Shown: piece by piece, positions 1 through 64,000 of the stretch | Position numbering within the stretch: the stretch's first letter is position 1 | How the letters are laid out: each line of letters opens with the position of its first letter | From: Sphingopyxis sp. RIFCSPHIGHO2_12_FULL_65_19 | GTDB lineage: Bacteria; Pseudomonadota; Alphaproteobacteria; Sphingomonadales; Sphingomonadaceae | Reading direction: 5' to 3' | Assembly (NCBI RefSeq): GCF_001830555.1 | Contig: NZ_MIAM01000064.1 | Span: forward strand, 1 to 64,000 | DNA length: 64,000 bases | The notes under the pieces: generated by a model | Told to the model about the DNA's origin: nothing | Database searches by the model: none | Seen by the model: only the letters and a program-made list of their open reading frames with translations | Translations under genes and position numbers: made by a program

Positions 1-2574
1 GTGCTGGAGCGCGAATTCCCAGCCGTTGATCGATGCCTTCTGGTCGCTGTTGATCGGCGTCGTAATCTCGAAATTGACCAGCGGATCGCCCGGTGCAGCA
101 TTGATGATATTGCCCGTCACCGTGTCGGGGAATGTCGTGATGATATACTGCCGGATGTCGGCCACCGTCGCATCCGCGCCAAGCGCAGCGATTGCAGCAT
201 TCCAGCGCGGCCCGTTTACCGGCGTCGTCAGCCCGAATGCGCTGGAGTCGATGCGGGTTGAAGATATGAAATTGCTCACATCCTTGTGGAAATACCCGAC
301 CGACACATAGCTGTCGCGCCCGTAATACCACTCCGCCGACAGGTCGATATTCTTCGACTTGTATGGGATCAGCCCCGGATTGCCCTGCGCGCCCGTGCCG
401 CCGCCGACGCGGAACAAGGTGTCGATCGTGCGTCCGCCCTGCATACTGGCATAGTCGGGGCGCGTAATCGTGTGACTATATGATGCCCGCAGCTTGACGT
501 CCTCCATCGGGGACATGTCGAAGTCGAATGCGGGCAGCCAATTGTCGTAGGACCCCTTGAAGCGCGTGAAATCGCTTTCGTTTGAAAAGACCACGTTGAA
601 TTCATTGTCGCCGATCCAGCGGGTCGTGGTGGGTACGGGCACCAAGGCCGCCGACGAAATATCGGTGGTCTCATACCGGATACCCGCCCGGAAGTGCGCC
701 GGATTCTGGAACAGGTCGAACACCGTGCCGACTTGCAGATAGGGCGCAAGCGTCTTTTCAGAAATACGCCGATCGGTGTTGAAATTGGCAAGGCAAGTGC
801 CTGGCTGCGCCGATCCCGTCGCCGGATTGCTGCACGTCTGGAAATTCTGTTCGACCAGATCGGCCATCCGCTCGAAATCGAAGGTATAAAAGCTCTGGAT
901 CATCCCGTCGCGGGCAAGCCCCGGGAATTTGTCCGGCAGCGTCACGAGCGAGAAGATATCGTCGGGGATGCTCGACGCCGGACCGGCGCCGCCCCAGGTA
1001 TCGTCGTTCTGGATCGTGCCGAACGCCGAACGCACCTTGCTGTCGACATAAGATACGCCGAAATCGATGCTGTCCAGAAAGCCGCCATCATGGTCATATT
1101 GGCCGCGCAACTGCACCTGGTTGATCCGGTTGCGGAAGAATGCGTTGCGGAACGCGTTGCCGGTCGGGGTGATCAGCGACGTGTCCAGCGGGTCGATACC
1201 CGGATACATGCCATAGGAAATGATCGGCAGGTCGTTCTCGAAGTTGATCGTCTGATTCTGGACGCCGAAGACCGCGTTGCCCAGCGACATGCTCGACCCG
1301 AAGCGGTTGACCGGATTAACCTCTGCCGTCGAATGATGACCATCGAGCTCGAATGTGACGCCGCCCGGCCCCTGCCATTCCAGATTGACGCCGATCGAGT
1401 TGTTTTCGGCGCGGTTCTCGGTCAGCGCGCCGCTATACGAAAGATCCTTGCCGCCATAGAGCGCATTGGGACCGGGGACCCCGGTGGGTGCCGCAAAGCG
1501 TTCGCTGTAGAACAGCGGGCCGGCAACGGGGCCATCGGTCCAGGCGCTCGACGTGTCTTCATGGTTGAACCACACGCCGACATTGCTGTTGCGCGTTTCG
1601 ACGGTGTTGCGCGAATAGATATAGTCGACCGTCGCGGTGAACGCGTCGCTCGGACGGAATTGTAGAACCGCCTGCCCGTTGATGCGCTCGCGATTGACAT
1701 CGTTAAGGTCGTAGGACGCGTTCTGCGGGACCTGATACACATCGGTCGGGTCGGGCCGGTTGGTGATGTTGGCAGCGCGCGGAGTCCCCGGCTGCGCCAG
1801 CGAACCCCAATTGTTTTCGCTGCCCAGATAACCGTCGCGCCAGCCGACATTCGCGGTGTTCGTGCTCGACTTGCGCTTCTGGTATGACCCCGCAACCATG
1901 ATACCGATCGTGTCGTCGGCAAAGGTGGTGCTAAAAATGCCCGACACTTCGGGAGTAATCGGATTGCCTTGGTTCCGCGACGAGTCATACACGCCCTTGA
2001 CCGACAGGCTGCCGCGCATGCCCGGATTGTCGAGAGGGCGCGGCGTGCGGATGTTGATCGACGATCCGATGCCGCCCGACTCGATCGTCGCACGGCCGCT
2101 CTTGTAAACCTCGACCGACGCAATGCCTTCGGACGCCAGGTTGGCAAAGTCGAAAGAGCGCGACGAGGGCGCGCCGTCGCCGCCACCGATCAGCGCGGTC
2201 GGCATTTGGCGGCCGTTGACGGTGACCAGGTTGAATTCGGGACCGAAGCCGCGGACGGTCACGAGCGAGCCTTCGCCGTTCGAGCGGTCGATCGACACGC
2301 CGGTGATGCGTTGAAGCGATTCGGCGAGGTTGGTGTCGGGGAATTTGCCTATGTCTTCGGCCGAAATCGCATCGACGACGCCTTGCGCCTCGCGCTTGAT
2401 GTCGGCGGACGCGGCAAGGCTGGCCCGGATGCCGGTCACGACAATCTCGTCGCCATTCACCTCGTCGGCCGGCGGCGCATCCTGCGCAATCGCCGTCTGC
2501 GCCGCGCCCATCAAGGACAGCGCCGACGTTCCCACCAGAAATTTGGCAAGCCAGTATTTTTGAGACGCCCGCAT
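1..2574 (-). CDS. TonB-dependent receptor, 3' end outside window
   Basis: Outer-membrane active transporter for a large substrate, energised by TonB-ExbBD. 858 codons are visible without a stop, so the C-terminal end of the barrel lies left of base 1. The ATG at 2574 follows a GGGAGGA Shine-Dalgarno. Residues 1-30 form a signal peptide ending AQTAIA, residues 43-48 (EIVVTG) are a TonB-box-like segment, and the plug follows (VVDAISAEDIGKFPD, ITGVSIDR, VRGFGPEFN). The barrel region is rich in aromatic-ended strands. The plug matches the large Caulobacter/sphingomonad receptor family (usually 900-1000 aa), many of which import oligosaccharides. The substrate cannot be named here. A likely LacI-type operator lies in the promoter. 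Confidence 0.93.
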   Translation of the reverse strand, partial: MRASQKYWLAKFLVGTSALSLMGAAQTAIAQDAPPADEVNGDEIVVTGIRASLAASADIKREAQGVVDAISAEDIGKFPDTNLAESLQRITGVSIDRSNGEGSLVTVRGFGPEFNLVTVNGRQMPTALIGGGDGAPSSRSFDFANLASEGIASVEVYKSGRATIESGGIGSSINIRTPRPLDNPGMRGSLSVKGVYDSSRNQGNPITPEVSGIFSTTFADDTIGIMVAGSYQKRKSSTNTANVGWRDGYLGSENNWGSLAQPGTPRAANITNRPDPTDVYQVPQNASYDLNDVNRERINGQAVLQFRPSDAFTATVDYIYSRNTVETRNSNVGVWFNHEDTSSAWTDGPVAGPLFYSERFAAPTGVPGPNALYGGKDLSYSGALTENRAENNSIGVNLEWQGPGGVTFELDGHHSTAEVNPVNRFGSSMSLGNAVFGVQNQTINFENDLPIISYGMYPGIDPLDTSLITPTGNAFRNAFFRNRINQVQLRGQYDHDGGFLDSIDFGVSYVDSKVRSAFGTIQNDDTWGGAGPASSIPDDIFSLVTLPDKFPGLARDGMIQSFYTFDFERMADLVEQNFQTCSNPATGSAQPGTCLANFNTDRRISEKTLAPYLQVGTVFDLFQNPAHFRAGIRYETTDISSAALVPVPTTTRWIGDNEFNVVFSNESDFTRFKGSYDNWLPAFDFDMSPMEDVKLRASYSHTITRPDYASMQGGRTIDTLFRVGGGTGAQGNPGLIPYKSKNIDLSAEWYYGRDSYVSVGYFHKDVSNFISSTRIDSSAFGLTTPVNGPRWNAAIAALGADATVADIRQYIITTFPDTVTGNIINAAPGDPLVNFEITTPINSDQKASINGWEFALQH

Positions 2575-2631
2575 CCCTATTCCTCCCAAATAGCCGCTCT
2601 TTTGCTGGCGGCATTCCCGTTATGTGAACGT

Positions 2632-2660
2632 TATCTAAATGGGAACGTTCTCATTGTCAA
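2632..2660 (-). promoter_or_regulatory. TonB receptor promoter with palindromic operator in the spacer
   Basis: Read on the minus strand, a perfect TTGACA (2660-2655) is followed by a 17-nt spacer and a weak -10, TAGATA (2637-2632). Bases 2639-2654, ATGGGAACGTTCTCAT, form a 16-bp palindrome with one mismatched pair, centred on CG, and fill 16 of the 17 spacer bases. A weaker half-matching AACGTT site is centred 17 bp further downstream (2629/2630). A central-CG palindrome is typical of LacI-family operators. No regulator gene lies in the window, so the regulator is inferred. Confidence 0.6.
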
Positions 2661-2742
2661 CGCATCGGCTGTGGCATTTGGGTCACAATATGACAGATTT
2701 ATGCCGCAAACGTATGCAGAATGAACGACGCTCGCGCGGGTG

Positions 2743-3633
2743 TCAGCGGCTCCAGCGCGCAAAAATGGCGGTGGGAAGCAGCAGTCCCCGCGCCTCTTCG
2801 CGGACCACTAACTCACCGCACTCGACCCTGCCCGGCAGGTCGGCAAACAGCTGCGCCAGAAGCTCCCCGATCGCGAGTGCCGACATGCGCACCGCATAGA
2901 CTGTCAGGAACAGCGCACGACTGTCGGCGTCGAGCAATTGGCGGCAGTCGGCGAGCAGCGGCCCAAGCCCCTCCTCAATCTGCCAGCGTTCGCCGCCGGG
3001 CCCGCGGCCGAACTTCGGCGGGTCGAGCAGGATCGCATCGTAGCGCCGCTCGCGCCGCACCTCGCGCGCTGTGAATTTGCCCGCATCATCGACGATCCAG
3101 CGCACCGGCTTGTCAGCCATGCCCGCGAGGTCGGCGTTCTCGCGCGCCTGCCCCACCGACTTTTTCGACGCATCGACATGCGTGACCGACGCGCCTGCGG
3201 CGGCAAGCGCCTGGCTGCCCACGCCGGTATAGCCGAACAGGTTCAGGAACGCCGGGTCCGCCTTGTCGGCGATCTGGCTGCGCAGCCAATCCCACACCGG
3301 TGCCATGTCGGGAAAAAAGCCCAGGTGCCGAAACGGCGTGCATTGGGCGGTGAAGCGCGTTTCGCGCCAGCCCAGCGGCCAGCCCTCGGCGGGAACGGGC
3401 TTGTTGTAATACCAGCGGCCACCGCCATCATCGTCCGACGCCGGGATAAATTCGCCATCGGCCTTTTCCCATTCGCCGGCGGGCAGCGCGGGCGCCCACA
3501 TCGCCTGCGGTTCGGGGCGGATGAAGCGAAAGCGGCCATAGCGTTCCAGCTTGCGCCCGTTTCCGCTGTCGACCAGCCCATAATCGTCCCACGCTTCGCC
3601 GACGAGCGTGACCAGAGGCAGCAAATCAGCCAC
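2743..3633 (-). CDS. class I SAM-dependent methyltransferase (RlmI-like)
   Basis: Predicted S-adenosylmethionine-dependent methyltransferase resembling the catalytic half of 23S rRNA m5C methyltransferases. Motif I is NLFGYTGVGSQALAAAGA, the acidic ribose-binding position follows in VTHVDASKK, and motif IV is LLDPPKFGRG. No PUA domain is present. The start is unclear: GTG at 3633 overlaps the thrC stop by 8 nt and has GGAAG six bases upstream, so I prefer it. TTG at 3654 gives a 7-residue longer form without a convincing ribosome site. No early ATG exists. The gene is co-directional with and coupled to thrC. Its substrate (rRNA or other) is not certain. Confidence 0.85.
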   Translation of the reverse strand: MADLLPLVTLVGEAWDDYGLVDSGNGRKLERYGRFRFIRPEPQAMWAPALPAGEWEKADGEFIPASDDDGGGRWYYNKPVPAEGWPLGWRETRFTAQCTPFRHLGFFPDMAPVWDWLRSQIADKADPAFLNLFGYTGVGSQALAAAGASVTHVDASKKSVGQARENADLAGMADKPVRWIVDDAGKFTAREVRRERRYDAILLDPPKFGRGPGGERWQIEEGLGPLLADCRQLLDADSRALFLTVYAVRMSALAIGELLAQLFADLPGRVECGELVVREEARGLLLPTAIFARWSR

Positions 3634-5023
3634 GCGCGGCTTCCGCAAGGACAAAGGCTTTTACCGCGTCATAGTCGCCCGGCAGGCGGGTATAGCGTTC
3701 CTCGCGGTCGAACAGGTTGCCGAGGCGCGCGGGCAGCGGCGGCCGCACGCCCGTCGCGCGCTCGACCGCTTCGCGGAACTTCGCCGGATGCGCCGTCGCG
3801 AGCGTGACGACGGGGATGTCGGCGTCGATTTCGAGCGCGCGTGCGGCCGCAAGGCCGACGGCGCTGTGCGGATCGATGATCTGCCCGCCATGCTCCTGCG
3901 CCCAGCGCAGCGCGAGCGCCATCGCGTCGCCGTCGATGCTCGCGCTGGAAAACAGGTCGCGCGCGCCGGCCAGCATGTCGGCGGGGATCGTCATCGCGCG
4001 GTTCGTGTCGAACTCGCCCATCATGCCAGTGATCGCGTCGCCGTCGCGCCCCGCAAGGTCGAACAGCAGGCGTTCAAAATTGCTGCTGACCTGGATGTCC
4101 ATGCTCGGTGTCGCGGTCGGCGTGACCGTGCCCGCGCTATAGTCGCCGCTGGTCAGCGCGCGGTGAAGGATGTCGTTGACGTTGGTCGCGACCACAAGCC
4201 TTGCGATAGGAAGGCCCATTTGCGCCGCGACATAGCCTGCGAACACATCGCCGAAATTGCCCGTCGGCACCGAAAAGGCGACCGGGCGGTCAGGACCGCC
4301 AAGCCGGACCGCGGCATAGAAATAATAGACGACCTGCGCCATCAGCCGCGCCCAGTTGATGCTGTTCACCGCCGACAGATTGACCTGGCCGCGCGCCTCT
4401 TGGTCGTCGAACAGCCGCTTCACCATCGCCTGCGCATCGTCGAAGCTGCCGTCGATGGCGATATTGTGGACGTTGGGCGCCAGCACCGTCGTCATCTGGC
4501 GGCGCTGGACGTCGCTGACGCGGCCCTCGGGATGCAGCATGAAAATCTGGATATGCTCGCGGCCTGCGACCGCTTCGATCGCTGCCGATCCGGTATCGCC
4601 CGACGTCGCGCCGACGATCATGATGTTCGTATCGCCGCCGGCAAGAAATTTCTCGAACAATTGCCCCAGCAATTGCAACGCGACGTCCTTGAACGCCAGC
4701 GTCGGGCCGTGGAACAGTTCGAGCAGCCAGTGGCGATGATCGAGCTGGACAAGCGGGGTCACGGCATCATGGCTGAAACGGCCATAGGCGGCGCGGCAAA
4801 GCTCGCGCAGCTCATCCTCGGCCAGCACCCCCTCAACGAAGGGCCGCATGATCCGCACCGCGGTTTCGGCATAGTCGAGCCCAGCGAGCGCGCGGATATC
4901 CTCAACCGTCATCTGCGGCCATTTCGACGGCACATAAAGGCCGCCGTCGCTGGCAAGGCCCGCAAGGGTTGCGGCACGAAAGTCGAGGGTCGGCGCGGAG
5001 CCGCGGGTGCTGATATAGTCCAT
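3626..5023 (-). CDS. thrC: threonine synthase
   Basis: Pyridoxal-phosphate enzyme converting O-phosphohomoserine to threonine, the last step of threonine synthesis. At 465 aa it has the length of the long gamma/alpha-type enzyme. It begins MDYISTRG, a typical N-terminus. The PLP lysine is K112 in HGPTLAFKDVALQ, and the phosphate-binding region includes GATSGDTGSAAIE and SVPTGNFGDVFAGY. It sits just downstream of SURF1 at the end of the cox cluster and overlaps the following methyltransferase, so it is probably co-transcribed with both. Confidence 0.97.
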   Translation of the reverse strand: MDYISTRGSAPTLDFRAATLAGLASDGGLYVPSKWPQMTVEDIRALAGLDYAETAVRIMRPFVEGVLAEDELRELCRAAYGRFSHDAVTPLVQLDHRHWLLELFHGPTLAFKDVALQLLGQLFEKFLAGGDTNIMIVGATSGDTGSAAIEAVAGREHIQIFMLHPEGRVSDVQRRQMTTVLAPNVHNIAIDGSFDDAQAMVKRLFDDQEARGQVNLSAVNSINWARLMAQVVYYFYAAVRLGGPDRPVAFSVPTGNFGDVFAGYVAAQMGLPIARLVVATNVNDILHRALTSGDYSAGTVTPTATPSMDIQVSSNFERLLFDLAGRDGDAITGMMGEFDTNRAMTIPADMLAGARDLFSSASIDGDAMALALRWAQEHGGQIIDPHSAVGLAAARALEIDADIPVVTLATAHPAKFREAVERATGVRPPLPARLGNLFDREERYTRLPGDYDAVKAFVLAEAARG

Positions 5024-5050
5024 GACGCAAATGCGCCTAGCGGTGGAGGC

Positions 5051-5704
5051 TCACGGCCGCAAGCGGCGACGGACCGCCAATATATAGATGACGAGCGCCG
5101 CGGCGGCGAACAGGAACCATTGCACCGCATAGGCAAAATGGTTGTTCGGCGTGTCGTCGGCCGATGGCACCGCGCTGGCACGCAGCCCGGCGACGGGCAC
5201 GTCGGCGACGAGCATCGCGCGCGCAGGGACCGCCTTGTCCATCGCGCGCTCCATCACGGTCGGCTGTTCGGGGCCGGGCACGATCGTTCCTTGCACCGTC
5301 CCGCCGCTCCATTTGGGCGGCGTGAAACCGTCACCGATCCCGACATCGACCAGCACCCCCGGCCCCTCCGCGCCCGTCCGGCAATCGGCGATCATGCGGA
5401 TGCCCGACTTGCCCCGGCGATCGGTGCCGCTGCGCTGGTCCCAGCGCACGGGTTCAAGGCAGACGACGCTGCTCTTGCGGTAAAGAAAATTCTCGGAAAC
5501 GGGAGGCAGTTCGGGATAGGCGACCGTAGCCGACATCGCCATATTGCGCTGGAACAGCGCGATCAGCGCCTCTTTCTCCGCCTTGCGCTGGAGCTGCCAG
5601 ACCCCGAGCGCAACCATGACCGCCACTGCGACGAGCACGAGCAGCGTCGGGATCAGCGGCCAGCCGCGTGTGGGTTCGGTTGCCGGTACGGAGGATTCAG
5701 TCAT
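5051..5704 (-). CDS. SURF1 family cytochrome oxidase assembly protein
   Basis: Inner-membrane assembly factor thought to help heme A insertion into subunit I of the aa3 oxidase. 217 aa with the usual SURF1 plan: an N-terminal membrane segment (WPLIPTLLVLVAVAVMVALGVWQLQRK), a periplasmic domain, and a C-terminal membrane segment after NNHFAYAVQWFLFA, the family's C-terminal signature. The ATG at 5704 overlaps the stop of the DUF983 gene by 8 nt (ATGACTGA). A longer reading from 5785 would lie inside DUF983 and is unlikely. Confidence 0.9.
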   Translation of the reverse strand: MTESSVPATEPTRGWPLIPTLLVLVAVAVMVALGVWQLQRKAEKEALIALFQRNMAMSATVAYPELPPVSENFLYRKSSVVCLEPVRWDQRSGTDRRGKSGIRMIADCRTGAEGPGVLVDVGIGDGFTPPKWSGGTVQGTIVPGPEQPTVMERAMDKAVPARAMLVADVPVAGLRASAVPSADDTPNNHFAYAVQWFLFAAAALVIYILAVRRRLRP

Positions 5705-6089
5705 CCGTGTCCACCTTGCGACCCTCGGCCGCCTGACGCTGATGTTCGCTCGCCAGCAAGGCACCCTTGCCGACGCGCAGGCCATAGACGACCGCCGCGG
5801 CGGTCAGCGGAACCCACAGGATGATATGCACCCAGATCGGCGGCCGCACCAACGCGTCGAGGGTGAGCGCGATCGCGATGAGCAGCGCCCCGATGATCAG
5901 AGTAAGAAAGGCCGCGGGGCCATCGCCGACATTGTAGCGACTGTAATCGAGCGAACAGACGCGGCACCGCGCCTCGAACTTTACCGCCCCGTCGAAAAGG
6001 GTCGACGCACCGCATTCGGGGCAGAGACCAAAAAGGGCAGCGCGCCAGACTGGCGGCTGCCCCTTTTGAATATGGTCGCCAGTCGGCAA
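5697..6089 (-). CDS. DUF983 membrane protein with zinc-ribbon-like cysteines
   Basis: Small membrane protein found in cytochrome oxidase clusters of alphaproteobacteria, role undefined. Two CxxC pairs (LCPECG and CRVC) precede two hydrophobic segments (AAFLTLIIGALLIAIALTL and IWVHIILWVPLTAAAVVYGL). A TTG start at 6089 lies one base after the ctaE stop and gives 130 aa, normal for the family. An ATG at 6131 would add 14 residues inside ctaE and has no ribosome site. It is coupled to SURF1 downstream. Confidence 0.82.
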   Translation of the reverse strand: MPTGDHIQKGQPPVWRAALFGLCPECGASTLFDGAVKFEARCRVCSLDYSRYNVGDGPAAFLTLIIGALLIAIALTLDALVRPPIWVHIILWVPLTAAAVVYGLRVGKGALLASEHQRQAAEGRKVDTDD

Positions 6090-6090
6090 T

Positions 6091-6966
6091 TTAGTGCGCG
6101 GCGACCGGCGCGCCCCAGCCGCCCCAGACATAGACGATGATGAAGAGGAACAGCCACACGACGTCGACGAAGTGCCAATACCAGGCCGCCGCCTCGAAAC
6201 CGAAATGTTGGGTCGGGGTAAAGTGGCCCTTGTAGGTCCGCGCCAGGCAGACGATCAGGAAGATCGTGCCGACAAGCACGTGAAAACCGTGGAAGCCGGT
6301 CGCCATGTAGAAAGCCGAGCTGTAGTTGCTCTGCCCGAAGCCCCACGGGGCGTGGGCATATTCATAAGCCTGGATCATCGAAAAGATGACGCCGAGGATG
6401 ATCGTCAGCCACAGGCCCTTCTTCAACCCTTCGCGGTCGCCGTGGATCAGCGAATGGTGCGCCCAGGTGATCGTGGTGCCCGAGCAAAGCAGGATCAGCG
6501 TGTTGAGCAGCGGCAGCGAGAAAGGGTCGATGACTTCGATGCCCTTCGGCGGCCACATGGCGATCGCGTCGGCGCCCTCCTGTCCGAACAGCGACGTGAC
6601 CGCGCCTTCGGCATATTCGATCGGAACCGGGAACAGCGAGAAGTCGAACCACGCCCAGAACCAGCCCACGAAGAACATCACTTCCGATGCGATGAACAGG
6701 ATCATGCCGTAACGCAGGTGCAGCTGGACAACCGGAGTGTGGTCACCGGCATGGGCTTCGTTGATGACATCCGACCACCAGCTGAAGAAGGTCGCGATGA
6801 CGCCCATGAAGCCGAGGCCAAGGACCCATTTGCCGATGCCGCCGAAATAGTCGTCGTGCATTGCCATGACGAGCCCGAAGAACATCACACAGGCAGCAAC
6901 CGAGCCGATGAGCGGCCAGACGCTGGGATTTACGAGGTGGTAGTCATGATGTTTCGCACCGGACAT
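6091..6966 (-). CDS. ctaE: cytochrome c oxidase subunit III
   Basis: Core membrane subunit of the aa3-type oxidase. It begins MSGAKHHDYHLVNPSVWP, the expected N-terminus. Conserved segments include FFSWWSDVINEA, RYGMILFIASEVMFFVGWFW, TTITWAHHSLIHGDR, GFHGFHVLVGT and AAAWYWHFVDVVWLFLF. ATG at 6966 gives 291 aa. ATGs at 7014 and 7011 would add a short polar extension unlike the family. It lies downstream of ctaG in the cox operon. Confidence 0.96.
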   Translation of the reverse strand: MSGAKHHDYHLVNPSVWPLIGSVAACVMFFGLVMAMHDDYFGGIGKWVLGLGFMGVIATFFSWWSDVINEAHAGDHTPVVQLHLRYGMILFIASEVMFFVGWFWAWFDFSLFPVPIEYAEGAVTSLFGQEGADAIAMWPPKGIEVIDPFSLPLLNTLILLCSGTTITWAHHSLIHGDREGLKKGLWLTIILGVIFSMIQAYEYAHAPWGFGQSNYSSAFYMATGFHGFHVLVGTIFLIVCLARTYKGHFTPTQHFGFEAAAWYWHFVDVVWLFLFIIVYVWGGWGAPVAAH

Positions 6967-7046
6967 GGCGTTTTTCCCGTTTTTAGCAGCCCCAGCATGA
7001 CGATTCCCCATCATCTGCCGGTCTTGTTAGACTCTTGTTGGCGGCC

Positions 7047-7616
7047 TTAGCTCGCCTTTTTACCCCCGTCTACCGCATCTACAGGGTGGAAGGTGTAGCT
7101 CAGGGTGATTTCCTGCACGTCGCGCGCGTCGGGATCGTCCATGATCTTGGGATCGACGAAGAACAACACCGGCATACGCATCTGCTGCCCCGGCTCCAGC
7201 CGCTGTTCGGTGAAGCAGAAGCACTGAATCTTGGTAAAATATTTGCCCGCCTGATCGGGGGTCACATTGAAGCTCGCCGTCCCGACAACCGGGCGCGCAG
7301 AATTATTCTCGGCGATAAAGATCGCCATGTCGCGCGCGCCGACGCTGACCGTGTCGCGCGGGTGTTCGGGATAGAATTTCCACGGCAGGTTCGGTGAGAC
7401 ATTGGCGTCGAAACGGACCGAAATCGTCTGGCTCAATATCTCGGGCTCGGCCGCGGCGGCGACCGGATCGTAACGCTGGGTGGTGCCACCAAAGCCTGTG
7501 ACACGGCAGAACAGGTCGTAAAGCGGCACCGCGGCAAAGCCAAGGCCCGTCATCGCGACCGCAATCAGCGCCGCAAAGCTTGCTGTCCTTGCGTTCGGAG
7601 ACAAGCGCCCGATCAT
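7047..7616 (-). CDS. ctaG: cytochrome c oxidase assembly protein CtaG (Cox11 type)
   Basis: Copper chaperone that delivers Cu to the CuB site of subunit I. One N-terminal membrane anchor (TASFAALIAVAMTGLGFAAVPLYDLFC) is followed by a periplasmic immunoglobulin-like domain with the copper motif KIQCFCFTEQRL and then MPVLFFVDP. ATG at 7616 gives 189 aa and overlaps the upstream small gene's stop as ATGA, so translation is coupled. A reading from 7682 lies inside the upstream gene and is not favoured. Confidence 0.95.
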   Translation of the reverse strand: MIGRLSPNARTASFAALIAVAMTGLGFAAVPLYDLFCRVTGFGGTTQRYDPVAAAAEPEILSQTISVRFDANVSPNLPWKFYPEHPRDTVSVGARDMAIFIAENNSARPVVGTASFNVTPDQAGKYFTKIQCFCFTEQRLEPGQQMRMPVLFFVDPKIMDDPDARDVQEITLSYTFHPVDAVDGGKKAS

Positions 7617-7762
7617 GAGAAAATCTGCATCTTCGCAATGGTGATGAAGAAAAAGAGGATCGCCAGTGCACCCAGCATCCACGCCATCATGTTCGCGCGG
7701 CTGCGCTGACGGCGCCGATATTCGGCCTCGTCAAAGGGTTCGGGATTCGGTTTTTCGGTCAT
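7613..7762 (-). CDS. small cox-operon membrane protein (CoxF-like)
   Basis: A 49-aa protein with a polar N-terminus ([20 protein letters not shown]) and one C-terminal membrane helix ([21 protein letters not shown]). Both ends overlap neighbours by four bases (ATGA): its start overlaps the ctaB stop and its stop overlaps the ctaG start. Alphaproteobacterial cox operons carry a small gene at this position between ctaB and ctaG, called coxF in Bradyrhizobium. Its function is unknown, but the tight coupling argues strongly that it is real. Confidence 0.85.
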
Positions 7763-8670
7763 AGCGGCCACCAATGGTCGGCAACGACAGCGCCGAACAA
7801 TATGAAAAGATAGGCGATCGAATAAGCGAACAGGCGCTTTTCGGGTTGCATCAGGTCGCCCTCGCCCGTCGTGCGCGTGCCGACCTGGATCGACAGCGCC
7901 ACGAACACCGCCGACAGGATCGCCGCGGTCCAGCCATAGAGCGCGCCGGTATAGCCCAGCGGCCAGGGCGCGATCGCCGCAGCAGCCATGATCAGCGCAT
8001 AGAGCAGGATCTGGCGCCGCGTCGATTTCTCGCCCGCGACCACCGGCATCATCGGGATGCCCGCCGCAGCATAATCCGAGCGAACGAACAGCGCCAGCGC
8101 CCAGAAATGCGGCGGCGTCCACAGGAAGATCAGCAGGAACAGCAGCACCGGCAACGGCGCGACCGCCCCCGTTGCGGCGACCCAGCCGATCAGCGGCGGA
8201 AAGGCGCCCGCCGCGCCGCCGATAACGATATTCTGCGGCGTCCGCGGCTTCAGCCACATCGTATAGACGAAAACGTAAAAGAGGATCGAAACGCCGAGCA
8301 GCAGCGTCGCCTGCCAGTTGGAGGCAAACAGCATCAGGAACAGCGAAAAGGCCGCCAGGCCGACGCCGAACTGCAACGCCGTCTGCGGATCGAGCCGCCC
8401 GGCGGGCAGCGGTCGGCCCGCGGTCCGCTTCATCTTGGCGTCGAGCCCCGCTTCATACCATTGGTTGAGCGCCCCCGAAGCCCCTGCCCCCAGCGCGATC
8501 GCGAGGATCGACGAGAAAGCAAGCACGGGCGGCACGTCACCCGGCGCCGCGAGCAGGCCGCACAGGGCGGTAAACACCACCAGCGACATCACGCGCGGCT
8601 TGGTCAGCGCGAACAGGTCGCGCCAATCGGCGGGAAGCGCCGTTTCGCCGTGGGTCAGGCTCTGCGCCAT
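7759..8670 (-). CDS. ctaB: protoheme IX farnesyltransferase (heme O synthase)
   Basis: Inner-membrane UbiA-family prenyltransferase that attaches a farnesyl group to heme B, making heme O, the precursor of heme A. 303 aa and strongly hydrophobic. It shows the family signature [17 protein letters not shown] near the N-terminus and the polyprenyl-diphosphate site [20 protein letters not shown] with its aspartate. It is separated from ctaD by a hairpin (8697-8721) and coupled to the small gene downstream. Confidence 0.97.
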
Positions 8671-8696
8671 ATTTACTCCGGCCCGAAAATCGTGCG

Positions 8697-8721
8697 CCCC
8701 CTGCCGTCAGGCAGCAGGGGG
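8697..8721 (-). terminator. intra-operon hairpin between ctaD and ctaB
   Basis: Perfect 8-bp arms CCCCCTGC (8697-8704) and GCAGGGGG (8714-8721) flank a 9-base loop, immediately after the ctaD stop. On the minus strand the stem is followed by CGCACGATTTTC, only a short T run, so it looks like a leaky terminator or an mRNA 3'-end stabiliser rather than a full stop. It would allow ctaC-ctaD to be made in excess of the assembly genes. Confidence 0.5.
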
Positions 8722-8730
8722 CAGCACAAA

Positions 8731-10401
8731 TCAGGCGATACGCGGCAGTTCGTTGAACTGGTGGAACGGCGGCGGGCTCGACAGCGTCCATTCGAGCGTC
8801 GTCGCGCCTTCGCCCCACGGGTTGTCGGCGGCCTTCTTGCCCGCGAACAGCGAGTAGAGAATGTTCACGAAGAAGAACACCATGCCGGCGGCCATGATGA
8901 CATAGCCGAACGACGAGATGTAATGCCAATAGGCATAGGCTTCCGCATAATCGGGGTAACGGCGCGGCATGCCCTGCTGGCCCAGGAAATGCTGGGGGAA
9001 GAACATGACGTTCACGCCGATGAAGAAGACCCAGAAGTGCAGCTGGCCGAGCAGCTCGCTGTACATCCGGCCCGACATCTTCGGGAACCAGTAATAAAAG
9101 CCGGCAAAGAGCGAGAAGACCGCGCCCAGCGACAGCACATAGTGAAAGTGCGCGACGACATAATAGGTGTCGTGCAAATTGGTGTCGACGCCGCCGTTGG
9201 CAAGCACGACGCCGGTCACGCCGCCCACGGTGAACATGAAGATGAAGCCGAGCGACCACATCATCGGCGTCTTGAACGTCATCGAACCGCCCCACATGGT
9301 GGCGATCCAGCTGAAGATCTTGATGCCCGTCGGGACCGCAATGACCATCGTGGCGGCGGTGAAGTACATCTTCAGGTTCACGCTCATGCCGACCGTGAAC
9401 ATGTGGTGCGCCCACACGATGAAACCGACGACGCCAATCGCAACCATGGCGTAGGCCATGCCGAGATAGCCGAACACCGGCTTTTTGCTGAAGGTCGAGA
9501 TGATCTGGCTGACGATGCCGAAGCCCGGCAGGATCATGATATACACTTCGGGGTGGCCGAAGAACCAGAAGAGATGCTGGTAAAGCACGGGATCGCCGCC
9601 GCCTGCCGCATCATAGAAGGTGGTGCCAAAGTTGCGGTCGGTCAGCAACATCGTGATCGCGGCGGCCAAAACGGGCAGCGCGAGCAACAGCAGGAAAGCG
9701 GTGACGAGCACCGACCACACGAACAGCGGCATCTTGTGCAGCGTCATGCCCGGTGCGCGCATGTTGAAGATGGTGGTGATGAAGTTGATCGCACCCAGGA
9801 TCGACGCCGCGCCTGCAAGGTGGAGCGAGAAGATCGCCATGTCGACCGCGGGACCAGCCGAACCGCTGGTCGACAGCGGCGCATAGACGGTCCAGCCGGT
9901 GCCGGCACCATTGCCGCTGCCGCCCGGAACGAACATCGATCCGACCAGCATGACGAACGCCACGGCGGTCAACCAGAAGGACACGTTGTTCATGCGCGGG
10001 AAGGCCATGTCGGGCGCGCCGATCATCAGCGGCACGAACCAGTTGCCGAAGCCGCCGATCATCGCCGGCATGACCATGAAGAACACCATGATCAGGCCGT
10101 GCGCGGTGATCATCACGTTCCAGAAATGCTTGCCCGCAACCTCGTCGGCTCCGCCGCCGAGGGCGCTCGCCCAGCCGCCCAGATACTGGACGCCGGGTTC
10201 GGCGAGTTCGAGGCGCATCATGCCCGACAGCGCGCCGCCGATGATGCCCGCGAGGATCGCGAAGATCAGGTAGAGCGTGCCGATGTCCTTGTGGTTCGTC
10301 GACATGAACCAGCGGACAAAAAAGCCGGGCGTGTCGTGATCATGGTCGTCATGCGCGTGGCCGTGGCCGTGCGCGGGTGCAGTCGCTGCGATATCGGTCA
10401 T
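8731..10401 (-). CDS. ctaD: cytochrome c oxidase subunit I
   Basis: Catalytic subunit of the aa3-type terminal oxidase, reducing oxygen to water and pumping protons. 556 aa, 12 membrane helices. It shows the heme a ligand region ([20 protein letters not shown]), the CuB/cross-linked Tyr region ([17 protein letters not shown]), the CuB His pair (WAHHMFTVG), and the distal heme ligands ([17 protein letters not shown]). The N-terminus is His/Asp-rich ([13 protein letters not shown]), perhaps incidental. It starts 15 bases after the ctaC stop. Confidence 0.98.
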
Positions 10402-10416
10402 CTGTCGGACCCCTTG

Positions 10417-11505
10417 TTAATTCTTGGCAGCCGGCGCGGCGGCGGGCGCCGCTGCGGGCGCAGCTTCGGGTGCAGTGGTCGTGGCGGCGACCGGCGTTGC
10501 GGCGGGTGCCGCGGCCGGTGCAGCGGCAGCGGGTGCCGCGGCGACCGGACCAGCCGGGTTTCCGCCTTTCGAGCGGACCCATGCTTCCCACTTGTCGACC
10601 GGAAGCACCTCGACGGCGATCGGCATATAGCCATGATCGACGCCGCACAGTTCCGAACACTGGCCGTAATAGACGCCGACCTTGTTCGCGGTGAAGGTCG
10701 TTTCGTTGGCGCGGCCGGGGACCGCATCCATCTTGGTCCAGAAAGCGGGGACCGCAAAGCTGTGGATCACGTCGGCGCCGGTGATGATCAGCTTTACCTG
10801 GCGGCCGACGGGGACGACCATGCGGTTGTCGACGGCGAGGTGATAGGGCTCGCCCGCCGCTTCGGCCTTGTCCTTGGGCAGGATCTTCGAGACATATTCG
10901 CCAATGCCCTGATCGGGATAGGCATAGCCCCAATACCACTGATAGCCGGTGACCTTGATCGTCAGCGCGTCCTTCTTCGGCGGTTCATATTGCGCCGCGA
11001 GCAGACGGATCGACGGCACCGCGATCACCGCGAGGATCAGCACCGGAATGGCGGTCCAGATGATTTCGATGAAGGTGTTGTGCGTCGTCTTCGACGGCAC
11101 CGGGTTCGCCTTGGCGCGAAAACGGAACATCACCCAAAGCAGAAGGCCGAGGACGATCAGCGTGATCACCGTGATGACGGGCAGCAGGATGACATGGTTG
11201 AACCAATAGGCCTGTTCGCCGATCGGGCTGACCTGCGGCTGAAAATCAATGCCTTTGTCGACCGGCTGACCGACCCCGGGGGTCGGCTTCATCGGGACAT
11301 AGGTTGCATCGCCGGCGGGAACCGCGGCGGTGGTCGCGGCCGGTGCCGCCGTATCATTGGCGGCCGGAGCCGGATTCGCCACAGCCGTTGCAGCGGGTGC
11401 TTCGGCCGGAGCCGCTGCGGGCGAAGCCGGGGTCTGGGCATGGCCCGCGCCCACCGCGCCAAGCGACAAAGCCGCCGCAATTACAAGGGTTTTCAAGCTC
11501 TTCAT
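10417..11505 (-). CDS. ctaC: cytochrome c oxidase subunit II with Ala/Pro-rich extensions
   Basis: Carries the CuA centre that accepts electrons from cytochrome c. A signal peptide (residues 1 to about 23, ending GHAQ) is followed by a roughly 45-residue Ala/Pro/Thr-rich linker, two membrane helices, and a cupredoxin domain with the CuA motif CSELCGVDHGYMP and upstream ligand VIHSFAVPAF. The last 40 residues are again almost all Ala/Pro/Thr. At 362 aa it is longer than usual because of these tails. No strong ribosome site precedes the ATG, but the signal peptide supports the start. Confidence 0.96.
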   Translation of the reverse strand: MKSLKTLVIAAALSLGAVGAGHAQTPASPAAAPAEAPAATAVANPAPAANDTAAPAATTAAVPAGDATYVPMKPTPGVGQPVDKGIDFQPQVSPIGEQAYWFNHVILLPVITVITLIVLGLLLWVMFRFRAKANPVPSKTTHNTFIEIIWTAIPVLILAVIAVPSIRLLAAQYEPPKKDALTIKVTGYQWYWGYAYPDQGIGEYVSKILPKDKAEAAGEPYHLAVDNRMVVPVGRQVKLIITGADVIHSFAVPAFWTKMDAVPGRANETTFTANKVGVYYGQCSELCGVDHGYMPIAVEVLPVDKWEAWVRSKGGNPAGPVAAAPAAAAPAAAPAATPVAATTTAPEAAPAAAPAAAPAAKN

Positions 11506-11613
11506 AAGGATAGTGCCGCCCGTTGCCTGTTGTTCTTATCGATGCCCCACCCCCTTTTCGATAGCGGCCGGACACGCGTCGCGGCAGCCGGAAAGAGGCT
11601 GAATCTCGCGGGC

Positions 11614-11642
11614 GCTATAGACCCGCTTGCCGCTTGCCTCAA
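11614..11642 (-). promoter_or_regulatory. candidate promoter of the cox operon
   Basis: On the minus strand TTGAGG (11642-11637) and TATAGC (11619-11614) are separated by exactly 17 bases. Each box matches 4 of 6 consensus positions. It lies about 110 bases upstream of ctaC in the divergent ctaC/pyrE gap. The spacer contains the direct repeat CAAGCGG/CAAGCGG. Confidence 0.4.
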
Positions 11643-11737
11643 GCATCTCTAACACTATTTTGCGGCTGGATAATCTCTGCCGCCAAAACCCGGTCGCCTG
11701 GCACAGGCGACGCACTGGACAAAAGAACAATTCTCCC

Positions 11738-12328
11738 ATGACCGATGACGAAATCCTGGCCGAATTCCGCGCCGCCGACGCCTTGCTGCAAGGCCATTTC
11801 CTGCTCTCCTCGGGCCGCCACAGCGAATATTATCTGCAATGTGCGCGCGTGTTGATGGACACCGAACGCGCCGGACGGCTGGCCGTCGCGCTCGCCGCCA
11901 GGCTGCCGCGCGAGTTGAAGCAGGCCATCGACATCGTCGTCTCGCCCGCGATGGGCGGCGTCATCATCGGGCATGAAATGGGCCGCGCGCTCGGCAAGCC
12001 CGCGATTTTCGTGGAGCGTCCGACCGGCACCTTTGAATTGCGCCGCGGCTTCACGATCGAACCCGGCGCCAAGGTTCTGATGGTCGAGGATGTGGTGACC
12101 ACCGGCCTGTCGTCGCGCGAAGCGATGGATGCGGTCCGCGCCGCGGGCGGCGAAGTCATCGCCGAAGCCGCGCTCGTCGACCGTTCGGCCGGAAGCAACA
12201 TCGACCTCGGCGTGCCCTTCTATCCGCTCGTCGCGATCAATTTCCCGACCTATGCCGCCGACGAACTGCCGCCTGAACTTGAGGGCACGCAAGCCGTCAA
12301 GCCCGGCAGCCGGAGCGTCGCGGCTTGA
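11738..12328 (+). CDS. pyrE: orotate phosphoribosyltransferase
   Basis: Transfers phosphoribose from PRPP to orotate, giving OMP in pyrimidine synthesis. 196 aa from the ATG at 11738 ([17 protein letters not shown]). The PRPP-binding motif is [14 protein letters not shown], and the dimer-loop region is [19 protein letters not shown] longer reading from 11627 would add 37 residues with no family resemblance. It is first in a plus-strand run with pdxJ, with which its stop overlaps as TTGA. Confidence 0.96.
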
Positions 12329-13068
12329 ACGCCGTCCCCTCCCCGCACCGCCTGCGGCTCGGCGTCAACATCGACCATGTCGCGACGATCCGCAACGCGC
12401 GCGGGGGCGAACATCCCGATCCGGTGCGCGCGGCGGAGATCGTCGCGGCGGTCGGCGGCGACGGCATCACCGCACATCTGCGCGAGGACCGGCGCCACAT
12501 CCGCGACGACGACCTCGCGCGCATCCAGGCCGCGACCGACCTTCCGCTGAACCTCGAAATGGCGGCGACGGACGAGATGCTCGAGATCGCGCTGCGCCAC
12601 AAACCGCATGCGGCGTGTATCGTCCCCGAAAAACGCGAAGAACGCACGACCGAAGGCGGGCTCGATGCGGCGGGCCAACACAATCACCTCGCCCCCATCG
12701 TCGCGCGGCTTAACGACGCCGGCATCCGCGTCAGCCTGTTCATCGAACCCGATCCGCGCCAGATCGAAGCCGCGATGCGGCTGCGCGCGCCCGTCGTCGA
12801 ATTTCACACCGGCCGTTACGCGCACGTCGAGGGTGAGGAGCGCGCCGCCGAGTTGCGCCGTCTTGCCGACGCCGCCGCGCTGGCATGGAAGAACGGCATC
12901 GAACCGCACGCCGGCCACGGCCTGACCTATGAGAATGTCGTGCCCGTCGCGGCGATCCCGCAACTCGCCGAACTCAACATCGGCCATTATCTGATCGGCG
13001 AGGCGATCTTTACCGGGCTGGAAGACGCGGTGCGCCGGATGCGCGACCTGATGGACGAGGCGCGGTAG
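12325..13068 (+). CDS. pdxJ: pyridoxine 5'-phosphate synthase
   Basis: Condenses 1-deoxyxylulose-5-phosphate with 3-amino-2-oxopropyl phosphate to make pyridoxine phosphate (vitamin B6). 247 aa. Conserved segments are [45 protein letters not shown] and [11 protein letters not shown]. The only reasonable start is TTG at 12325, overlapping the pyrE stop by four bases (TTGA), which implies translational coupling. PdxA, the preceding enzyme of the same pathway, is encoded at 38388-39407. Confidence 0.96.
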
Positions 13069-13461
13069 ATGCACCGGGGCGTTCGGACCCTTCTGCTCGG
13101 CATGATATTTGTCGTGTCGCATCCCGCGCAATCCCGATCGCTGGCGATGCCGCCTCCCTTTCTCGGCGTTTCAACCCTCCAACACATGTGCGACGAAAAG
13201 CTCGAAAACGCCGAGGACCCGGCATCGCGCGGGGTTGCCGGCGAATGCCGCGGCTATATCCGGGCGGTCGTCGATCGCTACTTCGCCACTGAATTCAAGC
13301 TGAAAAATGGCCGAATCATACCGCCATGCGACTGGCGCGCGACGACCGACCAGCTGATCGCCGCCGTCCGCGAAAGCGTGAACGGGCCGGTGGATTACAG
13401 CTCTATGTCGCCCGCCGAGCCGTGGTTGCGGGCGATGCTGAAGGAAAGATGCGAGGTCTGA
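13069..13461 (+). CDS. secreted Rap1a/Tai-like protein
   Basis: 130 aa with a signal-peptide-like N-terminus (VRTLLLGMIFVVSHPAQS) and four cysteines (41, 60, 87, 128). The pattern of a CxxxL segment, then ECRGYIRAVVDRYF, then PPCDWRATTDQLIAAVRE, then a C-terminal helix ending in Cys resembles the Rap1a/Tai immunity-protein fold, first described as periplasmic antidotes to type VI amidase effectors. Here it lies directly after the pdxJ stop in a housekeeping run, with no effector or secretion genes nearby, so an immunity role is only a possibility. Confidence 0.7.
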   Translation: MHRGVRTLLLGMIFVVSHPAQSRSLAMPPPFLGVSTLQHMCDEKLENAEDPASRGVAGECRGYIRAVVDRYFATEFKLKNGRIIPPCDWRATTDQLIAAVRESVNGPVDYSSMSPAEPWLRAMLKERCEV

Positions 13462-13464
13462 ACT

Positions 13465-13866
13465 ATGATCATCGGCCTCGGCTCCGACCTCTGCAATATC
13501 GAACGCATCCAGGCCTCGCTGGACCGCTTTGGCGAGCGGTTCGAGAATCGCGTCTTTACCGATATCGAGCGCGCGAAGGCGGCCCGGCGGCCGTTCACCC
13601 GCGCGGGGACCTATGCCAAGCGTTTCGCCGCCAAGGAGGCGTTCTCGAAAGCCGTCGGCACGGGCTTCAAACGCGGGGTGTTCATGAAGGACATCGGCGT
13701 GGTCAATGCGCCCTCTGGCGCGCCGACGCTGGCGCTGACCGGCGGCGCGGCCGAACGGCTCGCGGCGATGATCCCACCGGGGCATAGCGCGCATATCCAT
13801 CTGACGCTGACCGACGACCATCCGTGGGCGCAGGCCTTTGTCATCATCGAAGCAATCAAGGACTGA
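13465..13866 (+). CDS. acpS: holo-[acyl-carrier-protein] synthase
   Basis: Transfers the 4'-phosphopantetheine arm of CoA to acyl carrier protein. 133 aa. Metal/CoA motifs are [13 protein letters not shown] at the N-terminus and [18 protein letters not shown] in the middle. It lies between the Rap1a-like gene and lepB, as acpS-lepB neighbours do in many alphaproteobacteria. Confidence 0.96.
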
Positions 13867-13873
13867 GGTTATA

Positions 13874-14710
13874 ATGGCGAAGGGAAAGACGAAGGATGAC
13901 GGGGGCTGGGGCAAGCTGATCCGCGATATCGTGGTGATATTGCTGCTCGTGCTCGGCATCCACAGCTGCGTCGCGAAACCCTTCTATATCCCATCCGATT
14001 CGATGATGCCGGTGCTGCGCAACGGCGACCGGCTGATCGTCAGCAAATATCCCTATGGCTGGTCCTATTCGTCGGTCAGCTTCCACCTCGCGCCCAAGGT
14101 CGAAGGTCGCCTGTTCGGCAAGCTGCCGCAGCGTGGTGATATCGTCGTCCTCGAACATCCGGTGACGCGCATCGACTATATCAAGCGCGTGATCGGCCTG
14201 CCTGGCGATCGCGTCCAGCTCACCAACGGCGAGCTCAGCATCAACGGCAAGCCGGTGAAGCGCGAGGTCCAGCCGATGCTGACGATCCCGGTCGACCCGA
14301 ACCTGCCCGGCCCCGACAGCAGCCTCTATCGCTTCATCGGCCGCGGCACCGATGGCAAGGAGGTGCTCGAACTTCCCATCGTCCGCGAAACGCTGCCCGG
14401 CGGCGCCACGTTCGACACGATCGACATGGGGCCCGGCTACACGACCGACGATTATGGTCCCGTCACCGTCCCCGCGAACCATCTGTTCCTGATGGGCGAC
14501 AACCGCGACGGCAGCGCCGACAGCCGGGTCGGCACGAACCAGAAAGGTCTTGGCGGACCCGTGCCGTTCGACGCGATCGCCGGACGCGCCGAGATCGTCA
14601 GTTTTTCGACCGACGGAACGGCCGAATGGTATAACCCGTTGAGCTGGTTTAATGCCTTGCGATCGGGCCGTGCGGGAACCGACCTGCGACCCGAGCGTCA
14701 AAGCGACTAG
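13874..14710 (+). CDS. lepB: signal peptidase I
   Basis: Membrane-bound serine protease that removes signal peptides from exported proteins. 278 aa from the ATG at 13874, preceded by GAGG. One N-terminal membrane helix (residues 17-33) precedes the catalytic Ser43 in YIPSDSMMPVLRNGDRLI and Lys104 in DYIKRVIGLPGDRVQL. The closing box is MGDNRDGSADSR. A GTG-type reading from 13838 overlaps acpS and is unnecessary. Confidence 0.96.
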   Translation: MAKGKTKDDGGWGKLIRDIVVILLLVLGIHSCVAKPFYIPSDSMMPVLRNGDRLIVSKYPYGWSYSSVSFHLAPKVEGRLFGKLPQRGDIVVLEHPVTRIDYIKRVIGLPGDRVQLTNGELSINGKPVKREVQPMLTIPVDPNLPGPDSSLYRFIGRGTDGKEVLELPIVRETLPGGATFDTIDMGPGYTTDDYGPVTVPANHLFLMGDNRDGSADSRVGTNQKGLGGPVPFDAIAGRAEIVSFSTDGTAEWYNPLSWFNALRSGRAGTDLRPERQSD

Positions 14711-14728
14711 CACAACGGGGGAAAAGCG

Positions 14729-15838
14729 ATGGCGGCGACAAGGAAAACAACCGGGACACGCGCCGCCGGCGCCGACACGCACAAGGAAGCCCCCGGCCCC
14801 ACCGAGATTCGCAGCCAGCCGGTCAGGACCGAATTGCTGAAAGCAGGCATATGGCTTGGCCTGGCGCTGCTGATCGGCGTGTGCATCATCCTGATCCAAC
14901 CGATCCTGCTGATCTTCGCCGGGATCGTCATGGCGTCGATGCTCGATGGCGGTACGCGGCTGCTGGGCCGCATCCTGCCGATCGCGCGCGGCTGGCGGCT
15001 GCTGATCGTTTGCCTTTCGCTCCTCGTCTTCATGGTTTGGACTGCGATGTTCGCGGGCTCGCAAATCGCCGATCAGGCCGCGACCTTACAGACGGTCGTC
15101 ATGGGGCAGATCGAAAGGGTTGCGGCATGGGCCAGCGACCATGGCATGGGCAATTTCCAGCTCGACACAAAGACCATCTCGGACAATTTTGCGGGCACAT
15201 TCGGGCGTGTCACCGCGGCGGTCGGATCGGTGCTTGGCGGCCTCACCAGCCTGGTGATGATCATCGTCCTCGGTATCTTTATCGCGATCGAGCCGCGCCT
15301 TTACGAACGCGGCGTCGCGTGGATGCTGCCGATGAAGAGCCGCGAGAATTTCTACATCACCACCGCGCGCATGGGCTTCACCCTCCGCCGTCTGATGGCG
15401 GGACGCCTGCTCGGCATGCTCGTCGAAGGCGTCGGCACCTGGCTCGCCTGCCTTGCCGTCGGCATTCCGATGGCGGCGCTGATGGGCCTGCTCACCGGCC
15501 TCCTCGCCTTCATTCCCAATATTGGCGCGATCGTCTCGGGCGTGCTGCTCGTCCTCGTCGGCTTCTCGGCGGGTACCGACACCGGCCTCTGGGCCATCGC
15601 CATCTATTTCATCGTCCAGACGGTCGACGGTTATCTGATCGTGCCGATGGTCGCGAAAAAGACGGTCGACCTCGCTCCCGCCCTCGTCCTTGGCGCACAG
15701 ATATTGTTCGGCGCGCTGCTCGGCCTGATGGGCCTCTTCCTCGCCGACCCGATCGTCGCGATGATCAAGGTCGCGTTGGAACGAGAGGCTGAACGCAACG
15801 CAGGCAACGCCGAAACGAAAACGGCGACGGGCTCCTAA
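14729..15838 (+). CDS. AI-2E family transporter (UPF0118)
   Basis: 369-aa polytopic membrane protein of the family named after the putative autoinducer-2 exporter TqsA. Members transport varied or unknown substrates, including Na+/H+ exchange in some. There are paired N-terminal helices (LGLALLIGVCIILIQPILLIFAG), a central extracytoplasmic region, and a C-terminal helix bundle with GLLTGLLAFIPNIGAIVSG and QTVDGYLIVPMVAKK, the family's best-conserved stretch. A GGGGAAAAG site precedes the ATG. The substrate is unknown. Confidence 0.9.
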   Translation: MAATRKTTGTRAAGADTHKEAPGPTEIRSQPVRTELLKAGIWLGLALLIGVCIILIQPILLIFAGIVMASMLDGGTRLLGRILPIARGWRLLIVCLSLLVFMVWTAMFAGSQIADQAATLQTVVMGQIERVAAWASDHGMGNFQLDTKTISDNFAGTFGRVTAAVGSVLGGLTSLVMIIVLGIFIAIEPRLYERGVAWMLPMKSRENFYITTARMGFTLRRLMAGRLLGMLVEGVGTWLACLAVGIPMAALMGLLTGLLAFIPNIGAIVSGVLLVLVGFSAGTDTGLWAIAIYFIVQTVDGYLIVPMVAKKTVDLAPALVLGAQILFGALLGLMGLFLADPIVAMIKVALEREAERNAGNAETKTATGS

Positions 15839-15874
15839 CCCGCCGCCGCTTCGGCCTTCGTCAGGCTGTGTCGC

Positions 15875-16402
15875 TTATTGCTGCGGCGGCATAGCGGGCG
15901 CGCCCGGAGGTCCAGCCGGACCGCCTTGCTGTTGCATTTGCTGCATCTGTTGCATCTGCTGCTGCATCGCGCGAACTTCGGCCTCCGAACGGAAGTCGAG
16001 CAGCGTGACGTCGAAATGCAGCGTGCTGCCCGCCGGGATCGGTCCGACCGCGCGGTCGCCATAGCCGAGTTGGGCGGGAATGGTGATTTTATACTCGCCG
16101 CCCTTTTTCATACGGGTCAACGCTTCGGAAAAGCCCGGAACAACCCCTGCAACCTGCATCGGCGCCTGTTCGTTCGCGTCAAAAACGGTGCCGTCGTCTA
16201 GCTTGCCTTCATATTTCACCAGCACGACGTCGGCTTTGGTCGGGCTCGGCCCGGTGCCTTCCTTGACGACCTCGAACCCGATGCGCGGGGTCATGTGCCA
16301 GGCGAAGGCTGCACCGGCGACGAGCAAGGCTGCAAGGCCGAACCACATCAGCCACAGGCCGCCCTTGCTCACCGGACGCAATGGAACCGTCGTTACGCTC
16401 AT
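15875..16402 (-). CDS. FKBP-type peptidyl-prolyl isomerase, membrane-anchored
   Basis: Proline isomerase/chaperone. 175 aa from the ATG at 16402: a single N-terminal membrane helix (LWLMWFGLAALLVAGAAFAW), then an FKBP domain (VVLVKYEGKLDDGTVFDAN, VVPGFSEALTRMKKGGEYK, IPAQLGYGDRAVGPIPAGSTL, LHFDVTLLDF). The domain should face the periplasm. The tail is low complexity: a Met/Gln run followed by Gly/Pro/Ala. It converges with the AI-2E transporter gene. Confidence 0.92.
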   Translation of the reverse strand: MSVTTVPLRPVSKGGLWLMWFGLAALLVAGAAFAWHMTPRIGFEVVKEGTGPSPTKADVVLVKYEGKLDDGTVFDANEQAPMQVAGVVPGFSEALTRMKKGGEYKITIPAQLGYGDRAVGPIPAGSTLHFDVTLLDFRSEAEVRAMQQQMQQMQQMQQQGGPAGPPGAPAMPPQQ

Positions 16403-16648
16403 TTTCAGAGATCCTTCCGCTGCCCCGGCCGGGGCGAAATGCTGGCGAGGCCTATAGGCGGAGCGGCGCGCGCCGGTCCAGAGGCAATATGCACGCGCGG
16501 CGCTTATCCTGCGAAGCCAGCGCGGGAGTGGTGAAGCGGACGTTGACTTCCCCGGCATCGTCACCGCCGATATAGTCGGGGGCGACGGCATGGAACGGGA
16601 CAGCGATCGGCAGCCGCGCTGCCCACGCTCCAACGCGGAATATAGCCG

Positions 16649-17194
16649 CTACGCGGGCTTCCAGCTCTTGCGTTCTTCGGCCTGTTTCAGCACCTCGAAC
16701 GCCGCCTGCCCCGCCGCAAAGCGTTTCGCGGCGTCGGCGTCGCCGGGCTTGACGTCGGGGTGGCATTCCTTGGCGAGGTTTCGCCACGCCTTTTTCGTCG
16801 CGTCGAAATCGGCGTCGGGTTCAAGGTCGAGAATTTCGAGCGCACGCATCTCGTCGGCGCTGCGGCTGCCGTCGCCCGATCCGCCCCACGCATAATGCTG
16901 CGCCCGGGCATAGCTGCGCGCGCCCTGTTCTTCCTCGACGGCGCGCGCCGCGGCATCTTCGGCGCTCAATCCCTCGAAATAGTCCCAGCCGCGATTATAT
17001 TCGGCCGCGTGGGTTTCGCAGAAATACCAGCGTTCGGGGCTGTTCGGCGATTTGGGCGCCGGGCAATTGCCAGGGTTGGCGCAGCCGTGACGGTCGCAAA
17101 GGCGAACCTTCTGCGCCTCGGTGCTCGATCCATAGGGGCGCCAGCGGGGAAAACCCCAGTCATCGGATCTCTTGGCGCGCCTCATCGTCCCCAT
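16649..17194 (-). CDS. J-domain protein with N-terminal Cys/His cluster
   Basis: 181 aa. The C-terminal region (about 115-175) is a J domain with the essential HPD at 145-147 in LAKECHPDVKP, so it should stimulate an Hsp70 ATPase. The N-terminal part is unusual: it has C33, H36, C38, C44, C59 and H62 in an arrangement that could bind a metal, followed by an Ala/Glu-rich linker. This is not DnaJ itself: the Gly/Phe region, four CxxCxGxG repeats and substrate domain are absent. ATGs at residues 1 and 4 cannot be separated as starts. Confidence 0.88.
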   Translation of the reverse strand: MGTMRRAKRSDDWGFPRWRPYGSSTEAQKVRLCDRHGCANPGNCPAPKSPNSPERWYFCETHAAEYNRGWDYFEGLSAEDAAARAVEEEQGARSYARAQHYAWGGSGDGSRSADEMRALEILDLEPDADFDATKKAWRNLAKECHPDVKPGDADAAKRFAAGQAAFEVLKQAEERKSWKPA

Positions 17195-17252
17195 GTAGCG
17201 GCTGGGGCGCGCAATTGCTAGCTAGGAAGGTCGAAAAACCGAGGGTTCGCCG

Positions 17253-18038
17253 CTAATTGCCGGGCTTGTAACCGAACGCCTTGCCCGCAAGCTTGACCAC
17301 GGCGGGGTCGGGATCGGGCGGCGTCATCGGCACGGCGGCTTCCAGCGCGTCAGCGACATAGGTCAGCGCGGCGATACGTGCCGCCTTCTTGTTGTTGCCG
17401 TCGATCACCTTCCACGGTGCCCAGCGGGTGTTCGTCTGCGCGAACATATCGTCCATCGCCGCAAGATATTCCTTGCGCTTCGTGCGGTTGCGATAATCTT
17501 CAGCGCCGGTCTTCCACCGCTTCCACGGATCGTCGAGCCGTTCGGCGAAGCGCTTGTCCTGTTCCGCCTGCGTCACATGGACAAAAATCTTGACGAGGTT
17601 GGTGCGGCTACCGGTCAGCTGTGCCTCGAACTCGTTGATCTCGTCATATCCCTTGCGCCACTCGGCCTCGGTTGCAAAGCCTTCGACACGTTCGACCAGG
17701 ACACGGCCGTACCAGCTACGGTCAAAGATCGAGATTTCGCGGTTACCGGGCAGCCGTTTCCAGAAACGCCACAGGAAATGACGCGCCTTTTCCTCGTCGG
17801 TCGGTGCGCTAATCGGCCACACCTCGAAAAAACGGGGGTCGAGCATGGCGGTCATCCGCTTGATGATGCCGCCCTTCCCCGCCGCATCCCAGCCCTCGAA
17901 CATGATGATGCTGCGCTGGCCGTGGGTGATGTGCGCCGCCTGCACCCGCTCGAGCCGCTCTTGCAGCGCGTCGAGGGCGTCGGAATAGTCGCCATCATAT
18001 TTGGCGCCGGCTTCATAATCGGAAAGCGAAATGGTCAT
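17253..18038 (-). CDS. ppk2: polyphosphate kinase 2 family protein
   Basis: Transfers phosphate between polyphosphate and nucleotides. 261 aa from the ATG at 18038, with GGAAGG just upstream. The Walker A is FEGWDAAGKGGIIKRM and the Walker B/lid region is SIFDRSWYGRVLVERVEGF, both diagnostic of PPK2. Whether it prefers NDP or NMP cannot be read with confidence. A second, unrelated polyphosphate system (ppk1-ppx) lies at 24040-27706. Confidence 0.93.
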   Translation of the reverse strand: MTISLSDYEAGAKYDGDYSDALDALQERLERVQAAHITHGQRSIIMFEGWDAAGKGGIIKRMTAMLDPRFFEVWPISAPTDEEKARHFLWRFWKRLPGNREISIFDRSWYGRVLVERVEGFATEAEWRKGYDEINEFEAQLTGSRTNLVKIFVHVTQAEQDKRFAERLDDPWKRWKTGAEDYRNRTKRKEYLAAMDDMFAQTNTRWAPWKVIDGNNKKAARIAALTYVADALEAAVPMTPPDPDPAVVKLAGKAFGYKPGN

Positions 18039-18130
18039 GGCGCCTTCCCTAGCGCAACCCGGCCCATCCTTCCAAGGGCGATGCAGCGATGTCATTTTCT
18101 GGCACAGGATGCCCCGCGGTTCTTACGCGG

Positions 18131-19006
18131 TCAGAGCCGTTCGGCGAGCAGCGCCGCGACGCGTGCGGGGGCTTCCATCGGGATGAAGTGGCTGTGCTCG
18201 GCCCATAGTTCGTCGCGTTCGGCGCCGATCGCCGCACCGAGCCCGGTCCATGTGGGGCTCAGCGAAAAATCGAGCGGGCCGCCGCGCTCGCCCGTCGGCG
18301 CGCGGATGACGATCGACGGCGCAGCGAGATAATGCAACCATTCGTGCGGGTTGGTGCGCAGCGCATTCTGATACACCGATGCCTCGAGCGCCGGTGGGCA
18401 AGCCAGTTCAACCCCATCGCCATCCGCGGCGGGAAGCAGCCCGTAGGTGCAATAGTCGGCGAGCACGCGCGGGTCCCAATTGGCATAGGGCGGCCGGTCG
18501 GCAAAACGGGTGCGCATCGCTTCGGCGCTGGGCCACGCGTTGCGGCGGCGCGCGACCGGATGCTCGGCGGGATCGGGGATCGGGCGCGCGGCTTCGCCTT
18601 CGTATAGCGCCGGGTCCATGATCACCGGATCGATGAGAACGAGGTGCGCAAAGGCGGCCGGCCGCTGCGCCGCAAGCCGGGTCAAAATATAGGCGCCCAT
18701 GCTATGCCCGGCACCGACGATCGGATGCCCGCCCAAGCCGTCGAGCAACGGCAACAGCACATCGGCATTCGCCGCCCAATTGGCGAGGGTCGCGGGGCGA
18801 TAGCTGCGCCCATGACCGCGATGGTCGGGCGCCACGACATGCGTCCCCGCGGGCAAAGCGGCGACAAGCTGGTCCCACAAGCGCGCGTGAAAGCCGGTCG
18901 CGTGGAGCAAGAGGAGCGACGGCCGGTCCGAACGGCTGCCCCATTCAAACCAGCATATATCGCCCTCCGGCGTGTCCAGCCGGTGTTCGCGCGGCTGTTC
19001 GCCCAT
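18131..19006 (-). CDS. alpha/beta hydrolase
   Basis: 291 aa with an alpha/beta-hydrolase fold: oxyanion-hole segment LLLLHATGFHARLWD, strand-turn APDHRGHGRS, nucleophile elbow GAGHSMGAYI with Ser102, and a C-terminal catalytic His in AEHSHFIPMEAP. No membrane segment or signal peptide. The substrate is unknown. Its start lies three bases after the aspS stop, so it is probably co-transcribed with aspS. Confidence 0.9.
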   Translation of the reverse strand: MGEQPREHRLDTPEGDICWFEWGSRSDRPSLLLLHATGFHARLWDQLVAALPAGTHVVAPDHRGHGRSYRPATLANWAANADVLLPLLDGLGGHPIVGAGHSMGAYILTRLAAQRPAAFAHLVLIDPVIMDPALYEGEAARPIPDPAEHPVARRRNAWPSAEAMRTRFADRPPYANWDPRVLADYCTYGLLPAADGDGVELACPPALEASVYQNALRTNPHEWLHYLAAPSIVIRAPTGERGGPLDFSLSPTWTGLGAAIGAERDELWAEHSHFIPMEAPARVAALLAERL

Positions 19007-19009
19007 GCC

Positions 19010-20791
19010 CTAGCTCTTCGGGCCGTCGACGATACGGATGCCCAGTTCCTTGAGCTGCTTGTCGCTCACCGGCGCGGGCGCGTTCATCATCAGGTCTTCG
19101 GCCTTCTGGTTCATCGGGAAGACGACGACTTCGCGGATGTTCGGCTCGTCGGCGAGCAGCATCACGATGCGGTCGACGCCGGGCGCCGATCCGCCGTGCG
19201 GCGGCGCCCCGAACTTGAAAGCGTTGATCATGCCGCTGAAATTCGCATCGACTTCGGCCTGGCTGTATCCCGCGATCTCGAACGCCTTGTACATGATGTC
19301 GGGGCGATGGTTGCGGATCGCGCCCGACGACAGCTCGACGCCGTTGCACACGATGTCATATTGCCACGCCAGGATGTCGAGCGGGTCCTTGGTTTCGAGG
19401 GCCTCCAGCTCGCCCTGCGGCATGCTGAACGGATTGTGGCTGAAATCGATCTTGCCGGTGTCCTCGTCGGCCTCGAACATCGGGAAATCGACGATCCAGC
19501 ACATCTCGAACTTGTTGGGGTCGATCAGGCCCAGCTGCTCGGCAACGCGGGTGCGGGCGAACCCGGCCAGCTTGGCCGCCACCGCTTCCTTGCCCGCGGC
19601 AAAGAACAGGCCGTCGTCGGGACCAATGCCCAGTTCGGCGGCAAGCGCATCCATCTTGTCGGTGCCATGGTTCTTGGCGATCGGACCGCCCCATTCGCCG
19701 CCCTTGCGCGTCGCATAGCCAAGCCCGGCGAAGCCTTCACCCTGCGCCCAGCTGTTCATATCGTCAAAGAATTTGCGGCTTTTCTCGGCCGTCCCCGGCG
19801 CCGGGATCGCGCGCACAACGTCGCCCGCAGCCACGATGTCGGCGAAACGTCCGAAGCCCGATCCGGTGAAGTGCGACGACACATCACTGATGATCAGCGG
19901 GTTGCGGAGATCGGGCTTGTCATTGCCATATTTCAGCATCGATTCGCGATACGGGATGCGCGGGAACGAACCGGCCGGGGTGACCGACTTGCCGTTGGCA
20001 AACTCCTCGAACACGCCCGCGAGCACGGGCTCGATCGCGTTGAAGACGTCGTCCTGGGTCACAAAGCTCATCTCGAAATCGAGCTGGTAGAACTCACCCG
20101 GCGAGCGGTCGGCGCGTGCGTCTTCGTCGCGGAAACAGGGCGCGATCTGGAAATAGCGGTCGAAGCCCGCGACCATCAGCAGTTGCTTGAACATCTGCGG
20201 CGCCTGCGGCAGCGCGTAGAATTTGCCGGGGTGGACGCGGCTCGGCACCAGATAGTCGCGTGCACCTTCGGGCGAAGAGGCGGTCAGGATCGGGGTTTGA
20301 AACTCGGTGAAGCCCTGCCCGACCATGCGGCGGCGCAGCGAAGCGATGACGTTCGAGCGCAGCATGATGTTGGCGTGCAGCCGCTCGCGGCGCAGGTCGA
20401 GGAAACGATATTTCAGGCGGATATCCTCGGGATATTCCTGTTCACCCGCGACCGGCATCGGCAGTTCGATCGCCGCCGACTGGACCGTAACATCGCGTGC
20501 GCGCACTTCGATTTCGCCGGTGGGCAGGCCCGCATTCACCGTTTCGGGCGAGCGCGCGACGACGTCGCCGGTGATCGTCACGACGCTTTCGGCGCGCAGG
20601 CCGTCGAGCGTCGCAAACACGGCATCGCTGCTGTCGGCGACGATCTGGGTCAGGCCATAATGATCGCGCAGGTCGACGAACAACAGCCCGCCATGGTCGC
20701 GCTTGCGATGCACCCAGCCCGAGACGCGGACGGTCTGGCCGACCTGTTCGGCGCGAAGCTGGCCGCAATTATGGGTGCGATAGGCGTGCAT
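19010..20791 (-). CDS. aspS: aspartate-tRNA ligase
   Basis: Class II aminoacyl-tRNA synthetase charging tRNA-Asp. 593 aa from the ATG at 20791 ([13 protein letters not shown]). It has an OB-fold anticodon-binding domain ([19 protein letters not shown]), motif 2 region ([19 protein letters not shown]), a bacterial-type GAD insertion, and motif 3 ([14 protein letters not shown]). The longer reading from 20872 adds 27 residues before the conserved start. Some bacteria use a non-discriminating enzyme that also charges tRNA-Asn. That cannot be decided here. Confidence 0.97.
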
Positions 20792-20893
20792 TTGATCGTC
20801 TTTCAATGTCCGGGGAGGCGCGCCGAAAAAACGCGCCGATACGGCCGCGCCTAAGGCAGCCCGGCGAGCCATTTGTCAAGGTGGAAGGCGCAA

Positions 20894-22405
20894 TCAGCAG
20901 GTCAATCCAAGCCCGTCGAGCACCTCGCTGCCGAACAGGGCGCGATCGGCCGGATCGGGAAGCAGCCGCCGCTGCGCCGCGCGCCAGCGGCGAAAATCCT
21001 CGCCATAGTCAGCGGCGACGCGCAGCGCGTCGAGCCGGCAGCTTTTCGCCCAATGCCGGGTAAAGGCGACCCCCTCGGCATCAAGGCGTTCGAGAACGCG
21101 CGCATAGGCGTCGGCGGTGCGCTGGCTGCGCGGGCCGTCGAAATCGATCACCGCATTATGCGCAAAGCGCGCGGGGGCAAGCAGCCCCTGCGCACGCTCC
21201 ATGAAACGCAGCGTGACCACGGTCGATCCGCCATGCCGTGCATAAACCGCGCACACCATTTCAAAGACATGCGCAAGATCGGCGCGGTCGATGGTGACCG
21301 ACGCGTTGAACAGGTCGGCGAGCGGCCGGTGCGTATCCAGCCCCTCTCCCCAGCTCCCATAAACGGGCGGCGCGTCGACGTCGGGGCCGCTGGCATAGCC
21401 TTGCTTCATGGCGAATTGCAGCAGCGCGCCGCGCGCCCATGGATAATCGTTGAGGAACCGGCCGAGCAGGCTGAGCGCATCGTAACCGGCGCCAAGTTGG
21501 CCCGGCGTCGCACGAGGATAGTCGTCGCGCCACGGCTCGCGATACAGGAAACGCAGCATCGCCGGTCGCTTGAACGGCTTGTAGGGATTGACGATCATCT
21601 GGACGAAATCGGGGTCCTGATCGAGCGCATAAGCCGCCGAGAAGCGTCTGAAATCCCCCTCCGCGAGCCAGTCGAGCGCCGCGCAGTCGACCTTGCGCAG
21701 ATTCTGGATCGGGCGGACCAGGAATTTCGGCACACTCTCCACGACCAGCGCGGTGACGATGCCGAGCGCCCCGACCGGAAGCTGCACCGCGGCGAACATC
21801 GCGTCGTCGCGCAGCGGCGCCGAGCCGGTGGCGGCGATGAAGGCGTCGCTCATCACGCCCACATCGGGCTCGACCCAGTGGATGCCCCCCGGCGTGACGA
21901 TCTGCACGGCGCGGATATGGTCCTGGATTCCGCCGGCTGCGATCATCGACCCGTGGGTGCCCGTTGCCGCTGCACCGGCAAAGGTCTGGCCGTTGCCCGC
22001 GCCGCTCGTCCACAAGGATCGGCCCTGTTCCTCCAGCTTGTCCGACACTTCGTCGACCAGCGCGCCCGCTTCGACGAGCATCAACGCGCCCGCATCGATG
22101 CCGGGGCGCACATCGTCGGCGTTGATGCGGAAACAGCGGTTGAAACGGCGCGTGTGGAGCAGCCAGCTTTGCGAACTGATATTGACGTTCGACGGCGACC
22201 AGCCCGCGCCGAGCGGACGGACGCGGCGCTTGGCCGCTGCGGCCTCGACCAGCCAGTCTTGCACCGACTTCGCGGCGATCGCGATTTCGTCGCGGCCGCG
22301 CGGCGCGTCGCCGCTGCGTAACGCAAAGCGCGTCGCCGCGTCGCAGGTGCCGGTGCAATGATAATTGGTCCAGCGCCCTTCCTCGCCCAGCTTCACGATC
22401 GGCAT
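20894..22405 (-). CDS. FAD-binding oxidase, D-arabinono-1,4-lactone oxidase type
   Basis: 503 aa flavoprotein of the vanillyl-alcohol oxidase/aldonolactone oxidase class. The FAD-binding PP-loop lies in VRPLGAGWSPSNVN, followed by GNGQTFAGAAATGTHGS and the long C-terminal ALO substrate domain. The ATG at 22405 overlaps the preceding small membrane-protein gene's stop (TGATG), and a longer reading from 22729 has no family resemblance. No signal peptide is present. The natural substrate (sugar lactone or alcohol) is not evident. Confidence 0.85.
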   Translation of the reverse strand: MPIVKLGEEGRWTNYHCTGTCDAATRFALRSGDAPRGRDEIAIAAKSVQDWLVEAAAAKRRVRPLGAGWSPSNVNISSQSWLLHTRRFNRCFRINADDVRPGIDAGALMLVEAGALVDEVSDKLEEQGRSLWTSGAGNGQTFAGAAATGTHGSMIAAGGIQDHIRAVQIVTPGGIHWVEPDVGVMSDAFIAATGSAPLRDDAMFAAVQLPVGALGIVTALVVESVPKFLVRPIQNLRKVDCAALDWLAEGDFRRFSAAYALDQDPDFVQMIVNPYKPFKRPAMLRFLYREPWRDDYPRATPGQLGAGYDALSLLGRFLNDYPWARGALLQFAMKQGYASGPDVDAPPVYGSWGEGLDTHRPLADLFNASVTIDRADLAHVFEMVCAVYARHGGSTVVTLRFMERAQGLLAPARFAHNAVIDFDGPRSQRTADAYARVLERLDAEGVAFTRHWAKSCRLDALRVAADYGEDFRRWRAAQRRLLPDPADRALFGSEVLDGLGLTC

Positions 22406-22734
22406 CACGCGTCTCCCAGCGGCAGGATACCGGCATGGGCGCGCCAGGCGATGGTGACCGGGCGCAGGAAACCGAAGGTCGCGATTCCGATCAGCATCTG
22501 GCGGCGCGTTGCAAAGACGCGAACGTCGCACAGGCCATGATCGGATTCGGGCGTAACGAACGGCTGCGCCGCGGCGCTCGCGAACCCCCAGCCCTTCAGC
22601 GTCACGACCATCGCTTCTTCGTCGAGTGGTCGTGGATTGGCGATCGATAGGAAAATATCCGCCTGCCCCGCGGCATATTGTCCGAAAACCATTGCAAAAC
22701 CAAGCGCGGCAAGCGCCCAACCGAGCCACATCAT
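22405..22734 (-). CDS. small membrane protein upstream of the FAD oxidase
   Basis: 109 aa, not recognised. It has an N-terminal hydrophobic helix (LGWALAALGFAMVFGQYAAG) and a second possible one near the C-terminus (MLIGIATFGFLRPVTIAW). ATGs at 22734 and 22731 are both possible; AAGGG lies a few bases upstream. Its stop overlaps the start of the oxidase gene (TGATG), so the two are coupled, and it may anchor or serve the oxidase. That role is inference only. Confidence 0.7.
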   Translation of the reverse strand: MMWLGWALAALGFAMVFGQYAAGQADIFLSIANPRPLDEEAMVVTLKGWGFASAAAQPFVTPESDHGLCDVRVFATRRQMLIGIATFGFLRPVTIAWRAHAGILPLGDA

Positions 22735-22855
22735 GCCCTTATCCCCTTCGTCATTTTCCCCAGCCGGTGTTCCGGCTTCGCGACCCGAAGAGCAACGGCC
22801 AGGTGCCCTACAATTTTTCCTGCCCGTTCCTTTCAACTAGCTGTATAGGCGCGCT

Positions 22856-24043
22856 ATGCAAGTCCATCCGTTGATCGAAACCAGCGCCGCGCTCGCCGAA
22901 TTCTGCGACCTGATCCGCAACAGCGATTTCATCGCCGTCGATACCGAATTCATGCGGGAAAATACCTTCTGGCCCGAGCTTTGCCTGATCCAGGTCGCCG
23001 ACCGCGACCATGCGGCGGCGATCGATCCGATGGCGTCCGGTATCGACCTGAAGCCGCTGCTCGACCTGCTGGTCGATAATGAGGATATGTTGAAAGTCTT
23101 TCACGCCGGCGGGCAGGATGTCGAAATCATCTTCAACCTGACCGGCAAGACGCCGCACCCGATTTTCGACACCCAGATCGGCCAGATGGCGATCGGCCAG
23201 GCCGAACAGGTCGGCTATTCCAATCTTGTCGAGGCATGGATCGGGCTGCAACTCGACAAGGGCGCACGCTTCACCGACTGGAGCCGCCGTCCGCTCGACA
23301 AGCGCCAGATCGACTATGCGATCGGCGACGTCACGCATCTTGCCAGGATTTTCCCGATGATGCTCGACAAGCTGATCAAGACCGGCCGCGGCCATTGGCT
23401 CGACGAGGAAATGGAAAAGCTTGCCGATCCCGCGAATTATAGCGTCGATCCCGACAAGGCGTGGCAGCGGATCAAGATCCCGTCGCGCAAGCCTGACGTG
23501 CTCGGCCGATTGCAGTCGCTTGCCGCTTGGCGCGAACGTGAAGCGCGGAACAAGAACCTGCCGCGCGGCCGGATCGTCAAGGACGAGACGCTGGCCGACC
23601 TCGCCGCGCACCCGCCGAAGGACCAGGACGGTCTGGGCCGTGTCCGCGGGCTGTCGGCGACCTGGCGCAGCAACGATATCGGCGCGCGGCTGATGGACGC
23701 ACTTAACAATGCGAAGCCGATGGCAAAGGACGACATGCCCGATCGCGCGCCGCGCGGGCCGGGGCTGGGCAAGGAGGGCGTGCTCGTCGCCGACCTGCTC
23801 AAACTGCTGCTCAAAATCCGCGCGCGCGAACTCAACGTCGCGGCGCGGCTGATCGCGCGAAGCGACGACCTGGAGGCGCTGGCGGCTGGCGGGCGCGAGG
23901 GCATCGCGATGATGCAGGGGTGGCGTTACGACGTGTTCGGCCATGCCGCACTCGACCTGGTCGAAGGGCGGATGGGCTTTGCCGTCAAACACGGCAAGCT
24001 GGTGATGAGCGAGATCGACGCCGCAACCGCCGCCGAAATTTAA
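22856..24043 (+). CDS. rnd: ribonuclease D
   Basis: 3'-5' exoribonuclease for tRNA and small-RNA 3' ends. 395 aa. The N-terminal DEDD exonuclease domain shows Exo I DFIAVDTEFMRENTF, Exo II in VFHAGGQDVEIIF, and Exo III with Tyr in IDYAIGDVTHLARI. An HRDC domain follows at about 210-285 (LQSLAAWREREARNKNLPRGRIVKDETL). It converges with ppx: the stops overlap on opposite strands at 24040-24043. Confidence 0.95.
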   Translation: MQVHPLIETSAALAEFCDLIRNSDFIAVDTEFMRENTFWPELCLIQVADRDHAAAIDPMASGIDLKPLLDLLVDNEDMLKVFHAGGQDVEIIFNLTGKTPHPIFDTQIGQMAIGQAEQVGYSNLVEAWIGLQLDKGARFTDWSRRPLDKRQIDYAIGDVTHLARIFPMMLDKLIKTGRGHWLDEEMEKLADPANYSVDPDKAWQRIKIPSRKPDVLGRLQSLAAWREREARNKNLPRGRIVKDETLADLAAHPPKDQDGLGRVRGLSATWRSNDIGARLMDALNNAKPMAKDDMPDRAPRGPGLGKEGVLVADLLKLLLKIRARELNVAARLIARSDDLEALAAGGREGIAMMQGWRYDVFGHAALDLVEGRMGFAVKHGKLVMSEIDAATAAEI

Positions 24044-25545
24044 AGCAACACCAGTTCGGGCTTCGCATCGAGCGCCTGCGCCAGCACACGCAGTCGGCGC
24101 TCGACCGATTCGCCGGCGAGCTGGTGCCACCCGGCTTCGAGACAAAGCTTCAGCTTGCCATCGACCAAAGAAATACCGCTGGCCTTCAACGGCGTCTCGA
24201 CGCCGCCGGTCAGCCGCTGCGCAAGCCGGATCGCGAGCCCCCATTGACGCGCGCGGGCCAGCCGTTCGGCCGACACAAGGGACCCCATCGCCGGAAATTC
24301 CGAATCCGCGCCGCCGAAACCTGCGTAAAGCGCCCGCGCAAGCAGGATGCGACCGGGAATGTCGATGCTGCGCCAATTGCCGTGAAAACCGATTTCGGTG
24401 CCACGTTCGGCGCGGAAATCGGGGTTCGCCGACCAGGCGACGTCGCTGAGCAAACTGGCGGCGAGGCGCACGCGGCTGTCGGCCGCCACCTCTTCGGCGA
24501 ACAGCGGCGCGATCCATTCGGCTATCGCGCGGCCGTGCGGGGCAAATCGCGCCAGCCGGCGTCCCTCGAACTCGGCGGCGACAATTAACGGGTCCTGCGC
24601 GCGCGTCTCTGCATCGAGCGCCTGGTAGAGTAGCCCTTCGCGAAGCCCCGACGACGACACCGTCATTTCGGGCACGTCGAGGATGTTGACCAGCGTGGCG
24701 AGCAGCGCCGCCGCATCGGGCAGCGCCGCGGCGCGGTTCGATGCCATGCCCGGGATCGCGCGCAGTTCCTCGAAGCTCAGCCGTTTCGACGCGCGAATCA
24801 GGCGGCGAAGCGCGCTGCGCGGCAAATGATGCTGGTCGAGCACCGCCAGCGGATCGCGCGTGAGTTCGAGGTCGAGGCGCGACAGCGCGCGCCACGAACC
24901 GCCGACGAGATAGAGCGGCAGGCCGGTGAGCCCTTCGCCCGGCCATCCCGCCGCGCGGAGCATCTTGCGCACCGCGCGCTCGAACGCCTGGTCGCCGTCC
25001 GCGCGCAACGCTGGCAGGCGAAGCACACCGAGCGGGAAGGACGCGCGGCGGCCGACCGTGCCGTTCGACACTTCCGCGAGTTCGAGGCTGCCGCCGCCAA
25101 GATCGACGGCGATCCCATGCGCGTCGGGAATCGCCGCGAGCACGCCGTGACCGGCGGCTTCGGCCTCCTCCTCGCCCGACAGCAAACGGATCGTCAGCCC
25201 CGCCTCGGCCGCGGCGGCAATGAAGTCGGGGCCGTTCGCGGCGTCGCGCACCGCGGCGGTCGCGACGCATTGCACGTTCTTCACATCCATATGTTTTGCA
25301 AGCAGCGCGTAACGGCGGAGCGCGACAAGGCCGCGCTCGGCATCCTGATCGGCGATGCGCCCGTCGATCGCGAGGCCGCGCCCCAGTCCGGCCGCGACCT
25401 TTTCGTTGAAAATCACCGCCGGCGCGCGCGCCGGCCCTTCATAGACGACAAGGCGTACCGAGTTCGAGCCGATGTCGATGACGGCCGATCGGCTGACCGC
25501 CAGTTTCGAGGCACGCAAAAAGGTCAAATTCTTCTCAATCTTCAC
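24040..25545 (-). CDS. ppx: exopolyphosphatase / Ppx-GppA phosphatase
   Basis: Hydrolyses terminal phosphates of polyphosphate (and possibly pppGpp). 501 aa of the actin-like ASKHA fold: phosphate-1 motif VIDIGSNSVRLVVYEG, catalytic region VATAAVRDAANG and LLSGEEEAEAAGHG, phosphate-2 motif AVDLGGGSLELAEV. The extended C-terminus fits long Ppx forms. The ATG at 25545 overlaps the ppk1 stop by 11 nt, so synthesis and breakdown of polyphosphate are coupled. Confidence 0.93.
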   Translation of the reverse strand: MKIEKNLTFLRASKLAVSRSAVIDIGSNSVRLVVYEGPARAPAVIFNEKVAAGLGRGLAIDGRIADQDAERGLVALRRYALLAKHMDVKNVQCVATAAVRDAANGPDFIAAAAEAGLTIRLLSGEEEAEAAGHGVLAAIPDAHGIAVDLGGGSLELAEVSNGTVGRRASFPLGVLRLPALRADGDQAFERAVRKMLRAAGWPGEGLTGLPLYLVGGSWRALSRLDLELTRDPLAVLDQHHLPRSALRRLIRASKRLSFEELRAIPGMASNRAAALPDAAALLATLVNILDVPEMTVSSSGLREGLLYQALDAETRAQDPLIVAAEFEGRRLARFAPHGRAIAEWIAPLFAEEVAADSRVRLAASLLSDVAWSANPDFRAERGTEIGFHGNWRSIDIPGRILLARALYAGFGGADSEFPAMGSLVSAERLARARQWGLAIRLAQRLTGGVETPLKASGISLVDGKLKLCLEAGWHQLAGESVERRLRVLAQALDAKPELVLL

Positions 25546-27706
25546 GCATGTTGAATGCCAGCGTCGGCACGTCCTGGCGCTTGTGAAGCGCGGTGCCGCG
25601 ACCCGACAACGACGGGTTGTTCATAAAATAATGGTGCAGGTTAAACGGCTTGTCATCGGGCGCCATCCGCACCGAAGTGCCATCGGGTTGCAATATCCAG
25701 CTTTGTTCATTGTCGATCAGGTTGGCGACCAGCACCTGGTCGAGGATCTGATCGTGAACTGTCGGATTTTGGATCGGGATCATATATTCGACACGGCGGT
25801 CGAAATTGCGCGGCATCCAATCGGCACTGCTGATATACAGCTTTGCCGCACGGTGCGGCAGCGGCGCGCCGTTCGCAAAGGCCCAGACGCGGCTGTGCTC
25901 CAGAAAACGGCCGACGACCGATTTGACGCGGATCGTTTCGGACAGTCCCGGCACATCGGGCCGCAGGCAGCAGATGCCGCGCACGATCAATTCGATCGGC
26001 ACGCCCGCCGCGCTCGCCTCATAGAGTTTGTCGATGATGTCGGGATCGACCAGGCTGTTCATCTTGGCCCAGACGCCCGACGGCTGCCCCGTCTTTGCCG
26101 CGGCGATTTCGGCGTCGATCAACTGGCTCAGATGGGCGCGCATGTTCAGCGGCGACATGGTGATCAGGTCGAGCCGTTCGGGTTCGACATAGCCGGTGAT
26201 ATAGTTGAACAGCTGCGCCGCGTCGCGCCCGGCGCGCGGGTCGGCGGTAAAGAAGCTGAGGTCGGTATAGATTCGCGCCGTCACCGGGTGGTAATTGCCC
26301 GTGCCAAAGTGGCAATAGGTGCGATACCCCTGCCCTTCGCGCCGCACGACCATCGAAATCTTGGCGTGCGTCTTCCATTCGATGAAACCATAGACGACCT
26401 GCACCCCGGCGCGTTCGAGCTGGTTTGCCCAGAGCAGGTTCTGCTCCTCGTCGAACCGCGCCTTCAATTCGACGACGGCGGTCACCGACTTGCCCGCCTC
26501 CGCCGCCTCGATCAACGCGCGGATCACCGGCGACTGGTCGCCGGCGCGGTACAATGTCTGCTTGATCGCGACGACATCGGGGTCGGCCGCCGCCTGCCGC
26601 AAAAAGGCCAGAACGACCTCAAAGCTTTCATAGGGGTGATGGACGACAATGTCCTTCGACCGGATCGCGGCAAAACAATCGCCGCCATGTTCGCGAATGC
26701 GTTCGGGAAAGCGGGGCGAATAGGCAGGGAATTTCAGGTCGGGGCGATCGACATCGACCAGCGCGGACAGCGCGGCGAGCCCGATGAAGCCGCCGATCTT
26801 GGCGACGATCGCCTCGTGCCCCTGAATATCGGCGCCCAGCACCTCGGCGATTTCGCCCGGCATGTCGGCTTCGAGTTCAAGCAGGATGACGCGGCCGCGG
26901 CGGCGGCGGCGGATTGCGGTGCGGAACAGCCGGACGAGATCCTCGGCTTCTTCCTCCAGTTCGATATCGCTATCGCGGATGATGCGGAACACGCCGAGCG
27001 AGCGGATCGTGAAGCCCGGAAACAACAGGTCGCCGAACAGTTCGATCAGATATTCGATCGGCACAAAGCTGCTGACCTGGCCCGGCACCGGCACGAAACG
27101 CGCCAGCGACGCCGGGATCATCACCAGTTCGCGCACCGTGTCGCCGGTTGCCTTGCGCTGAAGGTCGAAAATGACGCCGAGGCCGCGGTTCGGAATGAAC
27201 GGAAAGGGATGCGCCGGATCGAGCGCCTGCGGGGTCAGGATCGGGAAGATCTGGTCGATGAAATATTGGCGCAGCGCGGTGCGCAGCACTTCCTTGTCCG
27301 ACCCCGTGCCATGAACGACGATCCCCTGTTCGGCGAGCAGGCGGTGCAGCAGATGCCACTCGCCCTGCTGCTGGTCGACCAGGCGATTCACTTCCGCCTC
27401 GATTTCGGCGAGCTGTTGCCCCGGCGAGCGTCCGTCGGCCGACGGATCGTCGATTCCCTGAAGCTGCTGCCCCTTCAGCCCGGCGACGCGGACCATGAAG
27501 AATTCGTCGAGGTTGCTGCCCGAAATCGACAGGAAGCGCAGGCGTTCGAGCAAGGGATGTGCCGGATTGCGCGCCTCTTCCATGACCCGGCGATTGAACG
27601 CCAGCCAGCTCAGTTCGCGGTTGAAGAAACGTTCGGGTCCGAAGGGGATTTGCGACGCGCCCTGGGCGTCATTGTCGGCACGAAGGGGCTGTCCGGTTAG
27701 CGACAT
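25535..27706 (-). CDS. ppk1: polyphosphate kinase 1
   Basis: Reversibly makes polyphosphate from ATP through a phosphohistidine. 723 aa, normal length. N-terminal region FFNRELSWLAFNRRVMEEA, C-terminal phospholipase-D-like domains with YCHFGTGNYHPVTARIYTD (a catalytic His region) and the DEEQNLLWANQLERAGVQV segment. Its start overlaps the hdaA stop by 10 nt, and its own stop overlaps ppx. Confidence 0.97.
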   Translation of the reverse strand: MSLTGQPLRADNDAQGASQIPFGPERFFNRELSWLAFNRRVMEEARNPAHPLLERLRFLSISGSNLDEFFMVRVAGLKGQQLQGIDDPSADGRSPGQQLAEIEAEVNRLVDQQQGEWHLLHRLLAEQGIVVHGTGSDKEVLRTALRQYFIDQIFPILTPQALDPAHPFPFIPNRGLGVIFDLQRKATGDTVRELVMIPASLARFVPVPGQVSSFVPIEYLIELFGDLLFPGFTIRSLGVFRIIRDSDIELEEEAEDLVRLFRTAIRRRRRGRVILLELEADMPGEIAEVLGADIQGHEAIVAKIGGFIGLAALSALVDVDRPDLKFPAYSPRFPERIREHGGDCFAAIRSKDIVVHHPYESFEVVLAFLRQAAADPDVVAIKQTLYRAGDQSPVIRALIEAAEAGKSVTAVVELKARFDEEQNLLWANQLERAGVQVVYGFIEWKTHAKISMVVRREGQGYRTYCHFGTGNYHPVTARIYTDLSFFTADPRAGRDAAQLFNYITGYVEPERLDLITMSPLNMRAHLSQLIDAEIAAAKTGQPSGVWAKMNSLVDPDIIDKLYEASAAGVPIELIVRGICCLRPDVPGLSETIRVKSVVGRFLEHSRVWAFANGAPLPHRAAKLYISSADWMPRNFDRRVEYMIPIQNPTVHDQILDQVLVANLIDNEQSWILQPDGTSVRMAPDDKPFNLHHYFMNNPSLSGRGTALHKRQDVPTLAFNMRED

Positions 27707-28356
27707 GTATCTGCATCCTGCCTTTCGAGGAGATCGGGATCGATCAGCCCCTGTGACAGTAATGTTTCACGGGTAAGACGAACGCCCACACGCCGCCCCT
27801 GTTCAAGCGAGGCGGCGTCGAGCGCCGCGACGACGCGGTGGATCATCGCATAGCTGCGTTCCATCCGCGGCACGATATAGGATGCGACACCGGGCGCCAA
27901 GGCCATGCCGCGCTGGGCAAACAAAGCTTCGATCAGGTCACGGGCCAGGCAGTCGTCGGGCTCGCCGATCGTCAGCACCGGCACCGCGGCGAGGCGCGAG
28001 CGAAGATCGGGCAGCGCGATGGTCCACGCGATGGGCGGCGTGTCGGCAATGACCAGCAACGGCGCGCCGCTGTCCGCAGCCGCGTTCCAGGCGTGGAAAA
28101 TCTCTTCTTCGGAAACGCTGTCCGGTCCGTCGATCACCCGTCCGCCGGTGTCGCGCGCGAACAGGCGGCCGATCAGGCTGCGTCCCGAACCGCGTGGCCC
28201 GACCAGAACCGCCGTACGGACCGGCCAGGTCGCGACGTGGCGCAGATAGCGCACCGCGTCGGCATTGCTCCTGCCGATGATCAGCGGGCCATCGTTGCTG
28301 CCGCCCGCGCTCCAGTCGAGCGGCAGGGCGATCTGGCCGGACACGGCGCGCGCCAT
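27697..28356 (-). CDS. hdaA: HdaA-like DnaA-related regulator
   Basis: 219 aa, resembling the AAA+ core of DnaA without its DNA-binding domain, as in Hda/HdaA, which with the DNA clamp switches off DnaA after initiation. The N-terminus has a QIALPLDW clamp-binding-type motif. The Walker A is GPRGSGRS (residues 53-60) with Arg59 in place of the usual Lys, and the Walker B region is PLLVIADT. It overlaps DUF2066 by one base upstream and ppk1 by 10 downstream. The hda-ppk linkage is known in alphaproteobacteria. Confidence 0.85.
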   Translation of the reverse strand: MARAVSGQIALPLDWSAGGSNDGPLIIGRSNADAVRYLRHVATWPVRTAVLVGPRGSGRSLIGRLFARDTGGRVIDGPDSVSEEEIFHAWNAAADSGAPLLVIADTPPIAWTIALPDLRSRLAAVPVLTIGEPDDCLARDLIEALFAQRGMALAPGVASYIVPRMERSYAMIHRVVAALDAASLEQGRRVGVRLTRETLLSQGLIDPDLLERQDADTCR

Positions 28357-29627
28357 CAGCGGCTGATCCGCAGCGTGCTGCCGCCCTCCTGCACCGAATA
28401 GCCGCGCGCGGCGAGCGCCGCCTTCAGCGCGGCGATGTCGCCGCGGAAGGTCACGCGCATCACCGACGTGCCGCCCAGCGCGAGGCTGGTGGTCGATGCC
28501 GACTGCACGCCCGATATGCCGCCGACCGCACGTTCGGTCGCGGTGACCGAATCGACGTCGGGAGAGCTATATTGGACGGTGAAGCTTTGCACCCCGACCG
28601 CCGTCGTGGTCGGCACGCTGCTGTCGATTTCGCTGGGCAGCGCGTCTTCATCGGTCGCGACCTCTTCGGGCAGGTCTTCCTTTTCGACCGGCTTTTCAAG
28701 GACCAGATAGGTGTCGGTGCGCAGCACGCCCGCAGCGAGGGCATCGATATAGATGCGGTCCATCCGCGCGACCGCCTTTTCCATCATGTCGGGCAAGGCG
28801 GCGGGGCTGGGGCCGGTCATCGTGAAGCTGGAAATCAATTTGCTGTCGGGGCCGAAGCGCGCGGTGAAATGGCCTTTGATCGGCCCGCCCGGATAGGAAT
28901 ATTCGACCCGCGCGATCGGGGTGAGGACATCGGCGGCGCCATATTGGTCGAGGATCACGCGCCACCACACGCGCCCGCGGCGGCCGGTCTGCCCCGCATT
29001 GATCAGCAAGGTGTCGGCGCCGGTGCCCGCGGTACGGACATAGTCTATCGCGCTCTGCCCCGTATTATATTCGGCCCAGGCGCGCTGCCACGCGCTGCGC
29101 TGTTCAAACACCTGCGGAATGCCGTCGATTGCATAGACCGGGATGACCAGCAGCGGCGGCGAACGGAGCGTCCGTCCGCTGACGCCCAGGATCTGACCCG
29201 CGCGCACGCGATCGAACTGGACGCCCAGCCGGGCGACATAGCGACGCGGACCGATTTGCTCTTCCTCGACGACGATCGCGGTGACGATGCCGTCGAGCAC
29301 CGAATCGCCGAGCGCGGGCCCGTCGCTGCCGTTCAACTTGCGATACAACTGGGCCCAGCCCTTGCGCTGCGCCTCCCGCCAACCCTTCGATCGCGCGTCG
29401 TCGGCATTGTCGCCTGTCACATCGACGATGATACCGCCGGCAAGAAAATCGCCGCTGCTGTTGATCGGGGTGATGCCGCGATTGCCGCGCGTGATCTGAC
29501 CATCGACGATGCCGGCGAGCAGAATCGCACTGAGCAAGCCCAAAAGAGCGGCCCAACGCCAATCGCGGCCACGCAGGGCGCCGAAGTAAAAGCGAGGGGT
29601 GAAGCGGGGAAAGGCAGCCGAAATCAT
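28356..29627 (-). CDS. DUF2066 domain-containing protein
   Basis: 423 aa with an N-terminal membrane segment or signal anchor ([21 protein letters not shown]), then a periplasmic DUF2066 region ([30 protein letters not shown]). The role is unknown. The C-terminal 100 residues ([20 protein letters not shown] and following) look like a paired ferredoxin-like fold. It heads the DUF2066-hdaA-ppk1-ppx operon, its stop overlapping the hdaA start as TGATG, and is divergent from purM. Confidence 0.82.
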
Positions 29628-29712
29628 ATCTACTCTATGCTCTGCCCAAAAGCGCGGGCCCCGACAAGGAAATCATGGCAATTCTCGGCTGAAACCGTTA
29701 GTCGCGCGTGCC

Positions 29713-30819
29713 ATGGATTCCAAGCACAACCAACCGACGCCTTACACCTATGCCGGTGCGGGCGTATCAATCGAGACCGGCAACGCGCTGGTCCGTGCCA
29801 TTGCCCCGCTCGCCCGTGCGACGCGCCGTCCGGGCGCCGACGCGGATCTCGGCGGCTTTGGCGGTTTCTTCGACCTGAAGGCGGCGGGTTTCAACGATCC
29901 GTTGCTGGTCGCCGCGAACGATGGGGTGGGCACGAAGCTCAAGCTCGCCATCGAATCGGGCAAGCATGATGGTGTGGGCATCGACCTGGTCGCCATGTGC
30001 GCGAACGACCTGATCGTCCAGGGTGCCGAACCGCTGTTTTTCCTCGACTATTATGCCACCGGGAAACTCGACAATGATGTCGCGACCGAAGTCGTCGCGA
30101 GCATTGCCGAAGGCTGCAAACAGGCCGGCTGCGCGCTGATCGGCGGCGAAACCGCCGAAATGCCGGGCATGTATTCCGATGGCGATTACGACCTCGCGGG
30201 CTTCTGCGTCGGTGCGGTCGAGCGCGACCAGGTGCTCACCGCCGACAAGGTGGCGGCAGGCGACGTGATTTTGGGCCTTGCCTCGTCGGGTGTCCACTCG
30301 AACGGCTTTTCGCTCGTCCGCCGCCTTGCCGCGGACAAGGGGTGGAAACTCGACCGCCCGGCCCTGTTCGACCAGAATATCCTGCTGATCGACGCGCTGA
30401 TGGCGCCGACGCGCATCTATGTCAAAAGCCTGCTGCCGCTGGTGAAGACCGGCCAGATCCACGCGCTCGCGCATATCACGGGCGGCGGGCTGCTCGAAAA
30501 TATCCCGCGCATCCTGCCCAAGGCGCTGCACGCGCACATCGACGCCGACGCATGGGCGCAGCCGCGGTTGATGGCCTTTCTGCAAGCGCAGGGGAATATC
30601 GAACCCGAAGAAATGGCGCGGACGTTCAATTGCGGCATCGGGATGGCGGTCGTCGTGGCGGAAGCCGATGCTGACGCTGTGACCGCGGCGCTGGAAACCG
30701 CAGGCGAAACGGTGTTTCGCATCGGCCATATCGCTGCTGGCGACAAGGGCTGCACCGTGACCGGCAGCACCGAAACCTGGAGCGCGATGGGGGCGTGGAG
30801 CGCGACGCATAATGCATAA
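29713..30819 (+). CDS. purM: phosphoribosylformylglycinamidine cyclo-ligase (AIR synthetase)
   Basis: Closes the imidazole ring in purine synthesis, converting FGAM to AIR with ATP. 368 aa from the ATG at 29713 ([20 protein letters not shown]). Conserved blocks are [49 protein letters not shown] and [13 protein letters not shown]. An upstream reading from 29599 has no resemblance. It is followed by an inverted-repeat element and purN. Confidence 0.97.
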
Positions 30820-30831
30820 CGCGGCAAAGTC

Positions 30832-30929
30832 CCCCTCCCGCTTGCGGGAGGGGCTAGGAGTGGGCGCGAGCGAAGCGAGTTCCTGCCATGTCGCTGCCCA
30901 CCCCCGACCCCTCCCGCAAGCGGGAGGGG
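30832..30929 (+). repeat. paired palindromic intergenic repeat between purM and purN
   Basis: Two palindromes, each made of the arms CCCCTCCCGC and GCGGGAGGGG, stand at 30832-30853 (centre TT) and 30908-30929 (centre AA). Each is the exact reverse complement of the other, so they can fold singly or pair across. A shorter internal stem GTGGGC (30860-30865) / GCCCAC (30896-30901) lies between. The right arm ends four bases before the purN GTG and supplies its GGGAGGGGA ribosome-binding sequence. Confidence 0.85.
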
Positions 30930-30933
30930 AGAC

Positions 30934-31884
30934 GTGAAAGCCAAGGTCGCCGTCCTGATCTCGGGCGCCGGGACCAATATGGCGGCGTTGCTTTATGCCG
31001 CGAAGGCGGAGGCCTGTCCGTACGAGCTGGTGCTGGTAACGGGCGACAATCCCGAGGCGCCCGGTCTTTCGCTTGCCGAGGTCGAGGGGATTGCGGTCGT
31101 CCGCATTCCAAAACCGACGCCAAAAGATAAATCTCGGTTCTTTGCGGCGCTGGATATCCAGATTCGTAAGGCCGGCGCCGAATATATCGCGCTCGCCGGT
31201 TTTATGCGCATCCTGCCTGAAGATTTCGTCCGGGCTTGGGAAAACCGGATGCTCAATATTCACCCCAGTCTACTGCCGCGCTACAAGGGACTCGACACCC
31301 ACCAGCGCGCGATCGACGCAGGCGACAAATCCGGCGGGTGCAGCGTCCATATCGTCACCCCCGGGGTCGATGATGGCCCGGTGCTCGCACAGACGCCGGT
31401 CGCGATCATCCCCGGCGATACCCCCGAAACCCTCGCGCGGCGGGTCCAGTTCGCGGAACACCAGCTTTACCCCGCCACCCTCGCCGCCTTCGTGACGCGC
31501 GAACGCTCGCCCGACTATCTGCGCGCCCGCGTGCGCGAACTCGCGATGGCGCTGCCCGAAGCCGACGAGGTCACTTCGCACGGCATGCCCTGTTTCGGGA
31601 TCGTGAAGGGCAAGAAATTCGCCTATTTTACCGAGGATCACCACGGCGATGGCAAGATCGCGCTGCTGGTCAAGATCAGCGGCGCCGACGAACAGGCCGC
31701 GCTGATCGAGATGGACGCGGATCGCTATTACCGCCCCGCCTATTTCGGCGACGGCTGGATCGGCATCCGGCTCGACCTCGGCGATACCGAATGGGACGCG
31801 ATCAGCGACTGGCTGCGCAAGAGCTGGCTGGCGGTCGCGCCGAAGAAACTGGCGGGTTTGATGGCTATTGCCGAAGATTTCTGA
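30934..31884 (+). CDS. purN: GAR formyltransferase fused to a MmcQ/YjbR domain
   Basis: Residues 1-190 are a complete phosphoribosylglycinamide formyltransferase (purine synthesis, formyl-THF dependent): LISGAGTNMAALL, then NIHPSLLPRYKG with catalytic N108 and H110, and VDDGPV with D146. Residues about 195-316 form a second domain like MmcQ/YjbR proteins: ARVRELAMALPEADEVTSHG, MPCFGIVKGKKFAYF, LLVKISGADEQAAL, GWIGIRLDL. PurN alone is normally about 190-215 aa. The GTG start at 30934 uses a ribosome site lying inside the upstream repeat. The role of the extra domain is unknown. Confidence 0.93.
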   Translation: MKAKVAVLISGAGTNMAALLYAAKAEACPYELVLVTGDNPEAPGLSLAEVEGIAVVRIPKPTPKDKSRFFAALDIQIRKAGAEYIALAGFMRILPEDFVRAWENRMLNIHPSLLPRYKGLDTHQRAIDAGDKSGGCSVHIVTPGVDDGPVLAQTPVAIIPGDTPETLARRVQFAEHQLYPATLAAFVTRERSPDYLRARVRELAMALPEADEVTSHGMPCFGIVKGKKFAYFTEDHHGDGKIALLVKISGADEQAALIEMDADRYYRPAYFGDGWIGIRLDLGDTEWDAISDWLRKSWLAVAPKKLAGLMAIAEDF

Positions 31885-31891
31885 CGAAAAA

Positions 31892-31915
31892 GGCCGCCGG
31901 ATCGCTCCGGCGGCC
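31892..31915. terminator. bidirectional terminator between purN and ndk
   Basis: A 10-bp perfect stem, GGCCGCCGGA (31892-31901) and TCCGGCGGCC (31906-31915), with loop TCGC. On the minus strand it is followed by TTTTT, a good Rho-independent terminator for ndk. On the plus strand it is followed by CTTT, weaker, for purN. Confidence 0.85.
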
Positions 31916-31941
31916 CTTTGCTGCCCTAAGGCAAATGTCGT

Positions 31942-32364
31942 TTAACCGACGATTTCTTCGGGCTTGAAGAAATAGGCGATTTCGATCGCGGCGTTTTCGT
32001 CGCTGTCCGAACCGTGAACCGTGTTCGCTTCGATGCTTTCGGCCAGTTCCTTGCGGATCGTGCCGGGGGCGGCGTCCTTGGGGTTGGTGGCGCCCATGAT
32101 GTCACGGTTGCGCTGCATTGCGTCTTCGCCCTCAAGGACCTGCACGACGACGGGGCCGCTGATCATGAAATCGACGAGTTCGCCGAAAAAGGGGCGTTCC
32201 TTGTGGACCGCGTAAAAGCCTTCGGCCTGTTCGCGGCTCATGTGGATGCGCTTCGACGCGACGACACGCAGGCCGGCGTCTTCCAGCATCTTGGTGACGG
32301 CGCCGGTGATGTTGCGACGCGTGGCGTCGGGCTTGATGATCGAGAAAGTGCGAGTGACCGCCAT
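31942..32364 (-). CDS. ndk: nucleoside diphosphate kinase
   Basis: Equilibrates NTP and NDP pools by a phosphohistidine mechanism. 140 aa. [17 protein letters not shown] at the start, catalytic His in [20 protein letters not shown]. The ATG at 32364 has AGGAG upstream. A longer reading from 32433 is not needed. It ends at the bidirectional terminator. Confidence 0.98.
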
Positions 32365-32451
32365 GGGGGAAGCTCCTGCTTTGTTATAGTTTGCGATGCG
32401 CGCGCCTCTAGCCGCGCTTTTGCTGCACTGCAAGGATAGAGCGCGCGTGCG

Positions 32452-32901
32452 CTAAGGCCCTTCCGACCAGCGGCCGTTTTCATCCTGTTTCCAGAAGCGA
32501 TTATCGACATCCTCGCGCGCCGCCAGCGTGCGCCACAACGCGCGCGCGTCGTCGATCCGGCTGTTGTCGAAGAGCAGCAACACACGATCGAACGTCAGCG
32601 CCTCGTCGCGCCATTCGCCGTCCGCGAGCGCCACGATCGTCGCGCCATTGGGCGGCGGCGACGCGAGGATGCCCGAAATCAGGATCGGCTCGATCGCTTC
32701 GTCGGGCGACCCGGCATGGCCGTGCGGCAGGAAGCTGGCGGGGTTCAGCGTCCATAGCGCCTCGTCGATCGCCTGTCGCTGCATCGCGGGGGCGGCGACC
32801 ACCAGCAGGCGGTCGCCATTTGCAAGAACGCGCGTCGCGAGCGCCGGAAGCACCCGCTCGGCGGGGTCGCGGGTCAGCCGGTAAAAGTCGACGCGCGCCA
32901 C
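32452..32901 (-). CDS. holC: DNA polymerase III subunit chi
   Basis: Clamp-loader accessory subunit that contacts single-strand binding protein. 149 aa from the GTG at 32901 (VARVDFYRLTRDPAERVLPALATRVLANGDRLLVV), the family N-terminus. Later motifs are LWTLNPASFLPHG and FDRVLLLFDNSRIDDARALWR. GTG rather than ATG is chosen because an AGGGGG site lies just upstream and the first ATG in frame (32970) falls inside pepA. It follows pepA by 19 bases, the usual pepA-holC pairing. Confidence 0.93.
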   Translation of the reverse strand: MARVDFYRLTRDPAERVLPALATRVLANGDRLLVVAAPAMQRQAIDEALWTLNPASFLPHGHAGSPDEAIEPILISGILASPPPNGATIVALADGEWRDEALTFDRVLLLFDNSRIDDARALWRTLAAREDVDNRFWKQDENGRWSEGP

Positions 32902-32920
32902 GCCCCCTGCCCTGCCCGGT

Positions 32921-34366
32921 TCAGCCTTCGTGGTTGGCCGCGATGTAGCGGTCGAGCAGGCGCACGCCATAGCCGGTCGCGCCTTTCGCCCACACCGGGC
33001 CGTCCTTGTCCGCCCACGCCATGCCCGCGATATCGAGATGCGCCCACGCGACGCCTTCGCCGACGAAGCGTTTCAGGAACTGCGCCGCGGTGATCGAACC
33101 GCCTTCGCGCGGGCCGATATTCTTCATGTCGGCGATCGGGCTGTCGATCAGCTTGTCATATGCGGGTGACAGCGGGAACCGCCACAGCTTGTTGTTGCTG
33201 GCTTCGCCCGCGGCGAGCAGGTCGGCGGCGAGCGTGTCGTCATTGGCAAAGATGCCCGCATATTCATGGCCGAGCGAGATCACCATCGCGCCGGTCAGCG
33301 TCGCAAGATCGACGATCACCTTGGGGTCATAGGCGCTTTGCGCCCAGCTGATCGCGTCGCACAGCACAAGCCGGCCTTCGGCATCGGTGTTGAGCACCTC
33401 GACCGTCTGGCCCGACATGGTGGTCACGACGTCGCCGGGGCGCATCGCGTTGCCGTCGGGCATATTTTCGACGAGGCCGACGACGCCGACGACATTCGCC
33501 TTGGCCCTGCGCCCCGCAATGGCCTTGATCGCGCCCGCGACCGCGCCTGCGCCGCCCATGTCCCATTTCATCATGTCCATGCCCGCGGCGGGCTTGATGC
33601 TGATGCCGCCGGTGTCGAAGGTCACGCCCTTGCCGATGAACACGACTGGCGCGTCGCCCGCATTGCCGCCGTTCCAGCGCATCGCGAGCAGCCGGGGCGG
33701 ACGCGTCGACCCCTGTGCGACGCCCAGCAGCGCGCCCATGCCGAGCGCCTTCATCTGGCGTTCGTCGAGTATTTCGAGTTCGACGCCAAGGTCGGTCAGG
33801 TGCTGGCACCGTTCGACGAAGGTTTCGGGGTAAAGGATGTTCGGCGGTTCCGCGACGAGCGTCTGGGTCAGGGCGACGCCTTCGGCAATCGCCTCATTTT
33901 CCGCCCAGCGGCCGGACAGGTCGCCATGCGGCGACGCGATCGTCACCGTCTTCAGGCTCGGCTTCGCCGTATCCGCGAGGCGCGTGCGATAGGTGTCGAG
34001 GCGCCAGTTGCGGAGGCGCGCGCCCATCGCAAAGGCGAGCACATCGTCGGCATCGCTTTCGCCTGTGCTCGCAAAATCGACATGGACCGCCGTGACGCCG
34101 CTCGTTTGCAGCTTCGCGGTCAGCGCCGCGCCGCCGCGTTCGAGGTCCTGCTCGCCGCCCTCGCCGATCCCGACGAGCAGCAGGCGCTTCGCCTGGTCGC
34201 CGTCGATCGCCGCGGTCTCCGCCACCGTGCCCGCGGCGCCGTCGAAGCGCGCCTGCGCCGCCGCAGCGCCCAGCAGCGCGCCAAGCGCGCCAGCTTCGCC
34301 CTTGCGGACCGGAAAAGCGACGACGTCGGCAGACGCGTCGATTTGCGCGACAAACTGAATGTCCAT
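32921..34366 (-). CDS. pepA: leucyl aminopeptidase
   Basis: M17 family dizinc aminopeptidase, cytosolic. 481 aa with a divergent N-terminal domain and a C-terminal catalytic domain: GKGVTFDTGGISIKPAAGMD, NMPDGNAMRPGDVV, and the signature NTDAEGRLVLCDAI. In other bacteria PepA also binds DNA; nothing here shows that. It is divergent from lptD. Confidence 0.96.
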   Translation of the reverse strand: MDIQFVAQIDASADVVAFPVRKGEAGALGALLGAAAAQARFDGAAGTVAETAAIDGDQAKRLLLVGIGEGGEQDLERGGAALTAKLQTSGVTAVHVDFASTGESDADDVLAFAMGARLRNWRLDTYRTRLADTAKPSLKTVTIASPHGDLSGRWAENEAIAEGVALTQTLVAEPPNILYPETFVERCQHLTDLGVELEILDERQMKALGMGALLGVAQGSTRPPRLLAMRWNGGNAGDAPVVFIGKGVTFDTGGISIKPAAGMDMMKWDMGGAGAVAGAIKAIAGRRAKANVVGVVGLVENMPDGNAMRPGDVVTTMSGQTVEVLNTDAEGRLVLCDAISWAQSAYDPKVIVDLATLTGAMVISLGHEYAGIFANDDTLAADLLAAGEASNNKLWRFPLSPAYDKLIDSPIADMKNIGPREGGSITAAQFLKRFVGEGVAWAHLDIAGMAWADKDGPVWAKGATGYGVRLLDRYIAANHEG

Positions 34367-34498
34367 GCCTTAACTTTCTTATGCGATGATTGATTGGAAC
34401 GTGCCGGACCGATAGGGGTTTCGCCTGCGAGTTGCAAAAACAAAGCAGCCGGTCCAAGCCGGGTGGACGCTAAACAAAGTGTGGGACAAAGAATTTAG

Positions 34499-36802
34499 AT
34501 GAGCTGGACTTTGTTCCATCGGGCGGCGCGTGCGCGGCCTTTCTGGCTGGCGACGGCCAGCGGCGTGGCCCTGGCTGCATGCCCGGTGATGGCCCAGAGC
34601 GAGGCGAATCCGGCCCAGGCGGAGGTGGCGGCGGGCGAACCCGACCTCCAGACCCCCGATGTCGTGCCGACGACCGCCGACGCCCCCGCGACGCCGTCCG
34701 CAGACCAGATCGGTTTCGCGGCCGACAACCTCAACTACGACAGCGAAAGCGAAGTCGTGGTGGCGGAGGGCAATGTCCAGATGAACCGCGAAGCGATCGA
34801 GATGCGCGCGGACAAGGTGACGTGGAACCGCCAGACGGGACGGGTCTTCGCCGAAGGCAATGTCACGATCAAGAACCCCGAAGGCGACACCGCCTATGGC
34901 GACAAGATCGAGCTGACCGACAGCCTGCGCGACGGCGTCGTCGAAAATCTCCTCGTCGTGCTCGACAATGGCTCGCGGCTCGCCGCGATCAAGGGCACGC
35001 GCTTCGACAATGGCAATATCGAGCTGGAGAATGCCGCTTACACCCCCTGCCCGGTCGAAGATGACGCGGGCTGTCCGAAAAACCCCAGCTGGCAGATCCG
35101 CGCCGTCCGCGTGCTGTACGACCGCGAAAAGAACAAGGTGCGCTACAAAGGCGCACGGGTCGAGATTTTCGGCTTGCCGCTCATCCCGCTCCCCGGGTTA
35201 AGCCATTCGATCAACAACGAGCCGAGCAGCGGCATCCTTGTCCCCGAAATCCGGCTCGATCGCAGTAACGGGTTTGAAATCGCGGTTCCCTATTATCTGC
35301 GGCTCGCGCCCGACCGCGACATCACGATCACGCCGCACGTCTATACCAGCGCGGCGCCGATGCTGGAGGGCGAGTTCCGCGCGCTGACCGACATCGGCTC
35401 GTTCCGCATCAACGGCTATGCGACCTATGGATCGCTCGTTCCGCTGACCGGCGAAGACCCCGACAGCCAGAAACGGTTTCGCGGCTATCTGGAAAGCGCG
35501 GGCAAATTCCAGTTCGATCCGCGGTGGAGCCTGACCTATTCGGGTCGCATCGCAACCGACCGCACCTTCATGCGCCGTTACGACATCAGCCGCGACGACC
35601 GCCTGCGGTCGACTTTCGAGCTCGAACGAATCGGCGGCAACTCCTATCTCTCGATCGCCGGCTGGGCGACCCAGACGCTGCGCGCCAACGATGTGCAGGG
35701 GCAACAGGCGATCGCGCTGCCGATCATCGACTATCGCCAGCGTTTCGACGATCCGCTGTTCGGCGGCCAGCTCGAACTGCAACTGAATACGCTCGCGATC
35801 GGCCGCACCGCCGGGCAGGACACGCAGCGCGCCTTTGCAGGCGCGCAATGGAATCTGCGCGGGCTGACCGCGCTCGGCCAGGAAGTGACATTGACCGCGC
35901 TCGTTCGCGGCGACGTCTATCACAGCGATGAAAATCTGCTGACCGCGATTCCCGGCTATCGCGGCGAGTCGGGCTGGCAGGCGCGCGGTATCGCCGCGGT
36001 GGCCGCCGACATGCGCTGGCCGTTCATCGGCGAATTCTTGGGCGGCACCCAGACGCTGACGCCGCGCGTCCAGATCGTCGCCACCCCGCCGATCAAGAAT
36101 CTCGATATCCCGAACGAGGATTCGCGCGCGTTCGACCTCGAAGACAGCAATTTGTTCGCGATCAATCGGTTCAACGGCCATGATCGGTTCGAGGATGGCG
36201 CCCGGATCACCTATGGCATCGAATGGAATTTCAGCCGGCCGGGCTTCAACATCAGCAGCAGCGTCGGCCAAAGCTATCGCCTGTCGGACAAGCCCAGCCT
36301 GTTTCCCGATGGCACCGGGCTGACCGACCGGACGTCGGACGTCGTCGGCCGGACGACGATTGCCTATCGCGATTTCCTGCGCCTGACGCACCGCTTCCGG
36401 CTCGACAAGGACAATCTGGCGGTTCGCCGCAACGAATTTGACGCGACGATCGGCAGCCGTTCGACTTACGCCGTGCTCGGCTATTCACGGCTTAACCGCG
36501 ACATCCTGTTGCTGGGCGAAGACCTGCAGGACCGCGAGGAAGTGCGGGCCGGCGGCCGCGTCGCATTCGCGAAAAACTGGTCGCTGTTCGGGTCGGCAAT
36601 CGTTGACCTGACCCAGCAAAGCGACGATCCGCTGAGCGGCGCCGACGGGTTTGAACCGATACGCCACCGGCTGGGTGTCGCGTTCGACGACGAATGCCTG
36701 TCGATCGCGCTGACCTGGCGGCGCGATTATGCCGACACCGGCGATGCGCGGCGCGGCAACAGCTTCTCGTTCCGCATCGCGTTCCGAAACCTGGGTTTCT
36801 GA
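34499..36802 (+). CDS. lptD: LPS assembly protein LptD
   Basis: Outer-membrane beta-barrel that inserts lipopolysaccharide into the outer leaflet together with LptE. 767 aa: signal peptide (to about residue 33, ending PVMAQ), an OstA/LptA-like jellyroll (DNLNYDSESEVVVAEGNVQMN, RVFAEGNVTIKNPEGDTAYGD), then a barrel ending FSFRIAFRNLGF with the outer-membrane C-terminal Phe. Cysteines in the jellyroll (PCPVEDDAGCP) and near the C-terminus (DDECLSIAL) could form the known inter-domain disulfides. It heads the lptD-surA-pdxA-rsmA operon. Confidence 0.96.
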   Translation: MSWTLFHRAARARPFWLATASGVALAACPVMAQSEANPAQAEVAAGEPDLQTPDVVPTTADAPATPSADQIGFAADNLNYDSESEVVVAEGNVQMNREAIEMRADKVTWNRQTGRVFAEGNVTIKNPEGDTAYGDKIELTDSLRDGVVENLLVVLDNGSRLAAIKGTRFDNGNIELENAAYTPCPVEDDAGCPKNPSWQIRAVRVLYDREKNKVRYKGARVEIFGLPLIPLPGLSHSINNEPSSGILVPEIRLDRSNGFEIAVPYYLRLAPDRDITITPHVYTSAAPMLEGEFRALTDIGSFRINGYATYGSLVPLTGEDPDSQKRFRGYLESAGKFQFDPRWSLTYSGRIATDRTFMRRYDISRDDRLRSTFELERIGGNSYLSIAGWATQTLRANDVQGQQAIALPIIDYRQRFDDPLFGGQLELQLNTLAIGRTAGQDTQRAFAGAQWNLRGLTALGQEVTLTALVRGDVYHSDENLLTAIPGYRGESGWQARGIAAVAADMRWPFIGEFLGGTQTLTPRVQIVATPPIKNLDIPNEDSRAFDLEDSNLFAINRFNGHDRFEDGARITYGIEWNFSRPGFNISSSVGQSYRLSDKPSLFPDGTGLTDRTSDVVGRTTIAYRDFLRLTHRFRLDKDNLAVRRNEFDATIGSRSTYAVLGYSRLNRDILLLGEDLQDREEVRAGGRVAFAKNWSLFGSAIVDLTQQSDDPLSGADGFEPIRHRLGVAFDDECLSIALTWRRDYADTGDARRGNSFSFRIAFRNLGF

Positions 36803-37047
36803 CGGCGGATCTCGGCCGCCGGCCTTTCGTGCCTCTCGGCGCTAAGCGACACCGGAGGCATTTTTGACGCGCCCATGCGGATGTTTCGCCATCTTAAGGC
36901 CCAGCCCGCCCTCGCCGCTTCGCTCAGCCTAGGTTCAGCGTCCGGCGTATATGGTCGGGCATCAAATGGCGTCCGTGGCGGATTGCGCTGGACCATGAGG
37001 CGTGTCCGCTGATACGGAGCGTCCGGACTTTCTCGAATAGGGTAAAG

Positions 37048-38388
37048 ATGACCAAATTTTCGACCATGACCGGCCTGATAGCCTTGGCTGCCGTCGGCGT
37101 TACGCCTGTGCTGGCCCAGACTGTCGCTGACAGCGAAGTGCCGACGACCAGCCTGAACATCCCCGGCAATGTGCAGCTTTTCGGCGACGCAAAGCCGAAC
37201 GTCTACCGCCCGTCCGCGTCGGTGAACGGAGAGATTATCACCGCGACCGATATCGAGCAGCGCATGGCGCTGATCCGCATCGCGAACAACAATGTCGAAC
37301 TGCCGCCGGAGGAAGTCCAGCGGCTGCGCAACCAGGTGTTCAGCAACCTGATCGACGAAAAATTGCAGATTCAGGAAGCCAAGGCGGCCGAAATCACGAT
37401 CGACGAGAATGTCGTGAACGACCAGTTTGCGCGGCTCGCGACGCGGTTCAAGCAGACGCCCGACCAGTTTTCGGCCTATCTGGCCTCCCGCGGCTCGTCG
37501 GCGGCGGCCGTGAAGCAGCAGATCCGCGGCGAATTCGCGTGGGACCGCCTGTTGTCGCGCAACATCCAATCGACGACCAACGTCTCCCCTGAAGAGGTCG
37601 AGATCGTGGTCAAGCAGCTGACCGATTCCAAGGGGCAGGATGAATTCCACCTTGGCGAAATCTATCTGTCCGCCACCCCCGAAAATATCGCGGCGGTCAG
37701 CGAAAATGCCAAGAAGATCATGCAGGCGTTGCAGGCGGGCGGCAGCTTTGCAGCCTATGCACGCCAGTTTTCGGAGGCGTCGACGGCGGTAGTCGGCGGC
37801 GACCTTGGCTGGGTAAAGGCCGGCCAGCTGCCCGCTTCGATGGGCGATGCCGCGATGCAGATGCAGCCGGGCCAGCTTGTCGGTCCGGTCGAGGTGCCCG
37901 GCGGCATCTCGATCATGCTGATGATCGACCGCCGTCAGGTGCTGACCGCAGATCCGCGCGATGCGATCCTCAGCCTGAAACAGCTTTCGCTCGAATTTCC
38001 GGCGGGCACGTCACAGGCGAAGGCATCCGAACTCGCCGGCGATTTTGCCGAAAAGACCCGCGCCATTGCCGGTTGCGGCGCCGCCGACGCGGTGGCGCAG
38101 AGCCTGGGCGCCACCGTCGTGTCACGCGACAATATCGAAATGCGGGCACTGCCCGCCCCGCTCCAGGCCACGCTTGCCAATCTCCAGATCGGCCAGACGA
38201 CGCAGCCTTTCGGCGCCGCGAACGAGGGCGTCAGCGTCCTCGTCCTGTGCGGCCGCGACATGCCGCAAACCGCGACGGCCCCGAATCTCGAGCAGATCGA
38301 ACAGAAGCTGCTGGAAGACAAGGTCAACAAGCGGGCCCAGCGCTATCTGCGCGACCTGCGCCGGGATGCCGTGATCGAATACAGCTGA
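37048..38388 (+). CDS. surA: SurA-type periplasmic peptidyl-prolyl isomerase
   Basis: Periplasmic chaperone for outer-membrane proteins, including LptD encoded upstream. 446 aa: signal peptide ending VLAQ, SurA N domain (VNGEIITATDIEQRMALIRIA), one clear parvulin domain at about 195-295 (FHLGEIYLSATPEN, GGSFAAYARQFSEASTAVVGGDLGWV), and a C-terminal region that may be a degenerate second domain. The stop overlaps the pdxA start as TGATG. The 245-base gap from lptD shows nothing I can name. Confidence 0.93.
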   Translation: MTKFSTMTGLIALAAVGVTPVLAQTVADSEVPTTSLNIPGNVQLFGDAKPNVYRPSASVNGEIITATDIEQRMALIRIANNNVELPPEEVQRLRNQVFSNLIDEKLQIQEAKAAEITIDENVVNDQFARLATRFKQTPDQFSAYLASRGSSAAAVKQQIRGEFAWDRLLSRNIQSTTNVSPEEVEIVVKQLTDSKGQDEFHLGEIYLSATPENIAAVSENAKKIMQALQAGGSFAAYARQFSEASTAVVGGDLGWVKAGQLPASMGDAAMQMQPGQLVGPVEVPGGISIMLMIDRRQVLTADPRDAILSLKQLSLEFPAGTSQAKASELAGDFAEKTRAIAGCGAADAVAQSLGATVVSRDNIEMRALPAPLQATLANLQIGQTTQPFGAANEGVSVLVLCGRDMPQTATAPNLEQIEQKLLEDKVNKRAQRYLRDLRRDAVIEYS

Positions 38389-39407
38389 TGTCGGAATATG
38401 ATAATCGACGCCCGATCGCGGTCACCATGGGTGACCCGGCGGGCGTCGGTCCAGAGGTCACGGCCCGCGCGTGGGCCGCGCGCCGCGAAAACAGCCTGCC
38501 CCCCTTCGTCGCCATCGGCGATGCTGCCGCAATTTCCGCCGTTTGGGACGGCCCCGTCGCGCGCGTCACCGACATGGATGAGGTGGTGCGGGCCTTCGGC
38601 GACGCCCTGCCCGTCTGGCATCTGGAGGATAGCGGCCCGCTGACCCCCGGCCAGCCGACCCCGGCCGGTGCGACCTGTGCGCTCCACACGCTCGAAACCG
38701 GGATCGGCCTGACCCGCAACCAGGCGAGTTCGGCGTTGGTGACCGGATCGGTGTCGAAATATGCGCTGCACGGTATCGGCTATACGCATCCCGGCCAGAC
38801 CGAATTTATCGCCGAACGATGCGGCGTGACCGCGACCAATGCGGTGATGATGCTCGCTGGGCCCGGCCTGCGCGTTGTCCCGCTGACCGTGCATATCCCG
38901 CTGGCCGAGGTGCCCGAACGGCTGACGAGCGAATTGATCGTCGCCAAGGCGCGCATCGTGGCGCGCGGCCTGCGACGCGATTTCGGGATCGACGCACCGC
39001 GCATCGCGCTCGCAGGGCTCAACCCGCACGCTGGTGAAAACGGCCAGCTGGGCAGCGAGGAAGACCGCATCATGGCCCCTGCCGTGGCGCAGCTCGCCGA
39101 CGAAGGGCTGGTGGTCGACGGGCCGCTTGCCGCCGACGGCTTGTTCGCGCCAGCTATCCGCGAACGATATGATGCGCTGCTCTGCGCCTATCACGATCAG
39201 GCGCTGGCGCCGTTCAAAGCCCTGCATTTCCACGACGGCGTGAACCTGACGCTCGGGCTGCCGATCATCCGCACCTCGCCCGACCATGGCACGGCGTTCA
39301 ATATCGCGGGCACTGGCGCCGCCGACCCCGGCCCGACGATCGCGGCGATCGCGATGGCCGCGCGGATGGCGCTGGCGCGCGAGCGCAACTGCGCGCCTGC
39401 CAAGTGA
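38388..39407 (+). CDS. pdxA: 4-hydroxythreonine-4-phosphate dehydrogenase
   Basis: NAD-dependent enzyme of pyridoxal phosphate synthesis that provides the partner substrate of PdxJ. 339 aa: VTMGDPAGVGPEV at the N-terminus, metal-binding His in THPGQTEFIAERCG and YHDQALAPFKALHFHDGVN, and SPDHGTAFNIAGTG near the C-terminus. It is translationally coupled to surA (TGATG) and to rsmA (GTGA). Confidence 0.97.
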   Translation: MSEYDNRRPIAVTMGDPAGVGPEVTARAWAARRENSLPPFVAIGDAAAISAVWDGPVARVTDMDEVVRAFGDALPVWHLEDSGPLTPGQPTPAGATCALHTLETGIGLTRNQASSALVTGSVSKYALHGIGYTHPGQTEFIAERCGVTATNAVMMLAGPGLRVVPLTVHIPLAEVPERLTSELIVAKARIVARGLRRDFGIDAPRIALAGLNPHAGENGQLGSEEDRIMAPAVAQLADEGLVVDGPLAADGLFAPAIRERYDALLCAYHDQALAPFKALHFHDGVNLTLGLPIIRTSPDHGTAFNIAGTGAADPGPTIAAIAMAARMALARERNCAPAK

Positions 39408-40243
39408 GGGTCGAACCCAAGGCTCCGCTGCCCCCGCTGCGGGAGACGGTGCGTACGCACGGCCTGTCGGCGAGCAAGGCGCTGGGCCAGAACTTCCTGT
39501 TCGACGAACAATTGCTCGACCGCATCGCAGCTTTGCCCGGCGATCTGGGCGGGGTAACGGTGTTCGAGGTTGGCCCCGGCCCTGGCGGCTTGACGCGCGC
39601 GCTGCTCCGTGCGGGTGCCAAGGTCATCGCGGTCGAGCGCGACGACCGCTGCCTGCCGCTGCTGGCCGAACTGGGCGACGCTTTTCCGGGGCAGCTGACC
39701 GTTATCGCCGACGACGCGATGGCGGTCGATGTCGATGCCGTCACCGGCGGCGAACCTTATCATATCGTCGCGAACCTGCCCTACAACGTCGGCACCGCGC
39801 TGTTCACGCGCTGGCTGGAGCCTGCGGCCTGGCCGCCGCGCTGGCTGTCGCTGACCCTGATGTTTCAGCTCGAGGTCGCCGAACGCATCGTCGCGCCGGT
39901 CGGCACCGGGGCCTATGGCCGCCTGGCGGTGCTTGCACAGTGGCGGTCGACCGCCAGGATCGCGATGAAAGTCCATCGTTCGGCTTTCACCCCGCCGCCC
40001 AAGGTGATGTCGGCGATCGTCCATGTGACGCCCGCAAGCCAGCCCGACGGCGTCGATCCGAAGCTTTTGTCCAAACTGACCGAAAAGGGTTTCGGCCAGC
40101 GTCGCAAGATGCTGCGGCAAAGCCTGAAGGGCGTCGAAGGCGCGGTCGATGGCGCCGAGGCCATCGGGATCGACCCGACCCGCCGCGCCGAAACGGTCAG
40201 CGTCGCCGAATGGATCGAACTCGCGCGGCACCTCGGTCGCTGA
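39404..40243 (+). CDS. rsmA: 16S rRNA dimethyladenosine transferase (KsgA)
   Basis: Dimethylates A1518 and A1519 of 16S rRNA late in small-subunit assembly. 279 aa from a GTG at 39404 overlapping the pdxA stop by four bases. Motifs: ALGQNFLFDEQLLDRIA, VFEVGPGPGGLTRALL, VERDDRCLP, and the adenine-methylating NLPYNVGT. Last gene of the operon. Confidence 0.97.
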   Translation: MRVEPKAPLPPLRETVRTHGLSASKALGQNFLFDEQLLDRIAALPGDLGGVTVFEVGPGPGGLTRALLRAGAKVIAVERDDRCLPLLAELGDAFPGQLTVIADDAMAVDVDAVTGGEPYHIVANLPYNVGTALFTRWLEPAAWPPRWLSLTLMFQLEVAERIVAPVGTGAYGRLAVLAQWRSTARIAMKVHRSAFTPPPKVMSAIVHVTPASQPDGVDPKLLSKLTEKGFGQRRKMLRQSLKGVEGAVDGAEAIGIDPTRRAETVSVAEWIELARHLGR

Positions 40244-40308
40244 CGGACATTGCGTCCGCTTTGCGACGGCCGGAACATCGGCCATCGGCCGAAAACCGAC
40301 CGCAGCCT

Positions 40309-40785
40309 CTAGACACCGAAAAGTTTGTCGATCGTGTCGTCCAGATAGGGGCGATCGTGGAACAACCGCATCGGATCGCGGCGGTTTAGCCAAAAGCTCC
40401 CACCGTGGCGGTCGGTCAGCGCGCGCCGCGTCGTGTCCTGCAACAGGCGCAGGCGCATGACGGCGGTGCGCCGCGCCTTGGGCAAATCCACCGGCGCATG
40501 AAGCACGAAATGCGCCCTGATGCTCTCCACCCGCGCCGTGACGACATCGCTATAGCCTTGGTGCGGGCCGCGATGCAGCGCGTGTCCCCACCGCAGCGCC
40601 AAGGGCTCGCAGGCCGGAAGCATGAGCCCGTTACGCCCGAAATGCTGAAGCGCGAACCCCTCGGCGTGTAACTGCTCGAACATCGCTGCCATCTGGGGCC
40701 GCTGCAAAAGGGCGGCGGGGATCAGGTGATGACGCTGGAACCCGGTTCGCGGCGGCGGGGCGCCCTGCCAGCCGCGCGACGGCAT
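40309..40785 (-). CDS. AHH/HNH-type nuclease domain protein
   Basis: 158 aa. The region from residue 16 reads GFQRHHLIPAALLQRP, then FALQHFGRNGLMLPA, then HALHRGPHQGYSD, which matches the AHH branch of the HNH/Endonuclease VII superfamily (His pair 19-20, Asn52, His71/75). Such domains often sit at the C-termini of polymorphic toxins; here it is a short stand-alone protein with no secretion signal. ATG at 40785 overlaps the upstream gene's stop (TGATG). It could be a toxin or a housekeeping nuclease; targets are unknown. Confidence 0.75.
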   Translation of the reverse strand: MPSRGWQGAPPPRTGFQRHHLIPAALLQRPQMAAMFEQLHAEGFALQHFGRNGLMLPACEPLALRWGHALHRGPHQGYSDVVTARVESIRAHFVLHAPVDLPKARRTAVMRLRLLQDTTRRALTDRHGGSFWLNRRDPMRLFHDRPYLDDTIDKLFGV

Positions 40786-41615
40786 CAACCGTCGCGCCCG
40801 AATTCGACAACCACCGTCGATCGCATTCTGCCGTCCGAAGGGCGCGGCAACAGGTCCATCCATTCGCCCGCCTCCAGCCCGCGCATCGTCCGGGCGGAGC
40901 GGATCGGGCCGTTGAGCATGATGTCGAGCGCAAGCCGCGAAAGCCGACGGACCATTTCGGCGACCGTCCAGCCGCCCGGTATTCGCGCTTCCAGTTCCTG
41001 CCCCGAAAAAATTGCCAGCCCTCGCGTTCCCATGCTCGCACCCGACCCCGTTTCCTGACGCCGAAATGCGACGAGGTGGAGCACCGGGGGCATCCCGCTC
41101 GCCAGCATTTCGGCGATCGACGCGCGGAACTGGGGCGCGTCAGACCAGAGCCGGGCCGGAGACCAGAACATATGGCTGGCGTCGAACAGGTCGATCAACA
41201 GCACCATCAGCTTGAAAAATTCGCGCATATGAATGGGCGGTTCGATCGACGCGTCCTTCGCCGCCGTTTCGGGCACGAAAACCCAGCATGCGCCGCGATC
41301 GCGCCATCCGGTCGGCAAGCTGGCGGCGAGCAGGCTGGTCGATGGGTGTTCGGGGTCCGCCATGGCTAGCGCCGGATCGGCGGCCGGACCGGCGAGCACC
41401 GATATCGACCCGAACGTCAGGCGAAAACAGGGGGCCGCGATCCGCGCCGCCGCGTCCGGGCCGGGCGCGCGCACCGGCTCGGGCTGCAACCCCATATGGC
41501 GAAGCGAGGTTTCGAGTTCCGCGTCGGACTGGCCCTGCATCGCCGCGCCGACGATCAGCGCGAAGGGCTCCGGCGGGACCGGAAGGATCAGTGTATCTTG
41601 GTCGCCGTCGTCCAT
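40785..41615 (-). CDS. uncharacterised protein, possibly DUF4261-like
   Basis: 276 aa, soluble, no signal peptide. The first half contains a partly repeated hydrophobic pattern; the C-terminal half (TRGLAIFSGQELEARI, then MVRRLSRLALDIMLNGPI) weakly resembles DUF4261. No catalytic motif recognised. It is translationally coupled (TGATG) to the AHH nuclease gene downstream, which makes a partner, chaperone or inhibitor role conceivable but unproven. Confidence 0.6.
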   Translation of the reverse strand: MDDGDQDTLILPVPPEPFALIVGAAMQGQSDAELETSLRHMGLQPEPVRAPGPDAAARIAAPCFRLTFGSISVLAGPAADPALAMADPEHPSTSLLAASLPTGWRDRGACWVFVPETAAKDASIEPPIHMREFFKLMVLLIDLFDASHMFWSPARLWSDAPQFRASIAEMLASGMPPVLHLVAFRRQETGSGASMGTRGLAIFSGQELEARIPGGWTVAEMVRRLSRLALDIMLNGPIRSARTMRGLEAGEWMDLLPRPSDGRMRSTVVVEFGRDG

Positions 41616-41720
41616 CGCGTTGCACGGCCTTTGTGGGTTCGTCCTTGCATCGCAAGACTGTCCGCAATGTTCAAACGCTTATTGGCACATGTCGCGAAGT
41701 TAACCTTGCGAAGGCCGGCG

Positions 41721-43682
41721 TCAGATCGCAACCTGGCTCCCCAGTTCCACGACGCGGTTTGTGGGCAGACGGAAATATTCCATCGCGCTTTCCGAATTGC
41801 GCAGCATCCACGCGAACAGCTTTTCGCGCCAGATCGGCATCCCCGGCTTGCTCGCGGCGATCAGCGTCTGGCGCGACAGGAAAAAGCTGGTTTCCAGCAT
41901 CTTGAACTCTCCGCCGCAACTCGTGACGCGGGTCAGCGCCTCGGGCACGTCGATCGGCTGCATGAAGCCGTAATTGAGCACGAGCCGATGGAAGCCCTGC
42001 CCCAGATCCTCCAGCAGGCAGAATTTCTCCTCCTGCACGAACGGCACGTCGGCGATCTTGATCGTCAGCAGGATGATCCGCGCGTGCAGCACCTTGTTGT
42101 GTTTGAGGTTGTGGAGCAGCGCGTGCGGCACACCGTCGCTGCTCGACGTCATGAATACCGCGGTGCCCGGCACGCGCGTCGCGCTGTTCGCCGCCGATTT
42201 GACGAAAACCGGGATCGGCATCGCGCCCTCGGCCATTTCCTGCTGCATCAGCTTGCGTCCGCGTGACCAGGTGGTGAGCAAGGTGAAGATGATCAGGCCG
42301 ATCGCCAGCGGCACCCAGCCGCCGTCGGGCACCTTGATCAGATTCGCACCGAAATAGGCGATGTCGACGATGAAAAAGACCGCGAGAACCGGCAACGCCT
42401 TCCATGCCGGCCATTTCCACAATGTGAAAAGCACGACACTGAGCAAGCAGGTATCGATGAACATCGCCCCCGTCACCGCAATGCCATAGGCTGCGGCGAG
42501 GTTGCTCGACGATCCAAAGAAGAGGACGAGGATGATCACCATCACCATCAGCCCCCAATTGACCATCGGGATATAGATCTGCCCCGCCGCCGACGCGCTG
42601 GTGTGTTCCACGCGCAGGCGCGGCATGAAGCCCAGCTGGATCGCCTGCTGGGTCAGCGAGAAGGCACCCGAAATCACCGCCTGGCTCGCGATGATCGTCG
42701 CAAGTATCGCAAGGATGACGACGGGCACCTGCCAGGCGTCGGGCATCATCTGGAAAAAGGGATCGGCGATCAGGTCGCCGCGCGGCCCGCGTTCCGCATC
42801 GAGCACCATGGCTCCCTGGCCCATATAGTTCAGCATCAGCGCGGGCAGTACGAAGGTCAGCCAGCTCAGCCCGATCGGCCCGCGGCCGAAATGGCCCATG
42901 TCGGCGTAAAGCGCCTCGGCGCCCGTCACCGCCAACACCACCGCGCCCAGCGCGATGAACGCCGTAAACCCGTCGACATAGAAGAAACGCAGCGCATTCA
43001 CCGGGTTCAGCGTTTCGACGATGATCCACGGATGATCGACGATATGGATAAGGCCGAGGATCGCCAGCATGGTGAAATAGGCGAGCATGATCGGGCCGAA
43101 CAACATCCCGACTTTCGCCGTCCCGCGCGACTGGATCGCGAATAGCGCAATCAGGATCGCGAGCGCGATCGGCACGATATAGGGTTCAAACCCCTTGTTT
43201 ACGTAACTGAGCCCCTCGGTCGCCGAAAGCACCGACATCGCTGGGGTGATCATGCTGTCGCCATAAAAGAGCGCGGTGGCGAACACGCCGAGCAGGATAA
43301 TCGGCCACGTCCAGCGTTTTTCGCCCGACGAACGACTGATCAGCGCGAGCAGCGCCAGGCTGCCGCCTTCGCCCTTGTTGTCGGCCCGCATGATCGTCAG
43401 AACATATTTGAACGTGACGACCAGCATCATCGACCAGAAGACGAGGCTCAGCACACCATAGATGTGCAGCCGGTCGACCTCGATCGGATGATGCCCGGCG
43501 AATGTCTCGCGAAACGCGTAAAGCGGGCTGGTGCCGATGTCACCGAACACCACGCCAATCGCCCCGACGGCAAGCTTCAGCTTGCCATCGCCATGATGTC
43601 CATGGCCCGGATGGACCGTATCGGCGGCGGCCGGTGCGGCGCTTTCGGCGCCGCTTGCCCCTTGGTGCGACTCAGCAGTCAT
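41721..43682 (-). CDS. kup: low-affinity potassium transporter Kup
   Basis: K+ uptake, probably with protons. 653 aa: [20 protein letters not shown] at the N-terminus is the family hallmark, followed by about 12 membrane helices (including [19 protein letters not shown] and [20 protein letters not shown]-type segments) and a cytosolic C-terminal domain. An N-terminal His/Gly-rich stretch ([11 protein letters not shown]) precedes the first helix. It stands alone on the minus strand. Confidence 0.96.
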
Positions 43683-43726
43683 CGCGCGCCTTTAGACGAG
43701 CCCGCGCTGTTGGAATAGCTTTCAAA

Positions 43727-44380
43727 TCAAGACCCACCCGGCGCGTCGGATGGCGGCGGCGGCGTGCCGAGCGCCTGGTGCAATTGCGCCAACCGCATCT
43801 CCAGATCGGGGCGCCACGGCGCGTCGGCGGGGCTCCGCGCCAGAAGCTGGCTCCACACCGCCTCCGCCCCTTTCAGGTCACCGCCCTGCGCCAGCGCCAA
43901 TCCGGCGAAAAAGGGCGGCGCAGGATGCGACGGATCGCGCCTCGCCGCCTCGTCGAACGCCAGCGCCGCCGCCGGCGACATGACCCCGCCGCCATGCGCG
44001 GCAAGCGCGTTGCCAAGGCCGACCCACAGGTCGACATTATCGGGATATTTCTCCAGCCCTTTTTCCAGCGTCTGCGCCGCCAGTTCGGTCTTGCCGGTGC
44101 GCGCAAAGCCGTCGGACATGCCAAGCCACTGCGCCGCTGGGCCAAATCGTTCCGCCATGCCCTGCCGCTGGTCGGTGATCGCATCGCCGAACCCTTCCGG
44201 CTCTTCGGGCGCCGCCACCGGCTTGCCCGGCAAGGACGGGCTGCCCTGCAGGGCATAGCCGGCGAGCCCGAGCATGACCGCCGCCGCCGCCAGCGGCCGC
44301 GACGCGGCGGGCAGTTTGCCGATCCAGAAAATGCCCCCGATGACCGCCACGGCGACCAGCATGATCCACAGCCAGATCAT
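43727..44380 (-). CDS. ccmI: cytochrome c maturation TPR protein CcmI (CycH type)
   Basis: Membrane-anchored chaperone thought to hold apocytochrome c for heme attachment. 217 aa with two N-terminal membrane helices and tetratricopeptide-like repeats (ARTGKTELAAQTLEKGLEKY, NVDLWVGLGNALAAHG, FFAGLALAQGGDLKGAEAVW). The ATG overlaps the ccmH stop (ATGA). It is the last gene of the ccm run; Pro/Ser-rich C-terminus. Confidence 0.85.
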   Translation of the reverse strand: MIWLWIMLVAVAVIGGIFWIGKLPAASRPLAAAAVMLGLAGYALQGSPSLPGKPVAAPEEPEGFGDAITDQRQGMAERFGPAAQWLGMSDGFARTGKTELAAQTLEKGLEKYPDNVDLWVGLGNALAAHGGGVMSPAAALAFDEAARRDPSHPAPPFFAGLALAQGGDLKGAEAVWSQLLARSPADAPWRPDLEMRLAQLHQALGTPPPPSDAPGGS

Positions 44381-44814
44381 GCCGCCTCCTCCCCGTCGCC
44401 TTCGCTACGGCGGAACCGGCCGAAAGCCAGCCATCCGCCCAGCGCCAGGAACAACAAGGGGCCAAGCCACAGAAAGGCGGTCGCGGCATCGAAAGGCGGG
44501 TCATAGCTGACCCAATTGCCATAGCGCGCAACGAGCCAGGTCTTGATTTCGTCCGGGCTCTCGCCCGCGGCAATCTTGCTGCGCACCTCGTGCCGCATGT
44601 CCCCCGCCAGCGGCGCGTCGCTGTCGGCAATCGACTGGCCCTGACAGACCAGACAGCGCAATTCCTCCATCAACGCCTTCGCGCGCGCCTCCTTCGCCGG
44701 ATCGCGCAGCTGCTCGTAGGCGTAGGGCGCAGGCGGCAGCCGGTCCTGCGCGGCCGTCGGCAAGCCGAGACCGAATGAGACGAGGACAAGCAAAAGAGCA
44801 AACGCGCCCCTCAC
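44377..44814 (-). CDS. ccmH: cytochrome c maturation protein CcmH
   Basis: Thiol-disulfide component that reduces the apocytochrome heme-binding cysteines. 145 aa: signal peptide (AFALLLVLVSFGLGLPTAAQ), redox motif LRCLVCQGQSIADSDAPLA, and a C-terminal membrane helix (AFLWLGPLLFLALGGWLAFG). The GTG at 44814 overlaps the ccmG stop by four bases (GTGA). An extended reading to 45234 runs in another frame over ccmG and is spurious. Confidence 0.93.
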   Translation of the reverse strand: MRGAFALLLVLVSFGLGLPTAAQDRLPPAPYAYEQLRDPAKEARAKALMEELRCLVCQGQSIADSDAPLAGDMRHEVRSKIAAGESPDEIKTWLVARYGNWVSYDPPFDAATAFLWLGPLLFLALGGWLAFGRFRRSEGDGEEAA

Positions 44815-45341
44815 TTCATCGCCTCCAGCTTCGCCACGATTTCGGGCACCTGGTCGGCCAGGATCACGCCCTGGATTTGCTCGCGGATGATGCCCTTGCC
44901 GTCGATCAGGAAGGTTTCGGGAACCCCCGACGACCCCAGCGCGATCTGGACGCTGCTCTGCATGTCCGACCCGATGCGGTCGAACGGGTTGCCATATTCG
45001 CGCAGGAACATCGCGACGTCTTCGGGCCGGTCGCGGATCGCGATGCCGTCGATCGGCACCCCTGCCGCCTTCAACGCCTCGAGCTGCGGCGCCTCGGCGC
45101 GGCACGGGATGCACCAGCTTGCGAAGACATTGACCAGCCGCGGGCGGCCGTCGGCAAGCTGGCTGCTCTTCAGCCCTTCGACGCCCGCGGTCGCGGGCGG
45201 CAAGTCGAACAGCGGCATCGGCTTGTCGATCCATTGCGACTGGATCAACGTCTCAGCGGGTGTCACCAGCCGATAAACGAAGGCACCGAACAGCAATCCC
45301 ATGATCGCCAGCGGCACAAAAAGGACCCAGCGATTGGTCAT
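44811..45341 (-). CDS. ccmG: thiol-disulfide oxidoreductase CcmG/DsbE
   Basis: Membrane-tethered periplasmic thioredoxin-fold protein passing electrons to the heme ligation machinery. 176 aa: N-terminal anchor (WVLFVPLAIMGLLFGAFVYRL), active site VNVFASWCIPCRAEAP, and cis-Pro region GSSGVPETFLIDGKG. ATG at 45341 overlaps the ccmF stop (ATGA). Confidence 0.95.
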   Translation of the reverse strand: MTNRWVLFVPLAIMGLLFGAFVYRLVTPAETLIQSQWIDKPMPLFDLPPATAGVEGLKSSQLADGRPRLVNVFASWCIPCRAEAPQLEALKAAGVPIDGIAIRDRPEDVAMFLREYGNPFDRIGSDMQSSVQIALGSSGVPETFLIDGKGIIREQIQGVILADQVPEIVAKLEAMK

Positions 45342-47308
45342 GGCGCAAAACGCTCCTGTGCTTTCCGGTGACGCCGCGCACGCCAGATGCCCACCAACTG
45401 CGCGCGGCCGAGCAGCGACAGCGATGCGCCCAGCGCGATCAGTCCGCCGCCGAGCCATATCCACCACACCAGCGGCTTCCACCACAGGCGGATCTGGTAA
45501 CGGTCGGCCCGGCCATCGTCGCCCGCCACCGGCTGCCCCAGCACGGCGTAAAGCTGCCCGCCCGGCCGCGTCAGCAGCGCCGCTTCGTTCGTTTCGGTCG
45601 GCGCGGTGCCCAGCAAGCCGGGAAAGGTCCGCGCTTCGGGGCGCATGACAAAGCTGCCGCCCGACGACGTCGTCGCGACCAGCGTGCCTTCGATCGCCGT
45701 ATAATTCGGTCCGGCGACGGGTTTGACGCCGACGAACCGCACCGAAAAATCGCCCACCTTTACCACATCGCCCGGCGCCGCGGCGACCAGCCGTTCCTTG
45801 ATGAAGGCGCTTTCCGCGCCCATGCCGGCCAGACACACGGCGACACCGAAATGCGCGATCACCATGCCCCATGTCGGCAGCGGCGTGCGGCGCAGATTGC
45901 GGCCCCACAGCGGCGCAAGGCTTGCAACCGCGACGACGCCCGCCACGGTCATGCCAAGCAGGGGCAATATCCCGACGGTCCCGCCGAACAGGATCAGCGC
46001 GAACAACACCGCCGCCCCGGCCAAGATCGCCAGCGGCAGCCGCGACCAAAGCCGCTTTCCGTCATCCTTGCGCCAGCTGAGCAGCGGCCCCGCAACCATC
46101 ACGAGGCACAAGATCAGCGCGAGCGGTCCGGCAACGCGGTTGTAATAGGGCGGGCCGACCGAAATCTTCTCTCCCATCGCCTCGGCGACGATCGGATAGA
46201 GCGTGCCGAGGAGAACGAGCGCGAGGATCGTCGTCAGCAGCAAATTATTGATCACCAGCGAGCCTTCGCGGCTGAGCAAGGCAAATTTCTTGCCCTCGGC
46301 GACGCTTCCGGCGCGCAGCGCGAACAGTGTCAACGCGCCGCCGATATAAATTGCCATCAACGCCAGCAGGAAGGTTCCGCGCTCGGGATCGACCGCAAAG
46401 CTGTGCACGCTGGTCAGCAGGCCCGATCGGACGATGAACGTGCCGACCATCGACATCGAAAAACCGATGACCGCGAGCATGACCGTCCAAGCGCGCAGGG
46501 CATTGCGGGTCGCGGTCACCGCAACCGAGTGCAACAGTGCCGCGCCCGCCAGCCAGGGGATCAGCGACACATTCTCGACCGGGTCCCAGAACCACCAGCC
46601 GCCCCAGCCGAGCTCATAATAGGCCCAATAGCTGCCCGCCGTGATGCCGAGCGTCAGGAATATCCAGCTGCCGAGCACCCACGGGCGCATGGCGCGCGCG
46701 AACGCCGGGCCGATTTCGCGCGTAATCAGCGCGCCGACCGCAAAGCTGAACGCGACCGACAGCCCGACATAACCGACGTAAAGTGTCGGCGGATGGAAGG
46801 CCAGCCCGATGTCCTGGAGCAGCGGATTGAGCCCCTGCCCGTCAGGCGGCGCGACCGCCAGGCGATTGAAGGGATTGGACGAAAAAAGCAGGAAGGCAAA
46901 GAAGCCAAGGCTCAGCGCCGCTTGCGCGGCAAGCGTCGCCACCAGCGTATCTTCGCGCAGCCGCCGCTCGAATATCGCGATCAGCGCGCCTGACAGCGAC
47001 AGGATCATCAGCCACAGCAGCATCGACCCTTCGTGGTTGCCCCATGTTCCCGCAATCTTGAAGATCATGGGCTTCAGGCTGTTGCTGTTGCGCGCCACCA
47101 GTTCGACCGACATGTCGGACCGCACGAACAGCGCGATCAGCAGACCGAAGGCGGCCGTCGTCAGCACCCCCTGTGCCACGCTCGCCGGGCGGACCAGCGC
47201 CGCCATATCCTTTTGTCCGCCGCGCAGATACAGCGCCCCGGCGATCAGCGACAGGCACGCCAGCGCCGCCGCGATCCACAGCAGGGCAAGGCCGAGTTCG
47301 GCGATCAC
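45338..47308 (-). CDS. ccmF: heme lyase subunit CcmF
   Basis: Large integral-membrane subunit of the cytochrome c heme lyase. 656 aa, about 15 helices, with the heme-handling WWD signature GWGGWWFWDPVENVSLIPW and preceding HPPTLYVGYVGLSVAFSFA. The GTG at 47308 is chosen because GGAGGT lies eight bases upstream and the protein then begins in the usual way (VIAELGLALLWIAAALACL). A longer reading to 47404 would translate the repeat element at 47321-47398. Confidence 0.95.
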   Translation of the reverse strand: MIAELGLALLWIAAALACLSLIAGALYLRGGQKDMAALVRPASVAQGVLTTAAFGLLIALFVRSDMSVELVARNSNSLKPMIFKIAGTWGNHEGSMLLWLMILSLSGALIAIFERRLREDTLVATLAAQAALSLGFFAFLLFSSNPFNRLAVAPPDGQGLNPLLQDIGLAFHPPTLYVGYVGLSVAFSFAVGALITREIGPAFARAMRPWVLGSWIFLTLGITAGSYWAYYELGWGGWWFWDPVENVSLIPWLAGAALLHSVAVTATRNALRAWTVMLAVIGFSMSMVGTFIVRSGLLTSVHSFAVDPERGTFLLALMAIYIGGALTLFALRAGSVAEGKKFALLSREGSLVINNLLLTTILALVLLGTLYPIVAEAMGEKISVGPPYYNRVAGPLALILCLVMVAGPLLSWRKDDGKRLWSRLPLAILAGAAVLFALILFGGTVGILPLLGMTVAGVVAVASLAPLWGRNLRRTPLPTWGMVIAHFGVAVCLAGMGAESAFIKERLVAAAPGDVVKVGDFSVRFVGVKPVAGPNYTAIEGTLVATTSSGGSFVMRPEARTFPGLLGTAPTETNEAALLTRPGGQLYAVLGQPVAGDDGRADRYQIRLWWKPLVWWIWLGGGLIALGASLSLLGRAQLVGIWRARRHRKAQERFAP

Positions 47309-47320
47309 AACCCGACCTCC

Positions 47321-47398
47321 GTCACCCCGGCGAAGGCCGGGGTCTCGCCCTCGGCGCCCATACGCGCCGCTGAGATCCCGACCTTCGTCGGGATGACG
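47321..47398 (+). repeat. paired inverted repeat between ccmE and ccmF
   Basis: Left palindrome begins GTCACCCCGGCGAAGG and closes CCGGGG (47321-47342); right palindrome begins ATCCCGACCTTCGT and closes CGGGATGACG (47375-47398). The outer GTCA/TGAC ends are complementary, giving a two-hairpin element of the kind scattered through sphingomonad genomes. It separates two genes that are otherwise part of one tightly packed run. Confidence 0.75.
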
Positions 47399-47414
47399 AT
47401 GCAAAGGATATGGC

Positions 47415-47849
47415 TCACGCCGTCGGCGCCTTCATATTTTTCGGCATATCGCCCATCTGCGGCGGCATATAGCGTTCGTCATGCTTCGCCAGGATGCGGT
47501 CGGCAACGAACGTCCCGTCGGCGCGCATCCGGCCGTCGGCCACCATGCCGCTCTCTTCGCCGAACAGGTCGGGTACGATGCCCTTATACTCGACCGGGAC
47601 CGACGCTTTTCCATCGGTCGCGACGAAGCGGATCGTCAGGCCATCGGCCTGCCGTTCGATGCTACCCTTTGCGACCATGCCGCCCAGCCGCATCGCTTCG
47701 CCGACCTCGGCCTTGCCACCCTTGATTTCGACCGGGGTGCGGAAATAGGCGGCCTCGTCGCGCAGCGCGCTCGCCGCGAGCACGCCGGCGCCTGCCACGC
47801 CGGTCAGCGCGACCAGGGCCAGAATCAATCTTTGGTGCTTGGCTTTCAC
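47415..47849 (-). CDS. ccmE: heme chaperone CcmE
   Basis: Periplasmic chaperone that binds heme covalently and passes it to CcmF/H. 144 aa from the GTG at 47849 (VKAKHQRLILALVALTGVAG), preceded by AAGGGA. N-terminal membrane anchor, OB-fold, and the heme-attachment His in DRILAKHDERYMPP. The start overlaps the ccmD stop (GTGA). The upstream extension to 47972 is in the frame of no known protein. Confidence 0.95.
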   Translation of the reverse strand: MKAKHQRLILALVALTGVAGAGVLAASALRDEAAYFRTPVEIKGGKAEVGEAMRLGGMVAKGSIERQADGLTIRFVATDGKASVPVEYKGIVPDLFGEESGMVADGRMRADGTFVADRILAKHDERYMPPQMGDMPKNMKAPTA

Positions 47850-48001
47850 TTGCGATCCCTTCGCAGAGCATCGCTGCGCTTTTCGGCCTTGGTCATCGCG
47901 CGCCAGCTGGTCCACAGGACAATCCCGGTCAGCACCACCGTCAGCCCATAGGCCGCGGCGACAAAAGCCCATTGACCGCCCCCGCTGATCACCCCCGTCA
48001 C
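47846..48001 (-). CDS. ccmD: heme exporter accessory protein CcmD
   Basis: 51-aa membrane protein that helps release heme-loaded CcmE from the CcmABC complex. One helix (WAFVAAAYGLTVVLTGIVLW), then TSWRAMTKAEKRSDALRRDRK, the usual basic tail. GTG start at 48001, with AAGGGA about ten bases upstream inside the ccmC end; its stop overlaps the ccmE start. A second GTG three codons in is an alternative start. Confidence 0.9.
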   Translation of the reverse strand: MTGVISGGGQWAFVAAAYGLTVVLTGIVLWTSWRAMTKAEKRSDALRRDRK

Positions 48002-48004
48002 GCT

Positions 48005-48739
48005 CTATATCCCTTCGTCGTCGGCCAACCGCCGCAATCGCGCCGCCACGCGGTTATCGGCAATAATTCGCCGCATCCGCATCAGCACGATGGCACCGAA
48101 CAACAGCGAAAAACCCAGCACGGTCAAGCCCAGCGGCCACAACAGGGCGCCGTCGATGCTCGAACCGCGCAGCGTGATGCTCGGCCCTTGGTGCAGGCTG
48201 TTCCACCACACGACGCTGCGGTTGATGATCGGGATGTTGATCGCGCCGACCAGCGCATAGATCGCCGCGCCGCGCGACAGCGAACCGCCTTGTCGCTGGC
48301 TGTCGTCGCCGGTGGTGAGCGCGATAAAGCCCGCATAGAGAAACAGCAGGACCAGCATCGAGGTCATCCGCCCGTCCCATTCCCACCATGTGCCCCAGGT
48401 CGGGCGGCCCCAGATCGACCCGGTCGCAAGGCACAGCGCAGTGAACAGCATTCCCGGCACCGCGATGGCGCGCGCCGCGATGCCCGACAACGGATGGCGC
48501 CACACCAGCTGGACCAGCCCCGCGACCGCGAGCGACGTCCAGCCGCCCATGCCGAGCCAGGCCGACGGAACGTGAACGTACAGAATCCGCGCGGTTTCGC
48601 CCTGCTTGTAATCGCCCGGCACCATCGTCAGCCCGGCCCAAGCGCCCGCGAGCACGAGCAACAGCCCGGCGCCGAGCAACCACGGCGTCAGCGGCTTGGC
48701 GATCGCCAGAAAACGGGTCGGATTGGCATAGGCGTGCAT
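48005..48739 (-). CDS. ccmC: heme exporter/handling protein CcmC
   Basis: Six-helix inner-membrane protein that loads heme onto CcmE. 244 aa from the ATG at 48739 (MHAYANPTRFLAIAKPLTPW). The tryptophan-rich heme motif is WGRPTWGTWWEWDGRMTS, flanked by conserved His (YVHVPSAWLGM and WNSLHQGPS). The ATP-binding CcmA and CcmB partners are not upstream here and must lie elsewhere. Confidence 0.95.
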   Translation of the reverse strand: MHAYANPTRFLAIAKPLTPWLLGAGLLLVLAGAWAGLTMVPGDYKQGETARILYVHVPSAWLGMGGWTSLAVAGLVQLVWRHPLSGIAARAIAVPGMLFTALCLATGSIWGRPTWGTWWEWDGRMTSMLVLLFLYAGFIALTTGDDSQRQGGSLSRGAAIYALVGAINIPIINRSVVWWNSLHQGPSITLRGSSIDGALLWPLGLTVLGFSLLFGAIVLMRMRRIIADNRVAARLRRLADDEGI

Positions 48740-48822
48740 CGGTTTCGCGTCGTCCTTAGGCGAGCCGGACTGGAGGGTCCAGCAATTTGCCCGGCGCGAC
48801 CCGGCGGACCCCATGTCACGTG

Positions 48823-48934
48823 CCCGACGCTTGAGGTCAAGCGTCGGGTTGCAACCTCCTCGTCACCCCGGACTTGATCCGGGGACCACGACTTCGGCGG
48901 CGGCCATGGATCCCGGATCAAGTCCGGGATGACG
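48823..48934 (+). repeat. inverted-repeat cluster upstream of ccmC
   Basis: Three stems in series. First, CCCGACGCTTGA (48823-48834) and TCAAGCGTCGGG (48837-48848), perfect arms around GG. Second and third, a two-hairpin element whose left palindrome runs CGTCACCCCGGACTTGATCC to 48884 and whose right one runs ATCCCGGATCAAGTCCGG to GATGACG (48910-48934); the ends CGTCA/TGACG are complementary. This CCGGACTTGATCCGG core is a common mobile-looking repeat of alphaproteobacteria. Confidence 0.78.
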
Positions 48935-48961
48935 AAGGAAGCGAAATCGCCTTGCGCGAAC

Positions 48962-49315
48962 TCAACCCTCCGGCCGCGTCCATATCCAGCTTCCCGTCAC
49001 CGCAGCCGCAATCACGGGCAACATCACCCACGGCCAGGGCGAGAGGATTGCGGCCAGGACGATGCTGACCGCGAATGCCGCGGTAGCGGCCATCTTGCCC
49101 TTGCGGCTGATCGCCCCCTTTTCGCGCCACGCAGCGATATGGTGCCCGAAATGCGGATGGGTGAGCAACCAGGCCTCAAGCTGCGGCGAGGAGCGCGCAA
49201 AGCAAAAGGCGGCCAGGATCACGAACGGCACGGTCGGCAACAGCGGCAGGAAAGCGCCAATCGCACCCAGGCCCAGCGCCGCCCAGCCCGCGATCAGATA
49301 GAAATGCCGTTTCAT
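48962..49315 (-). CDS. DUF454 (YbaN family) membrane protein
   Basis: 117 aa with the YbaN pattern: LIAGWAALGLGAIGAFLPLLPTVPFVILAAFCFARSSP-type first half (a helix pair around LPTVPF), a polar middle HPHFGHHIAAWREKGAISRKGK, and two C-terminal helices. Function unknown. Stands alone between the leucine-type dehydrogenase and the repeat cluster. Confidence 0.88.
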   Translation of the reverse strand: MKRHFYLIAGWAALGLGAIGAFLPLLPTVPFVILAAFCFARSSPQLEAWLLTHPHFGHHIAAWREKGAISRKGKMAATAAFAVSIVLAAILSPWPWVMLPVIAAAVTGSWIWTRPEG

Positions 49316-49362
49316 CGACGGCTGGCTTAGCGGAAATCCGATCCCGCGCCAGCCCTCGACAA

Positions 49363-50415
49363 TCAGCCGCGACCGATCAGCTTTTGCGCCATCCGGTCGG
49401 CAACCGACGATGCGGGTGCGCCGCTCGCCTTGCTCTCCGCCCAGATCTCGGCAAGTCGGCCGGGGATCAGGTGGATGCGGCTTTCGACTTCCTCGCGGCT
49501 CCCCTGCCCCAGATATTCCAGCGCGACATTGATGATGCCGCCCGCATTGATCACATAGTCCGGGGCATAGACGATCCCGCGGTCATGCACGCGTTGCCCG
49601 TCGAGCGCGGTCGCCAGCTGGTTGTTGGCTCCGCCCGCGATAATCGGGACGCGCAGCTTCGCGATGCTCGCCTCGGTCAGGATGGCGCCCAGCGCATTGG
49701 GGCTCAGCACGTCGGCCTCGACCTCCATGATCGCCGCCGAATCGGCGAGTTCGGCGCCGAGTTCTTCGGCCAGCGCCTTCGCCCGCGCCAAATTGACGTC
49801 GGCCAGCGTCAGCTTCGCCCCTTCCGCCGCCAGCCGCCGCGCGACACCGCCGCCGACGCTGCCGACACCCTGAATCGCAATGCGGACATCCTTGGCGCTG
49901 TCGGTGTTCAGCCCTTCGCGAATCGCGGCCTTGATACCCAGATACACGCCCAGCGCGGTGAACGGACCCGGGTCGCCGCCGGCATCGGCGCCGCTCGCCA
50001 CCGGCAGTCCGCTGACATGCTTCGTCTGCTTGGCGATTTCGACCATGTCGGCGTCGGTGATCCCGACGTCCTCGGCGGTCACATAGGCGCCGCCCAGCGA
50101 CTCGACCGCGCGGCCGAACGCCGCGAGCAGTTCGGGGGTCTTCGCGGCGCCCTCGTCGGCCAGGATCACGCCCTTGCCGCCGCCCATCGGCAGCCCCGCC
50201 ATCGCATTTTTATAGCTCATGCCGCGCGACAGGCGCAGCGCATCGGTGATCGCCGCCGCGCGCTGCGGATAATGCCAATAGCGCACACCGCCCGCGCCCG
50301 GCCCGAGGTGGGTCGAATGGACGGCGATAACCGCCGTCAGCCCGCTGGCACGATCGCGGAACATGTGGACATGCTCATGATCGTCGAAATCGGCGAAATC
50401 CCAGACTGCGGACAT
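49363..50415 (-). CDS. Leu/Phe/Val-type amino acid dehydrogenase
   Basis: NAD-dependent oxidative deamination of branched or aromatic amino acids. 350 aa from the ATG at 50415 (MSAVWDFADFDDHEHVHMF) with GGAGGG upstream. Glu/Leu/Phe/Val dehydrogenase motif GMSYKNAMAGLPMGGGKGVI with the catalytic Lys, and NAD-binding IQGVGSVGGGVARRLAAEG. It matches leucine dehydrogenase in length and N-terminus, but the side-chain preference cannot be read safely. Confidence 0.9.
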   Translation of the reverse strand: MSAVWDFADFDDHEHVHMFRDRASGLTAVIAVHSTHLGPGAGGVRYWHYPQRAAAITDALRLSRGMSYKNAMAGLPMGGGKGVILADEGAAKTPELLAAFGRAVESLGGAYVTAEDVGITDADMVEIAKQTKHVSGLPVASGADAGGDPGPFTALGVYLGIKAAIREGLNTDSAKDVRIAIQGVGSVGGGVARRLAAEGAKLTLADVNLARAKALAEELGAELADSAAIMEVEADVLSPNALGAILTEASIAKLRVPIIAGGANNQLATALDGQRVHDRGIVYAPDYVINAGGIINVALEYLGQGSREEVESRIHLIPGRLAEIWAESKASGAPASSVADRMAQKLIGRG

Positions 50416-50531
50416 TGGCTCATCCCTCCACACGAATTTTTGGCGCACAAGAAAATTACGTGATGGCGCAATAATGCAACGGGCGCATCGAGTCACCCGA
50501 AAAGCGTCGCCGCGCGATGATTAGGGGAAAA

Positions 50532-50609
50532 TGGGGCGACCAACGGGGCTCGAACCCGCGACCTCCGGTACCACAAACCGGCGCTCTAACCAACTGAGCT
50601 ATGGTCGCC
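50532..50609 (-). tRNA. tRNA-His (GTG)
   Basis: Cloverleaf on the minus strand: acceptor GCGACCA pairs perfectly with TGGTCGC; D stem GCTC/GAGC; anticodon stem CCGGT/ACCGG with loop TTGTGGT, anticodon GTG; T loop TTCGAGC. The base before position 1 is G (50609), opposite C73, the extra G-1 that identifies tRNA-His. CCA is encoded (50534-50532). Confidence 0.96.
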
Positions 50610-50722
50610 ACATAAGCGACGAGCGGCGCATGAAGCGCCCTCGACAGCGCGCGGCGAATAGGCGCGCATCCCCCCGCTCGTCAAGCATTGTTCGCACGCG
50701 CTTCCCTGCTAAAACGCGCGCC

Positions 50723-51403
50723 ATGGCTGCGAATGATCTTGTCGACATGGCGACCTCGGGCGCCGACCGCACCGCCGCTCGGCTCGCCGCCGTCCCCGGC
50801 ATCCGCCGCGCGCCGACGCCGAAGCTGCAACAATTCATGCTGTCCGGCTTCCTCGATGCCGAAACCTGCGCCGCACTGATCGCGCAGATCGACCGCGACG
50901 TGCGGCCGTCGACGATCGCCGATCCGAACGGGGACGAGGCGTTTCGCACCAGTACGACCTGCGACCTCGATCACCGCGATCCCTTGGTGATTGCGGTCAA
51001 CAATCGGCTCCACGACCTCACCGGCATCCCGCTGGCCTTTGGCGAACCGATGCAGGGCCAGCGTTACGACGTCGGGCAGGAATTCAAGGCGCACACCGAC
51101 TATTTCGACCCGCACGGCAGCGACTGGGAAACCTATTGCGCCATTCCCGGCCAGCGCAGCTGGACGCTGATGATCTATCTCAACGAACCAGCGGCGGGCG
51201 GCGCGACGCGCTTCCTCGCCACCGGCAAGATGCACCAGCCCGAAACGGGCAAGCTGCTCGCGTGGAACAATGTCCATCTCGACGGCACCGCAAACCCCGA
51301 CACGCTTCACCACGGGATGAAGGTGCGCAAGGGCCGCAAATATATCATCACCAAATGGTTCCGCGAACGGCCGTGGCCGTGGGCGGAGGGGGAGCTGGCG
51401 TAG
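50723..51403 (+). CDS. 2-oxoglutarate/Fe(II) oxygenase, prolyl-4-hydroxylase type
   Basis: 226 aa from the ATG at 50723. The P4Hc fold shows iron ligands in EFKAHTDYFDPH (HxD) and the distal His in LHHGMKVRKGRKYIITKWF, whose Lys/Arg would bind 2-oxoglutarate. The 51 codons before residue 1 in the same frame run through the tRNA-His gene and are not coding. A second ATG 24 bases on is possible. Substrate unknown. Confidence 0.88.
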   Translation: MAANDLVDMATSGADRTAARLAAVPGIRRAPTPKLQQFMLSGFLDAETCAALIAQIDRDVRPSTIADPNGDEAFRTSTTCDLDHRDPLVIAVNNRLHDLTGIPLAFGEPMQGQRYDVGQEFKAHTDYFDPHGSDWETYCAIPGQRSWTLMIYLNEPAAGGATRFLATGKMHQPETGKLLAWNNVHLDGTANPDTLHHGMKVRKGRKYIITKWFRERPWPWAEGELA

Positions 51404-51420
51404 CCCGCAATATCCGTTCC

Positions 51421-51594
51421 CTTCCCCCTTGATGGGGGAAGGATACGCAGCCTTGCCGCAAAGCGGTTAGGCGAAGTGGGATGAGGGTGATGCTGCGTCG
51501 TTAAACCCTGGCTTGAGAACGAAACCGCACCCCCATCGCTGCGACTAAGCCAGCAAGCTGGCAAGTCTCGCTGCCTCCCCCATCAAGGGGGAGG
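51421..51594 (+). repeat. large two-hairpin intergenic repeat
   Basis: Left palindrome CTTCCCCCTTGA...GGGGGAAG (51421-51441) and right palindrome CCTCCCCCATCA...GGGGGAGG (51574-51594) are reverse complements of each other at 19 of 21 positions. The 132 bases between have further short inverted segments (such as CCAGCAAGCTGG at 51550-51561) and no coding. The right arm ends seven bases before the SIMPL gene's stop codon on the other strand. Confidence 0.78.
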
Positions 51595-51600
51595 AGCCTA

Positions 51601-52347
51601 TCACCGCACCAGCCGATACTGGAAATTCAGCGTCAGCGTATTGGAAACGCGCCCCGGCTCGACCGGCGTTGCCTTGCCCGCGGCATCCATCGCCTGCAAA
51701 CGCACCATCGGCATCGGCGGCTGCGGCCCGCCAAAGCTGCCTTCGCTGATCGAAACCAGCTCGACGCCGCGGAAGCCCGCCAGTCGCGCATAATCCTGCG
51801 CCTTGGCTTCCGCCGCCTTGATCGCCGTGCCGCGCGCGCCGACCAGCTGCGCGTCGGGGTCCTTCATGCCGAACGACGGGCCGTCGATATTGGTGCCGCC
51901 TGCGGCAACCAGCGCGTCGAGCAGCGGCCCGATATCCTCGATCTTGCCCGTCGTTGCGCGCACCGTGTTGCTGACCTGATAGCCCAGGAAGCGCGGCGGC
52001 TGTCCGGGGGTCTGATTGTTATAATCATATTGCGGCGACAGGTTGATACCGCTCGTCTGGATGTCCTCGGCCTTGATGCCGCGGGCTTTCGCGGCGGCAA
52101 TCAGCTTGTCCATTGCGGCGGCATTGGCACGCATCGCCTCGACCGCGGTCGGTGCGGTGGTCGTCACGCCAGCGCCAACGGTCGCCTGGTCGGGGCGCGA
52201 GCGCACTTCCTCGCTGACGCTGAAGCTCAGGATCGGACCCTGCGTCGTTGCTGCCGTCACCGTCGAACCTCCCTGCTGGGCAAACGCAGGCGTTGCCGCC
52301 ATCAGCGCCAGTCCGCTTGCCATAACGGCGAACAATTGCTTCGTCAT
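51601..52347 (-). CDS. SIMPL domain (DUF541) periplasmic protein
   Basis: 248 aa: signal peptide (LFAVMASGLALMAATPAFAQ), then a SIMPL domain: ILSFSVSEEVRSRPDQATVGAGV, IKAEDIQTSGINLSPQYDY, GYQVSNTVRATTGKIEDIGP and AEAKAQDYARLAGFRGVELVSISEG. The family is periplasmic or exported and oligomeric, with stress-linked but undefined function. AGGAG lies upstream of the ATG. Confidence 0.9.
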   Translation of the reverse strand: MTKQLFAVMASGLALMAATPAFAQQGGSTVTAATTQGPILSFSVSEEVRSRPDQATVGAGVTTTAPTAVEAMRANAAAMDKLIAAAKARGIKAEDIQTSGINLSPQYDYNNQTPGQPPRFLGYQVSNTVRATTGKIEDIGPLLDALVAAGGTNIDGPSFGMKDPDAQLVGARGTAIKAAEAKAQDYARLAGFRGVELVSISEGSFGGPQPPMPMVRLQAMDAAGKATPVEPGRVSNTLTLNFQYRLVR

Positions 52348-52449
52348 TTCATTCTCCTGTGAACCGGGGTTCCGGCCGTTTCTGATCTCCGCCCCGTAAC
52401 GCAGACGGAGCAGACCCGTTCCGGCCTTTGTGCGCAGCGCGCTTGCATG

Positions 52450-52483
52450 ATGCTGAACGGCACGGTAGCGCGCCGTTCATCAT
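52450..52483 (+). promoter_or_regulatory. hairpin covering the start of the ABC-F gene
   Basis: ATGCTGAACGGC (52450-52461) pairs with GCCGTTCATCAT (52472-52483) in a 12-bp stem with one mismatch and a 10-base loop. The right arm includes the first two bases of the ATG at 52482. No Shine-Dalgarno is visible, so the fold may control translation. Confidence 0.5.
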
Positions 52484-54257
52484 GGCAGCACCGATCTTAT
52501 CTTATGAAGGCCTCGGCCTTGTGCAGGGCAGCGGCTGGCTGTTCCAGGATCTCGACATCTATGTCGGGCCCCGCGACCGGCTGGCGCTGATCGGCCGCAA
52601 CGGCGCCGGAAAGACGACCTTGCTCAAACTGCTCGCGGGCCAGATCGACGCCGACAAGGGCAAGCGCGTCATCGTGCCGGGCACGCATGTCGTGATGCTC
52701 GAACAGGAACCTGATTTCCGTCCCTTCGCGACGCTGATGGATTTCGCCGTCTCCGCGCCCAACGCGCCAGAGGCCCATGAGGTCGCCGCGATCGCCGACC
52801 AGCTCGGCATCGACATGACGCGCACTGCCGCCAGCGCCTCGGGCGGCGAACGCCGTCGCGCAGCTCTCGCCCGCGCGCTCGCGCAGAACCCCGACGTGTT
52901 GCTGCTCGACGAACCGACCAACCATCTCGACCTCGCCGCGATCGACTGGCTCGAATCCTGGCTCGCACGCTACACCGGCGCCTTCGTCGCGATCAGCCAT
53001 GACCGGACGTTCCTCACCCGCCTGACGCGCCAGACTTTGTGGCTCGATCGCGGCAGCATCCGCCGCAAGGACATCGGTTTCGGCGGCTTCGAGGAATGGA
53101 GCGACGCGGTCGCCGCCGAGGAAGCGCGCGCCGCGCAGCGCCTCGATTCCAAACTGCGGCTCGAGGCGCACTGGCTCGAACGCGGCGTCACCGCGCGCCG
53201 CAAACGCAACCAGGGACGCCTTGAGAAACTGAAGGAAATGCGCGCCACCCGCGCCGCGATGATCGGCGGCCCCGGCGTCGCCAAGCTCGGCCTCGCCAAC
53301 GACGACGTCCGCTCGAAATCGGTGATCGTGGCCGAGGGTGTCAGCAAGAGCTTCGGTGACCGCACGATCATCAGGAATTTCGATTTCCGCGTCCAGCGCG
53401 GCGACCGCATCGGGATCGTCGGCGCCAATGGCGCGGGCAAGTCGACCCTGCTCAAGCTCCTCACCGGTGAAATCCAGCCCGACGCAGGCAGCATCACCCT
53501 TGCCCCGACGCTCGACGGCATCATCATCGACCAGCAGCGCAGCCTGATGTCACCCGACAAGACCGTCCGCGACGTGCTTGCCGACGGCGGCGACTGGGTC
53601 GAAGTGCGCGGCGTCAAAAAACATATCCAGGGTTATCTCAAGGAATTTCTGTTCGATCCCGGCGTGATGGAGGCCAGCGTCGGCGCGCTGTCGGGCGGCG
53701 AGCGTTCGCGCCTCCTCCTCGCGCGCGAATTTGCCCGCGAATCGAACCTGCTCGTCCTCGACGAGCCGACCAACGACCTCGACCTCGAAACGCTCGACCT
53801 CTTGCAGGAAGTCATCGCCGATTACGCCGGCACCGTGCTGCTCGTCAGCCACGACCGCGACTTTCTCGACCGCACCGTCACCGTCACGCTCGGCCTCGAC
53901 GGATCGGGCAAGGTCGATATCGTCGCGGGCGGCTATGCCGATTGGGAGGCCAAGCGGGTCAAGCCGAATAGCGTCAAAGCCAAGGCATCCGCCGCCGCAC
54001 CAGCGCCCCCGCCCACCGCACGCAAGAAACTCAGCTACAAGGACCAGCGCGACTACGACCTGCTACCCGTCCGGATCGAGGAGATCGAGGCGGAGATGGC
54101 TGCGGCGGAAACCGAGCTGTCGGACGGCGCTTTGTTCACGCGCGATCATGCAAAATTCACCGCGCTGACGGGCAAGCTGGAAAAGCTGCGCGAAGAAAAG
54201 TCGGCGGCGGAAGATCGCTGGCTGGAACTGGCAGAAGAGATCGAATCGCTTGGCTAA
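52482..54257 (+). CDS. uup: ABC-F family ATPase, Uup type
   Basis: Soluble ribosome-associated ATPase with two ABC domains and no membrane part. 591 aa: Walker A GRNGAGKTTLLKLL and GANGAGKSTLLKLL, signatures SASGGERRRAALARAL and LSGGERSRLLLAREF, Walker B VLLLDEPTNHLDL and LVLDEPTNDLDLETL, a linker of basic helices between them, and a C-terminal coiled-coil (IEEIEAEMAAAETEL to the end) as in Uup. The start is taken at the ATG at 52482 (MAAPILSYEGLGL). Confidence 0.93.
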   Translation: MAAPILSYEGLGLVQGSGWLFQDLDIYVGPRDRLALIGRNGAGKTTLLKLLAGQIDADKGKRVIVPGTHVVMLEQEPDFRPFATLMDFAVSAPNAPEAHEVAAIADQLGIDMTRTAASASGGERRRAALARALAQNPDVLLLDEPTNHLDLAAIDWLESWLARYTGAFVAISHDRTFLTRLTRQTLWLDRGSIRRKDIGFGGFEEWSDAVAAEEARAAQRLDSKLRLEAHWLERGVTARRKRNQGRLEKLKEMRATRAAMIGGPGVAKLGLANDDVRSKSVIVAEGVSKSFGDRTIIRNFDFRVQRGDRIGIVGANGAGKSTLLKLLTGEIQPDAGSITLAPTLDGIIIDQQRSLMSPDKTVRDVLADGGDWVEVRGVKKHIQGYLKEFLFDPGVMEASVGALSGGERSRLLLAREFARESNLLVLDEPTNDLDLETLDLLQEVIADYAGTVLLVSHDRDFLDRTVTVTLGLDGSGKVDIVAGGYADWEAKRVKPNSVKAKASAAAPAPPPTARKKLSYKDQRDYDLLPVRIEEIEAEMAAAETELSDGALFTRDHAKFTALTGKLEKLREEKSAAEDRWLELAEEIESLG

Positions 54258-54319
54258 GTCTTGGATTGCGCTTGGCAGACAGAAGTAATTCGAACATGTC
54301 GTAACCAAGGGGGAACGAC

Positions 54320-54817
54320 ATGAGTGACGATACAGACCGATCTGAATTGCAGGGCGTCGGGGGATGGCTGGGCTTTCTTGTGTTCGTCCTCGGTATCCTC
54401 TCACCGGCGCGAATGTTGTTCCAGACAATCGCGAACATACGTGAAACGGCCATCATGGGTCAGGTGCTTGGCCCCAACGCATCTATCTATATTCAATTCA
54501 GTTGGGCGCTGGTCGCAGCATCAGCTGCCGGGTCGATCTTTCTCGCCTATCGGCTGCTGGCGGTTCATCGCTGGTCATCGGTCCGGATCGTCCTCATTGG
54601 CCTCTGGTGCCTTGCCTCTATCCCGACGCTGATTGATGCTTTGGTTGGATCGATCCTTTTTCCTGAGTTTGTTGGCGCCATAGTTTCTGAAGCTCTATGG
54701 TCGGCCGCCAAATCGAGCATTTCGGCGACGATCTGGACAGCCTATCTTATGAAATCGAAGCGCGTCGCGAATACCTACATCAAGGATAACGACGAAACGC
54801 AGCACATCTTCGGCTAA
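54320..54817 (+). CDS. DUF2569 membrane protein
   Basis: 165 aa, four hydrophobic segments. The N-terminal LQGVGGWLGFLVFVLGILSP and C-terminal IWTAYLMKSKRVANTY fit the DUF2569 family (integral membrane, unknown function). AAGGGGG precedes the ATG. Codon use and GC are lower than in the flanking genes. Confidence 0.82.
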   Translation: MSDDTDRSELQGVGGWLGFLVFVLGILSPARMLFQTIANIRETAIMGQVLGPNASIYIQFSWALVAASAAGSIFLAYRLLAVHRWSSVRIVLIGLWCLASIPTLIDALVGSILFPEFVGAIVSEALWSAAKSSISATIWTAYLMKSKRVANTYIKDNDETQHIFG

Positions 54818-54820
54818 CAA

Positions 54821-55303
54821 TCACCCCGTCCCATAAAACCGCACCAGCCGATCCAGCGCCAACCCCAGCACCAGCTTCCCCGACCGCGCCGGCCACCCCA
54901 GCCCTTTCTCCGCGCCGCCGATCCCTTCCCCCGCGCAAATCACCCGCCAGCAGATATCGGCCAGCCCCGGCCCCGCCGCATCGAGCGCGGCGTGAAAACG
55001 CCGGTGCGCGTCAATCCGCGCCAGCGATGCGTCGGACGCGCGCGCCCCGCCGCGACTTTTGCCCGGCGGCGACGCATCCCAGCGCATCGTCACCCGCGCC
55101 GACAATCCGGCACGCTCATAATCGCCGCGCAGCCGCTCGCCAGCGGCCAATTGCGCGGCTGTCAGCATCCCACGCGACGCCAGCCAGGCGATCGGGCTTT
55201 CGCCGACATTCACCGTCACATGCCGCATCACCTGCGGCCCCGTCTTGCCGGGGTCGACGCGGTCGTCGGGATGGATACGGGTTTCAAGGCGGCGTGCGGT
55301 CAT
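54821..55303 (-). CDS. DUF6456 domain-containing protein
   Basis: 160 aa. The core VTVNVGESPIAWLASRG, LTAAQLAAGERLRGDYERAGLS, DAHRRFHAALDAAGPGLADIC and GWPARSGKLVLGLALDRLVRFYG matches DUF6456, an alphaproteobacterial domain that in longer relatives follows a helix-turn-helix. Here only this domain is present. Function unknown. Divergent from the XRE regulator gene, sharing an 88-base promoter gap. Confidence 0.8.
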   Translation of the reverse strand: MTARRLETRIHPDDRVDPGKTGPQVMRHVTVNVGESPIAWLASRGMLTAAQLAAGERLRGDYERAGLSARVTMRWDASPPGKSRGGARASDASLARIDAHRRFHAALDAAGPGLADICWRVICAGEGIGGAEKGLGWPARSGKLVLGLALDRLVRFYGTG

Positions 55304-55330
55304 GCGATTCTCCTGTGCAACGCGCGGGGC

Positions 55331-55377
55331 TTGACATCGGGATATTTTGTAGGAAATAACAAACCGATTTGGTTATT
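55331..55377 (+). promoter_or_regulatory. promoter and candidate operator of the XRE regulator
   Basis: TTGACA (55331-55336) is followed, 18 bases on, by AATAAC (55355-55360, 4 of 6 matches to the -10 consensus). The same AATAAC is the left half of an inverted repeat with GTTATT (55372-55377), with AAA/TTT inner arms around CCGA. An operator over the -10 suggests autoregulation, or control of the divergent DUF6456 gene. Confidence 0.45.
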
Positions 55378-55391
55378 AGAAGGTCGTCCGC

Positions 55392-55952
55392 ATGATCAAC
55401 AGCATCCGCTCGGTCCGCCGGGCCAAGGGCCTGACGCTCGAAGAAGTCGGACAGCGTTGCGTCCCGCCGACCACCGCCCAGACGATCGGGCGCCTCGAAA
55501 CGGGCACGCGCACCCTCTCGCTCGGCTGGATGAACCGCATCGCCGCCGCGCTCGGCGTCGACGCGGCAGAGCTGGTGCAATTGCCGCAGGATACTCAGCT
55601 CACGATCACCGCGCTGCTCGGTGCCGACGGTGCACAGGCGCCGACACGCGTCGAACAGGCGCTCACTGCGCGCCCGGGCGAGGATATGGTCGCGGTGCGC
55701 GTCACCTCGTCGATCGGCGACTACCGCGCCGGCGATGAAATCTGGTGCCGCCGGATCGAGGGCGACTGGGCGAGCGCACTCAACCGCGACCTGCTTGTTC
55801 CCCGCCCTGCCGGCCGTTTTTTCTTCGCCCGCCTGCTCAACGTCGATGGCGAAAAGCTGCACCTGCTCCCGCTCGGCACCGGCCAGCGCCAGCAGGTCGT
55901 CAGCAATCCACCCTGGGCCGCCGTCGCCGTCCGCCTGCTCCGCACGCTCTAA
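55392..55952 (+). CDS. XRE-family transcriptional regulator
   Basis: 186 aa. N-terminal helix-turn-helix (residues 3-62: IRSVRRAKGLTLEEVGQR, TAQTIGRLETGTRTLSLGWM, IAAALGVDAAELVQL). The C-terminal part (EDMVAVRVTSSIGDYRAGDEIW, FFFARLLNVDGEKLHLLPLG) resembles the S24-like beta fold seen at the C-termini of phage-type repressors but lacks an obvious protease Ser/Lys dyad. GAAGG lies upstream of the ATG. Confidence 0.88.
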   Translation: MINSIRSVRRAKGLTLEEVGQRCVPPTTAQTIGRLETGTRTLSLGWMNRIAAALGVDAAELVQLPQDTQLTITALLGADGAQAPTRVEQALTARPGEDMVAVRVTSSIGDYRAGDEIWCRRIEGDWASALNRDLLVPRPAGRFFFARLLNVDGEKLHLLPLGTGQRQQVVSNPPWAAVAVRLLRTL

Positions 55953-55958
55953 CCATCC

Positions 55959-56040
55959 CGTTCGCCCCGAGCTTGTCGAAGGGCCCTCCTTTACTTTTCT
56001 CAAGAGGAAGAACAGTGCTTCGACAAGCTCAGCACGAACG
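55959..56040 (+). repeat. inverted repeat of the GAGCTTGTCGAAG family
   Basis: Left copy 55959-55984 contains GAGCTTGTCGAAGGGC and right copy 56015-56040 contains the inverted GTGCTTCGACAAGCTC; the 26-base units are reverse complements at most positions, 30 bases apart. This GTTCG...GAGCTTGTCGAAG unit is a widespread proteobacterial intergenic repeat. The right end runs straight into the glycosyltransferase leader. Confidence 0.8.
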
Positions 56041-56055
56041 GAAGAGAGGCCGCGC

Positions 56056-57225
56056 ATGACCAAATCCCTGCGCGTCCTCTCGATCGCGACCCTTTTCCCC
56101 GACGCCGCGCGACCGAATTTCGGCCTGTTCGTCGAACGCAGCCTGCGTGCGCTCGCGGCCCAGCCCGGCATCGACCTCACCATCATTGCGCCGGTCGGCC
56201 TGCCCCCTTTTCCGCTCTCACTCCACAAACGCTATCGCGCGCTCCGCGGCCTCCCGCAAAGCGAGCAATGGAACGGCCTGACTGTTCTCCGCCCGCGCTT
56301 CACGCTGATCCCGCGCGTCGGTGCCAGCTTCAATCCGGCAAAAGTCGCGGACGCCGTGCTGACGGCCGCGCGCGGCCGGTCTTTCGATGTGATCGATGCG
56401 CAATTCTTCTACCCTGACGGCCCTGCCGCAATGCGCGTCGCGGATGCGCTCGGCCTGCCTTTTTCGGCCAAGGCACGCGGCGCGGACATCAGCCATTTCG
56501 GACATGATCCCGCGACACGAAATCAGGTGATCGACGCCGCCGACAAAGCCGCCGGGCTGCTCGCCGTATCGGCGGCAATGCGCGACGACATGGCCGCGAT
56601 CGGCATCGACGCAGCAAAAATTGCGGTTCACTACACCGGCATCGACGCCGCGCGTTTTCACCCCGGCGACCGCGGCGCGGCGCGCACGGCGCTCGCGATG
56701 GACGATGCCCCGGCTATCCTCACCGTCGGTGCGCTGATCGCGCGCAAGGGGCAGGCGCTGGTCATCGAGGCGCTTCCGGCGCTTCCCGGCGTCCATTATT
56801 GGCTTGCCGGGGCCGGTGACGAGGAGGGCCGCTACCGCGCACTTGCACGGCAGCTCGGTGTCGAAACGCGCGTTCATTTCATGGGACCCGTCGCCAACGC
56901 CGACCTGCCGCAGCTTTACCGGGCGGCCGATGCGGTGGTCATGCCATCGGCCAGCGAAGGCCTTGCCAATGCGTGGGTCGAGGCGCTTGCCTGCGGCACG
57001 CCAATCGTCATCAGCAACGCGGGCGGCGCCGCCGAACTCGTCACGGCGCCCGTTGCCGGACGCATCGTCGATCGCACGCCGTTGGCCATTGCTGCGGCGG
57101 TGAATGCCATCCTCACCGACCCGCCGCCGTCCGCCGATGTCGCCGCAATCCTGGGCGGCCGCTTCGACTGGGACCGTAACGGGCAGGAACTCGCCGCGCA
57201 CCTGCGCCGCTGCGCCGGGGCCTAG
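56056..57225 (+). CDS. glycosyltransferase family 4
   Basis: 389 aa GT-B fold. N-terminal Rossmann domain (VLSIATLFPDAARPNFGLFVERS), C-terminal nucleotide-sugar domain with ILTVGALIARKGQALVIEAL, HFMGPVANADLPQLYRAADA, and the E-x7-E motif in PSASEGLANAWVEALACGTPIV. ATG at 56056 with GAGAGG upstream. Sugar donor and acceptor unknown; no polysaccharide genes accompany it. Confidence 0.9.
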   Translation: MTKSLRVLSIATLFPDAARPNFGLFVERSLRALAAQPGIDLTIIAPVGLPPFPLSLHKRYRALRGLPQSEQWNGLTVLRPRFTLIPRVGASFNPAKVADAVLTAARGRSFDVIDAQFFYPDGPAAMRVADALGLPFSAKARGADISHFGHDPATRNQVIDAADKAAGLLAVSAAMRDDMAAIGIDAAKIAVHYTGIDAARFHPGDRGAARTALAMDDAPAILTVGALIARKGQALVIEALPALPGVHYWLAGAGDEEGRYRALARQLGVETRVHFMGPVANADLPQLYRAADAVVMPSASEGLANAWVEALACGTPIVISNAGGAAELVTAPVAGRIVDRTPLAIAAAVNAILTDPPPSADVAAILGGRFDWDRNGQELAAHLRRCAGA

Positions 57226-57288
57226 ACACGGCAACGCCGACCCGCTCGAAAGCGGGCCGGCGCCGGATTTACGTGATGCGCCGCCGGT

Positions 57289-58269
57289 TCAGACGACCGC
57301 GCCGTCATCCTTGCGTTCGACGCGTTCGCCGCCGTCCATGCCCGCGACGGTGCGCGGGACGAAGCTGTGCGGGCCGACTTTCAGCCACACCAGGATCGGC
57401 GTTGACATCAGGATCGACGAATAGGTGCCAACGAACACGCCGAGCAGGATCGCGGCGGTGAAGCCAAAGATCACGTCGGGTCCGAAGATCAGCAGCACGC
57501 CGAGCGCGAGCAGCATCGCGACACTGGTCATCACCGTACGCGACAGCGTCTCGTTGATGCTGAGGTTGAGCAGCGGGACGATGTCCATCTTGCGGTATTT
57601 TTTCAGATTCTCGCGGATGCGGTCATAAACGACGATCGTGTCGTTCAACGAATAACCGACAATCGTCAGTAGGGCCGCGACGCTGTTAAGGTCGAACTGG
57701 ATCTGCGTCACCGCGAAAAAGCCGAAGGTCAGCGCAACTTCGTGGAACAGGCGGCCGAGCGCACCGACGCCGAACTGCCATTCAAATCGGATCCAGATAT
57801 AGATCGAAATCCCCAGCATCGCGAGCGCAAGGCTGATCGCCCCGGTGCGCAGCAACTCTTCGGACACCTTGCCCGACACAGTTTCGACCGAACCAGCCTT
57901 CGCGGTCGGGAAGGCTTTCTGGATGCCCGCCACCAGCTGTTGCCCGGCGCGTTCGGCCGCCGCCTTGTCGCCGTCGGGAAGCGCGGTGCGGATCGAAATC
58001 GCCTTGTCCGATCCGAATTGCTGGATCGTCGCTTCGCCCAGGCCGATGTCGCCGACCTTTTCGCGAATTTCGTCGATCGGCGGCATGTCCTGCGTGAATT
58101 CGACGCGGACCGACTGGCCGCCGACGAAATCGATGCCAAGGTTCAGCCCCTTCACCGCGACGAGCGCGATCGAGATGATCACCAGGATTATGCTCATGGC
58201 CGACGCGACCTTGCGCCACTTCAGGAAATCGATGTTCGTGTCGTCGGGGACGAGTTTCAGCAAGCGCAT
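57289..58269 (-). CDS. secF: protein translocase subunit SecF
   Basis: With SecD, uses the proton gradient to pull exported proteins through SecYEG. 326 aa: first helix (VASAMSIILVIISIALVAVKG), GIDFVGGQSVRVEF, periplasmic domain, then five helices with SLNDTIVVYDRIREN and SRTVMTSVAMLLALGVLLIF. Starts 16 bases after the secD stop. Confidence 0.97.
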   Translation of the reverse strand: MRLLKLVPDDTNIDFLKWRKVASAMSIILVIISIALVAVKGLNLGIDFVGGQSVRVEFTQDMPPIDEIREKVGDIGLGEATIQQFGSDKAISIRTALPDGDKAAAERAGQQLVAGIQKAFPTAKAGSVETVSGKVSEELLRTGAISLALAMLGISIYIWIRFEWQFGVGALGRLFHEVALTFGFFAVTQIQFDLNSVAALLTIVGYSLNDTIVVYDRIRENLKKYRKMDIVPLLNLSINETLSRTVMTSVAMLLALGVLLIFGPDVIFGFTAAILLGVFVGTYSSILMSTPILVWLKVGPHSFVPRTVAGMDGGERVERKDDGAVV

Positions 58270-58285
58270 GATTTCGCTCCCTCCT

Positions 58286-59899
58286 TTAAATGTTGATCGA
58301 CGTCGGACGCTTGGTCCGCAGCCAATGGGCGACGAACATGCGCGTGACGGTCACGGCGGTGAAGACACTGGTGACGATGCCGATCGTCAGCACCACGGCA
58401 AAGCCCTTGATCGGTCCCGAACCGAACCAGAACATCAGCGACGCCGCGATGACGTTGGTGACGTTGGCGTCGAAAATCGCGCGGCTTGCTTCGGAATAGC
58501 CCAGCTCGACCGCCTGGAACGGCCGCCTGCCGCGCTTCAACTCCTCGCGTATGCGCTCGTTGATCAGCACGTTGGCATCGACCGCAGCGCCGATGGTCAG
58601 CACGAAACCCGCGATCCCCGGTAGCGTCAGCGTCGCGTTGAACGCCGCCATGATCGCGATGATCAGGAACACGTTAAAGATCAGCGCGATACAGGCGTAA
58701 ACGCCAAAACGACCATAGACGATGATCATCAGCACCAGCACCGCGACCGTGGCGATGATGCCCGCGATCGCGCCCTTGCGGATCGAATCGGCGCCGAGTT
58801 CGGGGGTGACCGTGCGTTCTTCGACCACGGTCATCTTCACCGGCAACGCACCGGAGCGCAGCGAAATCGCCAGCGCATTCGCGCTCGCGACGCTGAAACT
58901 GCCTGAAATCTGCGCGCTGCCGCCCAGGATCGGTTCGTTGATCGACGGCGCCGACAACACCTTGCCGTCGAGCACCATCGCAAAACGCTTGCCGACATTT
59001 TGCGCCGTGACTTTGGCAAAGGTGCTCGACCCGCCCGAATCGAACCGGATCGACACGACCGGCTGGCTGTTCTGGGGGTCATAGCTTTGCTGCGCGTTGA
59101 TCAACTGTTCGCCGCTGATCATCACCTGGCGGCGCAGCACCTCGAATGCGGCGCCACTGCCCTCGCCCTCGGCATAAGGAACAATCTCGCTCCCCACCGG
59201 AACGCGGCCCGCCGCGGCTTCATTCGGATCGGCGTTGGTATCGACCATGCGGAACTCAAGCCGCGCGGTCTTGCCGATCAATTCCTTCAGCGCCGCTGGG
59301 TCCTGAAGGCCCGGCACCTGCACGACGACGCGGTCGGTGCCTTCGCGGATGATCGTCGGTTCGCGCGTGCCCAGCGCGTTGACGCGCTTGTCGATGATGT
59401 CGCGCGCGGTATCCATCGCATTTGCCACCGCCTGCGCCTGCCCGGCGCTGGTCGGGGTCATCACGATCCGGGTCGAATCGATAACGTTGATGCTCCAGTC
59501 GCGCTGGCCCGTCATCCCCGCGCCCTGCGTCTCGCTGAACAGCCGTTCGCGCGCGGCATCGAGCTGCGCCTGGTCGCGGACGAGGAAGCTGATCCGGCCG
59601 CCGGCCGTCGACAGTTCGCCGATCGCAATGTCGTCGTCGGGACCGGTTTCGCCGCGCATCGCGGTGCGCACGGTCTTTTCCATGTTCGCCAGCTGCGTCT
59701 TGCGCAGGTCGGCGATGTCGGCTTCGAGCAGCAGGTGGCTGCCGCCCGCCAGGTCAAGGCCCAGGTTGACCTTGGCCTGGAGAACCGCCGGCAGGCTTTC
59801 TCGCGTTTTTTCGGGAAGGAAGCTGGGGATGGAAAACAGGATACCGAGCAGCAGGATGATGCTGATGCCGATGGTTTTCCAACGCGGGAAATCGAGCAT
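58286..59899 (-). CDS. secD: protein translocase subunit SecD
   Basis: RND-like partner of SecF. 537 aa: N-terminal helix, LGLDLAGGSHLLLEAD, the large periplasmic P1 region (RIVMTPTSAGQAQAVANAMD, NALGTREPTIIREGTDRVVVQVPG), and C-terminal helices with LPGIAGFVLTIGAAVDANVLINERIREE, of which the conserved Asp is part of the proton path. Minus-strand yajC-secD-secF order. Confidence 0.97.
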   Translation of the reverse strand: MLDFPRWKTIGISIILLLGILFSIPSFLPEKTRESLPAVLQAKVNLGLDLAGGSHLLLEADIADLRKTQLANMEKTVRTAMRGETGPDDDIAIGELSTAGGRISFLVRDQAQLDAARERLFSETQGAGMTGQRDWSINVIDSTRIVMTPTSAGQAQAVANAMDTARDIIDKRVNALGTREPTIIREGTDRVVVQVPGLQDPAALKELIGKTARLEFRMVDTNADPNEAAAGRVPVGSEIVPYAEGEGSGAAFEVLRRQVMISGEQLINAQQSYDPQNSQPVVSIRFDSGGSSTFAKVTAQNVGKRFAMVLDGKVLSAPSINEPILGGSAQISGSFSVASANALAISLRSGALPVKMTVVEERTVTPELGADSIRKGAIAGIIATVAVLVLMIIVYGRFGVYACIALIFNVFLIIAIMAAFNATLTLPGIAGFVLTIGAAVDANVLINERIREELKRGRRPFQAVELGYSEASRAIFDANVTNVIAASLMFWFGSGPIKGFAVVLTIGIVTSVFTAVTVTRMFVAHWLRTKRPTSINI

Positions 59900-59951
59900 T
59901 GTTTAATCCGATAGCAAGAGCGGAGCCGCGGCGGGCGCGGCCACCGTCGCG

Positions 59952-60281
59952 TCAGTCGTTGGCGGGCTTGCCACCGGGTTGCAGGACGTCGGCAAGGGTC
60001 GACTTCACGACCTTGATCTTCACCCCTTGCGCAATTTCGACATCGACGAAATCATCGTCGACGCGGGTGATCTTGCCGACGATGCCGCCGCCGGTCACGA
60101 CCTGGTCGCGCGGCTTCACCGCTGCGACCTTGGCGCGATGTTCCTTCGCGCGGACCTGCTGCGGGCGGATCAGGAAGAACCAGAATACGGCAAAGATCAG
60201 CAGATAGGGGACCAGCATCAGGAAACCGGCGGCCCCACCGCCCGATCCGGCCGCTTGGGTCAGAAGCAATTGCGTCGACAT
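59952..60281 (-). CDS. yajC: preprotein translocase accessory subunit YajC
   Basis: Small single-span partner of the SecDF complex. 109 aa: helix PYLLIFAVFWFFLIRPQQVR followed by a beta-rich domain (DQVVTGGGIVGKITRVDDDFVDVEIAQ) typical of YajC. First gene of yajC-secD-secF. The 279 bases upstream, to the tRNA-Pro, show no gene I can support. Confidence 0.96.
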   Translation of the reverse strand: MSTQLLLTQAAGSGGGAAGFLMLVPYLLIFAVFWFFLIRPQQVRAKEHRAKVAAVKPRDQVVTGGGIVGKITRVDDDFVDVEIAQGVKIKVVKSTLADVLQPGGKPAND

Positions 60282-60560
60282 GGATGAAAAACTTTCCGTT
60301 CGAGCGCGCAGCCGTTCCCCTTGTGGAACCGGCGCGCAAAGATGGCGCGGCGCCTATCATGCAGGGGCCTTGCGCGCAACTGGTCGCGCGTCCACCCCCC
60401 TTTGGCAGCCGCCGCCGAAATGGGAAGCTTGGGCGCCAGATCAAGCCCGCATGACCGATCGCGGCGACCAAGGGTCATCGCCGTCCTTCACTTTGCTCAG
60501 GAGAGCCTTGCATCGCCCGCCAACCCGCGCTAGGGGCCTCGCCTGCCCAACAGGGCCGGT

Positions 60561-60637
60561 CGGGACGTAGCGCAGCCTGGTAGCGCATCACACTGGGGGT
60601 GTGGGGGTCGGAGGTTCGAATCCTCTCGTCCCGACCA
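60561..60637 (+). tRNA. tRNA-Pro (GGG)
   Basis: Cloverleaf: acceptor CGGGACG pairs with CGTCCCG; D stem GCGC/GCGC; anticodon stem TCACA/TGTGG with loop CTGGGGG, anticodon GGG; T stem GGAGG/CCTCT around TTCGAAT; discriminator A and encoded CCA. A 9-bp stem CCTACCCGC (60661-60669) / GCGGGTAGG (60683-60691) without a T run follows. Accessory-looking DNA begins right after it. Confidence 0.97.
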
Positions 60638-60753
60638 ATTATTTCAATAGCTTAATATCACCTACCCGCTGCAAAATGCCGCGCGGGTAGGCCATGGGCA
60701 GGTTGCTTAAACGGGATCGACCGCGACCGTCGCGTGTTCTACATTAACCGCCG

Positions 60754-61335
60754 ATGCCAAACGATCCCGTGACATGGTGGACCGCCTTCGGCGCTATTGC
60801 ACAAGCAGTAGGTGCCGCCGCAACTTTTGCCGCTGTCGCCGTTTCACTTTGGATCGTAGCCTCCGAAAGGTCGATGAAAGCGAAGGCGTCGGCGCGGATA
60901 ATGGTTCAGTTCGTAGGCGATGGCACTCCGGGAACATACTTGGTCGGCATTGACGTAACCAATGTCGGCGTTCGTCCATTTCATGTGACGAGCGTAGGCT
61001 GGCGCACGGGCTGGTTAGGCTGGGGGCCGAACGTATTGAAGTACCGATACGCTATCCAAAAAACGAATATCATGCTCAATCAACGCCCGTCGCCACACAT
61101 CGTCGATCCGGGATTACATGACGGCTTTTATGTCACGGTCGCAGACATGAAGAGCGCAAACGCCGAAGAGTCGCGGAACGAAATGTTCACCCGCAAACTT
61201 CCGGTGATTGGCTATTGCCCGATATGGGCAATGGTGAACATCACGGGTCGAAAGCCCGTAATGTCGCGGGTGCCGCGAGACTTGGCCGTTTTTCTACGTA
61301 CTGGCGTTCATGCATCCACAACGGACGAAAATTAG
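60754..61335 (+). CDS. membrane-anchored protein of unknown function
   Basis: 193 aa, not recognised. One N-terminal membrane helix (residues about 8-32: TAFGAIAQAVGAAATFAAVAVSLWIV) precedes a soluble, probably cytoplasmic, beta-rich part (MVQFVGDGTPGTYLVGIDVTN, VGVRPFHVTSVGWRTGW). The helix-plus-domain plan resembles many short accessory-region proteins. Less GC-rich than the chromosomal core. No strong ribosome site before the ATG. Confidence 0.65.
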   Translation: MPNDPVTWWTAFGAIAQAVGAAATFAAVAVSLWIVASERSMKAKASARIMVQFVGDGTPGTYLVGIDVTNVGVRPFHVTSVGWRTGWLGWGPNVLKYRYAIQKTNIMLNQRPSPHIVDPGLHDGFYVTVADMKSANAEESRNEMFTRKLPVIGYCPIWAMVNITGRKPVMSRVPRDLAVFLRTGVHASTTDEN

Positions 61336-61404
61336 GCCGTGTAAGCGCCCCTTGCGTTGGACTCGCAGTAGATACCAACGTAACATCGCATAAGGGAGAC
61401 GGGC

Positions 61405-62028
61405 ATGGCAGGACCACCATTCATCAATTCGACGGGATTGATCGGCAAGATTTTCGAGAAAATACAACAGGCGAAAGTACCACCGCGCTACACGCAGGAC
61501 TTTCAAGCCACAGTTCTGGGCTATGGCAGCGGCAGCGCTAGACCCTTCATCCCCTTTTTAAAGCGGCTGAACTTTATCCAAAGCGACGGAACGCCCACTG
61601 ATTTGTACACGCGTTTCCGCAATGCCGACAGCAGCGGTGCCGCGATGGCTGAAGCAATGCGGATTGGGTTCGCCGACATCTTCCAAAAGAACGAATTCGC
61701 CAATGCGTTGTCGGACGACAAGTTGAAAAACTTGGTGGTTGAAATTACGGGGAAAGAGCCAAACGATGGGACAGTAGCGGCCATCGTAGGAAGCTTTAAA
61801 GCTTGTAAGTTGCTTGCCGACTTCGATGCAAATGAAACTAAGGACGTCGGAATAGTCGAGCCACTGGAACCTTCAAAATCGCTGGTAAAACACGAACCCA
61901 AACAAGCCGGGAAAGCTGAACTGCGGCTGGCATACACGATCAACGTGAACCTACCGGAAACTACTAATGTCGAAGTTTACAACGCAATTTTCTCGGCTAT
62001 CAAGCAGAATTTGTTGACCGATGACTAG
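61405..62028 (+). CDS. DUF5343 domain-containing protein
   Basis: 207 aa. The core matches DUF5343: VPPRYTQDFQATVLGYGSG, RPFIPFLKRLNFIQSDGTPT, LYTRFRNADSSGAAMAEAMR and IFQKNEFANALSDDKLKNL, a winged-helix-like arrangement. The C-terminal strand-helix LRLAYTINVNLPETTNVEVY to the end recurs in family members. An AAGGGAGA site precedes the ATG. Its stop overlaps the next gene's start by eight bases (ATGACTAG). Function unknown. It may bind nucleic acid or control the HEPN partner. Confidence 0.85.
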   Translation: MAGPPFINSTGLIGKIFEKIQQAKVPPRYTQDFQATVLGYGSGSARPFIPFLKRLNFIQSDGTPTDLYTRFRNADSSGAAMAEAMRIGFADIFQKNEFANALSDDKLKNLVVEITGKEPNDGTVAAIVGSFKACKLLADFDANETKDVGIVEPLEPSKSLVKHEPKQAGKAELRLAYTINVNLPETTNVEVYNAIFSAIKQNLLTDD

Positions 62029-62605
62029 CGGTTCAAACCAAATTCGTCTTTTTGCTCTAAACAACCTCGCGATTGAAGCGGCAGTTCAGCGCGTTGAACG
62101 CGATTTAGGCGTTGATTTAGGCCATCTTCCAGTCACCGAAAGCGGTCCCGACGAAACATACTACCCGCAATTTGACGAAAAAATTCGTCGGGAAGCCTCG
62201 GAAATGAGTGCTCACTATCGGGTGTTTTATTGTCTGGAAAACGCTATTCGATCTCTCATCACAGAAGTATTGTTCGAAAAGCACAACGAAGATTGGTGGA
62301 ACAGTGCCGTGCCAGAGTCCGTCAAAACTCACGTGTCGGCAACGCAGAAAAAAGAAGCCGAATCGGGGATAGCGATCCGGTCACAAGAGCCCATAGACTA
62401 CACGACGTTCGGCGAACTTGGCGAAATTATTAAGTCGAATTGGTCTGATTTCACCGACATTTTCCAGAACATAAAAGCTCTAGAAAAAGTGATCGCGACT
62501 TTAAACGTGCTTCGTGGGCCAATCGCTCATTGCAAACCACTAGCTGAAGACGAAGTCGTTCGGCTGCATTTGTCTGTTCGAGACTGGTTCCGCTCGATGG
62601 GATGA
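62021..62605 (+). CDS. Swt1-family HEPN domain protein
   Basis: 194 aa, all alpha. FDEKIRREASEMSAHYRVFY, ENAIRSLITEVLFEKHNEDWW and the final LNVLRGPIAHCKPLAEDEVVRL match the Swt1-type HEPN domain. R165 and H170 form the RxxxxH motif of HEPN ribonucleases, so the active site looks intact. HEPN enzymes act as toxins or phage-triggered RNases in many defence systems. Coupled to the DUF5343 gene upstream. RNA target and activator are unknown. Confidence 0.85.
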   Translation: MTSGSNQIRLFALNNLAIEAAVQRVERDLGVDLGHLPVTESGPDETYYPQFDEKIRREASEMSAHYRVFYCLENAIRSLITEVLFEKHNEDWWNSAVPESVKTHVSATQKKEAESGIAIRSQEPIDYTTFGELGEIIKSNWSDFTDIFQNIKALEKVIATLNVLRGPIAHCKPLAEDEVVRLHLSVRDWFRSMG

Positions 62606-62743
62606 CCTACCCATACCCTACCCAAGTGTGGATTGGAGCCACCTTCAACTCATTAATCAATGATTTCGTTCAATTTTATATTTCCAAAAACGATTGCTCG
62701 CCACATCATGTAGGCGAAGGAATACACTTTAAGGGGATTTCCG

Positions 62744-62998
62744 ATGTATAATGCTATGGACAGTTATTTGGACGTGGACACGTGGCACACGTCGCATCCT
62801 CTCGACGACCAACGCTTTTACAAGGCGTTGTCGAAGATTGTTCGCGATCCTAAATTTAGCCCCGAAGCCATGGGCGAATATATACGCGATAAAAAAGGCG
62901 TCTCGCGCGACGATAACGGCGACGTCTTCAACAACGTGATCGACCGTCGCATCACCGAAGCTTATGCAATCCAAGAGTTCGTCCGGCTGGGCCTTTGA
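62744..62998 (+). CDS. small protein of unknown function
   Basis: 84 aa, not recognised, acidic and basic residues mixed, no membrane segment. It reads DVDTWHTSHPLDDQRFYKAL, SPEAMGEYIRDKKGVSRDDN, FNNVIDRRITEAYAIQEFVR. An AAGGGGA site before the ATG at 62744 supports the start. The 138 bases upstream are AT-rich and may hold its promoter. Confidence 0.6.
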   Translation: MYNAMDSYLDVDTWHTSHPLDDQRFYKALSKIVRDPKFSPEAMGEYIRDKKGVSRDDNGDVFNNVIDRRITEAYAIQEFVRLGL

Positions 62999-63002
62999 CG
63001 AC

Positions 63003-63040
63003 AAAAGCCCCGACCACGCATGGCATAACGTGGCCGGGGC
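63003..63040 (-). terminator. Rho-independent terminator
   Basis: GCCCCGACCACG (63007-63018) and CGTGGCCGGGGC (63029-63040) form a 12-bp stem with one mismatch. Read on the minus strand it is followed by TTTT (63006-63003), so it should end the minus-strand pair at 63081-64000. It may also stop transcription from the left. Confidence 0.75.
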
Positions 63041-63080
63041 AGTCGGGGGGACGCGGAAGGAAAAGGGAACGCGTCGCCGA

Positions 63081-63602
63081 CTAACCGGATGGCAGGAACG
63101 GAAGCCGCAGGCCGACTTCGGCGCGCTCTTTTGGCGACATTGCCCACAGTGGCACCGCGAGCAGCGGCACGGCGTCCAGATCGATCGCACCGGCCCCTGC
63201 GGCAGCGACGGCGGCGGCAATGGGCTGCGCGGGCTCGGACAGGCCGACGACGGCGCACACCGGCAACTGGTCGCCCTGGGCTTTGCCATGCCACGCCAAA
63301 TTGAGCGCGGCGTCTTCCATACGGAACAGCAAATGCTGCAATCTGAAAAACGCACGAAGCTGCCCCCGCGGCGGGCTTAGATCGGCGGCTTCGGGGAGCG
63401 TTACGCCGTTCGCTTGCTCGTAGGAAACGAACAGCGGCAACGCGTGTTCGGCGAAGTCTTCGGTCGGCGGTTCGTCAAAGTCCCAAGGCAAGAGTTCGGC
63501 GTAGCGACCGAAGACCATCGTATCGCCCATAGGGCTAGGCCGACTGGCGCTCGATTTATCCAGCCAAGCGGCCAACCGCGAAAGGCGCGTCGCTGCGGTC
63601 AT
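63081..63602 (-). CDS. hypothetical protein
   Basis: 173 aa, not recognised. Aromatic/acidic N-terminal half (VFGRYAELLPWDFDEPPTED, LPLFVSYEQANGVTLPEAAD) and an Ala-rich second half with LRAFFRLQHLLFRMEDAALN and VCAVVGLSEPAQPIAAAVA. No signal peptide. Its ATG overlaps the upstream gene's stop (ATGA). GC-rich like the core chromosome, unlike the genes at 60754-62998. Confidence 0.6.
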   Translation of the reverse strand: MTAATRLSRLAAWLDKSSASRPSPMGDTMVFGRYAELLPWDFDEPPTEDFAEHALPLFVSYEQANGVTLPEAADLSPPRGQLRAFFRLQHLLFRMEDAALNLAWHGKAQGDQLPVCAVVGLSEPAQPIAAAVAAAGAGAIDLDAVPLLAVPLWAMSPKERAEVGLRLPFLPSG

Positions 63603-64000
63603 ACTTCAACGCGGGTCCGAAGCTTCGCAAGTTCGAGCGGCGAATAGAAGGACGCATGCACCTTCGCGATGAAACCGGGATAGCGTTTCGCCAGCCGGTC
63701 CAGCTTCGTCGAAGATTCGATATGTTCAAGCGCTTCGGGCGCGAACTTTGCGACAACCTTTTCCTTGAAACCAAGCACGACGTCTTCGGGAAGTCCCATC
63801 AAACGCCACGAATGGTTATACATGGTCAAAGCAAAGTCGGGGTCTTCGGTCACGGCTTCGCGAATGTTGGTGTAGCCACCGTCGCCGTTCTGGGCTTCGC
63901 GGGCGACCCAATCAAGACAGCGCATGTAGATTGGGGTACGAACGGGGTCCGGCACGAAGCGCGACCCCATCACGCTTTCACACGCCGCCATATGGTCCTT
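63599..64000 (-). CDS. hypothetical protein, possibly continuing beyond the window
   Basis: Not recognised. The frame is open to the right edge. An ATG at 63991 with AAGGA four bases upstream would give 130 aa, but a start outside the window cannot be excluded. It shows PVRTPIYMRCLDWVAREAQN, DFALTMYNHSWRLMGLPEDV and KVVAKFAPEALEHIESSTKL. It is coupled to the downstream gene. Confidence 0.55.
   Translation of the reverse strand, partial: KDHMAACESVMGSRFVPDPVRTPIYMRCLDWVAREAQNGDGGYTNIREAVTEDPDFALTMYNHSWRLMGLPEDVVLGFKEKVVAKFAPEALEHIESSTKLDRLAKRYPGFIAKVHASFYSPLELAKLRTRVEV

Follow-up and report, generated by a model that had tools for sequence, protein, structure and literature searches.

To our knowledge, proteins of the MmcQ/YjbR family (PF04237, DUF419) have no established biochemical role. 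One paper (PMC7641849), citing Singarapu 2007 and Feldmann 2012, describes the YjbR fold as a DNA-binding 'double wing', and also reports MmcQ/YjbR-EVE fusion proteins, in which YjbR is a module of a multi-domain protein and its partner is a modified-base-binding domain that is often found in defence contexts. The locus considered here resembles those fusions in its modular build but differs in its partner, which is the purine enzyme PurN. It lies in a stretch of 64,000 nucleotides of Sphingopyxis sp. RIFCSPHIGHO2_12_FULL_65_19 (contig NZ_MIAM01000064.1, positions 1 to 64,000), a member of the Sphingomonadaceae, and this whole stretch is called the window throughout. No description of a PurN-YjbR fusion was found in searches of the open-licence PMC literature, where YjbR and PurN are mentioned together in one gene list that draws no link between them; InterPro may list the architecture.

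A complete PurN joined to a complete YjbR domain

The original prediction held that a complete GAR transformylase gene in the window runs on without a stop through a full MmcQ/YjbR domain, and Pfam, NCBIfam and the genomes of relatives all bear this out. The gene (Table 1) is a single open frame of 316 codons in which a complete PurN passes straight into a full YjbR domain.

Table 1. Coordinates of the features discussed, in positions of the window.
Feature	Coordinates	Strand	Remarks
purM (AIR synthase)	29713..30819	+	directly upstream; purM-purN(yjbR) order
purN-yjbR fusion gene	30934..31884	+	316 aa, GTG start, TGA stop
GAR transformylase domain (Formyl_trans_N)	30943..31479	+	residues 4-182; N108, H110, D146 in place
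Fusion junction	31498..31512	+	residues 189-193, R-E-R-S-P
YjbR (PF04237) domain	31546..31830	+	residues 205-299; H216, H236, H237, E253

From its sequence, the first half is predicted to be a GAR transformylase (PurN). Formyl_trans_N is matched with 179.5 bits against a cut-off of 26.1, and the NCBIfam PurN model TIGR00639 with 181.9 bits, above its curated cut-off of 150.1, so that the enzyme domain is as complete as had been proposed. N108, H110 and D146, which we take to be the catalytic Asn, His and Asp of PurN, are invariant in 38/38 aligned fused proteins and are present in all 115 PurN rows used for the tree below (59 fused, 30 domain-less behind purN, 23 with an adjacent yjbR and three with one near by). 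Structure comparison recovers the GAR transformylase fold, with 1njs at Z 28.4 (rmsd 2.3, 194 aligned) and 4ds3 at Z 28.2 (rmsd 1.6, 186 aligned); the latter PurN, among the nearest solved structures, is 48% identical over 189 columns. The window gene thus shares with PurN the whole domain and the invariant N/H/D set, but whereas the unfused PurNs of the family stop at about 182-200 residues, its product continues into a second domain with no linker. Within the PurN half, positions 31069-31248 (residues ~46-105) agree with the genus consensus at only 25/60 positions, carry one extra residue and have a lower GC3 (0.55-0.65), while most other PurN sequence agrees well; this segment looks like a recombined piece from another lineage.

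The second half matches PF04237 over profile positions 1-87 of 88 (40.1 bits, cut-off 30.1), and residues 190-316 taken alone score 42.8 bits, so that the C-terminal stretch (residues 195-316) earlier assigned to YjbR does fit the family profile. Searched by sequence against the PDB, the YjbR part gave no convincing match, and its solved relatives were reached by fold comparison only. Modelled alone (best pLDDT 92.4; five models, 76.5 to 92.4), it matches best the DUF419/YjbR structures 2a1v (Z 12.2, rmsd 3.2, 117 aligned), 3h9x (Z 12.0, rmsd 2.4, 104 aligned) and 2fki (Z 10.8, rmsd 3.4, 113 aligned), which together with 2kfp (Z 8.8) head the list. Further down come 9t2w, annotated as 'YdhG-like domain-containing protein, Frataxin' (Z 7.7, rmsd 4.0, 103 aligned), the MotA C-terminal domain of phage T4 (1kaf; a weak Z 5.2, rmsd 4.3, 95 aligned) and the frataxin 4hs5 (Z 5.0, rmsd 3.7, 88 aligned). 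Profile match and fold are therefore held in common with the MmcQ/YjbR family, from which the window domain differs in being fused to, and co-inherited with, PurN.

The YjbR domain also carries residues of its own. H216, H236, H237 and E253 are invariant in 62/62 PurN-linked YjbR sequences compared (39 fused, 23 adjacent or near). Among 25 standalone copies drawn from the class, the family and the window's own genome (five of them from one genus), H216 is kept in one and E253 in eight, and the H236/H237 columns are a gap in 15 and mostly other residues in the rest. The motif S-H-G, an inserted H-H loop and E253 thus form a signature of the PurN-linked YjbR that is rare in these standalone proteins. 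Judged by the strand order of the model, H216 falls in the turn joining strands 1 and 2, and H236-H237 in the loop that links strand 3 to strand 4, which would put all three at one end of the sheet. Five YjbR matches from a plasmid and phage collection were examined, and one, a standalone protein of Nonomuraea gerenzanensis (38.6% identity), has both SHG and HH but, unlike the window gene, no purN match within 3 kb; the motif is therefore not exclusive to PurN-linked copies. Three of the others have HG, and no relative was found on viral contigs. The window's own genome has a second, standalone YjbR-like gene (G000:C63:91205-91456, L188), which sits at the Pfam cut-off (about 30.0-30.1 bits) and is without the HH loop.

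Distribution of fused, adjacent and domain-less forms

The same continuous frame is present in 30/35 other genomes of the genus that were searched, so that neither assembly error nor chance is its source. The 34 named loci nearest to the window's YjbR part are 87-94% identical to it, 29 of them from Sphingopyxis. Across the family, a PurN match was obtained in 288/298 genomes (E 1e-30), and seven of the 10 genomes without one are under 90% complete. These matches fall on either side of a gap in E-value, from 5.9e-87 to 1e-75, into 181 fused and 107 unfused; the fused ones reach query residue 306 or beyond among the matches listed, the rest of the 181 being classed by E-value, and of the borderline fused matches re-examined, G098 extends to residue 315 and G121 only to 265. 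The survey of PurN in sphingomonads has thus come out in favour of the original prediction, and the suspicion that a sequencing or assembly error merged purN and yjbR, for which no point in favour was found, is refuted by a fused state in 181/288 PurN-bearing family genomes and retains practically no probability. The fusion is a trait inherited across a lineage and not the oddity of a single genome.

The 107 unfused genomes, which were assigned to classes by hand, comprise 29 with a separate yjbR directly downstream of purN, five from one genus with yjbR ~610-670 bp downstream, three with an unlinked yjbR elsewhere, one with yjbR on broken contigs and 69 that gave no YjbR match at E 1e-8. When these 69 were searched with a profile, five had weak matches, and in 64 no copy matched the subfamily profile at E 1e-5. 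In the genus with the displaced gene (L056, L057, L058), the ~610-670 bp arrangement was seen in 5/6 genomes.

Beyond the family, none of 24 genomes from other families of the order was fused, every PurN match there ending by query residue 208, and this YjbR was found in 0/24 of them at 1e-5. In a survey of the class, the YjbR profile was matched in 23/289 genomes at 1e-8, four of which are family members hit at the fused gene; the 19 from outside the family had no purN match in the flanks (up to 1.5 kb per side, shorter at contig ends). Among 299 genomes of the phylum, there were eight full-length matches at E 1e-55, a cut-off that would miss a strongly diverged fusion, and all eight fell within the Sphingomonadaceae. 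In these samples of order, class and phylum, the PurN-YjbR fusion is accordingly seen inside the family only. YjbR as such was found in 7/14 well-known control genomes.

The junction and the origin of the fusion

The whole protein is modelled with confidence along its full length (pLDDT 92.9, pTM 0.86), and the model shows no disordered linker; the last PurN helix is predicted at residues 164-190 and is followed, after two residues, by the first YjbR helix at 193-205. The distance between the codons of Y179 and P208 is 87 nt in 59/59 fused loci, and an invariant junction length suggests that its geometry matters. In none of the 23 adjacent loci can the same distance be divided by 3, and its commonest value is 89 (9/23). 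In 14/20 adjacent unfused loci that were fetched, the purN stop and the yjbR start, the latter chosen by script, share four bases (ATGA or GTGA) at the place of the junction; the overlap is ~30 bases long in four others and 11 in another, and the last, L046, is a MAG locus with a broken frame. A constant 87 nt in the fused loci, set against a distance never divisible by 3 in the adjacent ones, indicates that an indel in the overlap joined the two frames. An internal start that would also yield free YjbR was considered and rejected: a GTG codon occurs at residue 187 in 14/59 and at residue 200 in 30/59 fused loci, which is too poor a conservation to argue for it.

The history of the gene was followed in a tree of the 115 hand-picked PurN rows, in which two of the 30 domain-less ones (L059, L060) have a yjbR elsewhere. 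All 59 fused rows lie behind one branch, with 98% SH-aLRT support (100/98 in a fuller run), and several independent fusions are thus unneeded. The same branch also holds 20 domain-less rows and L046 (genome G322, 76% complete), whose frame is broken at the junction and which is the sole row of the clade that is neither fused nor lost; the other 22 adjacent rows and all three near rows fall outside. The fused label changes 17 to 19 times on the tree, at least seven of these changes being demanded by well-supported branches, and a topology in which the fused rows alone form a clade is rejected (p-AU 8.1e-6), so the losses of YjbR inside the clade are real. The data thus support a single fusion and many losses of YjbR after it. 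A brief piece of sequence after the purN stop of L065, a member of the genus, resembles, by eye, the YjbR end (LEAVTPKKLTAM), as expected of a remnant left by an internal deletion; a scan of 28 loci for YjbR remnants behind domain-less purN genes found nothing convincing.

On the reading that sequence and tree support, purN and yjbR would have stood side by side, in most cases overlapping, in an ancestor within the Sphingomonadaceae. A single indel in this overlap would have changed the frame and fused the two genes once; much of the family would then have received the composite by descent, and YjbR would have been dropped again several times. Both this repeated loss and the existence of related PurNs that have intact catalytic residues but no YjbR mark the domain as an accessory that PurN does not require.

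Genomic context and conservation of the two halves

Downstream of purN-yjbR lies ndk, in convergent orientation. Between purM and purN there is a palindrome pair, CCCTCCCGC and GCGGGAGGG, at 30833-30852 and 30909-30928, which supplies the apparent ribosome-binding site of purN. The genome has 34 such sites, some paired 74-93 bp apart, like a REP/REPIN doublet, and a similar palindrome end precedes purN in 3/9 other genus loci compared (L006, L009, L010).

The window's genome also encodes PurT (536.7 bits, cut-off 502.15), so PurN is not its sole GAR transformylase and the pathway step is redundant. PurT was also considered as a factor behind the retention of YjbR: in a hand-picked sample uncorrected for kinship, it is present in 12/13 fused and 2/2 domain-less genomes within the genus and, outside it, in 6/12 fused, 4/19 domain-less and 1/7 adjacent genomes.

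Within the genus, YjbR is in most comparisons the better conserved half. Among eight members compared without the window, median identity is 91.5% for YjbR and 84.3% for PurN, with YjbR ahead in 25/28 pairs. Over all 37 aligned rows, again without the window, the values are 71.8% and 67.0%, and in this wider family sample YjbR exceeds PurN in only 388/666 pairs. Compared with the window, 37 loci have a median dN of 0.057 for YjbR and 0.215 for PurN, and dN/dS, read from the table by eye, is lower for YjbR in 34/37; this sample is biased, both by a choice of loci that followed their similarity in YjbR and by the partly mosaic PurN of the window, and pairwise identity without the window is the fairer comparison. 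Since YjbR has the lower dS as well, in 37/37 loci, selection on the protein does not account for the whole difference in conservation.

A standalone gene for a related YjbR occurs in another genus of the Alphaproteobacteria, where it stands divergently beside gcvT, which encodes the glycine cleavage T-protein, likewise a folate enzyme, in 5/5 genomes with a close copy (L161, L163, L189, L190, L191; seven family genomes were searched). All of these copies come from the single genus and are without the HH loop.

Possible roles of the YjbR domain

The earlier view of the fusion as a functional clue stands, and from it we infer what the YjbR part may do. The fusion, the former overlap and the pattern of loss tie the domain to PurN, and we lean, tentatively and with little less than even confidence, towards a rigid accessory that probably binds a ligand or metal and tunes or assists the GAR transformylase step. 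The domain would be fixed to the C-terminal helix of PurN and pack rigidly beside it; its conserved His, Lys and Glu residues may bind a ligand or a metal ion, and this binding could regulate or assist formyl transfer to GAR, for example if the domain senses a metabolite of purine or one-carbon metabolism or handles an unstable substrate or product. Against this reading stand the dispensability of the domain, shown by its repeated loss, which would suit a passenger too, the SHG and HH motif of a YjbR without a purN near by, the narrow lead of YjbR over PurN in the wider family sample, the lower dS of YjbR, the less uniform acidity of adjacent copies and the redundancy with PurT.

Of the alternatives, a separate function for the YjbR domain, for instance as an enzyme or chaperone of nearby metabolism that is merely co-expressed with PurN, is unlikely but survives best. 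The fusion would then have taken over from translational coupling, with no functional coupling, and the four-base overlap of most adjacent loci already ties expression in this way. The displaced yjbR of five genomes and the unlinked gene of three agree with such a history, as do the greater conservation of the YjbR half and the back-up of PurN by PurT in Sphingopyxis. The invariant junction and the confident, linker-free model count against it by suggesting that geometry matters, and the domain is rarely retained elsewhere in genomes without it behind purN, 64/69 having no copy that matches the subfamily profile at E 1e-5.

Somewhat less probable still is that the domain binds DNA through its double-wing fold and that the protein moonlights as a regulator linking transcription to purine flux. 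The match to YjbR/DUF419 structures, the fold name in PMC7641849 and the similarity to the MotA DNA-binding domain (Z 5.2) favour this, but that last score is weak and about equalled by frataxin (5.0), and His and Glu, not a basic patch, are found among the polar residues that vary least. The fused YjbR part is moreover acidic, with a net charge of -2 to -9 in 39/39 fused proteins and a median pI of 5.14, whereas the 23 unfused adjacent or near copies, within this comparison of PurN-linked sequences, are less uniformly so, with net charges between -9 and +2 and a pI as high as 8.8. This acidity would speak, weakly, against DNA binding, and together with the His/Glu/Lys signature it favours a ligand or metal over DNA.

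There is, finally, a small chance that the domain is a structural module that stabilizes PurN or sets its oligomeric state and has no ligand of its own. The rigid junction, and the fact that the domain begins where unfused PurN stops, would suit such a module, but it leaves the invariant polar His/Lys/Glu set unexplained, and unfused PurNs of the same clade manage without the domain.

Implications for the YjbR family

A ligand- or metal-binding accessory of PurN could be one case of something wider. The fusion to PurN in sphingomonads and the adjacency to gcvT in a related YjbR branch hint, and do no more than hint, that such YjbR proteins are partners of folate one-carbon enzymes, forming a small module that handles a metal or formyl-folate and so sets or protects the transfer of one-carbon units. 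This is an outside chance, set back by gcvT-side copies that have no HH loop and come from one genus; if true, a widespread family that at present bears the label 'DNA-binding' would gain a biochemical role. Because fused, split and domain-less versions occur naturally within one family, the function of YjbR is directly testable in a GAR transformylase assay, and the fusion, which is conserved, apparently of one origin and made to a purine enzyme that is well understood, offers a concrete lead to the function of the YjbR family.
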